Assembly: GCA_007135755.1 (NCBI GenBank)
Contig: SLIG01000036.1
Location: forward strand, 1 to 40,922
Direction: 5' to 3'
Length of the DNA: 40,922 bases
Source of the DNA: Cyanobium sp.
Lineage (GTDB): Bacteria > Cyanobacteriota > Cyanobacteriia > PCC-6307 > Cyanobiaceae
Below, piece after piece: positions 1-40,922 of this stretch (the first letter of the stretch is position 1; every line of letters begins with the position of its first letter). The notes under the pieces were generated by a model, which searched no databases, was not told where the DNA came from, and was given only the letters and a program-made list of their open reading frames with translations. The translations under genes were made by a program, and so were the position numbers.

Positions 1-493
1 CGCTGGCGGTGATGTCGTTGCCGTCGATTCGCCAAAACAAGCGTTGGCCACTGAGCTGCCGAGGAGCTTTGATGTTGCTTCGGATGCTCTTGCCTTCTTG
101 CACGGAAGGTCGGGAGAACGCTATCGAATAACCGGGTTTTGGTGGAGAAGGGTCCGGGGATTTTTGGTTCTTATCCAGAATTTCAAAGCTCCCTTTCGCA
201 ATGCGATGTCTTTGCCTGCGTTGCTGATCAGCGTAAAGAGTGAAGCGCGCTTGTTCGTTCTTTTCTTGGCGATTATCAACTCGGATATAGTGTCTTACCG
301 TAGCTCTGCCACGGGCATTCAGGATGACCAGGCCATTGTTTCGACCATCATTGAAGTCGTTTCTCTTGATACCCTTGCCTTCAAGGCTCCAGTAGAGCAG
401 TTGTCCCTGCTGTCTGCGAGGGGCTCTGATCCGGGTTAACAGCGGACGTCCTTCGCGTACGCTATTGCGCGAGAACCTAATCTTGAAAGCCAC
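1..493 (-). CDS. Tandem-repeat (Calx-beta-like) protein, 5' part
   Basis: Open minus-strand frame of 164 codons running off the left edge without a stop. It has no ATG; an in-frame TAG lies just upstream at about 506-508, and the only start after it is the GTG at 493-491, preceded by an AGAAG-like ribosome site. Residues 7-107 form one repeat and a second copy begins at 126, a period of about 119 residues. Both copies show FSR-x-SV-x-EG, then A-P-R, a G-Q-x-L-[YF]-W core and a Gly-Asp/Asn-rich turn. This layout (EG-x-x-L, LYW, DF-x-x-G) resembles the tandem Calx-beta-like repeats of large cyanobacterial surface or secreted proteins, which often start directly with a repeat and no signal peptide. 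Oddities: very rich in Arg and Lys, whereas such repeats are usually acidic, and clearly lower GC than the rest of the window. Function unknown; the frame is sure, the family is by resemblance. Confidence 0.65.
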   Translation of the reverse strand, partial: MAFKIRFSRNSVREGRPLLTRIRAPRRQQGQLLYWSLEGKGIKRNDFNDGRNNGLVILNARGRATVRHYIRVDNRQEKNEQARFTLYADQQRRQRHRIAKGSFEILDKNQKSPDPSPPKPGYSIAFSRPSVQEGKSIRSNIKAPRQLSGQRLFWRIDGNDITAS

Positions 494-525
494 TTTGCGC
501 TTCTTCTATTGCCGGTCAGGATACC

Positions 526-1002
526 TCATGGAGGTGTCTGGATTCTGATCCGATAGCTGTCTTGAAAAGAACCACTCATTCCAGCCAGATACCCATCGCC
601 ATCGCCGCTGAAGTGCCGCAGGAAGCAGGCCAGGGCCATCGGGCCGCAGCGGCGCTGCCAGCGGATGCCGTGGCCGTAGTGGCGCCAGCAGCTGATCCGG
701 GCACCGCGGCCCCGCAGCTGGATCAGGTGGCGGTAGCAGGCCTGGCCGGCGGCGGCGCCAGCCCCTGCCGCCGGCAGGGCGGGCAGGGGGGAGAACACCG
801 CGCTGATCTCCGCGAATCCCAGCGGTGGTGCACCGCTGGCGCGCAATGGTGCCGCCAGCAGCGCGGCGATCCGCTCAGGTTCACCGCCTGCGGCGAGCCA
901 CCAGTGGCGCTGGCGCCGCAGCCCGCGATCGAGCAGGGAAATCAGGGCGGCAGAGGTTGCCGGACGGGCAACGCGATCGCAGGCAGGACGAAGGCACGAC
1001 AC
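526..1002 (-). CDS. Unrecognised protein, about 158 residues
   Basis: GTG-started minus-strand frame downstream of gapA (62-base gap) and just upstream of the repeat protein. Third codon positions are strongly G/C through most of its length, as in the sure genes here, so I prefer it to the opposing plus-strand frame. The product is rich in Arg, Ala, Trp and Cys; residues around 95-135 hold a Cys-Trp/Arg-His cluster with several aromatic residues. No family recognised, no signal peptide, no membrane segment. The last 20 or so codons (about 526-590) are much less GC-rich and may be read-through into a different sequence block. A partial or decaying gene is possible. Confidence 0.45.
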   Translation of the reverse strand: MSCLRPACDRVARPATSAALISLLDRGLRRQRHWWLAAGGEPERIAALLAAPLRASGAPPLGFAEISAVFSPLPALPAAGAGAAAGQACYRHLIQLRGRGARISCWRHYGHGIRWQRRCGPMALACFLRHFSGDGDGYLAGMSGSFQDSYRIRIQTPP

Positions 1003-1064
1003 GGGTGGAACAGCACTGGCCGCAAACCAGTGCCACCACCGTGACTCCCCTCACCTCGCCCCCC

Positions 1065-2081
<1,017 letters not shown>

Positions 2082-2142
2082 TCACGCTGCCCTGAGGCTA
2101 CGGATCGCTCAGCTCTCCGTCACATCCGCAGGGTTGAGGGAT

Positions 2143-2592
2143 TCAGATTTCGTCGTCTTCCAGCAGCAGCTGCTGAAAGGCTGTGTAGAGCTCGCCATGC
2201 TCCCGCGCCAGACGGGGATCGGGTCGCCCTTGCTGCCGTTGGCGCCCTTTGCCGCCGGCGGGCGGCCGCGGTTGGCGGTTGGGGCCACCCGCCAGTGCTT
2301 CGCGCGTCTGCACTTCGGCTGGCGCGCTGGGCCGTGCCCGGCGGGATTCCAGCTCGCGCAGCCGCTCGAGCAGGTGGGGCGGGGCATGGCCGTCGGCGCT
2401 GGCGCGCATCAGTTCGTGGAACAGCGCCTCGGGATCGGTTTCCGTTTCCAGGCGGTGCCTGCCGCCCCCAGCCCCTGGCTGGGCCGGGGCGGGATCTGCG
2501 GCCGGCGTCGGCGGCTCCGGGGCCGGCAGGCGCTGGGGCAGGGTGCGCCCGAGCTGGCGGAGTCGCTCCAGGCTGCGGGCGTCGAAGCTCAT
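2143..2592 (-). CDS. Conserved picocyanobacterial hypothetical protein
   Basis: 149 residues, ATG start. Three parts are visible: an N-terminal helix (residues 1-22, SLERLRQLGRTLPQ), a Pro/Ala-rich linker, a second helical block (about 50-85, ALFHELMRAS then HLLERLRELESRR), a Gly/Gln/Arg-rich low-complexity region and an acidic C-terminal helix ending LLLEDDEI. There is no signal peptide or membrane segment, so it should be cytosolic. It lies between a lumenal pentapeptide protein and gap on the same strand and may be co-transcribed. I recall similar short Pro-rich proteins in Synechococcus genomes but cannot name a function. Confidence 0.7.
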   Translation of the reverse strand: MSFDARSLERLRQLGRTLPQRLPAPEPPTPAADPAPAQPGAGGGRHRLETETDPEALFHELMRASADGHAPPHLLERLRELESRRARPSAPAEVQTREALAGGPNRQPRPPAGGKGRQRQQGRPDPRLAREHGELYTAFQQLLLEDDEI

Positions 2593-2626
2593 CGGACCTC
2601 AGGGACGATTCAGGTGTGGGCGGTGG

Positions 2627-3175
2627 TCAGGAGCAACCCAGGGTCTCCCGGGTGTCCCGGCCCGTGATCGGGTTGGTGCCGCGCGCGGCGGCGCAGAGCA
2701 CCTTGCGGGCATCGCCGCGCAGGGGCACGTTGGTGAAGTCCGCCCCGTCGATGGTCACGTTCTCGAAGCGGGTGTTGAAGGCGAAGGCGTCCTCCAGCAC
2801 GGCATTGCTGAGATCGGTGCCGTTGAACACGGCTGAATCCAGGGTCGCTTCGCGCAGGTTGGTATCGCTCAGGTCGGCGTCCTGCAGTTTGGCGCCGAAC
2901 AGGCTGGCGCCCTGCAGGTTGGCTCCGGACAGGTCGGCATCGCGCAGGTTGGTGAGGTTGAAGGTGGCACCGCGGAGATCCTGGCCCGAGTAGTCGGCCC
3001 CGATCAGCACCTGCTTGGCCACATCCACCGCCGCCAGAGCGGGAGAGCTTCCCGCAAGGGAAGCGGCCAGCAGCACCACGGCCAGCACCAACGCCATCAC
3101 CAGGGTCTGCAACAGGGACGCCATGAACCGGGGCCTCTCGGGGCCGGTGGGCGCAGTCCAGGCCAGGTCGGCCAT
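2627..3175 (-). CDS. Pentapeptide-repeat protein, probably thylakoid lumen or periplasm
   Basis: 182 residues. Residues 13-48 form a signal peptide: a short basic stretch (ERPRF), a long Leu/Val/Ala core and SPALA just before the likely cleavage after residue 48. From about 58 to 152 runs a right-handed pentapeptide-repeat helix with A(D/N)LSGANLQGA-type units. A C-terminal cap has Cys161 and Cys181, which could pair in an oxidising compartment. This matches small lumenal pentapeptide proteins of cyanobacteria and chloroplasts, whose exact role is not settled. ATG at 3124 is an alternative start with a better-placed GAGAGG, but it would remove the basic n-region. Divergent from yraN. Confidence 0.85.
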   Translation of the reverse strand: MADLAWTAPTGPERPRFMASLLQTLVMALVLAVVLLAASLAGSSPALAAVDVAKQVLIGADYSGQDLRGATFNLTNLRDADLSGANLQGASLFGAKLQDADLSDTNLREATLDSAVFNGTDLSNAVLEDAFAFNTRFENVTIDGADFTNVPLRGDARKVLCAAARGTNPITGRDTRETLGCS

Positions 3176-3236
3176 CGCGGTGGAGCGGGTGTGGCAACCC
3201 TAGGGAAGGTCCCGCCCAGTCCCCTCTGCGCCGCCC

Positions 3237-3593
3237 ATGCCCCACCCCCCTCTGGCCGGCGGCTGGGCCGAGCAGCGCGCCCTGCGGCTGCTGCTGCAGC
3301 GGGGCTGGCGCCTGCGTGACCGCAACTGGCGCTGCCGCTGGGGCGAGCTGGATCTGGTGCTCGAGAAACCCAACCGCCTGCTCCTGGTGGAGGTCAAGGG
3401 GCGGCGCAGCGGTGTGGACGGCTGGGGCACGGCGGCCCTGCGCCGCGGCAAGCGCGTCCGGCTGGAGCGGGCCTGGCGGTGCTGGCTGCAGGCCCATCCC
3501 GAAGCCGCCCTGCAGACGGTGGAGCTGGTGTATGCCCTGGTGCCGTTGCCGCCCCGGCGCGGGCCGGTGCGCTGGATCCGAAACGGGATGTAG
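3237..3593 (+). CDS. yraN: YraN/UPF0102 family nuclease-fold protein
   Basis: 118 residues, matching the family length. The core GELDLVLE followed by LLLVEVKGRRS (about residues 36-58) is the restriction-endonuclease-like active site pattern of this family (E-x-D ... E-V-K). Family members are small putative nucleases of the Holliday-junction-resolvase fold; their substrate is not firmly known. Its stop is 12 bases before rsmA, and it heads the plus-strand run reaching to 9468. ATG start at 3237. Confidence 0.88.
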   Translation: MPHPPLAGGWAEQRALRLLLQRGWRLRDRNWRCRWGELDLVLEKPNRLLLVEVKGRRSGVDGWGTAALRRGKRVRLERAWRCWLQAHPEAALQTVELVYALVPLPPRRGPVRWIRNGM

Positions 3594-3605
3594 GACACTC
3601 CCCGG

Positions 3606-4439
3606 ATGAGCTTTTCCGCCCACCGGGCCCGCAAACGCTTCGGCCAGCACTGGCTGGTGGATCAGCGGGTGCTGGATCGGATCGTGGCGGCGGCGGAGCT
3701 GGAGAGCGGCGAGCGGGTGCTGGAGATCGGCCCGGGGCGGGGGGCCCTCAGCGAGCGGCTGCTGCGCACTCCCGCCGCTGCCGTCCTGGCGGTGGAGCTG
3801 GATCGCGATCTGCTCGCCGGACTGCGCCAGCGTTTCGGCGCCGATTCCCGCTTCTCGCTGCTGGCCGGCGACGCTCTGGAGGTGGAGCTGCCCCCCGCCG
3901 ACAAGGTGGTGGCCAACATCCCGTACAACATCACCGGACCCTTGCTCGAACGGCTGGTGGGTCGCCTCGACCGGCCGGTCAGGCCCCCCTACCGACGCCT
4001 GGTGCTGCTGCTGCAGCAGGAGGTGGCCCAGCGCATTCATGCGGCGCCCGGCAGCAGCGCCTACTCCGCCCTGAGCGTGCGTGTGCAGCTGCTGGCGCGC
4101 TGCCGCCCGGTGTGTGCCGTGCCGCCCCGCTGCTTCCAGCCTCCGCCGAAGGTGCACTCGGAGGTGATCTGCATCGACCCGCTGCCGGAGACCGACCAGC
4201 TCGATCCCCCCCTGGCCCTGCAGGTGGAGCAGTTGCTGCGGCGCTGTTTTGCCGCCCGGCGCAAGATGCTGCGCAACAGCCTGGCCGGGCTGCTGCCGGC
4301 TGAGCCGCTCGCCGAGCTGGCGGCGGCGGCGGGCGTCGGCCTCCAGCAGCGGCCCCAGGAGCTGGCCCCGCAGGCCTGGGTGGCCCTGGCGGCGGGCTTG
4401 AATCGCAGCGCCACCGATGTGCCGGCCAGCGATGCTTGA
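3606..4439 (+). CDS. rsmA: 16S rRNA adenine-N6,N6 dimethyltransferase
   Basis: Dimethylates two adjacent adenines near the 3' end of 16S rRNA during small-subunit maturation, using SAM. 277 residues. N-terminal [10 protein letters not shown] is the hallmark start of the KsgA/Dim1 family; the SAM-binding motif [10 protein letters not shown] is at 40-49 and the catalytic motif NIPYNI at 104-109. The C-terminal half carries the family PP-x-F/C-x-PPKVHS segment ([13 protein letters not shown]). Its end overlaps the ispE start (ATGCTTGA), suggesting translational coupling. Confidence 0.96.
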
Positions 4440-5367
4440 ACTGAGGGTGGAGGCTCCGGCGAAGGTCAACCTGCACCTGGAGGTGCTGGGCCTGCGAGCG
4501 GACGGCTTCCACGAGCTGGCGATGGTGATGCAGACCATCGACCTGCTCGATGCGCTGCAGCTGTGGCCCACGGCCGATGGGGCCATCAGCCTCACCTGTG
4601 ATCAGCCGGGGCTGCCCACCGATGGCAGCAACCTGATCGTCAAGGCCGCCGAGCTGCTCAGGATGCGGGCCGGCCTGCCGGAGCTCGGCGCCCGGATTCA
4701 CCTCAGCAAACGCATCCCCGTGGGCGCCGGCCTGGCGGGGGGCTCCAGCGATGCCGCCGCTGCCTTGCTGGGTCTCAATACCCTCTGGGGTCTGGGTTTC
4801 AACGACACCGACCTGCAGGCGATGGCGGCCCGCCTGGGCTCCGATGTGCCCTTCTGCCTGCCCGGCGGCACCCAGCTCTGCTTCGGACGCGGGGAGCGCC
4901 TCGAGGCCCTGGCCTCCCCGCAGGCCAGGGCCCTGGCCCTGCTGCTGATCAAGCACGCCGGCACCAGCGTCAGCACGCCCTGGGCCTACGGCCGCTGCCG
5001 TGAGCAGCGGGGCCGGAGCTATCTGGCCGGCGAGGAGGCCTTCGAACGTCGCCGTGACGCCCTGCGCCGCGGGCCCCTGGTGCAGGCCCTGCGCCAGGGG
5101 GGTGCACTGCCACCGCTGCGCAACGACCTGCAGGCGGTGGTGGAGCCGGAACTGGCCAGCGTGCGCGAGGGTCTGGAGCTGCTGCGGCGGTTGCCGGGGA
5201 GCCTGGCGGTGGCGATGAGTGGATCGGGGCCCAGCCTGTTTGCCCTGTTCGCCGATCTCGAGCAGGCCCGCTCCGCCCAGGCTGGCCTCGCCCCGGAGCT
5301 GGAGGCCGCCGGGTTTGACAGCTGGACCTGTGGCTTGCGCCCCCGTGGCGCCATGCTGGTGCCGTGA
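4432..5367 (+). CDS. ispE: 4-diphosphocytidyl-2-C-methyl-D-erythritol kinase
   Basis: Phosphorylates CDP-methylerythritol in the MEP pathway to isoprenoids, which feeds carotenoids, phytol and quinones. 311 residues from the ATG at 4432. An in-frame ATG at 4417 would add five residues and lengthen the overlap with rsmA; I prefer 4432 because the family begins close to A-P-A-K-V-N-L. The GHMP-kinase ATP loop [13 protein letters not shown] is at 96-108, and the C-terminal GSGPS glycine motif is present. It overlaps rsmA by 8 bases and the next gene by 4 (GTGA). Confidence 0.96.
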
Positions 5368-5765
5368 ACGACTCCACTCCCAAGGCGGGTTTCAGCCCAA
5401 GCCCCAGCGCCCCGGCCTCGAGCAGCCCCGGTGAGCCGGCGGCCTCCCCGGCGGCCTCAGAGGCTCAGGCTCCCGAGTCGCCCCGGCGCAAGGGTCCGCT
5501 CAGCTTTCTTTCCGGTGCCCTCACCGCCGGCCTGCTCAGCTGGCTGTGTCTGGGGCTGAGCCGGCGGATGGCGCTGTACTACGCCCTCCACCCCCCCCAC
5601 TACGCCTCGGCGGTCGCCCAGTCGATCGCCACCGCCCTCAAGACCCTGCTGGTGGGCATGGCCTTTCTGGCCACCTTCAGCTTCGGCTTCATCGCCCTGG
5701 GGCTCACCCTGGCCTTCCTGCGCAGCCTGCGCGGGCAGGAGCCGCTTGAGCCCGGTGGCAGTTGA
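5364..5765 (+). CDS. DUF3082-type small membrane protein
   Basis: 133 residues from a GTG that overlaps the ispE stop (GTGA). The first 45 residues are Pro/Ser/Ala-rich and probably disordered. Then come two hydrophobic segments, about 51-72 and 88-118, separated by a short loop with HPPHYAS. The order ispE, this gene, pdhB is familiar from Synechococcus genomes, and the fold matches the cyanobacterial/plastid DUF3082 family as I recall it. Function unknown; likely thylakoid or plasma membrane. Confidence 0.78.
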
Positions 5766-5799
5766 GATAGGTTGGCGCCCTGATTCCAGCTGATGCCGC

Positions 5800-6783
5800 G
5801 TGGCCGAAACGCTCCTGTTCAACGCCCTGCGTGAGGCCATCGATGAGGAGATGGCCCGCGACCCCACGGTCTGCGTCATGGGCGAAGACGTGGGCCACTA
5901 CGGCGGCTCCTACAAGGTCACCAAGGACCTCTTCGACAAATACGGGGAGCTGCGGGTGCTGGACACCCCCATCGCCGAGAACTCCTTCACCGGCATGGCC
6001 GTCGGCGCCGCCATGACCGGCCTGCGGCCGATTGTGGAGGGGATGAACATGGGCTTTCTGCTGCTTGCGTTCAATCAGATCTCCAACAACATGGGCATGC
6101 TCCGCTACACCAGCGGTGGCAACTACACGATCCCGGCTGTGGTGCGGGGGCCCGGTGGCGTGGGCCGCCAGCTGGGGGCCGAGCACAGCCAGCGCCTGGA
6201 GGCCTACTTCCATGCTGTCCCCGGGATCAAGATCGTGGCGGTGAGCACCCCCACCAACGCCAAGGGGCTGATGAAAGCGGCCATCCGGGACAACAACCCG
6301 GTGCTGTTCTTCGAGCATGTGCTGCTCTACAACCTCAGCGAAACCCTGCCCGAGGGCGACTACATCTGCGCCCTCGACCAGGCCGAGGTGGTGCGCGAAG
6401 GCAAGGACGTCACGATCCTCACCTACTCGCGCATGCGTCACCACTGCCTCAAGGCGGTGGAGCAGCTGGAGGCCGAAGGCGTGGACGTGGAGCTGATCGA
6501 TCTGATCAGCCTCAAGCCCTTCGACATGGCCACGGTGCGTGCCTCGATCGCCAAGACCCACAAGGTGTTGATCGTGGAGGAGTGCATGAAGACGGGGGGG
6601 ATCGGCGCCGAGCTGATGGCCCTGGTCACCGAGCAATGCTTCGACGATCTCGACGCCCGGCCTGTGCGCCTGTCGTCTCAGGACATCCCCACCCCCTACA
6701 ACGGCAACCTGGAGAACCTCACGATCATCCAGCCGCACCAGATCGTGGACGCCGCCAAGGCCCTGAAGGCGGGTGTGATCTGA
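5800..6783 (+). CDS. pdhB: Pyruvate dehydrogenase E1 component, beta subunit
   Basis: Beta subunit of the thiamine-diphosphate E1 enzyme that decarboxylates pyruvate and feeds acetyl units to E2. 327 residues, GTG start 34 bases after the preceding stop. Visible are the family start (E[14 protein letters not shown]), [14 protein letters not shown] near residue 27, the [19 protein letters not shown] region and the C-terminal transketolase-like domain with HKVLIVEE. The alpha subunit is not in this window, which is usual for cyanobacteria where pdhA and pdhB are unlinked. secD follows after one base. Confidence 0.96.
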
Positions 6784-6784
6784 G

Positions 6785-8278
6785 ATGGCCCGCCAACAAG
6801 GCTGGCTCGCCCTGATCCTGGCGCTGGCGATCGCCGCAGCAGCACTGCTGATCCAGTTCCCCCTGCAGCTGGGTCTCGATCTGCGCGGTGGCAGTCAGCT
6901 GTCCCTGCAGGTGAAACCCGCCGGCACCATCACCCGGGTGGAGCGTGAACAACTGGAGGCCGTGAAGGAGGTGCTCGACCGCCGCATCAACGGCCTCGGG
7001 GTGGCCGAATCCTCCCTGCAGACGGTGGGCGATGACCAGTTGGTGCTGCAGCTGCCCGGTGAGCAGGATCCCAGCCGTGCCGCGCGGGTGCTCGGCACCA
7101 CGGCCCTGCTCGAGTTCCGCGCCCAGACACCGGGCACCGAGGAGGAGATGGCCGGCCTGCTGGCGCTCAAGCGCCAGACCCAGTCGGTGCTGGCCAGCCG
7201 CCGGGCCCGGGTCGACCCGGCGGAGGCGGAGGCTGATCCCGCGCGTCCCCTGGCGGCCGACGACCTCGCCCAGGCCCTGCAGGAGCTGGGCGTCGAGGTG
7301 CCGGAGGGCAGCAGCGAAATCCGCCAGCTGGAGCTGCTGCTCGATGCGGTCAACACCCGCATCGTGGATCTCTACGAGCCCGCCGAACTCAGCGGCCGGG
7401 AGCTGGTGGGCGCCGGCCGTCAGCAGCAGCAGACCGGCACCGCCTGGGATGTGACCCTCAGCTTCACCCGCGAGGGGGGCGAGCGCTTCGCCCGGCTCAC
7501 CCAGTCGCTGGCCGGCAGCGGGCGCCTGCTGGGGATCGTGCTGGATGGACGCTCCATCAGTGAGGCCAGCGTGGGCCCCGAATTTCAGGCGGCTGGCATC
7601 ACCGGCGGGGCGGCAAGCATCACCGGCAATTTCACGGCCGAGGAAGCCCGCGAGCTGGAGGTGCAGCTGCGTGGGGGGTCGCTGCCCCTGCCGGTGGAGG
7701 TGATCGAGGTGCGCACCGTGGGGCCCAGCCTCGGCGCTGAAAACGTGCGCACCAGTTTGATCGCTGCCCTGGTGGGCCTGGCCCTGGTGGCCGTGTTCAT
7801 GGTGCTCACGTACCGCCTGGCCGGGGTGGTGGCCGTGATGGCCCTGGCCCTCTACGCCCTGTTCAACCTGGCGGTCTATGCCCTGATTCCCGTCACCCTG
7901 ACCCTGCCGGGAATCGCCGGTTTCATCCTGTCGCTGGGCCTGGCGGTGGACGCCAACGTGCTGATCTTCGAGCGCATCAAGGACGAACTGCGTGAGGGCA
8001 ACACCCTCATCCGCTCGATCGACGCCGGTTTCTCCCAGGCGCTCTCCTCGATCGTCGACGGCCAGGTCACCACCCTGATCAGCTGCCTCGCGCTGTTTGC
8101 CCTGGGCACCGGATTCGTGAAGGGCTTTGCCGTCACCCTGGGCATCGGCGTGCTGCTGAGCCTGTTCAGCGCCCTGGTGTGCACCCGGGTGCTGCTGCGC
8201 CTGCTGATGAGCTACCCCAACCTGCGCCGTCCATCCAATTTCATTGCCCGGGCCCAGCTGCCCACCGCCGCGTCCTGA
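6785..8278 (+). CDS. secD: Protein translocase subunit SecD
   Basis: Part of the SecDF complex that pulls exported proteins across the membrane using the proton gradient. 497 residues. One N-terminal membrane segment (about 7-26), then LGLDLRGGSQL at 29-39, a large periplasmic/lumenal domain, and five C-terminal segments starting near residue 325. The conserved AVDANVLIFERIKDEL motif lies between the membrane helices and FVKGFAVTLGIG near the end. Adjacent secF is three bases downstream, so the two are surely co-transcribed. Confidence 0.96.
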   Translation: MARQQGWLALILALAIAAAALLIQFPLQLGLDLRGGSQLSLQVKPAGTITRVEREQLEAVKEVLDRRINGLGVAESSLQTVGDDQLVLQLPGEQDPSRAARVLGTTALLEFRAQTPGTEEEMAGLLALKRQTQSVLASRRARVDPAEAEADPARPLAADDLAQALQELGVEVPEGSSEIRQLELLLDAVNTRIVDLYEPAELSGRELVGAGRQQQQTGTAWDVTLSFTREGGERFARLTQSLAGSGRLLGIVLDGRSISEASVGPEFQAAGITGGAASITGNFTAEEARELEVQLRGGSLPLPVEVIEVRTVGPSLGAENVRTSLIAALVGLALVAVFMVLTYRLAGVVAVMALALYALFNLAVYALIPVTLTLPGIAGFILSLGLAVDANVLIFERIKDELREGNTLIRSIDAGFSQALSSIVDGQVTTLISCLALFALGTGFVKGFAVTLGIGVLLSLFSALVCTRVLLRLLMSYPNLRRPSNFIARAQLPTAAS

Positions 8279-8281
8279 GTC

Positions 8282-9241
8282 ATGTCCCCCCTTGCCAGCC
8301 TGCTGCGTGTGCGCGTCAACCACCGGCGTCGTCTGCTGCTGGGCCTCTCAGCAGCGGCCGTCTTCCTGAGCCTGCTGGGGCTGCTGCTGTCCTGGTTGTC
8401 GCCCGCGATCGGCGCTCCCCTGCGGGCCGGGCTGGACTTCACCGGTGGTACCCAGATCCAGATCGAGCGTCGTTGTGACGGTGGCTGCGAACCACTCACC
8501 ACCGCGACCCTGCAGCGCCGACTGGCGGCGCTGGACCTGCCGGCGGACTCCGGGGCTCAGCCCCCCCGCCTGGGCGGCGGTGCCGTGCAGCTGCTGGATG
8601 AGGGCCGCCAGGTGGTGCTGCGCCTGCCCACCCTCAGCGCCGACCAGTCCCAGGCCGTGATCGCTGCGCTGGAGTCCGATCTGGGCGGCATCGAGCCCGC
8701 GGGCCTGGGGATCGACACCATCGGTCCCAGCCTCGGGGCCCAGTTGCTGCGGGCCAGCCTGGTGTCCCTTGGCGTGAGCTTCATCGGCATCGCCGCTTAC
8801 ATCACCCTCCGCTACGACCGCCTGTTTGCCGCTCTGGCCCTGCTCTGCCTGGCCCACGACGTGCTGATCACCTGCGGGGTGTTCGCCTGGCTCGGGCTTC
8901 TGGCCGGGGTGGAGGTCAACAGTCTGTTTGCCGTGGCCCTTCTCACCCTGGCGGGCTATTCGGTCAACGACACCGTGGTGGTGTTCGACCGTATCCGTGA
9001 GAAGCGCCAGCAGCTGCAGAGTGCCTCTCTGGCCGATCAGGCCGATGCCGCCGTTTCCGCCACCCTCACGCGCTCCCTGTTCACCAGCTTCACCACCCTG
9101 CTTCCCCTGCTGGCCCTGATCCTGTTCGGCGGCAGCACCCTGTTCTGGTTCGCGGTGGCCCTGAGCATCGGTGTGCTGGTGGGGGCCTGGTCCAGCGTCG
9201 CCGTGGCCCCCACTCTGCTGCCGGTGCTGGGGCGGCGTTGA
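8282..9241 (+). CDS. secF: Protein translocase subunit SecF
   Basis: Partner of SecD. 319 residues with one N-terminal membrane helix (about 17-38), the GLDFTGGTQIQI motif after it, a short external domain and five C-terminal helices from about residue 155. GYSVNDTVVVFDRIREK is the SecF form of the conserved transmembrane-4 motif. ATG start; its TGA overlaps the TTG start of the small gene that follows. Confidence 0.96.
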   Translation: MSPLASLLRVRVNHRRRLLLGLSAAAVFLSLLGLLLSWLSPAIGAPLRAGLDFTGGTQIQIERRCDGGCEPLTTATLQRRLAALDLPADSGAQPPRLGGGAVQLLDEGRQVVLRLPTLSADQSQAVIAALESDLGGIEPAGLGIDTIGPSLGAQLLRASLVSLGVSFIGIAAYITLRYDRLFAALALLCLAHDVLITCGVFAWLGLLAGVEVNSLFAVALLTLAGYSVNDTVVVFDRIREKRQQLQSASLADQADAAVSATLTRSLFTSFTTLLPLLALILFGGSTLFWFAVALSIGVLVGAWSSVAVAPTLLPVLGRR

Positions 9242-9468
9242 AGCGGCGCCTGCCCCTGGTGCCTCCCCTGGCGCCGTTGCTGCTGGCCTTCCTGGCCCTG
9301 CTTGACCTGCGCCAGGAACTGCGTCTGTTGGCCGACCATGTCACCGTGACGGCGCTGATCTTCATGGTGCGCAGCCACCCGTTGGCGGTGGTGGTGCTGC
9401 TGCTGCAACCGAGCCTGTGGCGCCACTACCGCCGATCAGCCCAGGATCCAGTCGAGAGCCGGCGCTGA
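9238..9468 (+). CDS. Small membrane protein downstream of secF
   Basis: 76 residues, starting with a TTG that overlaps the secF stop (TTGA). Basic N terminus (KRR), two hydrophobic stretches (about 9-22 and 38-57) and a charged C terminus: a two-helix membrane protein with no recognised domain. The tight coupling to secF suggests co-expression; a role in secretion is only inference. I have a faint memory of a similar small protein after secF in related genomes. Confidence 0.6.
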   Translation: MKRRLPLVPPLAPLLLAFLALLDLRQELRLLADHVTVTALIFMVRSHPLAVVVLLLQPSLWRHYRRSAQDPVESRR

Positions 9469-9477
9469 TCGGCAGCC

Positions 9478-9493
9478 GGGGCTGATCAGCTCC
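9478..9493. terminator. Weak hairpin between convergent genes
   Basis: Imperfect inverted repeat with a six-pair stem (one G-T pair) around a GATC loop, in the 34-base gap between the small secF-linked gene and the AI-2E gene that face each other. There is no T run on either strand, so termination activity is inferred from position alone. Confidence 0.3.
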
Positions 9494-9502
9494 TGCCCGT
9501 CT

Positions 9503-10567
9503 CTACCCGGACTGGCGCAGGCGTTTCCAGTCGTCGAGGATGTCGCGGATCACGATTTCCCGCATCAGCACCTGCAGGCACACGGCCAGAGGCAGGGCCA
9601 TCAGCAGGCCGATGGGGCCGAACAGGATCGTGAAGATCACCTGGGCCGAGAGGGTGAGTCCAGGCAGGAGCCGCAACTGGTGCTGCATCACCGACGGGGT
9701 GATCAGGTAGCTCTCCACGTTCTGGATGACCACGTAGAGCACCAGCACCGCCAGCGACTTCCAGGGGGAGTCGAGCAGGGCCACCGACATGGGAAAGATG
9801 GTGCTCAGGGTGGGCCCCACGTTGGGGATCACATTGAGCATGCCGGCCAGGAGGGCATTGGCCGCCACCAGATTCACCCCCAGCAGTGACAGGCCGATCG
9901 CCGCCAGCACCCCCACGCACAGGGAACTGATCAACACCCCCGCCATCCAGGCACTGAGAGCGTCGCCGCACTGCACCAGCACGGTGCGGAAGCGGCGCCG
10001 GTAGAAGGATGGCACCAGCAGCACCAGCACTTCGCGGTAGGCCACCGGCTGCACCGCCACCATGAGGGCGACGGCCACCACGAACACCAGCTGCAGCAGC
10101 CCGGCCCCCAGGCCCCCTGCCAGCCCGACGATCTGCATCGCCCCCTGGCCGAGGTTGGGGATCGGCAGCTGACCGTTCGGAAACAGCTCGTCCCGCAGGC
10201 GCTCCATGCCGCCGTCCTGGGTGCCGTAGAGCATCTTGCTGGCGCTGGCGATGGCGTCGCGCACCAGGTTGAGCAGGGTGGTGGCAGCAGCTGGCAACTT
10301 GCTGATCAGTTCAGCGAACTGGTCCACGAAGGGGGGGATCACGGCGGTGCCGATCACCACGCCCAGCACCAGCAGCAGCACCAGGGTGAGCATCAGGGCC
10401 ACGCCCCGGTTGCAGCCAAGCCGCTGCTGGATCCGGGCCACCAGGGTGCAGATCGCCATGGCGATCACCCCGGCGGTGAACACCAGAATCAGGCTCTGGC
10501 GGAGATTCCAGAGCAGCACCAGCGCCGCCAGAAGTGCCAGCAGTCCCAGCCAGTGGCCGAAGGTCAT
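9503..10567 (-). CDS. AI-2E family (PerM-type) membrane permease
   Basis: 354 residues from the ATG at 10567; the open frame extends further upstream, but that part lies over psb28 and is shadow. About eight hydrophobic segments: two at the N terminus (8-25, 27-46), one at 61-82, a soluble stretch with amphipathic helices, and a C-terminal cluster from about 185 with the GxxxNxIPxxGP-like LNVIPNVGP motif typical of the family. Members include the E. coli AI-2 exporter TqsA and sodium/proton antiporters, so the substrate here cannot be assigned. It lies 25 bases after psb28 on the same strand. Confidence 0.9.
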   Translation of the reverse strand: MTFGHWLGLLALLAALVLLWNLRQSLILVFTAGVIAMAICTLVARIQQRLGCNRGVALMLTLVLLLVLGVVIGTAVIPPFVDQFAELISKLPAAATTLLNLVRDAIASASKMLYGTQDGGMERLRDELFPNGQLPIPNLGQGAMQIVGLAGGLGAGLLQLVFVVAVALMVAVQPVAYREVLVLLVPSFYRRRFRTVLVQCGDALSAWMAGVLISSLCVGVLAAIGLSLLGVNLVAANALLAGMLNVIPNVGPTLSTIFPMSVALLDSPWKSLAVLVLYVVIQNVESYLITPSVMQHQLRLLPGLTLSAQVIFTILFGPIGLLMALPLAVCLQVLMREIVIRDILDDWKRLRQSG

Positions 10568-10592
10568 CGGCCCCGACGGCCGCCCCTGGGAC

Positions 10593-10973
10593 CTAGTCAC
10601 CCTGCTGTTGATCCCCACCATCGCCCGGCTGATCCCCACTGCCGGAAAAGCCCAGCTCGTGGCTGTCGGCGTAGCGCTGGGCAAAGCGCATGAAGCGCTC
10701 GAAGTCGCTGGTGCTCTTCCAGGTGTAGGTGGCTTCCAAGGCGCTGGGGCGGCCATTGACGAACCGGGCCTTCACTTCCCGGGTCACCAGTTCGCCCTCC
10801 TCATCCACCATGAACATGCCCGTGATGTCGCCGAGGGTTTCGGGAGCCAGGGCACTGGGCTCCTCGAACACGAACATGGCCTGGCCAGTGATGCCATCGC
10901 GGGAGCGGGTCATGCGGATGTCGGGCACGACCGGTTCGTCCACACCCCGGAAGAACTGAATCGCTGCGGCCAT
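10593..10973 (-). CDS. psb28: Photosystem II assembly protein Psb28
   Basis: Small soluble protein that binds the cytoplasmic side of photosystem II assembly intermediates near CP47. 126 residues. Nearly the whole family pattern is present: [20 protein letters not shown] at the N terminus, [30 protein letters not shown] and [12 protein letters not shown]. The C-terminal 16 residues are an unusual Gly/Gln/Asp-rich tail beyond the normal end at GFS. ATG start. Divergent from gun4. Confidence 0.95.
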
Positions 10974-11088
10974 ACCCGACGATCAAAACGGGATCTTAGG
11001 TGCAGGCTCCGAACAGCCCCCACCCGCCTCCTGCCATGCTCGCGGCTGACATAGTGGGTCCACGCTGGCCCGATCAGGTTCGGTCACC
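10974..11088. promoter_or_regulatory. Divergent psb28/gun4 promoter region
   Basis: 115 bases shared by two divergent photosynthesis genes. On the minus strand a TAAGAT hexamer about 25 bases upstream of the psb28 ATG could be a -10 element; no convincing -35 is spaced correctly. Nothing clear is seen on the plus strand. The region must contain both promoters unless either gene is read from further away. Confidence 0.35.
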
Positions 11089-11814
11089 ATGCTCTCCGGC
11101 CCCCAGGTCACCGCCCCCGCAACGCCCTCCGGGCTGCTGGAGCGCTTCCAGTCAGCCTCCGAGCGCCAGCGGCGCAGCCTGCTTCCCCAGCTGGAGCGCC
11201 AGGCCCCCGCCCTGCGGCCTCTGGTCCTCGACCACATCGCCGGCCTCGATGCCACCGGCGACGACTGGGCGGCGGGCTTTCTGATCCATATGCTGGTGCA
11301 GGGCGAGCCCCAGCAGCGGGAGGCGTTCTTCAGCCGCTACCCCAGCGGCTGGCTGGCCACCACCAGTGCCCAGGGCATCGATTACGCCCCCCTGCAACGG
11401 GCCCTGACCCTGCAGGACTTCGAACAGGCCGACCGGATCACCAGCTCGTTGCTGCGCCAGCTGGCGGGGCCGGCCGCCGTGGCGCGGGGCTATGTGTACT
11501 ACAGCGAAGTGCCGGCGATGGCCTCCGTCGACCTCGACGCCCTCGATCGGCTCTGGATCTGCTACTCGCGAGGACGCTTCGGCTTCACGGTGCAGGCCAG
11601 GCTGCTGGCCGCTGCCGGCGGCCGCTGGGAGCGCCTGTGGCCCAGGCTGGGCTGGAAAGATGGCCTGCAGTGGACCCGCTATCCGGGGGGGTTTCAGTGG
11701 ACGATCGAGGCCCCCGAAGGTCATATGCCGCTGGTTAACCAGCTGCGCGGCGTGCGGCTGATGGATGCCCTGCTCCAGCATCCGGCCCTGGTACAGCGCC
11801 GTCAGCGGACATGA
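11089..11814 (+). CDS. gun4: GUN4 domain protein, porphyrin-binding Mg-chelatase activator
   Basis: Binds protoporphyrin IX and Mg-protoporphyrin and stimulates Mg chelatase, the first step committed to chlorophyll. 241 residues. Residues 1-95 form an alpha-helical bundle like the N-terminal domain of cyanobacterial Gun4; the GUN4 core spans about 100-230 with DYAPLQRALTLQDFEQAD, LDRLWICYSRGRFGFTVQ and FQWTIEAPEGHMP. Some cyanobacteria have several GUN4-domain paralogues; the two-domain layout and length favour the true chelatase activator. Confidence 0.93.
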   Translation: MLSGPQVTAPATPSGLLERFQSASERQRRSLLPQLERQAPALRPLVLDHIAGLDATGDDWAAGFLIHMLVQGEPQQREAFFSRYPSGWLATTSAQGIDYAPLQRALTLQDFEQADRITSSLLRQLAGPAAVARGYVYYSEVPAMASVDLDALDRLWICYSRGRFGFTVQARLLAAAGGRWERLWPRLGWKDGLQWTRYPGGFQWTIEAPEGHMPLVNQLRGVRLMDALLQHPALVQRRQRT

Positions 11815-11889
11815 TTGCAGGGTCTATCGAGGGGGCTGGGCGGGCCCCCGCCTGCGCCTTAGCGTCGGGACGACCCCTGCAGAGCCGGG

Positions 11890-12330
11890 ATGACCCTGCG
11901 CTGGTCAGACTTCATCACTCCCTCCACGCTGCAGCTGGCGCCGCTGGTGGAGCTGCTGCTGGACACGGTGCCCTGCCGACGGCTCCAGGCCGACCTGCAG
12001 CTGGGTCTGCAGGAAGCCCTTGTGAATGCCGTGCGCCATGGCAACGGCGGCGACCCCTGCAAGCTGCTGCGCATCCGACGCATCGAAACCCCCTGCTGGA
12101 TGGTGTGGCAGGTGCAGGACGAGGGGGCCGGTGTACCGCCTGATTCCCGTCAGGCCTGCCTGCCCGCCTGCCCTGAGGCGGTGGGCGGGCGGGGGCTGTT
12201 CCTGATCCAGCACTGCTTCGACGATGTGCGCTGGAGCCGGCGTGGCAACCGGCTGCAGCTGGCGGTGCGCAAACCCAGGAGCCTCAGTGCCGCACTCAGC
12301 GCCCGTGGCTGGGGCAGCCGGGGTCGCTGA
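11890..12330 (+). CDS. Anti-sigma-type HATPase (RsbW-like)
   Basis: 146 residues with the Bergerat ATP-binding fold of anti-sigma factors and small serine kinases. The N box QEALVNAVRHGNGGD has Glu42, Asn46 and His50; the G1 box DEGAGVP has Asp77; the G2 box GGRGLFLIQ is at 99-107. Such proteins bind a sigma factor or phosphorylate an antagonist. No sigma factor, STAS antagonist or PP2C phosphatase is in this window, so the partner is unknown. Its 3' end overlaps the convergent gene at 12296. Confidence 0.88.
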   Translation: MTLRWSDFITPSTLQLAPLVELLLDTVPCRRLQADLQLGLQEALVNAVRHGNGGDPCKLLRIRRIETPCWMVWQVQDEGAGVPPDSRQACLPACPEAVGGRGLFLIQHCFDDVRWSRRGNRLQLAVRKPRSLSAALSARGWGSRGR

Positions 12331-12637
12331 TCTCCGCCCGCAGCCAGAGCAGGGCATGCTCAACGAGGGCGATCGCCTGGTCACGGGCCGGGGATCCGGC
12401 GGCGCGGCGGGGGTCGTCGGCGCTCAGCAGCTGCACCAGGGCCGCGGAGAGCTGCTCCGCCCCCCGGCGGGAGCGCTGGGATTTGAGGGCGTGCCAGTCG
12501 CGTTCTGGAATCGCCAGCAAGCGGTGCAGGGCCTCGGCCTGGCTCAGCGCCTGCTCGGGCCAGTCCCGGTGCGGCGCCGCGCGCCCCGCACCCTGTGTCT
12601 GCTCTGCCACTGGACGCCCATGCCACCAAGCGTCCAT
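12296..12637 (-). CDS. Conserved cyanobacterial protein (DUF6439-like)
   Basis: 113 residues, all-helical in appearance. Conserved-looking blocks are WPEQALSQAEALHRLLAIP (about 26-44), DWHALKSQRSRRGAEQLSAALVQLLS and a C-terminal helix ARDQAIALVEHALLWLRAEI. No signal peptide or membrane helix. I recall this pattern as a cyanobacteria-only family of unknown function, probably DUF6439, but cannot verify the number. Its last 35 bases overlap the convergent HATPase gene. Confidence 0.72.
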   Translation of the reverse strand: MDAWWHGRPVAEQTQGAGRAAPHRDWPEQALSQAEALHRLLAIPERDWHALKSQRSRRGAEQLSAALVQLLSADDPRRAAGSPARDQAIALVEHALLWLRAEISDPGCPSHGR

Positions 12638-12693
12638 CCTGGCGTGGGCGGTCTCCCGGCGGACGGATCGGCCCGCGCCAGGTCTGAGCAGCC

Positions 12694-12978
12694 ATGACTT
12701 CTCCCCACTCCTCCAGGCCCTGCCGGGTCCGTTCCTCCCGTCAACGACCGGTGCGCCTGCTGCACCTGCTCGATGGGCTGTTCACCCAGGCCGCCCTGGC
12801 CAGGCGCAGCAGTGGGGTGGGCCGGCGGCGTCAGCAGCAGCGGCTGGCCCTCACCCAGCGCCTGCTGGAGCCCCTGCCGCCTGAACTGGTGGCCAGCGGC
12901 AGGGACGGGAAGCGCTTCTGGCGCGGGCTGCGCTGGGCCACCCTGGGGCTGGCTCTGGCCTGGCTGCTGCGCCCCTAG
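12694..12978 (+). CDS. Small basic protein with C-terminal membrane anchor
   Basis: 94 residues. The N terminus is Arg/Ser-rich, the middle (about 18-70) is amphipathic helix with many Arg and Gln, and the last 17 residues form a single hydrophobic helix ending at the C terminus, a tail-anchor layout. No family recognised. It converges with the methyltransferase gene and overlaps it by four bases. Third-position GC supports coding, but the family is not confirmed. Confidence 0.55.
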   Translation: MTSPHSSRPCRVRSSRQRPVRLLHLLDGLFTQAALARRSSGVGRRRQQQRLALTQRLLEPLPPELVASGRDGKRFWRGLRWATLGLALAWLLRP

Positions 12979-14090
12979 GCCGCTTCCTCCTGGGCCGCCT
13001 GGTCCGGGGCACCGGGACGGCGCGCCGACCACACCCTGGTCATGAAGTGGTTCTCGGCCTCCACGTCGGTGAAGCCGGCGGCGTGCAGCCGGGCCTCGAT
13101 GTCATCGCTGATGTAGTTGCGGTAGTAGGGCTCGTGGAACACCCGCCGGAAGTTCTCCATCACCGCTGCGAACTGGGGCGAATCGGCGAGCTGAATCGAG
13201 TCGGCCAGCACCAGCACCCCGCCGGGCTCGAGCAGACGGAAACAGTCCTGGATCACGTTCTGACGGGCCTCAGCCGGCAGCTCGTGCATCAGAAACACGC
13301 AGCTGATGGCCTGAACGCTGGTGTCGGCGAAGGGCATGGCCTCAGCGTTGCCCTGCACCAGCTGGGGCAGTTCGCCCGGCAGCTGAACCAGCCAGCGGTT
13401 GGCCTGGCGCAGGTAGGCGGTGGAGAGATCCAGCCCCAGCAACTGCGCCTTGGGCAGGGCCCCCCGCAGCTGGCGCAGGGTGCGGCCCGTGCCTGTGGCC
13501 ACATCGAGCACGCGCAGCTGGCCGGGGGTACGGCCGGTGAAGCGCTCCAGGCCGCGTCGCAGCGGTGCGATCACCCGACGGCGCATCGGTTCGGCCGTGC
13601 CGTTGAACAGCAGCTCCACCTGCAGGTCGTAGAGGGCGGCGGAATGGTCGCTGAGGTAGCCGTCCGTCTGGTGGTGGAAGTTCTGGAGGTAGTACTCGGG
13701 GTAGGCCGTGGGGTCCACGCCATCGGGAAGATCCCGCACCCGCCGTTGTCGGCGGCGTTGCCAGGTGAGGGGCAGATCCAGCCACACCAGCGGGTAGCGG
13801 CCGGCGTAGTCGAGCCAGGGGGCATCGAACAGCAAGGAGGCGGGATAAAGACCCTGCTCCGCCTCCTGCCAGTCACGGGCGTGGAGCCGGTCCATGGCCC
13901 CGCGCAGTTGATCGAGCAGCTCGGCCGGCACCGGAACGGTGCGCGGCGCTCCATCGGGAGCCAGCACCCCCATCAGCCGGGTGCTCACCTCCTTGTGGGT
14001 GACGCCGAGCAGCGCCTTGCCCTGCTGCAGGGTCTGGTAGGCCAGCTTGGTGAGCTGTTCGGGCATGGCGGGCAATGGAGGCGGTTTCAT
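12975..14090 (-). CDS. Class I SAM-dependent methyltransferase, UbiE-like
   Basis: 371 residues. The C-terminal two thirds are a Rossmann methyltransferase: motif I VLDVATGTGRTLRQL (near 193), LLGLDLS after strand 2, GNAEAMPFAD and the post-II motif, then LLEPGGVLVLADS. The first 180 residues are a separate helical and Trp/Tyr-rich region with YPEYYLQNFHHQTDGYLS, not part of the usual fold. The substrate is not evident; quinone, tocopherol or other lipids are possible from the UbiE-like core. ATG at 14066 is an alternative start. Confidence 0.88.
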   Translation of the reverse strand: MKPPPLPAMPEQLTKLAYQTLQQGKALLGVTHKEVSTRLMGVLAPDGAPRTVPVPAELLDQLRGAMDRLHARDWQEAEQGLYPASLLFDAPWLDYAGRYPLVWLDLPLTWQRRRQRRVRDLPDGVDPTAYPEYYLQNFHHQTDGYLSDHSAALYDLQVELLFNGTAEPMRRRVIAPLRRGLERFTGRTPGQLRVLDVATGTGRTLRQLRGALPKAQLLGLDLSTAYLRQANRWLVQLPGELPQLVQGNAEAMPFADTSVQAISCVFLMHELPAEARQNVIQDCFRLLEPGGVLVLADSIQLADSPQFAAVMENFRRVFHEPYYRNYISDDIEARLHAAGFTDVEAENHFMTRVWSARRPGAPDQAAQEEAA

Positions 14091-14226
14091 TCCAGCCGAT
14101 CAGGCCGGTTCGCCGCGAACGGTTGGCCATCGGGGATTGAAGAGCTGTGAATCAAGCGCCTGTTCGGTAGCCGTTGATACACCATGCGGAGAGAATGGGG
14201 CTGAAGGGACCCCCAGGATCGCCGCC

Positions 14227-14520
14227 ATGACCGCCCACACCACACCGAATCCCCCGACGCAAGCCGGCCGGCCGGCGGTGCCCCTCGCCCTGCCGGCCAA
14301 TGCGGCCGGTCAGAACGGTCCCGGCCGCGAGTTCCTGGCCTGGGCCAGGGCCCATCAGCGCGATCAGCGTCGCCACGCTGCCGAGCTGGCCCAGATCACC
14401 CGCCACCACGACCCCGGACCGGAGGCCAGCGCCGTGCACCAACTGCAGGCCTGGGCGCTGCGCCAGGCCCACCACCAGCATCTGCACGACAGCGCCATCG
14501 CCGCCCTGCGCCACCACTGA
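14227..14520 (+). CDS. Small His-rich hypothetical protein
   Basis: 97 residues from ATG 14227 (upstream in-frame codons are probably untranslated). N-terminal third is Pro/Ala-rich and likely disordered; from about residue 38 it is one long charged helix with many His and Gln, including an AHHQHLH cluster and a terminal His pair. About 12 of 97 residues are His. No family recognised, no signal peptide. It converges with glnA, leaving 23 bases. Metal binding is a guess from composition. Confidence 0.5.
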   Translation: MTAHTTPNPPTQAGRPAVPLALPANAAGQNGPGREFLAWARAHQRDQRRHAAELAQITRHHDPGPEASAVHQLQAWALRQAHHQHLHDSAIAALRHH

Positions 14521-14543
14521 AGCCCGGCCCGCTGGCTGGGAGC

Positions 14544-15962
14544 TCAGGCGTCGTAGTACATCGTGAATTCGTGGGGGTGAGGGCGCTGGCGCAGTTGCTG
14601 GACTTCGTCATACTTCATGGCGATCCAGTTGTCGATGAAGTCCTGGGTGAACACGCCCCCCTCCATGAGGTAGTGCTTGTCGGCGTCCAGCGCCTCCAGT
14701 GAGCCGTTGAGGGACGCCGGCACCGTGGAGATGCGGGCCAGTTCCTCGGCCGAGAGTTCGAACAGGTCGACGTCGGTGCCATCGCCGGGGTCGATCTGGT
14801 TCTTGATGCCATCGATGCCGGCCATCAGCATCGCCGCGAAGCCCAGGTAGGGGTTGGAGAGCGCATCGCCGGAGCGGAACTCCAGGCGCTTGGCTTTCGG
14901 GCTGGGCCCGGTGAGGGGGATGCGCACGGCTGCTGAACGGTTGCCCTGCGAGTACACCAGGTTCACCGGCGCTTCAAAACCCGGCACCAAGCGCTTGTAG
15001 CTGTTGGTGGTGGGATTGGTGAAGGCGAGGAAGCTCGGCGCGTGCTTGAGGAGCCCGCCGATGTACCAGCGTGCGGTCTGGGAGAGGTTGGCGTAGGTGC
15101 CTTCCCCGAAGAACAGGGGCTGACCGCCTTTCCAGAGGCTCTGGTGCACGTGCATGCCGCTGCCGTTGTCGGCGAACACCGGCTTGGGCATGAAAGTGGC
15201 CGTTTTGCCATATTTGCGGGCCACATTGCGCACCACATACTTGTAGATCATCACGTTGTCGGCCGCCGTGATGAGTTCGGAGAATTTCATCCCCAGTTCG
15301 TGCTGAGCCGTGGCCACCTCGTGGTGATGTTTCTCGATCGGCACGCCAAGGGCGGCCATGGTGAGGATCATCTCGGTGCGCATGTCCTGGAGGGTGTCAT
15401 TCGGACCCACCGGGAAATAGCCTTCCTTGAGCTGAATCTTGTAGGCCAGATTACCGCCCTCCTCCAGTCTGGAACTGTTCCAGGGGGCCTCGATCGAATC
15501 AACGCTGTAGAAGCTGGTGCCGCTGCCGGAGCTGTAGCGCACATCGTCGAACACGAAGAATTCCGGCTCCGGACCGAAAAACGCCGTGTCGGCGATGCCG
15601 GTGCCGTCCAGGTAGTCGAGGGCCTTGCGCGCCAGAGCCCTGGGGCAGCGGCCATAGGGCTGGCCGCTGCGTGGCTCCTGGATCGAGCAGATCAGGCTGA
15701 GGGTTTTGTGGCTGTAGAAGGGGTCGATCCAGGCGGTCTGCGGATCGGGCACCATCGCCATGTCCGATTCATTGATGGCCTTCCAGCCGCGGATCGAGGA
15801 GCCATCGAACGCCACCCCGCTGCTGAACGCCTCTTCATCCACCAGGTCCTTGCTCACGGTGAGGTGCTGCCACTTGCCGTGCAGGTCAACGAACTTCAGA
15901 TCGATCAGCTCGATGCCCTCCTCCTGGATCCGGCGGAGAACGTCCTGGGCTGGGGTGGCCAT
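14544..15962 (-). CDS. glnA: Glutamine synthetase type I
   Basis: ATP-dependent condensation of ammonium and glutamate, the entry point of nitrogen. 472 residues from ATG 15962; the longer open frame to 16202 overlaps the apcF upstream region and lacks family support. Active-site landmarks: [12 protein letters not shown], a [11 protein letters not shown] segment holding the glutamate-binding His, NRSAAVRIP and the C-terminal FTMYYDA. The residue aligned with the tyrosine adenylylated in enteric GS is Phe401 (DLFELSAEE), so that control cannot operate; cyanobacteria instead use small inactivating proteins. Divergent from apcF. Confidence 0.97.
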
Positions 15963-16185
15963 GGAAGCAATCAAGGGGGTGTGGACCGCCGCAGCGGTGA
16001 ACAGGTCGGACGGTACGGAGCGCCATGGGCCCGTTTTGTAGCCCTCGACACCAAGCGGCATGGCGGCGGTGGCGGACGCTTCCGTAACCGTTTCTGTCAG
16101 ATGCGCCAGAACCCCGGTCAGGTCAGGGGTTTGGGCGCTTGTGAGTGCTACCTTCCGGCCAGGGACCATGCGATCCAAACCAGCC
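15963..16185. promoter_or_regulatory. Divergent glnA/apcF intergenic region
   Basis: 223 bases that must hold the promoters of glnA (minus) and apcF (plus). I looked for the NtcA pattern GTA-N8-TAC expected upstream of cyanobacterial glnA and found no full match; a half site GTAGCACTCACAA near 16145 is only partial. No clear -10/-35 pair and no strong inverted repeat. Confidence 0.4.
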
Positions 16186-16716
16186 ATGCGGGATGCCATC
16201 ACCGGTCTGATCGGGCGCTACGACCAGCTGGGTCGCTACCTCGACCGTGATGCCATCGACAGCATCTCCACCTACCTGTCCCAGTCCGCCTTGCGGTTGG
16301 CGGCGGTGGAGCTGATCAACCGGGAGGCGGCCGTGATCGTGCGCGAGGCCTCCCAGCGCCTGTGGCTGGAGGATCCCGAGCTGATCCTTCCCGGTGGCAA
16401 TGCCTACACCACCCGGCGGTTGTCGGCCTGCCTGCGCGACATGGACTATTTCCTGCGCTACGCCAGCTACGCGCTGATCGCCGGGGATCCCACCATCCTC
16501 AATGAGCGGGTACTGAACGGCCTGGACGACACCTACAAGAGCCTGGGGGTTCCCACCGGCCCCACCGTGCGCAGCATCGCCCTGATGGCCGATGTGGTGT
16601 GTGAGCTGCTGGAGGCTGGCGGCCTCGGTGCCGGAGCCGATCTGAACAGCGTGGTGCGCGCCCCGTTCGACCACCTCTGCCGTGGCCTGGCCTCCTCCAA
16701 CGTGCGCGCCCGCTGA
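16186..16716 (+). CDS. apcF: Allophycocyanin beta-18 subunit
   Basis: Phycobilisome core subunit located near the membrane linker ApcE, part of the terminal emitter assembly. 176 residues. Starts [14 protein letters not shown], as ApcF does, not the MQDAIT of ApcB. The chromophore region is [19 protein letters not shown] with Cys82 for phycocyanobilin, followed by [12 protein letters not shown] and [12 protein letters not shown] second ATG at 16168 would add six residues; family starts favour 16186. The C-terminal few residues extend past the usual end. Phycocyanobilin is made by PcyA, also encoded here. Confidence 0.92.
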
Positions 16717-16793
16717 CCGGGTCTCCAGCTCCGCCGCGGCTGGCTGGCTTCAGCTGCGTACCCTCCCCTCTTTCGCCCCACCACTCCGGCCCC

Positions 16794-17981
16794 TTGTCCG
16801 CGCTGCCCCCCGTCAACGCCGCCCACCGGCTTCAGCTCGATCCGATCGCCACTCCCGATCGCCTGCTGCTCGGTCCAGGTCCCTCCAACGCCCATCCGCA
16901 GGTGCTCCAGGCCCTGGCCCGTACCCCCATCGGCCACCTCGATCCGCTCTACGTGGAGCTGATGGGTGAGGTGCAGGAGCTCCTCCGCTACGCCTGGCAG
17001 ACCGACAACCGCCTCACCCTGCCCATGAGCGGCACCGGCAGTGCCGCCATGGAAGCCACCCTGGCCAACACCATCGAGCCGGGCGACAAGGTGCTGGTGG
17101 CGGTGAAGGGCTACTTCGGCCTGCGGCTGGTCGACATGGCCGAGCGCTACCGCGCCGACGTGGTGACGATTGAGCGGCCCTGGGGGGAGGCGTTCAGTCT
17201 CGAGGAGATCGAAGCGGCCCTGGAGCAGCACCGGCCCGCGATCCTGGCGATCGTGCACGCCGAAACCTCCACCGGCATCCGCCAGCCGATGGAGGGCATC
17301 GGCGATCTCTGCCGCCGCCACAACTGCCTGCTGCTGCTCGACACGGTGACCTCCCTGGGGGCCGTTCCGCTCTATCTCGACCACTGGAAGGTGGATCTGG
17401 CCTACAGCTGCAGCCAGAAGGGTTTGAGCTGCCCCCCTGGTCTGGGGCCCTTCACCATGGGTCCGCGGGCGGAGGCCAAGATGGCGGCCCGCAACGGCAA
17501 GGTGCCCAACTGGTACCTGGACGTGACCCTGCTCAACCGCTACTGGGGCAGTGACCGGGTGTACCACCACACGGCGCCGGTGAACATGAACTTCGGCATG
17601 CGCGAGGCCCTGCGCCTGCTCGCTGAGGAGGGTCTTGAGCAGGCCTGGGAACGCCATCAGCGCAATGCCGAGCGGCTGTGGGCCGGCCTGGAGGCCCTGG
17701 GCCTGGAACTGCACGCTCCCCGGGAGCTGCGCCTGCCCACCCTCACCACCGTGCGCATCCCCGAAGGGGTGGACGGCAAGGCCTTCAGCCTGCACCTGCT
17801 CAACAAGCACGGCATCGAAGTGGGTGGCGGTCTCGGGGCACTGGCTGGCAAGGTCTGGCGCATCGGCCTGATGGGTTACAACAGCCAGGCCGAGAACGTT
17901 GACCGGTTGCTCAACCTGTTCGAGAGCGAGTTGCCGGCCTTCCGCTCAGGCGCCGCCCAGCCCGCCGCCGTCCCCGTCTGA
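16794..17981 (+). CDS. Serine-glyoxylate/alanine-glyoxylate-type aminotransferase
   Basis: Class V PLP aminotransferase, 395 residues, TTG start. Motifs: LLLGPGPSNAHP (about 25-35), MSGTGSAAMEA near 79, HAETSTGI near 155, the PLP Asp in LLDTVTSLGA and the Schiff-base Lys209 in SCSQKGLS followed by PPGLGP. The C-terminal GGLGALAGKVWRIGLMGYN is typical. In cyanobacteria this family transfers amino groups to glyoxylate in photorespiration. Exact amino donor (serine or alanine) cannot be read from sequence. Its end overlaps the convergent tadA by 36 bases. Confidence 0.92.
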   Translation: MSALPPVNAAHRLQLDPIATPDRLLLGPGPSNAHPQVLQALARTPIGHLDPLYVELMGEVQELLRYAWQTDNRLTLPMSGTGSAAMEATLANTIEPGDKVLVAVKGYFGLRLVDMAERYRADVVTIERPWGEAFSLEEIEAALEQHRPAILAIVHAETSTGIRQPMEGIGDLCRRHNCLLLLDTVTSLGAVPLYLDHWKVDLAYSCSQKGLSCPPGLGPFTMGPRAEAKMAARNGKVPNWYLDVTLLNRYWGSDRVYHHTAPVNMNFGMREALRLLAEEGLEQAWERHQRNAERLWAGLEALGLELHAPRELRLPTLTTVRIPEGVDGKAFSLHLLNKHGIEVGGGLGALAGKVWRIGLMGYNSQAENVDRLLNLFESELPAFRSGAAQPAAVPV

Positions 17982-18503
17982 CCCTTCACGCTTCGTCGTC
18001 GCTCGCACCCGCCGCCGCTGCTGAAACCAGCGCTCCAGTTGCCGCCGCGCTGCATCAGCCGCCACTCCGTCCACCACGCGCATGGCGTGATGGGCGCTGG
18101 GGTCGCTGGCCAGATTGAGGCAGCCCCCGAGGGCACCGCGCTTGGGGTCGGGGGCAGCGAACACCACGGTGCCCACCCGCGCCTGCACCGCCGCGCCGGC
18201 ACACATCGGGCAGGGCTCCAGGGTCACCAGCAGGGTGCAGCTGTTCAGTCGCCAGTCGCCCAGGGCTCGGGCCGCCTGGCTGATGGCCTCGACCTCGGCG
18301 TGGCCGAGGGGATCGCCGTGGCGGTGACGCCGGTTGCTGCCCCAGCCCACGCACCGTCCGCGGCCATCGAGCACGGCAGCCGCGACAGGGATCTCACCGC
18401 TCTCCCCCACCCGCTCGGCCAGGCGCAGCAGGCGGGCCATCCAGAGGTGATGGCGCCGTTGCTCCTCCTCGGAGGCGGGGATCGTCCCTGCGGAACTCAC
18501 CAT
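17946..18503 (-). CDS. tadA: tRNA adenosine-34 deaminase
   Basis: Zinc enzyme converting adenosine 34 to inosine in the anticodon of tRNA-Arg. 185 residues from the ATG at 18503; a TTG at 18524 is an alternative start. Zinc motifs are HAE at 68-70 and PCPMC at 97-101, with Glu70 as proton shuttle; the ALGGCLNLASD loop follows. The C-terminal 25 residues are Arg- then Gly-rich and lie over the opposing aminotransferase gene. A broader cytidine/guanine deaminase role is less likely. Confidence 0.9.
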   Translation of the reverse strand: MVSSAGTIPASEEEQRRHHLWMARLLRLAERVGESGEIPVAAAVLDGRGRCVGWGSNRRHRHGDPLGHAEVEAISQAARALGDWRLNSCTLLVTLEPCPMCAGAAVQARVGTVVFAAPDPKRGALGGCLNLASDPSAHHAMRVVDGVAADAARRQLERWFQQRRRVRATTKREGSDGDGGGLGGA

Positions 18504-18523
18504 CAGGCCGGCTGCGGGTGACA

Positions 18524-19963
18524 ATGGGGCTGCCTGATCATCCGTCGTTGGCTAGCGCGCCACCAGCCCAGCGGGGGTGTTCACCGCTGCCCTTCGCCGC
18601 GCCGGACAGCGAGGATCCTGCCCTGCAGCAGTTTCTGGAGCAGGCCAGCGCCCAGCTCTGCGGCTGGCTGGCCAGCGCCTCCCAGCGCCCACCTCTGCCG
18701 GGGCTGAGCGTGATGCCGGCGGTGGAACCGCAGCAGCGGCCCCAGCCTGCCGGCCAGCTGCTCAGCGACCTGCAGCTGGTGATGGACGGGGCCTACAACC
18801 CCAGCCACCCTGGTGCGCTGGCCCATCTCGACCCGCCGCCGCTGGCGGCCTCGATCGTGGGTGACCTGATCGGCGCCGGGCTCAACAACAACCTGCTGGC
18901 CGAGGAACTCTCGCCGAGCCTCACCCGCTTGGAGCGCAGCCTGATGGCCTGGCTGGCGGAACGCCTGGGGCTGCCCGCCGGCAGTGGCGGCGTGCCGGCC
19001 AGTGGCGGCACCCTCTCCAACCTGATGGCCCTGGTCACCGCGCGCCACAGCCGCGGTCTGGCCTGCTGCGCCGACGCCGTGGTGCTGGCCAGTGCCGACG
19101 CCCACGTCTCCCTGGCCAAGGCCCTCACCGTGATGGGGTTGCCTCCACAGGCGCTTCACCAGCTGCCGGTGGATGCCGGCGGCGCCATGGATGCCGAGCG
19201 GCTGGAGCAGCAACTCGTCCAGCTTCAGGAGCGGCGCATCCCCGTGATCGCCGTGGTCGCCACGGCTGGCACCACCGTGCGCGGTGCCGTGGACCCCCTG
19301 CCCGAGATCGCCGCCGCCTGCCGGCGCCATGGGGTGTGGCTGCACGTGGATGGGGCCATCGGTGCGGTGTTCGCCCTCAGCGAGGCCCACCGCCACCGGG
19401 TGCCTGGCCTGGAGCAGGCCGATTCGATCACGCTCAACCCCCAGAAACTGCTGGGCATCACCAAGACCTCCTCGGTGCTGCTGCTGGCCACCCCGCGGCT
19501 GCTGGAGCAGGCCTTCGGCACCGGACTCCCCTACATGGAACCCAGTTGGAGCGGCGGTCATGGCGGCGAGAGCGGCCTCCAGGGTTCCCGGCCCGCCGAA
19601 GTGCTGAAGCTCTGGCTGGGGTTGCGCCAGCTGGGGCTGGCGGGGATCGAGGCGGTGCTGGACGGGGCCGTGGCCCGGCGCCGACAGCTGCAGGCCCTGC
19701 TGGCGCCGCTCACCGGGCTGCATCTGGTGAGCGGCCCCCTGCACCTGCTGGCCTTCACGCCCCGCCGCGGTGACGCCGCCAGCGCCGAGCGCTGGAGCCT
19801 GCGCACCCGCCGGCAGCTGCTGGCGGCGGACCTGATGCTCTCCAGGCCCCTCTATGGCCACCGCCATCACCTCAAGGCGGTGCTCGGCAACCCGCACACC
19901 GGCACTGCCGAACTGGAACGGCTGGCCGCCGTGGTGGCGGCGAGTCTCGGTTCTCCCCCTTGA
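18524..19963 (+). CDS. PLP-dependent group II decarboxylase
   Basis: 479 residues from ATG 18524; a GTG two codons earlier is possible. Fold type I decarboxylase: NPSHPGALAHLDPPPL near 92, GAGLNNNLLAEELSPSLTRLE near 117-137, SGGTLSNLMAL at 160-170, the PLP Asp in LHVDGAIG (Asp276) and the Schiff-base Lys308 in LNPQK. Group II relatives decarboxylate glutamate, aromatic amino acids, diaminobutyrate or cysteine sulfinate; NPQK replaces the common HxxK and I cannot assign the substrate. Divergent from tadA with about 20 bases between starts. Confidence 0.88.
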   Translation: MGLPDHPSLASAPPAQRGCSPLPFAAPDSEDPALQQFLEQASAQLCGWLASASQRPPLPGLSVMPAVEPQQRPQPAGQLLSDLQLVMDGAYNPSHPGALAHLDPPPLAASIVGDLIGAGLNNNLLAEELSPSLTRLERSLMAWLAERLGLPAGSGGVPASGGTLSNLMALVTARHSRGLACCADAVVLASADAHVSLAKALTVMGLPPQALHQLPVDAGGAMDAERLEQQLVQLQERRIPVIAVVATAGTTVRGAVDPLPEIAAACRRHGVWLHVDGAIGAVFALSEAHRHRVPGLEQADSITLNPQKLLGITKTSSVLLLATPRLLEQAFGTGLPYMEPSWSGGHGGESGLQGSRPAEVLKLWLGLRQLGLAGIEAVLDGAVARRRQLQALLAPLTGLHLVSGPLHLLAFTPRRGDAASAERWSLRTRRQLLAADLMLSRPLYGHRHHLKAVLGNPHTGTAELERLAAVVAASLGSPP

Positions 19964-19976
19964 GCCACACCCCCCG

Positions 19977-20225
19977 ATGAGCGACACCCCTCCGCCCCAG
20001 GCGCCCGGGCAGCGGCGTGGCCGCTGGGTGGCGGTCGTCACCGGTGCCATCTCGGTGCTGGTGGGGCTGCTCTATCTGTTGCTGATCGTGGTGCTGGACA
20101 GCCGCGGCCCGCTGCAGCCGCCGCCGCCCGAGGCCCTGGGCCTCAGTTCCGCTCCGGTCGCGGCCGGCGGAGCTGGGGCGGCAGCTGGGGATCCCGCCGC
20201 CGCAGCGGCTCCACCACCCGGCTGA
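19977..20225 (+). CDS. Small single-span membrane protein
   Basis: 82 residues. Short basic N terminus (QRRGR), one membrane helix at about 17-41 (VAVVTGAISVLVGLLYLLLI), then DSRGPLQPPPPEALG and an Ala/Gly-rich tail. The helix and the RGP-x-x-PPPPEALG stretch look like a short family I recall from picocyanobacteria. Starts 13 bases after the decarboxylase stop. The last 83 bases, the low-complexity tail, overlap the convergent GTPase gene. Function unknown. Confidence 0.65.
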   Translation: MSDTPPPQAPGQRRGRWVAVVTGAISVLVGLLYLLLIVVLDSRGPLQPPPPEALGLSSAPVAAGGAGAAAGDPAAAAAPPPG

Positions 20226-21726
20226 GGGCCTCCTGCAGGAAGCGCTGCAGGATCCCATCGCGGCGATTGAGGTCGTAATGGCGTTGCACAACCTCCTGGA
20301 TGCCGCCGTCACCCCAGTCCTGGTCCCGCTCGAAGTAGGTGATGAAGCTGGCGCCCGCCACCCGGGTGAGCCAGGCCGCGCTCACCGCCTGCACCGCCCG
20401 GCTCACCAGCAGGGCCGGCAGGTTCACGCTCAGGGCCGCCGAGAGCAGCCCCACGCCTCCCTTCACCAGCCCCAGGGCCGCCAGGGTGCGCCCCACCGAG
20501 ATGGCCAGAGCCTGGGCCGCCTCGCGGCTGAGGCTGACGCCGAAACTGCGCCCCAGTTCGATCACCATCTGGGCATTCACCGCCGCGGCGCCGAGCAGAT
20601 CCAGGCCCGGCAGGGGGGTCACCGCCACCACCCCGGCACCGATCCAGCCGTAGCGCTCCACGATCGCCTCGGCGTCCTGGCGGCGCTGCGAGGCCAGGAG
20701 GGCGCGGCTGGCCTCGCTGAGATGGCGGCATTGCATCAGCAGGTTGTCGGCGATCAGCTCCTCTCCGTCGGCATGGAGCACGGCGGCCAGACGGCGCAGC
20801 AGGGGCTCCACTTCGGGTTCGGGCTGCAGGGGCCGGCCACCGGGCATGGGCACGCTCTGGGGCGCTGCGCTGGCCGGCACCACATCCTCGGCACCCACCA
20901 GCCCCTGCACCCGGCCGCGCAGCAGGGTCAGCAGGCGCTGCTCCTCCTGCTCACCGCGCAGGTCGCACTTGTTGAGCACCAGCAGCAGGCGCTTGCCCAT
21001 GGCCGCCAGACCCTGCAGCACCTCCAGTTCGCTGGCGCGCAGGTCGCCGTCCACCACCAGCAGAAGGAGGTCGGCCCGGCTGGCCTGGCGGCGGGCCAGC
21101 TGCTCACGTTCCAGGCCGGAGGCCCCCGCCTCCAGGATCCCAGGTGTGTCCACCAGCCACACGGCCCGCTGCAGCCCGCGCAGGCGCAGGCGGTAGCGCT
21201 CGGTCTCGCTGGTGGAGCCCATCGGTGCCCCCACCTGGCCCACCAGCTCGCGCAGCAGGGCCCGGATCAGGGAGGTCTTGCCCGCTGAACCGGTGCCGAA
21301 CACCACGATCACCAGGTCTCCGCGCTCCAGCTCGCTGGCCATGTGCCGCCGCTCCTCCGCGAGGGCCTCGCGGGCGATGCCCTCACGCACGCGCTCGAGG
21401 GTCTGGTCGATGGCCTCGAGATTGCGAGCGGCTGCCTCACGACGGCTGCTGGGCACGGCGGCGGCCTGCCCCTTGCCCCCCGGCTGTCCTGCCCGCCGAC
21501 GCCCATGGCCCGGCAGGAAGGGCTGCAGCCAGGGCCAGGCCAGCTGGGCGAGCAGGGCGGCCACCGCCAGCACCAGCAGCAGCGCCACCGGGCCCACCAG
21601 GCCGTAGGGCAACACGGCACTGAGTTGCCAGATCAGCTGGTTGAAGGCCTGCAACACCAGGCCCACCACCAGCAGGGCCAGCAACGACGCGGCGACGGCG
21701 ATCCAGAGGCGGGTGCGGTGCTTCAT
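20143..21726 (-). CDS. Membrane GTPase with C-terminal DUF697 domain
   Basis: 527 residues from ATG 21726. Two membrane helices at about 7-27 and 41-65, a linker, then an Era-like GTPase domain: P-loop GTGSAGKT at 144-151, DTPG at 193-196, NKCD at 252-255. Residues about 370-480 are a hydrophobic DUF697-like region (GAGVVAVTPLPGLDLLGAAAVNAQM onward in outline), as in YcjF-type proteins. Such GTPases are widespread in cyanobacteria; their role is not known but the membrane anchoring suggests envelope or thylakoid work. Last of the bioY, lspA, PBP1A run. Confidence 0.88.
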   Translation of the reverse strand: MKHRTRLWIAVAASLLALLVVGLVLQAFNQLIWQLSAVLPYGLVGPVALLLVLAVAALLAQLAWPWLQPFLPGHGRRRAGQPGGKGQAAAVPSSRREAAARNLEAIDQTLERVREGIAREALAEERRHMASELERGDLVIVVFGTGSAGKTSLIRALLRELVGQVGAPMGSTSETERYRLRLRGLQRAVWLVDTPGILEAGASGLEREQLARRQASRADLLLLVVDGDLRASELEVLQGLAAMGKRLLLVLNKCDLRGEQEEQRLLTLLRGRVQGLVGAEDVVPASAAPQSVPMPGGRPLQPEPEVEPLLRRLAAVLHADGEELIADNLLMQCRHLSEASRALLASQRRQDAEAIVERYGWIGAGVVAVTPLPGLDLLGAAAVNAQMVIELGRSFGVSLSREAAQALAISVGRTLAALGLVKGGVGLLSAALSVNLPALLVSRAVQAVSAAWLTRVAGASFITYFERDQDWGDGGIQEVVQRHYDLNRRDGILQRFLQEALSRVVEPLRRRDPQLPPQLRRPRPERN

Positions 21727-21743
21727 GGCCCCATCTCCCTGCC

Positions 21744-23873
21744 CTAGGAGCCCGGCAGCCGGGCGATCTCGCCCCACAGTCCGGCAGCCAGAGCACTGCT
21801 GCCGTTGGTGGGCTGGTTGTCGTCGTTGCCCAGCCAGATGCCGATCACCCAGCCACGCCGGGGCTCGTGGCCCACGAACAGCAGATCGCGATTGGCATTG
21901 GTGGTGCCGGTCTTGCCCCCCTCCTGGCCCCCGAGGGAGGCGGCGGTGCCGGTGCCTGAGCGCACCACCGCCCGCAGCATCTCCTGCATCCGCCGTGCGG
22001 TTTCCTCACTCACGGCCCGCCGTCCAGGCCTGGCACCGGCGCCCGCCCCGCGCCCGCCCTCGGCCGCCTGCTGGCGGCAGCGGTCGGGTTCCTCCCCGCG
22101 GCAGGTTTCCCCATCCACCACCTGGCGGATGGTGGTGGGCGGCTGCCAGCTGCCGCCGTTGGCGATGGCTGCGTAGGCGGCGGTGAGTTCCAGCAGGGTC
22201 ACTTCGCTCTGGCCCAGGGCCAGGCCTGGCACCGGGGCGAGCGGGCTGGTGATGCCCAGATCGCGGGCCTTCTGCACCACCGCCTCCAGCCCCACCCGCT
22301 GGGCCAGCCGCAGGGCGGCGGTGTTGCTGCTGCGGGCGAAGGCACTCACCAGGGTGAGGTTGCCGGTGCAGTCACTGGTGAAGAACTGGCCCTGCCAGCG
22401 CAGGGGGCCGCAGTCGACTGGATCACCCGGCCGGGCGCCGCGCTCAAGGGCAGCCAGGAAGGGGAAGAGTTTGAAGGTGCTGCCGGGCTGACGCAAGGCC
22501 ATCGTGGCCCGGTTGAACTGACTCTGCTGGTAGTCACGCCCCCCGGCCAGCGCCAGGATGCCACCGCTGCCGGCGTCGAGCACCACCACCGCGCCCTCGC
22601 TCACCCCGAGGCCGGCGCTGCTGTCGAGCCGTCGGCGCAGCAGCCGCTCCACCTGCTCCTGCAGTTGCGGGCTGAGATGGGTGTCGATGAGGAAGTTGCC
22701 CTCGGAGGCCACGGTGGCGCCCACCCGGGCCTCAAGGTCGCGGCGCACCTGATCGGTGTAGAAGGGGGCTCCACGCCCCCGGTCGCGGCTGCGGCAGGCG
22801 TCCGGATTGAGCTCCACGGAGCTCCGCCGTGCCCGCCGGCCCTCATCGGCGCTGATCCGGCCGGTGTCCACCATCTTGGCCAGCACCTGATTGCGTGAGT
22901 TCAGGGCCGCCTGGGGATCGAAGCAGGGGTCGTAGCCGTTGGGGGAGGGCAACAGGCCCACCAGCAGGGCCGCCTCCTCCAGCTCCAGCTCGCTGGCGGC
23001 TTTGCCGAAGAAGTGGCGGCTGGCGTCCTCGAATCCCCAGCCCACCCCCAGATAGACGCGGTTGAGGTAGCTGAGCAGCAGGTCGCGCTTGCTGAACCGG
23101 GCCTCCAGCTGGAGGGACACCAGCAGCTCCCGCCACTTGCGGCCCAGGGTCTCGCCCTGCCCCACCTGATCGGGATACAGACTGCGGGCGAGCTGCTGGG
23201 TGAGGGTGCTGCCCCCTTCCAGCACCCGTCCGCCCAGCAGGTTGGTGAGCAGGGCCCGGGCCGTGCCCACCGGATCCACCCCCGGATGCCACCAGAAGCG
23301 GCTGTCCTCACTGGCCAGCAGGGCCTCCACCAGCACCGGGGGATAGTCGCCAAGGGCCTCCAGTTCGCGGTGCTGCCCCCCCTGGGCGCTGGCGATCGGC
23401 TGGCCGTCGCGGTCGTAGAAGCTGAGGGGCCCGCGCACCGGCGCCAGGCTGCCCCGGATCGGCACCTGCAGCACCGCCAGGGCCAGGGTGGCGAGGCCGG
23501 CGGCGGCCACACCAGCGAGGGCGAGGCTGACACCCCGCATCACCTTCACCAGTCGCGGTCGTGGCTGCTGCTGGAATTCCAGTTCCGGCAGCCCGGCCTG
23601 CTGACTGGGACCGAAGCGCACGGTGTCGCCGTCGCTGAGCAGCAGCTCGGCCACACGCCGTCCCCGCCACCAGAGGCCGTTGGTGGAGCCGCTGTCGCGC
23701 AGCAACCAGTGGCCGCCCACCCGCTCCAGCAGGGCGTGATGGCGGCTCACGGCGGGGTGCGAGATCGCCACCTGGCAGTCACCATCGCGGCCGATGACGT
23801 AGGCACCGCTGTGCAGGGCCAGCCGGGTGCTGCCCTGCCCCGGCAGATGCACCAGCAGCACGCCCTCTCCCAT
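21744..23873 (-). CDS. Class A penicillin-binding protein with N-terminal FHA domain
   Basis: Bifunctional peptidoglycan synthase, 709 residues from ATG 23873. Residues about 15-95 form an FHA domain, phosphothreonine-binding in the family: GAYVIGRDGDCQVAI, VSRHHA, DSGSTNGLWWRG. A membrane helix spans about 113-136. The glycosyltransferase 51 domain has ASEDSRFWWHPGVD at 187-200 and GGSTLTQQLAR at 220-230. The transpeptidase has the serine motif STFK at 465-468, SSN at 515-517 and KTGT at 654-657, so both activities look intact. A Gly/Arg-rich insert lies near 605-620. Starts four bases after lspA ends. Confidence 0.95.
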   Translation of the reverse strand: MGEGVLLVHLPGQGSTRLALHSGAYVIGRDGDCQVAISHPAVSRHHALLERVGGHWLLRDSGSTNGLWWRGRRVAELLLSDGDTVRFGPSQQAGLPELEFQQQPRPRLVKVMRGVSLALAGVAAAGLATLALAVLQVPIRGSLAPVRGPLSFYDRDGQPIASAQGGQHRELEALGDYPPVLVEALLASEDSRFWWHPGVDPVGTARALLTNLLGGRVLEGGSTLTQQLARSLYPDQVGQGETLGRKWRELLVSLQLEARFSKRDLLLSYLNRVYLGVGWGFEDASRHFFGKAASELELEEAALLVGLLPSPNGYDPCFDPQAALNSRNQVLAKMVDTGRISADEGRRARRSSVELNPDACRSRDRGRGAPFYTDQVRRDLEARVGATVASEGNFLIDTHLSPQLQEQVERLLRRRLDSSAGLGVSEGAVVVLDAGSGGILALAGGRDYQQSQFNRATMALRQPGSTFKLFPFLAALERGARPGDPVDCGPLRWQGQFFTSDCTGNLTLVSAFARSSNTAALRLAQRVGLEAVVQKARDLGITSPLAPVPGLALGQSEVTLLELTAAYAAIANGGSWQPPTTIRQVVDGETCRGEEPDRCRQQAAEGGRGAGAGARPGRRAVSEETARRMQEMLRAVVRSGTGTAASLGGQEGGKTGTTNANRDLLFVGHEPRRGWVIGIWLGNDDNQPTNGSSALAAGLWGEIARLPGS

Positions 23874-23877
23874 GGCC

Positions 23878-24363
23878 TCAGCCTCGGCTGGACGCAGAAG
23901 GCGCCAGCAGATCAATCAGAAAACAGAGCACGGCGAGGTTGATGGCCACGTCGGCCAGATTGAACACCGGAAAGCTGATCGGCACGAAGGCCAGAAAGTC
24001 CACCACCGCGCCCAGGCGCCAGCGGTCGATGCCATTGCCGATGGCACCGCCCAGCAGCAGGCCCAGGGCCAGACAGCGAGCCAGACCCAGGGGCGCGCGC
24101 CCCAGCCGCCAGATCCACACGGCCACCCCCAGGCCCACGGCCACACTCACCACACCCAGGGCCTGGGCGGAGCCACTGAACAGGCTGAAGGCGGCACCGG
24201 TGTTGGTGGTGTAGGTGAACTCAAGCAGCCCGGGCAGGAAGGGGCGCACGCCCGCACCGACCAGATGCTCGCTGGCCCAGGCCTTGGAGAGCTGGTCGGC
24301 CAGCACCACCAGGGTGGCCAGCAGGAAGCAGGCCCGGCGCCCAGCGCGCAGCGGTGCGCTCAT
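23878..24363 (-). CDS. lspA: Lipoprotein signal peptidase
   Basis: Inner-membrane aspartic peptidase that removes signal peptides from lipid-modified prolipoproteins. 161 residues, four hydrophobic segments (about 11-28, 62-82, 92-110, 135-152). The catalytic pair is Asp113 in GNGIDRW and Asp138 in FNLADVAIN; TTNTGAAFS is the family motif at 52-60. The ATG overlaps the bioY stop (ATGA), so coupling is likely. Confidence 0.95.
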   Translation of the reverse strand: MSAPLRAGRRACFLLATLVVLADQLSKAWASEHLVGAGVRPFLPGLLEFTYTTNTGAAFSLFSGSAQALGVVSVAVGLGVAVWIWRLGRAPLGLARCLALGLLLGGAIGNGIDRWRLGAVVDFLAFVPISFPVFNLADVAINLAVLCFLIDLLAPSASSRG

Positions 24364-24941
24364 GGCTGCACCAGCAGCAGCCGGCGCAGCATCAGGGCCA
24401 GCACGGCCACGGCGCAGCAGAACAGCAGCTGGGAGGGGAGCGGCACCAGGGAGTAGCTCACCAGCAACTGCAGCAGCTCGCCGCGCCAGCGCCCGGCCAG
24501 GGCACCCAGCAGCAGGTTGAGCACGCCGCAGACCTGGATCACCAGCAGGCCGAAGGCGGCCGTGCCTGTGAGCTTGAGGACGTCGTTCATGCCGCTCTGG
24601 CGCGCGAGCCTGCCGGCCAGCCAGCCGGCGGGCACGAAGCCGGCCAGGTAGCCGAAGCCTGGATCGAGCAGGTAGCTGGGTCCGCCACCGCCGAAGAACA
24701 CCGGCAGCTGCAGCAGCCCCAGGCTGAGGTAGGCCACCGCCGCCATCAGAGCGCTGCGATGGCCGCACACCAGGGCGGTGAGCAGCAGGGCCGGTACCTG
24801 CAGGGTGATCGGCAGCGGGGCGATCGCCCAACTGCCATCGCCATCGGGGAGCGGGGCGGCGGCCTGGATCAATCCCCCGATCAGGATCAGCAGCAGGCCG
24901 GCGATGGCACCACTCCAGTTGGCCAGGGCCCTCAACAGCAC
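24360..24941 (-). CDS. bioY: Biotin transporter BioY
   Basis: Substrate-binding membrane protein of ECF-type biotin uptake, able in some bacteria to act alone. 193 residues, GTG start, six hydrophobic segments. Family marks include ITLQVPALLL near 46-55, LGLLQLPVFFGGGGPSYLLDPGFGYLAGF and the later GTAAFGLLVIQVCGV. No BioM/BioN partner genes are in the window. It leads the minus-strand run to the GTPase and is divergent from sipA. No biotin-repressor site is evident upstream. Confidence 0.93.
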   Translation of the reverse strand: MLLRALANWSGAIAGLLLILIGGLIQAAAPLPDGDGSWAIAPLPITLQVPALLLTALVCGHRSALMAAVAYLSLGLLQLPVFFGGGGPSYLLDPGFGYLAGFVPAGWLAGRLARQSGMNDVLKLTGTAAFGLLVIQVCGVLNLLLGALAGRWRGELLQLLVSYSLVPLPSQLLFCCAVAVLALMLRRLLLVQP

Positions 24942-25048
24942 GGATCGCCACTCGTCGCAGTCTGACCGCTGATCCCCCCGTCGCAGGACGCCCCTGTGCC
25001 AGGGTTTGGGCGCAGCTGTGCTGCAGCCGTTCTGCCGCCTGGAAGCCG

Positions 25049-25297
25049 ATGGCCGAGGTCAACCCGCCGGATGACTGCCCGCCTGTCCCAGCGCTCGCCG
25101 TGGGCCAGATGGTGAGCCTCAGGGAGCGGCCCAGCTATCTGAAAACCGCCGACCCGATGCCGATGCTGCGTCCGCCCGATCTGGTCGGTACTGAGGAGGT
25201 GGGCCAGGTGGTGGAGCTGCGGGCCCTGGGGATGGTCGCCGTGCGCTTCCGCCGTGGCACCTTCCTGCTCGCCGCGCATCTGCTCACGCCGGCCTGA
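25049..25297 (+). CDS. sipA: SipA (NblS-interacting) regulatory protein
   Basis: 82 residues, SH3-like small protein. The stretch SYLKTADPMPMLRPPDLV (about 29-46) and the end VAVRFRRGTFLL are characteristic of the SipA/DUF3148 family, which binds the histidine kinase NblS (Hik33) controlling high-light and stress responses. The first 18 residues are an extra Pro-rich lead; an internal start at Met21 (MVSLRERPSYLK) is possible. Divergent from bioY. Confidence 0.9.
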   Translation: MAEVNPPDDCPPVPALAVGQMVSLRERPSYLKTADPMPMLRPPDLVGTEEVGQVVELRALGMVAVRFRRGTFLLAAHLLTPA

Positions 25298-25310
25298 GGC
25301 CGCGCCTCGG
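25294..25310. terminator. Short hairpin between sipA and M16 gene
   Basis: GAGGC-CGC-GCCTC inverted repeat, with one G-C and one T-G pair extending the stem to seven, starting inside the sipA stop region. It lies in the 25-base gap between convergent genes. No T run follows; activity as a bidirectional terminator is inferred. Confidence 0.35.
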
Positions 25311-25322
25311 CTGGGGGGCGAC

Positions 25323-26621
25323 TCAGCTGGCGGCGCCGGCGGCCTGCCACACCGGCTCAGCGGCGCTGATCCCCTCCGCCGGGCCGCAGAGGCTCAGCAC
25401 CGGCCTGCCCAGCCAGCGGCCGGCCGCCTCCTGCAGGTCTTCGGCGCTGAGCTGGCCGGCCCGCTGCAGGCAGTCCTGTACGTGGGTCTCCGTCAGACCG
25501 TGGCCCAGCACCAGGGCCTGGCGGTCGGCCACCTGGCCGCAGGTCTGACGTCCCATGGCGTCCTGGCCGCGGAACTTGGCCCGGGCCAGCTGCAGGTCCT
25601 CGTCGCTGAGCCTCCCATCCGCCAGCCGCCGCCACTCCTCCAGCAGCGCGCCGCAGGCCTCCCGGGCCCGGCCGGCCGACGTGGAGAGGTGCAGCACGAA
25701 GGGGGTGGCGGCGCAGCGGGCGGGCATGTGCACGCCCACGTCGTAGGCCAGGCCGCGCTGCTCGCGCATCACCTGGAACAGGCGGCTCGACATCCCCACG
25801 CCCAGATGGCACTGCAACAACCGCAGCGCCAGGGCGTCGGGGTGGCCGAGGGGCACCGTGGCGGCCCCCAGCATCAGCACCAGCTGCTCGGTGTCCTGCT
25901 CCTGCACGGCCAACCCGCCAGCCGCCGCGGCTGGCGGGTTCCAGGGCCATCTCCGGGGTGCCCGTGCGGGCCAGGGCCGCTGCTGGAGGGCTGTGGTCAG
26001 GGCTTCCTCCATGGACCCATCGAGATCGCCACAGAGCACCAGCAGGGCCCCAGGAGCGGCCAGGTGGGCCGCCAGCTTCCGCAGCTCCTGGGGGCCGATG
26101 CGGGCCAGGTCGTCCTCGACGCCGAGGGGGTCGTGGCCGTAGGGGCCATGGCCATAGAGCCGCTCGCGCAGGCCGTCATGGGCCAGCTGGAACGGATCCT
26201 CCCGCTGCCGCTGCAGCTGCTGCAGGTTGAGCTGGCGCTCCAGGTCCACCTGCTCGCACTCGAGACAGGGCTCGGCGGCCATCGTCACCAGCAGCGGCAG
26301 CAGGTCGGGAGCGTCGTCACTGGCGCATTTGAGGCTGATCACCAGGGCGTCCTCAGCGGCTTCAGCGCGCAGGGCCGCCCCACGGCCCTCCACCAGGTCG
26401 GCCAGGGCTTCGGCATCAAGCTGGCCTGCGCCCCGGGTCATGCTGCCGGCCAGCAGCTGCATCGCCCCCCGCTGCCCCTCGGGATCGTGGCTGCTGCCGC
26501 CGCGGATCCACAGCCGCGCCGCCACCAGCCCGGCGGCCGGACGGCGCTGCAGCACCAGGGGCAGGCCTCCGGGCAGGGTGCGGGTGGTCCAGAGGCCCGG
26601 CTGGGCGACGGTGAGCGTCAT
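25323..26621 (-). CDS. M16 peptidase homologue lacking the zinc motif
   Basis: 432 residues from ATG 26621, which overlaps the stop of the upstream M16 gene (ATGA). Two M16 halves are visible. Where the active family has HxxEH this one reads RGAMQLLAGSM, so it should not bind zinc. The second half keeps the GMSSRLFQVMREQRGLAYDV pattern with the Arg/Tyr substrate-contact pair. That is the typical non-catalytic partner of a heterodimeric M16B peptidase, as in the bacterial and mitochondrial processing peptidases. Physiological substrate unknown. Confidence 0.9.
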   Translation of the reverse strand: MTLTVAQPGLWTTRTLPGGLPLVLQRRPAAGLVAARLWIRGGSSHDPEGQRGAMQLLAGSMTRGAGQLDAEALADLVEGRGAALRAEAAEDALVISLKCASDDAPDLLPLLVTMAAEPCLECEQVDLERQLNLQQLQRQREDPFQLAHDGLRERLYGHGPYGHDPLGVEDDLARIGPQELRKLAAHLAAPGALLVLCGDLDGSMEEALTTALQQRPWPARAPRRWPWNPPAAAAGGLAVQEQDTEQLVLMLGAATVPLGHPDALALRLLQCHLGVGMSSRLFQVMREQRGLAYDVGVHMPARCAATPFVLHLSTSAGRAREACGALLEEWRRLADGRLSDEDLQLARAKFRGQDAMGRQTCGQVADRQALVLGHGLTETHVQDCLQRAGQLSAEDLQEAAGRWLGRPVLSLCGPAEGISAAEPVWQAAGAAS

Positions 26622-27886
26622 GCCGGCAGCGCCTCGAGCACGCAGGCCAGCTGGGGCGCCAGCAGGGGGAGGCTCTCGTTCACCAGAGTCTGCGGGTCCC
26701 AGCGGTCCAGCTCCAGCAGCGGCGCATCGAGGGCCGCTGGATGGTTCCACAGGTGGGTGCTGCTGAGCACGCCAGCGACACCGGCGGCCGATTCCAGGCC
26801 GAAGCGGTAGCCGTTGGCCACCAGCCGACGGCACCGTTCCCACTCCGCAGCCGGGATCGGCGTATCGCCCAAGGTCGCCAGCACCGCCTCGATCTCCCGG
26901 CGGATGGCGGGCAGATCCTCAGGCTCAGCGATGGCTTCCAGGAGCGCGAAGCTGCCGCCCTCGAGCACATGCAGATCCAGATCGATGCTCTCCACCAGCC
27001 GCAGCTGCTCCCGCAGCCGCTCCACCAGCCGGCTGCGGCGGCCCTCAGCCAGCAGGGTGGTGAGCAGGTCGGCCCCCATCACCCCATGCAGGTCGGCGGC
27101 CGGCGGCAGTGACCAGAGCATCAGCAGACGGGCCGATTCCAGCCGCGGCAGTTCCAGGCGGTGCTCGCCCGGCTGCACGGCCAGGGAGGGCAAGGGCGGT
27201 TCGCCGGCGGCGGGGCTCAGCCGCGCCAGGGGGCTGGCCTCCAGGCACTCCCACAGGGCGGAGGTGTGGGCGGCCTGGGGATCGAGGCAGCCGCTGAGGG
27301 TGAGCAGGCAGCGCTCGGCGGTGTAGAGCCGACGGTGGAAGCCCCCCATCAACGCCGGGCTCTGAGCCAGCAGCTCCGAGCGATGGCCGAGGATCGGCCG
27401 GCCATAGGGATGGGCGGGACAGCCGGCGCTGAGCAGGTGCTGCAGAGCTACCTCCTCCGGCTGGTCCTCACTCTGGGCGAGCTCCTCGAGCACCACCCGC
27501 CGCTCCAGGTCGAAGGCCCCGGGTTCGAGCCGCGGTGCCAGCACCAGATCGAGGAGCAGCTCCAGGGCGTCAGGGGCGTCCTGGGGCGGAATCAGCACGT
27601 GGTAGTGCACGTCGTCGAAGCCGGTGGCGGCATTGCTGCTGCCGCCGAGGGCTTCGACCCGGCGGTCGAACTCCCCCGGCTCCAGGCTGGTGCTGCCCTT
27701 GAACACCATGTGCTCGAGGAAGTGGGCCAGTCCGCACTCCCCGGGGCCCTCGAACACGCTGCCGGCCCGGCACCAGAAGTCGAGACAGACCAGGGGGGCT
27801 TCCGGTAGATCGAGGCTCACCACCCGGGCACCGTTGGCCAGCTGATGGATCCGGGGTGGGCGGAGGCCGGGCAGAGCCAGGGGCAA
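26618..27886 (-). CDS. M16 zinc peptidase, catalytic subunit
   Basis: 422 residues if the TTG at 27886 is the start; no ATG or GTG lies in frame between there and the region over pcyA, so the start is uncertain. The zinc motif HFLEH (in [14 protein letters not shown]) is near residue 55, and the downstream Glu ligand is in the [11 protein letters not shown] helix. [21 protein letters not shown] in the second half matches the family. The two M16 genes overlap by four bases and should form one heterodimer. Divergent from pcyA, with only 48 bases between the proposed starts. Confidence 0.9.
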
Positions 27887-27934
27887 CGGGGCGAACGTGG
27901 CAGGATCCGCATTCTGCTGGCTGGCGAGCCCACT

Positions 27935-28672
27935 GTGACTGTCTCCGTGCCCCCGGGATTGCCGCTGCACCCCCTGGTCGACCGCCTGGCCGCCGCCATC
28001 CGCTGTTGCTGGGCCGAGCTGCCCGAGCTGGAGCCGCTGGCGGTGGATCCGGAGCTGGAGGCGATCAGCGGCAGCCTGGATGGGGAGGCGCTGTTCATCC
28101 GCAATGAGCTGCACCGCTGCCGCGGGCTGCGCAAGCTGCACCTGGAAACGGCGCGGCTGGGGCTGGGGCTGCAGATCCTGCACTGCGTGTGGTTTCCCGA
28201 CCCACGCTTCGACCTGCCGGTGTTCGGCGCCGACATCGTCGCCAGCCCGGCGGGGGTGTCGGCCGCGATCATGGATCTCTCGCCGGTTCGCGGGGTTCTG
28301 CCGGAGGGCATTGCGGCGGCCCTGGCGGAGCGGTCCCCCCGCCACTACAGCCAGCCCCGGGAGCTGCCGCCCTGGGGCTCGATCTTTTCCCCCCACGTGC
28401 GCTTCGTGCGTCCGGCCGATGCGTCCGAGGAGGAGATGTTCGTGGAGGAGGTCACCGAAGCTCTGGCGATCCTGGCTCGGGCCTGCCACCACACCCCGGC
28501 TCAGGCCGCCACCGACCCGGCTACGGTTGAGCGGTGGGCGGGTCAGCTGAGCTATTGCAAGCAGCAGAAACAAAACGACAAGACCCGCCGCGTTCTGGAG
28601 AAGGCGTTCAACCCGGCCTGGGCGCAGGTCTACATCGAAGACTTGCTCTTCGACGACCCCCCCAGGCCCTGA
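27935..28672 (+). CDS. pcyA: Phycocyanobilin:ferredoxin oxidoreductase
   Basis: Reduces biliverdin IX-alpha by four electrons to phycocyanobilin, the blue chromophore of phycocyanin and allophycocyanin, using ferredoxin. 245 residues, GTG start at 27935. Catalytic residues aligned with the Synechocystis enzyme are all present: Glu71 (in HLE), His83 (in ILHC) and Asp100 (in FGAD). The C-terminal [19 protein letters not shown] block is nearly invariant in the family. The chromophore product is the one attached to ApcF, also encoded here. devB follows with a stop overlap. Confidence 0.96.
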
Positions 28673-29595
28673 GCCGCTGGCGCCGCCCCGCCCTGCTGCT
28701 GGCTTCGGCCCTGGCCGCCGCAGGTCTGCTCGCCTTCGGCGCCAGCCGCCTGCTGCAGCGTCAGGCTGAGCGCCGTGCCGCCGAGGCCTCAGCCCTCACC
28801 GCCGCCGATCAGCCCGCCAGGCCCGAAGCGGTGGCGGCCCTGGGTCGCCTCGATCCCAGCGGTGAGATCCACCAGCTGGCCGCGCCCATCAGTGGCATCG
28901 GCGGCAGCCCGCGCATCACCCGCCTGCTGGTGGCGGAGGGCTCGCGGGTGGAGGCCGGCCAGCTGCTGGCGGAGTTCGACACCGCCGCCGGCCTGCGCGC
29001 CCAGGCCGGGGTGATCGAGGCCCGGATCGCCAACCTGCGCTCGCGACTGGCGGTGCAGAGCCGCGACATCGAGCGCTACCGCGAACTGACCCGCCAGGGG
29101 GCCATCGCCAGCACCGACCTGGATGTCCGCGAAAACGAGCTGCTGGCCCTCAGCGGCCAGCTGCAGGAGGCGCTGGCCGACCGGGAGCGAATCGCCGCCG
29201 AGCTGGTGCTCACCGAACTGCGGGCACCGATTGCTGGCACGGTGCTCCGCCTCCATGCCCGGGTGGGTGAGCGACCCGGTGAGCGGGGCGTGCTGGAGCT
29301 TGGGGCAAGCGAGCGCATGGAAGCCCTGATCGAGGTGTACGAGAGCGACATCGACCGCGTGCGGCTCGATCAGCCCGTACGCCTCACCAGCGAGGCCGGG
29401 GGCTTCAGCGGCAGCCTGCGCGGGCGGGTGATCCGCATCAGTCCCCAGGTGCGGCAGCGCGACGTGCTCTCCAGCGATCCCAGCCAGGACGCCGACACCC
29501 GCGTGGTGGAGGTGCGCGTGGCCCTCGATCCGGAGGACTCCCAGCGGGTGCGGGATCTCACGGGGTTGCGGGTGATCGCCCAGCTGGAGGGCTGA
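28669..29595 (+). CDS. devB: DevB-type membrane fusion protein of an ABC exporter
   Basis: HlyD-like periplasmic adaptor. The frame starts with RWRR and a membrane anchor at about 6-24, then a lipoyl-like half ([28 protein letters not shown]), a short coiled coil (about 105-170, many Arg/Glu/Leu), the second lipoyl half with [19 protein letters not shown] and a beta-barrel domain. No ATG, GTG or TTG occurs between the pcyA stop and residue 55; starts inside pcyA (GTG 28534, TTG 28555) would give long overlaps. I propose the CTG at 28669 in a CTGA overlap. A start at GTG 28831 would lose the anchor. Confidence 0.85.
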
Positions 29596-30767
29596 TGGCC
29601 TGGCGGATCTGGCAGGGCCGGCGCATCCCCCTGGCCTGGCTGATGCTCACCCGCCAGCCGGTGCGGCTGGCGGTGGCCCTGGCCGGCATCTCCTTCGCCG
29701 GCATCCTGATGTTCATGCAGCTCGGCTTCCGCGACGGGCTGTTCGACGCCAGCGTCACCGTCCATCGCCAGTTCGATGCCGATCTGGTGCTGATGAGCCC
29801 CCGCACCATGAGCTCCATCGGCATGGCCTCCTTCCCGCGCCGGCGCCTGGTGCAGGCGATGGCCGATCCGGCTGTGCGCGGCATCACCCCGGTGAACTGG
29901 GGCCTGCTGCTCTGGCGCAATCCGGACAGCCGCATCAACCGCTCGATCCTCACCATCGGCTTCGAACCGGGTGATCCCCTGTTTCTCGACCCGGCCCTGG
30001 CGGCCCAGGCCGAGGGCCTCACCATGAAGGGGCGGGTGCTGTTCGACGAGCGCTCCCGCCCTGAGTTCGGCCCGATCGCTGAGCGCTTCCGCGCCGGTGA
30101 GGTGGTGGAGACCGAGGTGGCCGGCTCGCGGGTGCGGGTGGCGGGCCTGCTCAACCTCGGCCCCTCCTTCGGCGCCGACGGCAACATGATCACCAGCCGG
30201 GACACCTTCCTGGAGCTGTCTCCCGGAACCCCCCCCGGCAGCATCGAACTGGGACTGATCCGTCTGCTGCCCGATGCCGACGCCGAAACCGTGGCCCAGC
30301 GCCTGCAACGCCAGCTGCCCCCCGATGTCACGGTGTTCACCAAGGCGGCCTTCGAGGACTTCGAGAAGACCTACTGGCGCACCAGCACGGCGATCGGCTT
30401 CATCTTCACCCTCGGTGCGGCGATGGGCTTCGTGGTGGGTTGCGTGATCGTCTATCAGATCCTCAGCTCCGATGTGTCCGATCACCTGCCCGAATACGCC
30501 ACCTTGATGGCGATGGGTTACCCCCTGCCCTCCTTGCTGCGGGTGGTGGGCCGCGAGGGCCTGCTGCTGGCGGTTCTCGGCTACCTGCCGGCCTACGCCG
30601 CCGGCCTGGGTCTGTATGCCCTGGTGCGGAGAGGCACCAACCTGCCGGTGTTCATGAACCTGGACCGTGCCCTGGTGGTGCTGGTGATGATCCTGGTGAT
30701 GTGCCTGGCCTCATCGGCCCTGGCCATGCGCCGCCTGGCGGATGCCGATCCGGCTGAGATCTTCTGA
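29595..30767 (+). CDS. devC: DevC-type ABC exporter permease
   Basis: 390 residues. N-terminal membrane helix (about 20-42, LAVALAGISFAGILMFMQ), a large extracytoplasmic MacB-like domain (about 45-275) and three C-terminal helices from about 278. The DVSDHLPEYATLMAMGY coupling-helix region is a hallmark of DevC. ATG overlaps the devB stop by one base (TGATG). In filamentous species DevBCA exports heterocyst glycolipids; in unicellular species the substrate of the paralogues is unknown. Confidence 0.93.
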   Translation: MAWRIWQGRRIPLAWLMLTRQPVRLAVALAGISFAGILMFMQLGFRDGLFDASVTVHRQFDADLVLMSPRTMSSIGMASFPRRRLVQAMADPAVRGITPVNWGLLLWRNPDSRINRSILTIGFEPGDPLFLDPALAAQAEGLTMKGRVLFDERSRPEFGPIAERFRAGEVVETEVAGSRVRVAGLLNLGPSFGADGNMITSRDTFLELSPGTPPGSIELGLIRLLPDADAETVAQRLQRQLPPDVTVFTKAAFEDFEKTYWRTSTAIGFIFTLGAAMGFVVGCVIVYQILSSDVSDHLPEYATLMAMGYPLPSLLRVVGREGLLLAVLGYLPAYAAGLGLYALVRRGTNLPVFMNLDRALVVLVMILVMCLASSALAMRRLADADPAEIF

Positions 30768-30780
30768 TGGGGGTGGTGTG

Positions 30781-31470
30781 ATGGGGATCGTGGTGAGCGG
30801 CCTCTGCCACAGCTATGGCAAGGGGGCGATGGCCCGTCAGGTGCTGCAGGATGTCGATCTGCGGATCGATCCCGGCGAGGTGGTGCTGCTCACCGGTCCG
30901 TCCGGCTGCGGCAAAACCACCCTGCTCACCCTGGTGGGGGCCCTGCGCCAGGTGCAGCAGGGCTCGGTGCGGGTGCTGGGGCAGGAACTGGCCGGCGCTG
31001 GACGCGCCAGCCGCCAGCGGCTGCGCCGTCGCATCGGCATGATCTTCCAGGGCCACAACCTGCTGCGCTGTCTCAGCGCCGAGCAGAACGTGCAGATGGG
31101 TGCGGATCTCCTCCCCGGGCTGGGCTACCGAGCGCGCCGGGATCTCGCCCGCGAGTGGCTGCGGGCGGTGGGGTTGGGGGATCACCTGGGCAAGCTGCCC
31201 CACGATCTCTCCGGCGGGCAGAAGCAGCGGGTGGCGATTGCCCGTGCGCTGGCCGCCGAACCCCAGTTGTTGCTGGCCGACGAGCCCACAGCCGCCCTTG
31301 ATTCCCGCAGTGGCCGCGATGTGGTGGAGCTGCTGCGCAGCCTGGCCCGGGAGCAGGGCTGCGCGGTCCTGATGGTCACCCATGATCCCCGCATCCTGGA
31401 TGTGGCCGACCGGCTGGTGCGCATGGAGGACGGGCGGTTGTCCGAGTCCGTGCCGGAGGCCGTTGGTTAG
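30781..31470 (+). CDS. devA: DevA-type ABC exporter ATP-binding protein
   Basis: 229 residues from ATG 30781. Walker A GPSGCGKTT at 39-47, Q-loop GMIFQGHNLL, signature LSGGQKQR, Walker B LLLADEPTAALD and the switch His in MVTHD. A typical LolD/MacB-class exporter ATPase, completing the DevBCA set in the order B-C-A. Starts 13 bases after devC. Confidence 0.95.
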   Translation: MGIVVSGLCHSYGKGAMARQVLQDVDLRIDPGEVVLLTGPSGCGKTTLLTLVGALRQVQQGSVRVLGQELAGAGRASRQRLRRRIGMIFQGHNLLRCLSAEQNVQMGADLLPGLGYRARRDLAREWLRAVGLGDHLGKLPHDLSGGQKQRVAIARALAAEPQLLLADEPTAALDSRSGRDVVELLRSLAREQGCAVLMVTHDPRILDVADRLVRMEDGRLSESVPEAVG

Positions 31471-31503
31471 GGTGAGTTACCGCAACCCTGAGGACCGCCC
31501 CCT

Positions 31504-31659
31504 ATGGCGAAACGCCGCAATCTGAAGAAGGAAAAGCAGGACCGCAACCGCGCCTACGCCCGCAAGTTCAAGAAGCGCAAGCTGCGCAACGATGGCCGTG
31601 GTGAAGGGGTCGGCAACGGTGTGACCGGCACGGCGAACAACGGCGGCGCCGCCGACTGA
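31504..31659 (+). CDS. Tiny basic protein, conserved in picocyanobacteria
   Basis: 51 residues, ATG at 31504, TGA at 31657. The first 29 residues are almost all Lys/Arg/Asn with MAKRRNLKKEKQDRNRAYAR, then a Gly/Asn-rich tail. Strongly basic, so nucleic-acid or ribosome binding is plausible but not shown. Initiation is clear and the codon usage matches neighbours. I recall similar proteins after devA in Synechococcus, but cannot confirm it. A strong hairpin starts eight bases after its stop. Confidence 0.7.
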   Translation: MAKRRNLKKEKQDRNRAYARKFKKRKLRNDGRGEGVGNGVTGTANNGGAAD

Positions 31660-31666
31660 GCCATCT

Positions 31667-31689
31667 GGCCCGGTGCGCCGCACCGGGCC
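31667..31689 (+). terminator. Perfect 10-bp hairpin, likely transcript end
   Basis: Stem GGCCCGGTGC (31667-31676) pairs perfectly with GCACCGGGCC (31680-31689) around a GCC loop. It directly follows the 51-residue gene and precedes the glycosyltransferase. There is no T run after it, so it may terminate only weakly or protect an RNA 3' end. Confidence 0.45.
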
Positions 31690-31727
31690 GCTCCCCCCGC
31701 ACGACGCCCTGCTGGAGCTGCTCGCCC

Positions 31728-32705
31728 ATGTTTCTGAGCGTCGTCATCCCCACCTACAACCGCCTGCCGATCCTGCGCCAGTGCCTGGCCGCCCTGGAGG
31801 CCCAGCAGCTGGCGGATCCGGTGAGCGGCTATGAGGTGGTGTTGGTGGATGACGGCTCCAGCGACGACACCGTGGCCTGGATCGAGGCCCACCGTGGCGA
31901 CCTGCTCCACCTGCGCCTGATCCAGCAGCAGCACGCCGGTCCGGCGGAGGGGCGCAACCGCGGCGTGGACGCCGCCCGCGGCGAGGTGGTGGTGTTCATC
32001 GACAGCGACCTGGTGGTGCGGCCCGATTTCCTCGTGAGTCACGCCCGTGCCCTCAGCGCCGACTGGGAGCGCCATGGCGACCGCCTCAGCTTCACCTACG
32101 GGGCGGTGGTGAACACCGCCAACTTCGACAACCCCACCGGCGAACGCCACAAGCTGCGCGATCTCTCCTGGGCCTACTTCGCCACCGGCAATGTGGCCAT
32201 CGAGCGCGACTTGCTGCAGCGCGCCGGGCTGTTCGACACCGCCTTCCGTCTCTACGGCTGGGAGGATCTGGAGCTGGGAGAGCGGCTGCGGCGGCTGGGG
32301 GTGCGCCTCGTGCGCTGTCCGCAGGCCGTGGGCTATCACTGGCATCCAGCCCTGGATCTGGGTCAGATCCCGCGGCTGATCGCGGTGGAGCGGGAGCGGG
32401 CCCGCATGGGCCTGGTGTTCTTCCGCAAGCACCCCACCCGCCGGGTGCGTCTGATGGTGCAGTACACCTGGCTGCATCGCCTGCTCTGGGAGCTGGCCAC
32501 CGCCGGCGGGTTGCTCAATGAGCGCACAGTGAAACCCCTGTTGCGCTGGTTGATCCGCACGGGGCGGCCTGGCCTGGCCATGGAGCTGCTGCGCCTGCCG
32601 CTCAACCGCATCGGCGTGCGCGCCCTGTTTCAGGAAGCCCGCCGTCTGCCCCTCGGAGGCCCAGGGGCAGACCCGGCGCCGGCGCGGGCTGAGACAACGC
32701 TTTGA
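31728..32705 (+). CDS. Family 2 glycosyltransferase
   Basis: 325 residues, inverting GT-A fold. N-terminal SVVIPTYNR, nucleotide-sugar Asp pair in LVDDGSSDD (41-42), metal site DSD at 92-94, then the acceptor-side [12 protein letters not shown] (177-186) with Glu-Asp 179-180. A helical C terminus carries no membrane span. Sugar and acceptor cannot be told; cell-wall or surface polysaccharide is typical for the family. Stands alone between devBCA and rpsB. Confidence 0.9.
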
Positions 32706-32862
32706 TAGTGTTCACCTGTTCTTTCAAACCGCACACCTGCGCGTTTCGGGTGATCGGTGCGATGGCTTTCAGGACGAGCGGCGGGGCATGGTCCCGGCCG
32801 TTCAGCCCTGGAAGCGGCGCCCGCTCCCTGGCAGGTGGTGGCCAACCCGAAACTTTCACACC
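32706..32862 (+). promoter_or_regulatory. rpsB upstream leader region
   Basis: 157 bases before rpsB, the second-longest gap in the window. It includes a relatively AT-rich start (TTTGATAGTGTTC near 32701-32713) suited to a promoter, and a hairpin at 32810-32828 (AGCGG-CGC-CCGCT with two outer G-C pairs past one mismatch) about 35 bases before the ATG. Leaders of rpsB are autoregulated by S2 in E. coli; whether this stem serves that role is unknown. Confidence 0.35.
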
Positions 32863-33570
32863 ATGGCTGTTGTCACCCTCGCCGAGATGATGGAGGCGGG
32901 TGCCCACTTCGGGCACCAAACCCGCCGCTGGAACCCCAAGATGTCGCGCTACATCTACTGTGCGCGCAACGGTGTTCACATCATCGACCTCGTGCAGACG
33001 GCCGTCTGCATGAACAACGCCTACAAGTGGGTGCGCAGCGCAGCCCGCAGCGGCAAGCGCTTCCTGTTCGTGGGCACCAAGAAGCAGGCTTCCGAAGTGA
33101 TCGCCCTGGAGGCCACCCGATGTGGTGCCGCCTATGTCAACCAGCGCTGGCTGGGCGGCATGCTCACCAACTGGACCACCATGCGCGCCCGCATCGAGCG
33201 CCTGAAGGACCTGGAGCGCATGGAGAGCTCCGGTGCCATCGCCATGCGCCCCAAGAAGGAAGCGGCCGTGCTGCGCCGCGAACTGGAGCGCCTGCAGAAG
33301 TACCTGGGCGGGCTCAAGAACATGCGCCGGCTGCCCGATGTGGTGGTGCTGGTGGATCAGCGCCGCGAATCCAACGCCGTGCTGGAGGCCCGCAAGCTGG
33401 ACATTCCGCTGGTGTCGATGCTGGACACCAACTGTGATCCGGATCTGTGCGAAGTGCCGATTCCCTGCAACGACGACGCCGTGCGCTCGGTGCAGCTGGT
33501 GCTGGGCCGCCTGGCCGATGCCATCAATGAAGGCCGTCACGGCGCCTCCGAGGACCCTGAGCAGGGCTGA
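32863..33570 (+). CDS. rpsB: 30S ribosomal protein S2
   Basis: 235 residues. Family start [32 protein letters not shown] and [13 protein letters not shown] in the middle; [31 protein letters not shown] near 160-190. Followed by tsf, the usual bacterial pairing. ATG at 32863; upstream in-frame ATG at 32788 gives an unsupported 25-residue extension. Confidence 0.97.
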
Positions 33571-33620
33571 GCCCGGCTCCGCCCTTTGATCCCTACCCCA
33601 TTTACAGATTTCCTCACCCC

Positions 33621-34280
33621 ATGGCTGAGATTTCGGCAAAGCTCGTCAAGACCCTGCGCGACAAGACCGGCGCCGGGATGATGGACTGCAAGAAGGCCCT
33701 CTCCGAGACCAACGGAGACACCGAAAAGGCGGTGGAGTGGCTGCGCCAGAAGGGCATTGCCAGCGCCGAGAAGAAGGCTGGGCGCACCGCTGCAGAGGGG
33801 GCGATCGGCTCCTACATCCACACCGGTGCCCGCGTGGGTGTGCTGGTGGAGGTGAACTGTGAAACCGACTTCGTCGCCCGGGGCGAGATCTTCCAGGAGT
33901 TGATCCGCAACGTGGCCATGCAGATCGCCGCCTGCCCCTCGGTGGACTACGTGAGCGTGGAGAACATCCCCGCGGAGGTGGCTGAGCGCGAAAAACAGAT
34001 CGAGATGGGCCGCGACGACCTCGCCGGCAAGAAGGAGGAGATGAAGGAGCGCATCGTCAGCGGCCGCATCGGCAAGCGTCTCAAGGAAATGGCGCTGATG
34101 GACCAGCCTTACATCAAGGACACCGCCATGACCGTCTCCGAGATGGTCAAGCAGGTGGCTGGCAAGGTGGGCGAGAACATCCAGGTGCGGCGGTTCGTGC
34201 GCTTCAACCTCGGTGAGGGCATCGAGGTGGAATCCGCCGACTTCGCGGCTGAAGTGGCGGCCATGGGCGGTGCCGTCTGA
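33621..34280 (+). CDS. tsf: Elongation factor Ts
   Basis: Nucleotide exchange factor for EF-Tu. 219 residues, the short form usual in cyanobacteria. N-terminal UBA-like [16 protein letters not shown], then the core [14 protein letters not shown] and the C-terminal QPYIKD segment. 50 bases after rpsB, probably one transcript. Confidence 0.97.
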
Positions 34281-34348
34281 GCGCCAGACCCATCACTGCG
34301 GATCTCCCCCAGAGCGAGGGTCACCTCCCCCTCGACAGCCTCGCCGAG

Positions 34349-35359
34349 GTGCGTCGGCAGCTGGCTGAGGGCCGCGCCCAGCTGGCAGAGGCCAACCCAG
34401 GGCTCTACCGCGACCTGGCCCTCTACCTGCAGGTGCTGCGGGACCTGCTACCCACTGCAGTGGAGAGGGCCGTCTTCCACCTGGCCACCCGTTTTCACCC
34501 CCAGCGCTACTGCGATCTGCCGGGCGAGCACCGCAGCCGTCTGCACACCCGCAGCGCGGCCCTCGTGCGCCAGACCGCCAGCCTGCTCACCGTGGAACAG
34601 CTCAGCCGGCTGGCCGCTGAACTGAGCTCCGGGCGCCAGCTTGGCCAGCGTGGGTTGCAGGAGCAGCTGACCCGGGCGGCCGCCCATCGGCAGGCGATGG
34701 CGGCCGGCGAGCCCGAGGGATCGGTGAACCTGGATGTCGAGCCGCCTGTGGATCTCAGCTGGTTGCCGCTGGCCTCCAGCGGGGCGATGCCGCTGGCCGA
34801 GCACAACGAGCCGGCGGAGGTGGCCCTGGAGGCCAGTGGCGCCCCGGGTGAGCTGCTGGCCGAGGATCCCGACACCACCATCGCTGCTCTGGAGGTCCCG
34901 CCACCGTGGGACTCGCCCCGGTTGCCGGTGGATCCCCAGGCCCTGCTCGTGTGGCTGGAGGGCTTCGATCGGGCTCTGGTGCGGCGCTTGCGCAACCTCT
35001 CCCATGGCCTCAATGTGGAACTGCTGCGCTCGGGTCTGACCCGCAGCCTGTTGCCGCTCACCCTGCTGGAGGCTGCCCTGCGCGGCCAGGTGGACCCGCT
35101 GGCGGCTCCGGCCAACGTGCTGCGGGTGCAACTGCCCGTGAGCTACCCCAGCGGTGGCCAGCTTGAGAGCGTGGCCGTTCTGGTGCGGCCCGCCGACCTG
35201 GAGCTCGAACATCCCCGGCTGCGCAGTTGCCGTTCCCCCCTGCAGCGCCACCGACGCGAGAGTCGCAGAATGGCCGAGCAGCATCGCCGTCTGCTGCTGC
35301 GGCTCTCGGCGCTCGAGGCGGAACAGCTGTGGCACCAGGACAACCCCAGGTACCGGTAG
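34349..35359 (+). CDS. Conserved cyanobacterial protein between tsf and recG
   Basis: 336 residues from GTG 34349. The frame is open upstream to a CTG at 34277 that overlaps the tsf stop (CTGA) and would add 24 residues. Residues 1-110 are helical (LYRDLALYLQVLRDLL, TASLLTVEQLSRLAAEL), the middle is acidic and Pro-rich, and 205-335 is again helical (LVWLEGFDRALVRRLRNLSHGLNVELLRSGLT) ending in a basic coiled segment. No known domain or signal peptide. I recall an unnamed gene at this place in Synechococcus genomes. Overlaps recG by 31 bases. Confidence 0.72.
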   Translation: MRRQLAEGRAQLAEANPGLYRDLALYLQVLRDLLPTAVERAVFHLATRFHPQRYCDLPGEHRSRLHTRSAALVRQTASLLTVEQLSRLAAELSSGRQLGQRGLQEQLTRAAAHRQAMAAGEPEGSVNLDVEPPVDLSWLPLASSGAMPLAEHNEPAEVALEASGAPGELLAEDPDTTIAALEVPPPWDSPRLPVDPQALLVWLEGFDRALVRRLRNLSHGLNVELLRSGLTRSLLPLTLLEAALRGQVDPLAAPANVLRVQLPVSYPSGGQLESVAVLVRPADLELEHPRLRSCRSPLQRHRRESRRMAEQHRRLLLRLSALEAEQLWHQDNPRYR

Positions 35360-37845
35360 CCCCGGATCCGGCGGCCACCGACGCCTGGTTCCGCGCCCTG
35401 CAACAGGCCCTGCAGCTGGAGGCGGAGCGGGGCTTCACCAACCTGATGGGGCGCCGGGAGCACTTCAGTGCCTTTCTCGCCCGCAGCCTCGGCCAGCCGC
35501 CGCCGGGCCTGAGGCCGGATGGTACTGAACAGGCGCTGGCACGCGACTTCGTCGGCTACCACCAGCTGAGCGCCAGCCAGCGGCAGGTGCTGGTGAGGCG
35601 TTGCCGGCAGCATCTGCACAGCTGGCGGCAACGGCTGCGCCCCTCCACTCCCCCGGCTCCACCCCGGTTGCGCCTGGGCAATGGGCCCTCCCGCGCAGGC
35701 GAGCGCGGCCCCGGTGAACCATTCAACCCCGATACCCCCCTGGCTGAGATCCGCGGCGTCGGTCCGCGCACCGCCACCCGTCTGGCCCAGCTCGGCCTGT
35801 TCGTGGTGCGCGACCTGGTGCACTATTACCCGCGTGACTACCTCGACTACGCCAACCTGGTGCGCATCCATGCGCTGGTGCCGGGAACCACGGCCACGAT
35901 CGTGGCCACGGTGCGTCGCTGTCGCAGTTTCGTCAGTCCCCGCAATCCCCAGCTGGCGATCCTGGAGCTGCAGCTCGCCGATCCCACCGGCCGTCTGCGC
36001 GTCAGCCGCTTCTTCGCCGGCCGCCGCTTCACCAGTCCGGCCTGGCTGAAGCTGCAGGAGCGCCAGTTTCCCACGGGCGCCACCCTGGCGGTGAGCGGGC
36101 TGGTGAAGGAGAGCCCGTACGGCCCCCAGTTCCAGGATCCGCTGCTGGAGGTGCTGGCCAGCCCCCAGGCCCCCGTGCGCTCTCCCCAGATCGGCCGCCT
36201 GATCCCCGTCTATGGCCTCACCGAGGGCCTCGGCGCCGACCGTCTGCGCCAGGCGATCGGCGCCGTGCTGCCGGTGGTGCGGCGCTGGCCGGAACCCCTG
36301 CCCCAGCCCCTGCTGGCCCAGGAGCGGCTGATCGATCGCGCCCAGGCCCTCGAGCAGATCCACGACCCGCCCGACCGCGACCAGCTCCAGGCCAGCCGCC
36401 GCCGCCTGGTGTTCGATGAATTCCTGCTGCTGCAGCTGGGGCTGCTGCAGCGCCGCCGCCAGCTCACCAGCCGGCCGGCACCGCCCCTCACCCCGGCCTT
36501 GCCCGGCCTCGCCGACGCTGGCACGGGGTTGCTGCAGCGGTTCCTGGAGCTGCTGCCCTTCCCTCTCACCGCCGCCCAGGAGCGGGTGCTGGCGGAGATC
36601 CGCGCCGATCTGGCCCGCCCCCAGCCCATGGCCCGCCTGCTGCAGGGCGATGTGGGCAGTGGCAAGACCGTGGTGGCCATCGCCGCCCTGCTCACCGCCC
36701 TCGAGGCCGGCTGTCAGGGGGCGCTGATGGCCCCCACCGAGGTGCTGGCTGAGCAGCACCACGCCCGCCTCGACGACTGGCTGCCCCAGTTGCACGTGCG
36801 CTGTGCCCTGCTCACCGGTTCCACCCCGGCGCGGCGCCGGCGTGAGCTGCTCGAGGATCTGGTCAACGGCCAGCTGCAGCTGCTGGTGGGCACCCATGCC
36901 CTGCTGGAGGATCCGGTGCAGTTCGCTCGGCTGGGGCTGGTGGTGGTCGATGAGCAGCACCGCTTCGGGGTGCGCCAGCGCGACCGCCTGCTGCACAAGG
37001 GCCTGCAACCCCACCTGCTCACCATGACCGCCACGCCCATCCCGCGCACCCTCGCGCTGTCGTTGCACGGCGACCTGGAGGTGAGCCAGATCGATGAGTT
37101 GCCCCCTGGGCGCACGCCCATCCGCACCCGGTTGCTGGGGGCCTCCGAGCGGCAGCAGGCCTATGAACTGATCCGCGCTGAAGTGGCCCTGGGCCAGCGG
37201 GCCTATGTGGTGCTGCCCCTGGTGGAGGAGTCGGAGAAGAGCGATCTGCGCTCGGCCGTGGAGGTGCACCGCCAGCTGGCGGCGGAGGTGTTCCCGGAGC
37301 TGCAGGTGGGCCTGCTGCATGGCCGCCTGGCCAGTGCCGAGAAGCAGGCGGCCATCGCCGCCTTTGCCCGCGGCGACAGCCAGGTGCTGGTGAGCACCAC
37401 GGTGGTGGAGGTGGGGGTGGACGTGCCTGAAGCCAGCGTGATGGTGGTGGAGCACGCCGAGCGCTTCGGTCTGGCCCAGCTGCACCAGCTGCGTGGGCGG
37501 GTGGGGCGTGGCGCGGCAGCCTCCCATTGCCTGCTCATCCATGACGGCCGCAACCCCGTGGCCCGCCAGCGGCTGGAGGTGCTTGTGCGCTCCAGCGATG
37601 GCTTCGAAATCGCCGAGATGGATCTGCGCCTGCGCGGTCCGGGCCAGGTGCTGGGCACTCGCCAGAGCGGCCTGCCCGATCTGGCCCTGGCCAGCCTGGC
37701 GGATGATGGCGAGGTGCTGGAGCGGGCGCGAGCCGTGGCCAGGTCGATTCTGGAGCGGGATCCTGAGCTGGCCTCCCTTCCCCACCTGGCCCGGCTGCTG
37801 GAGCGGCAGCGGCGCAGACTCAGCGAACCCGCCCCCCTGAACTGA
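35329..37845 (+). CDS. recG: ATP-dependent DNA helicase RecG
   Basis: Branch-migrating helicase that remodels stalled forks and Holliday junctions. 838 residues from GTG 35329; an earlier in-frame ATG at 35227 lies deep in the previous gene. N-terminal cyanobacterial extension of about 130 residues, then the wedge domain (LAEIRGVGPRTATRLAQLGL, HYYPRDYLDY). Walker A GDVGSGKT near 440-447, DEQH near 541-544, TATPIPRTL and the RecG-specific TRB helical hairpin (LRLRGPGQVLGTRQSGLP) are all present. Confidence 0.95.
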   Translation: MAPGQPQVPVAPDPAATDAWFRALQQALQLEAERGFTNLMGRREHFSAFLARSLGQPPPGLRPDGTEQALARDFVGYHQLSASQRQVLVRRCRQHLHSWRQRLRPSTPPAPPRLRLGNGPSRAGERGPGEPFNPDTPLAEIRGVGPRTATRLAQLGLFVVRDLVHYYPRDYLDYANLVRIHALVPGTTATIVATVRRCRSFVSPRNPQLAILELQLADPTGRLRVSRFFAGRRFTSPAWLKLQERQFPTGATLAVSGLVKESPYGPQFQDPLLEVLASPQAPVRSPQIGRLIPVYGLTEGLGADRLRQAIGAVLPVVRRWPEPLPQPLLAQERLIDRAQALEQIHDPPDRDQLQASRRRLVFDEFLLLQLGLLQRRRQLTSRPAPPLTPALPGLADAGTGLLQRFLELLPFPLTAAQERVLAEIRADLARPQPMARLLQGDVGSGKTVVAIAALLTALEAGCQGALMAPTEVLAEQHHARLDDWLPQLHVRCALLTGSTPARRRRELLEDLVNGQLQLLVGTHALLEDPVQFARLGLVVVDEQHRFGVRQRDRLLHKGLQPHLLTMTATPIPRTLALSLHGDLEVSQIDELPPGRTPIRTRLLGASERQQAYELIRAEVALGQRAYVVLPLVEESEKSDLRSAVEVHRQLAAEVFPELQVGLLHGRLASAEKQAAIAAFARGDSQVLVSTTVVEVGVDVPEASVMVVEHAERFGLAQLHQLRGRVGRGAAASHCLLIHDGRNPVARQRLEVLVRSSDGFEIAEMDLRLRGPGQVLGTRQSGLPDLALASLADDGEVLERARAVARSILERDPELASLPHLARLLERQRRRLSEPAPLN

Positions 37846-37855
37846 TTCCGGAGCC

Positions 37856-38572
37856 GTGAGCCTGCGCCCCTGGTCTGCCATTCCCATCCACGATGGCGGC
37901 GATCCTCTCCAGCCCCTGCCCGCCGAGCTGCTGCGGCTGGAACCCCACCCCTACGCGGTCCTGGGCGCTCCTTACGGCAACGCCGGGTCGCCGTTTCGGC
38001 TGCGGCCGCAGGTGATTCAGCGCCTGCTGCGGGCCCAGGAGCTGCTGCGTCAATCCCAGCCCCGGTGGGGCCTGGCGATCTTCGATGCCTGGCGGCCCCT
38101 GGCGGTGCAGGCCTTCATGGTGGAGTACAGCGTCACCAGCACCTGCCGTGAACGGGGCATCGATCCCCACCAGAGCAGCCGCGAGCGCCAGGCCGTGGTG
38201 GCCGAGGTGGGCCGCTTCTGGGCTCCGCCCAGCGCCGATCCCGCAGCCCCGCCACCCCACAGCACCGGCGCGGCGGTGGATCTCACCCTCGCCAGCGGCA
38301 GCGGCGAGCCCGTGGAGATGGGATCGGCCATCGACGCCATCGGGCCGGTGTCGGAACCCGACCATTTCCTGGTTGCCAGCCAGGAGTGCCGCGATCCCCG
38401 CCTGCAGGAGCGTTATCTGAGCTGGCACCGCCGGCGCAGCCTGCTGCGCTCGGTGATGGAGCAGGCGGGCTTCGCCCAGCACCCCAACGAGTGGTGGCAC
38501 TTCAGCTGGGGCGATCAGCTCTGGGCCTGGAGCCGGGGGGAGCCGGCGGCACGCTTCGGACGGGTGGGCTGA
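37856..38572 (+). CDS. D-alanyl-D-alanine dipeptidase (VanX/DdpX-like)
   Basis: 238 residues, GTG start 10 bases after recG. M15D zinc dipeptidase: Arg80 in FDAWRP stabilises the transition state; zinc ligands are His135 and Asp142 in PPPHSTGAAVDLTL and His215 in NEWWHF with catalytic Glu212. No vanH or vanA ligase is nearby, and no signal peptide is seen, so a housekeeping role (D-Ala-D-Ala turnover, as for DdpX) is more likely than glycopeptide resistance. Confidence 0.9.
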   Translation: MSLRPWSAIPIHDGGDPLQPLPAELLRLEPHPYAVLGAPYGNAGSPFRLRPQVIQRLLRAQELLRQSQPRWGLAIFDAWRPLAVQAFMVEYSVTSTCRERGIDPHQSSRERQAVVAEVGRFWAPPSADPAAPPPHSTGAAVDLTLASGSGEPVEMGSAIDAIGPVSEPDHFLVASQECRDPRLQERYLSWHRRRSLLRSVMEQAGFAQHPNEWWHFSWGDQLWAWSRGEPAARFGRVG

Positions 38573-38580
38573 GGCCGAAT

Positions 38581-40380
38581 TCAGTTGGCGGCCACCGCCA
38601 GCAGCCGTTGCACCTCCTCGCGCCCGCTCTTCGCCACGAAGTCGCCGAAGCCCCGCCGCAGGCCGCCCTGGCGCCAGGCCAGCAGCAGCGGTTCGAGGGT
38701 GCCCTCGAGGGCGTGCAGGGGCATCTTCTCCAGGTAGGGCTCCGCCAGCCGGCTGAGCTGGGCACTGCCCCCAAGCCAGAGCTGGTACTGATCCACGCCG
38801 CTGCCCACCAGGCCCAGTTCGGCCATGTAGGGGCGGGCGCAACCGTTGGGGCAGCCGGTCATGCGCACCAGGATCGGCTTGTCGATCTGCAGCCTGTCGA
38901 GAAGGGATTCGAGCCGGTCGAGCACGTCCGGGAAGATGCGTTCCGACTCCGTCACCGCCAGCCCGCAGAGGGGGAGGGCAGGGCAGGCGATGCCGTGGCG
39001 GGAAAGCAGGGAGGTTTGCTCGGGTTTCTCCCAGCCCAGGCTCGCCAGCTCCACCTTGAGGCTGGAGCGCTGGGCGGTGCCGATGTTGCAGAGCAGGAGA
39101 TCCTGATTGGGCGTGACGCGCACCTCGAGTTTGTAGGTGTCCACCAGGCGCCGCAGGCCGGCCTTGCGTTCTCCGCTGAGGCGGCCACAGAGGAGGGGGA
39201 GGCCCACGAACCAGAGTCCGGGGCTCTGGCGGTGCCAGCCCAGGTAGTCCTCCAGCCGCGCCCGGGGCTCATCGCGCAGGGCACGCAGCGGATGGTGGAA
39301 GTAGGTGGAGCAGAGCTGTTCGCGGAACCAGACGACGCCGTTGTCGTGGATCAGGTATTTCATGCGGGCGTGGCGCCGCTGCTCCCGATCGCCATGGTCG
39401 CGTTGCAGGGCCACGATCGCCTGCACCAGATCGAGCACATGCTCATGGGCCACATAGCCGAGGGGATCGGCCGTGCGAGCAAAGGTCTCCTCCTTGTTGT
39501 GGGTGCGGCCCATGCCGCCGCCCACGTACACATTGCAGCCCTGAGGCCTGCCATTGGGATCACAGAACAGCACCAGACCGATGTCCTGGGTGAGCAGATC
39601 CACCGAGTTGTCGCCCGGCACCGTCACCGCCACCTTGAACTTGCGCGGCATGTAGGTACTGCCGTAGAGCGGCTCTGTGGCATCGCCACTGAACACGCCA
39701 CCATCGCTCTGGCGCTGCTTGACCCGACGAGCCCCGGCGCTGGGCTTGATCCGGTAGCTCAGATCGCCGTCCACCCACAGGTCGAGATAGGAGCCCTCTG
39801 CCGCCTGCGGCGCGAGCAGATCAGCGATGTCGTCGGCAAGGTCACGGGCCGCCGGATAGGCACCCTTGGCGTAGGGGGCCGCCGGGGCCATCACGTTGCG
39901 GTTGATGTCACCGCAGGCGGCCAGAGTGGAGCCCAGATGCCGCACGATCGTGCCGATCACCTCCTTGAGGTTCTCCTTGCGCACCCCGTGCATCTGAAAG
40001 GCCTGGCGGGTGGTGGCCCGCAGGGTGCCGTTTCCGAGCTGATCGGAGAGAGAATCGAGGGCCAGATAGAGAGGGGCAGGGATGCGGCCGCCGGGACTGC
40101 GCAGACGCAGCATCATCTGCCAATCCTTGTCCCGTCCCTTCTGGCGGTTGTCACGGTTGTCCTGCTGGTAGGAGCCGTGAAATTTGAGGATCTGTACTGC
40201 GGGATCCGTGAAATTCGGCTGGTCGTTGCCCAGCTCCGTGGCCAGCGGCTCGCGCAGATGGCCACTGTTGTGCTTGAGCTGCTCAAACTTGCTGGGCTGG
40301 CCGTTGCTGGGCGCGCTGGCGGGCGGCCGCGGGCTGGAGCCGGCGGGCAGCGTGGATCCGGAAGTCACTTTGGCGGACAC
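38581..40380 (-). CDS. sir: Ferredoxin-dependent sulfite reductase
   Basis: Six-electron reduction of sulfite to sulfide for cysteine synthesis, with siroheme and a 4Fe-4S cluster. 599 residues from GTG 40380; the upstream ATG at 40458 (or the frame start at 40500) is not supported by family start. Two sulfite/nitrite reductase repeats. The cluster Cys are CPALPLC (C-x5-C) and TGCPNGC (C-x3-C) in the C-terminal half. QPNFTDPAVQILKFHGSYQQDNRD near the N terminus is characteristic of the plant/cyanobacterial enzyme. Faces glyS. Confidence 0.95.
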   Translation of the reverse strand: MSAKVTSGSTLPAGSSPRPPASAPSNGQPSKFEQLKHNSGHLREPLATELGNDQPNFTDPAVQILKFHGSYQQDNRDNRQKGRDKDWQMMLRLRSPGGRIPAPLYLALDSLSDQLGNGTLRATTRQAFQMHGVRKENLKEVIGTIVRHLGSTLAACGDINRNVMAPAAPYAKGAYPAARDLADDIADLLAPQAAEGSYLDLWVDGDLSYRIKPSAGARRVKQRQSDGGVFSGDATEPLYGSTYMPRKFKVAVTVPGDNSVDLLTQDIGLVLFCDPNGRPQGCNVYVGGGMGRTHNKEETFARTADPLGYVAHEHVLDLVQAIVALQRDHGDREQRRHARMKYLIHDNGVVWFREQLCSTYFHHPLRALRDEPRARLEDYLGWHRQSPGLWFVGLPLLCGRLSGERKAGLRRLVDTYKLEVRVTPNQDLLLCNIGTAQRSSLKVELASLGWEKPEQTSLLSRHGIACPALPLCGLAVTESERIFPDVLDRLESLLDRLQIDKPILVRMTGCPNGCARPYMAELGLVGSGVDQYQLWLGGSAQLSRLAEPYLEKMPLHALEGTLEPLLLAWRQGGLRRGFGDFVAKSGREEVQRLLAVAAN

Positions 40381-40490
40381 GGCACGCGGGCGATCCTCAA
40401 CTCGCCGACCGTAGCGAACGGCAGTCGGCGAAGGCCGGTGAACCGGCAACCGTTCCATCCATAGAGTTGGCAGCTGTTCTGTCCCGTTCC
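40381..40490. promoter_or_regulatory. Divergent sir/glyS region with two inverted repeats
   Basis: 110 bases between divergent starts. Inverted repeat 1: CGCCGAC (40403-40409) with GTCGGCG (40424-40430), and an inner CGT/ACG pair. Inverted repeat 2: GCCGGT (40434-40439) with ACCGGC (40442-40447). On the sir transcript they would be hairpins 23 or more bases ahead of its GTG; in DNA they could be a regulator site. No CysR/NtcA consensus is recognised. Confidence 0.45.
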
Positions 40491-40922
40491 GTGTCGTCAT
40501 TGCTGCTGGAGATCGGAACCGAGGAGCTCCCCGCCGATTTCGTCCGCCTGGCCCTCCCCCAGCTGCAGGAACGGGTGGGAGCGGATCTGGCCGCGCAGCG
40601 CCTCGATCCGCTGTCCCTGGAGGTCACCGGCACCCCACGACGGTTGGCGGTGATCGTGGAGGGCCTGCCGGCGGCTCAGCAGGACCGCCGCGAGGAGCGC
40701 AAGGGGCCGCCGGCGGCCCAGGCGTTCCGCGATGGTCAACCCACTGCGGCCGCCATCGGTTTCGCCCGCCGCTGCGGGGTGGAGCCCGAGGCCCTGCAGG
40801 TGCGCGACACCGCCAAGGGTCCGTTCGTCTTCGCCCACACCGTGGAGCGCGGGGAGCCCACCGCCACTGTGCTGGTGCGGCTCATCCCCGACTGGATCCA
40901 GGCCCTGCAGGGCCGCCGCTTC
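40491..40922 (+). CDS. glyS: Glycyl-tRNA synthetase beta subunit, 5' part
   Basis: First 144 codons, running off the right edge without a stop. GTG start at 40491. The opening MSSLLLEIGTEELPADFVRLALPQL is the family start, followed by EVTGTPRRLAVIVEGLP and KGPPAAQAFRDGQPTAAAIGFARR, all strongly conserved in the beta subunit of the tetrameric bacterial enzyme. The alpha subunit gene is not in the window. Confidence 0.95.
   Translation, partial: MSSLLLEIGTEELPADFVRLALPQLQERVGADLAAQRLDPLSLEVTGTPRRLAVIVEGLPAAQQDRREERKGPPAAQAFRDGQPTAAAIGFARRCGVEPEALQVRDTAKGPFVFAHTVERGEPTATVLVRLIPDWIQALQGRRF

Follow-up and report, generated by a model that had tools for sequence, protein, structure and literature searches.

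Calx-beta domains (PF03160) are beta-sandwich modules that form the Ca2+-binding domains of NCX1/CALX and are found in the LapA and BapP adhesins; bacterial examples have been described in large secreted adhesins (PMC12153261; PMC10574481). SGNH hydrolases work through Ser-His-Asp with a Gly/Asn oxyanion hole (reviewed in PMC9487903). Their members near carbohydrate esterase family 3 (CE3) include O-acetyltransferases (OatA) together with many esterases, so sequence does not predict substrate here (PMC9487903). Our literature search found no paper combining Calx-beta, cyanobacteria and SGNH. We describe a Cyanobium gene in which very basic Calx-beta-type repeats precede an SGNH/GDSL hydrolase, and both domain identities are well supported by profile comparison and structure prediction. 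What is new here is the position of the gene: it occupies a slot flanked by sdhB and orf130, a small ORF, and this slot has empty and divergent states.

The window, 40,922 nucleotides of Cyanobium sp., is the whole of contig C9 in a 196-contig assembly. At its left edge an ORF of 164 residues runs on the minus strand from a GTG at position 493 to position 2 and stays open through the contig end; the GTG is preceded, at a distance of five codons, by a TAG in the same frame. Residues 2-109 form a first basic repeat (167..490, minus; HMM 98.5 bits), followed by a short linker, QKSPDPSPPKP (134..166, minus), and by a second repeat that the contig end truncates after 44 of ~105 residues (2..133, minus; HMM 34.9 bits over these residues). 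The unit follows the pattern FSR..EG..APR..GQ.L.W; its FSR occurs at residue 7 and again at residue 126, and repeat 1 aligns with the start of repeat 2 at a BLOSUM62 score of 101, against a maximum of 47 in 2,000 shuffles. The earlier note had described two copies of a roughly 119-residue unit, and the period of 119 holds, although what the window contains of the second copy is those 44 residues. Its description of an Arg/Lys-rich protein of distinct base composition was borne out: the fragment has 35 K+R against 14 D+E and a pI of 11.54, and its GC is 0.52 (GC3 0.555) in a window of ~0.70 GC. The neighbouring gap gene has a GC3 of 0.92. This gene, named from sequence as glyceraldehyde-3-phosphate dehydrogenase, is a synteny neighbour at 1065..2066 (minus), and between it and the repeat ORF lies orf130 (526..1002, minus), a small conserved ORF that borders the slot. 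By tblastn, orf130 was seen at 10/10 genus loci examined, adjoining sdhB in each of these genomes; its ATX 6A2 orthologue has no Pfam match.

Since the window is a complete contig, the ORF cannot be extended leftward directly, and a scan of the genome contigs of close relatives with the window piece found nothing. A family-wide search identified Cyanobium sp. ATX 6A2, of the same genus, as the closest matching genome. Its orthologue is complete at 518 residues and has two repeats, a Pro-rich linker, a hydrolase domain that begins MAMGDSITVGFG, and the same neighbours. When the window genome was searched with this protein, residues 231-518 matched C190:54-923. The remainder of the gene is bases 1-926 of contig C190 (plus strand), in a frame open from the contig's first bases. 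The continuation proposed in the earlier note is therefore located on C190, not on C9; no stop codon was found shortly left of position 1. sdhB comes next after the C190 part, as it does in both orthologues. No 10-mer is common to the facing ends of C9 and C190, which do not join directly, so the link between them rests on synteny. The gap between the contigs would be ~200 bp if the gene resembles that of ATX 6A2, but in principle it could conceal further repeats.

The second orthologue, from the metagenome-assembled genome Cyanobium sp. PLM2.Bin73, has 337 residues, with one repeat and the same hydrolase domain. This allele (L022:7176-8189) has lost 52 residues in frame from its SGNH domain with all catalytic motifs retained, and it may be inactive or altered. 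Both ATX 6A2 and PLM2.Bin73 have an intact copy in the same gene order, and we therefore rejected the idea that the ORF is merely an artefact of the contig edge. The gene is real and conserved, and it is not a giant protein.

The C-terminal half encoded on C190 matches Lipase_GDSL (PF00657, E 4.1e-14). The motifs GDSIT, HWGRxG, GTND and DGIHP are retained in C190 and both orthologues, the three genus sequences, and the SGNH block residues are all present (block I Ser, II Gly, III Asn, V Asp-x-x-His). In the PDB, a profile of the hydrolase family matched Clostridium thermocellum 2vpt (E 1.3e-51) and the Talaromyces cellulolyticus CE3 enzyme 5b5s (E 3.9e-33). For structure we used an AlphaFold2 model of the ATX 6A2 orthologue, not of the window gene (mean pLDDT 82), in which a flavodoxin-like alpha/beta SGNH fold is predicted. 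Residues 252-518 of this model superpose on 2vpt with Z 21.2 and an rmsd of 2.3 over 188 residues; 5b5l and 5b5s follow, so the top three structural matches are all CE3. The VIA-align rows spanned residues 251-518 alone and carry no information on the Calx-beta part.

From these profiles and the predicted fold, the C-terminal domain is well supported as an SGNH/GDSL hydrolase closest to CE3. It shares with 2vpt and 5b5s the catalytic-domain fold and the GDS..G..GTND..DGxHP motifs, at 20-27% identity to 2vpt. Unlike CE3 enzymes, it has extra insertions modelled at low confidence and N-terminal Calx-beta repeats fused on. One alternative keeps the architecture and assigns another activity, with the SGNH domain an O-acyltransferase or a lipid or thioester hydrolase and the basic repeats binding membrane lipids or lipid A. 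Relatives of the same fold, among them structural matches of the model, do include acyltransferases and lipases (PMC9487903), whereas CE3 carbohydrate esterases are nearest by both sequence and fold, ahead of the rest; we consider this alternative rather unlikely.

The repeats were harder to place. The window piece had no match in Pfam, even at E 10, in NCBIfam or in PHROGs, and a PF03160 search of the window genome, PLM2.Bin73 and a third genome (G155) found nothing, so that no match exceeded the Pfam gathering score. We built an iterated HMM seeded by four window-type repeats, which gathered 72 domains, some of them redundant, from picocyanobacterial proteins both long and short among the ORFs scanned. 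This wider family aligned with 15 Pfam-level Calx-beta domains at an hhalign probability of 98.2 (E 3e-14), and controls reached at most 0.3% (column-shuffled) and 2.0% (reversed). The four window-type repeats by themselves scored 5.8, below significance, and a repeat-only profile found no Calx-beta chain in the PDB; it is thus the broader family, together with the predicted fold, that connects these repeats to Calx-beta. In a Foldseek search with the ATX 6A2 model, tandem Calx-beta domains of NCX1/CALX were among the best matches (9iv8, 8jp0 and 3us9, NCX1; E 1.8e-9 to 8e-9). A profile match to NCX1 was not counted as independent, as its alignment already contained Calx-beta seeds, and an AlphaFold2 model of the window piece alone was discarded (pLDDT 32).

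Repeat 1 of the window keeps six acidic columns (E14, D46, D73, E77, E80 and D107), candidate Ca2+-ligand positions, which vary little or not at all in the joint alignment; some of these align with acidic residues of CALX. The E-G, D-F/Y, D..E..E and terminal D positions show this near-invariance across the alignment with this repeat. In contrast to described Calx-beta domains, these repeats lie below Pfam detection, carry an LYW..G.GI core motif, are very basic, and have lost the second-row acidic residues (DDD replaced by DKN or DNR). On the strength of the family-level profile match and the model, the identification of the unit as Calx-beta-type is supported, in keeping with the Calx-beta likeness pointed out in the earlier note.

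Members of this repeat subfamily are also found in large proteins from related picocyanobacteria (Synechococcus and Cyanobium, with RTX, M10, SBBP or multicopper regions), whose open frames reach 3,102 and 8,311 codons. These proteins are mostly acidic, often very long and in many cases RTX-tailed, whereas the window protein is short and basic. Elsewhere in the genus, a 14,516-codon open frame has Calx-beta domains (G140:C1, ~2876920-2878533). The Prochlorococcus phages P-SSM2 (PSSM2_126, L151:4689-6146) and P-SSM5 (L152:2689-4146) encode a 485-residue hypothetical protein with one clear, acidic copy of the repeat (117.7 bits), and its gene sits between the terminase subunit genes gp16 and gp17.

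We next compared the slot between sdhB and orf130 across 13 genus genomes. It is filled in three and empty in eight others, where orf130 and sdhB are 20-53 bp apart; the remaining two were not scored, as no sdhB was found there. The alleles are strongly divergent. Between the window genome and PLM2.Bin73 the flanking genes are 95-97% identical in nucleotides and the hydrolase domain 59%, and between the window genome and ATX 6A2 the gene is 67% identical and the flanks 90-93%, with dS saturated. Third positions are saturated between alleles, while flanking genes show a dS of 0.08-0.23. Where the window genome is aligned with its sister genome, identity returns from ~610 of the window at one edge and within the final 20-odd codons at the opposite edge. 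Two of the alleles have a GC3 of 0.49-0.60, compared with 0.855 for the remaining one. A plasmid search gave no match, and viral contigs gave none.

On this small comparison of three alleles, repeated allele replacement by transfer is the likely explanation: the abrupt edges, the saturated synonymous sites and the mixed composition favour transfer over fast vertical change. Fast vertical evolution under relaxed or positive selection could leave an allele such as that of PLM2.Bin73, with its single repeat and in-frame deletion, as a decaying gene might; the saturated synonymous sites next to slowly diverging flanks, the abrupt change at the gene edges and the two classes of GC3 all argue against it, and we judge it improbable.

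We then examined charge along the protein. The repeats of the three orthologues have a pI of 10.3-11.7, so that their basic character is conserved in three species, compared with 4.1-4.8 for most of the wider family. The hydrolase half is acidic in the window genome (C190 piece, pI 5.5) and in ATX 6A2 (SGNH domain, pI 5.8), and in these two the positive charge therefore belongs to the repeats; in PLM2.Bin73 the SGNH domain is basic too (pI 10.6), and with it both halves. The positive charge is thus confined to the repeats in two of the three orthologues. In another locus (L010, G007:C20), moderately basic repeat copies (pI 9.6-9.7) are followed in the same frame by an ordinary Calx-beta domain. 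The simplest reading of the basic repeats is a cationic anchor that would hold the protein to acidic polysaccharide.

Close relatives of the SGNH domain are present in 11 of the 399 genomes of the order. In Synechococcus sp. WH 5701, 1G10, RedBA-s, Cruz-7E5 and others, an SGNH domain is followed by C-terminal RTX repeats, a hallmark of type I secretion; in the four named strains it is ~40% identical to that of ATX 6A2, and these proteins have the RTX region instead of N-terminal repeats. Cyanobium FGCU6 and FGCU52 encode the SGNH domain alone. The repeat-bearing protein has no RTX match (PF00353, GGxGxDxxx nonapeptides), and its chain ends after the last SGNH helix. In a search for HlyD, the homologues of the window genome all fell below the curated cut-off and the model also fired in most control genomes, which makes the result uninformative on secretion of this protein. 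The RTX-tailed sister proteins nonetheless suggest an extracellular ancestry.

Taken together, the window ORF is best explained as the N-terminal end of a ~500-residue protein in which two cationic Calx-beta repeats are joined by a Pro-rich linker to a CE3-type SGNH domain, and this protein probably acts at the cell surface. That this action is de-esterification of surface polymers with the repeats as cationic anchor is a plausible proposal, which we hold tentatively. The SGNH domain would remove O-acetyl or other acyl groups from polysaccharide, using Ser-His-Asp and the Gly/Asn oxyanion hole, while the basic Calx-beta pair would tether the enzyme to a polyanion, for example acidic sheath material, LPS or exopolysaccharide of the cell itself. 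Strains would exchange alleles by recombination through the conserved flanks, presumably on account of the protein's action on the cell surface.

The protein might instead be intracellular, with the basic repeats bound to nucleic acid or some other polyanion within the cell and a housekeeping esterase role for the SGNH domain. By inspection, no N-terminal signal peptide was seen in the window ORF, as the earlier note had said, or in the two orthologues, and the same was true of the SGNH relatives, both RTX-tailed and the bare domain of FGCU6 and FGCU52. Against an internal location stand the large secreted adhesins from which bacterial Calx-beta domains are known, the RTX secretion tails of the sister proteins, and the Pro-rich linker, of a kind typical of extracellular multidomain enzymes; we regard it as rather unlikely. 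That the ORF begins a giant surface protein built of repeats, the kind of protein to whose repeats the earlier note had likened the unit, is very improbable even though giant picocyanobacterial proteins share the repeat family and the assembly break inside repeat 2 could hide extra copies, for the same-locus orthologues have 518 and 337 residues against a threshold of >3,000 and the matching C-terminal half, an SGNH/GDSL hydrolase, lies on C190 beside sdhB as in the orthologues; of that likeness, the cyanobacterial kinship of the repeat stands.

Returning to the surface-acting esterase, these data point to a Calx-beta subfamily that lacks annotation, is common among picocyanobacteria and also occurs in a cyanophage, here fused to an esterase and with its charge reversed. 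A more speculative extension, to which we give a low probability, is that picocyanobacteria trade whole divergent alleles of a polyanion-tethered esterase through a swappable slot, with Calx-beta domains converted from acidic binders of Ca2+ into cationic anchors. If so, changes in the acylation of surface sugars would alter recognition by phages or grazers. If the slot turns over by transfer, it would offer a tractable locus for variation in the surface chemistry of Cyanobium.
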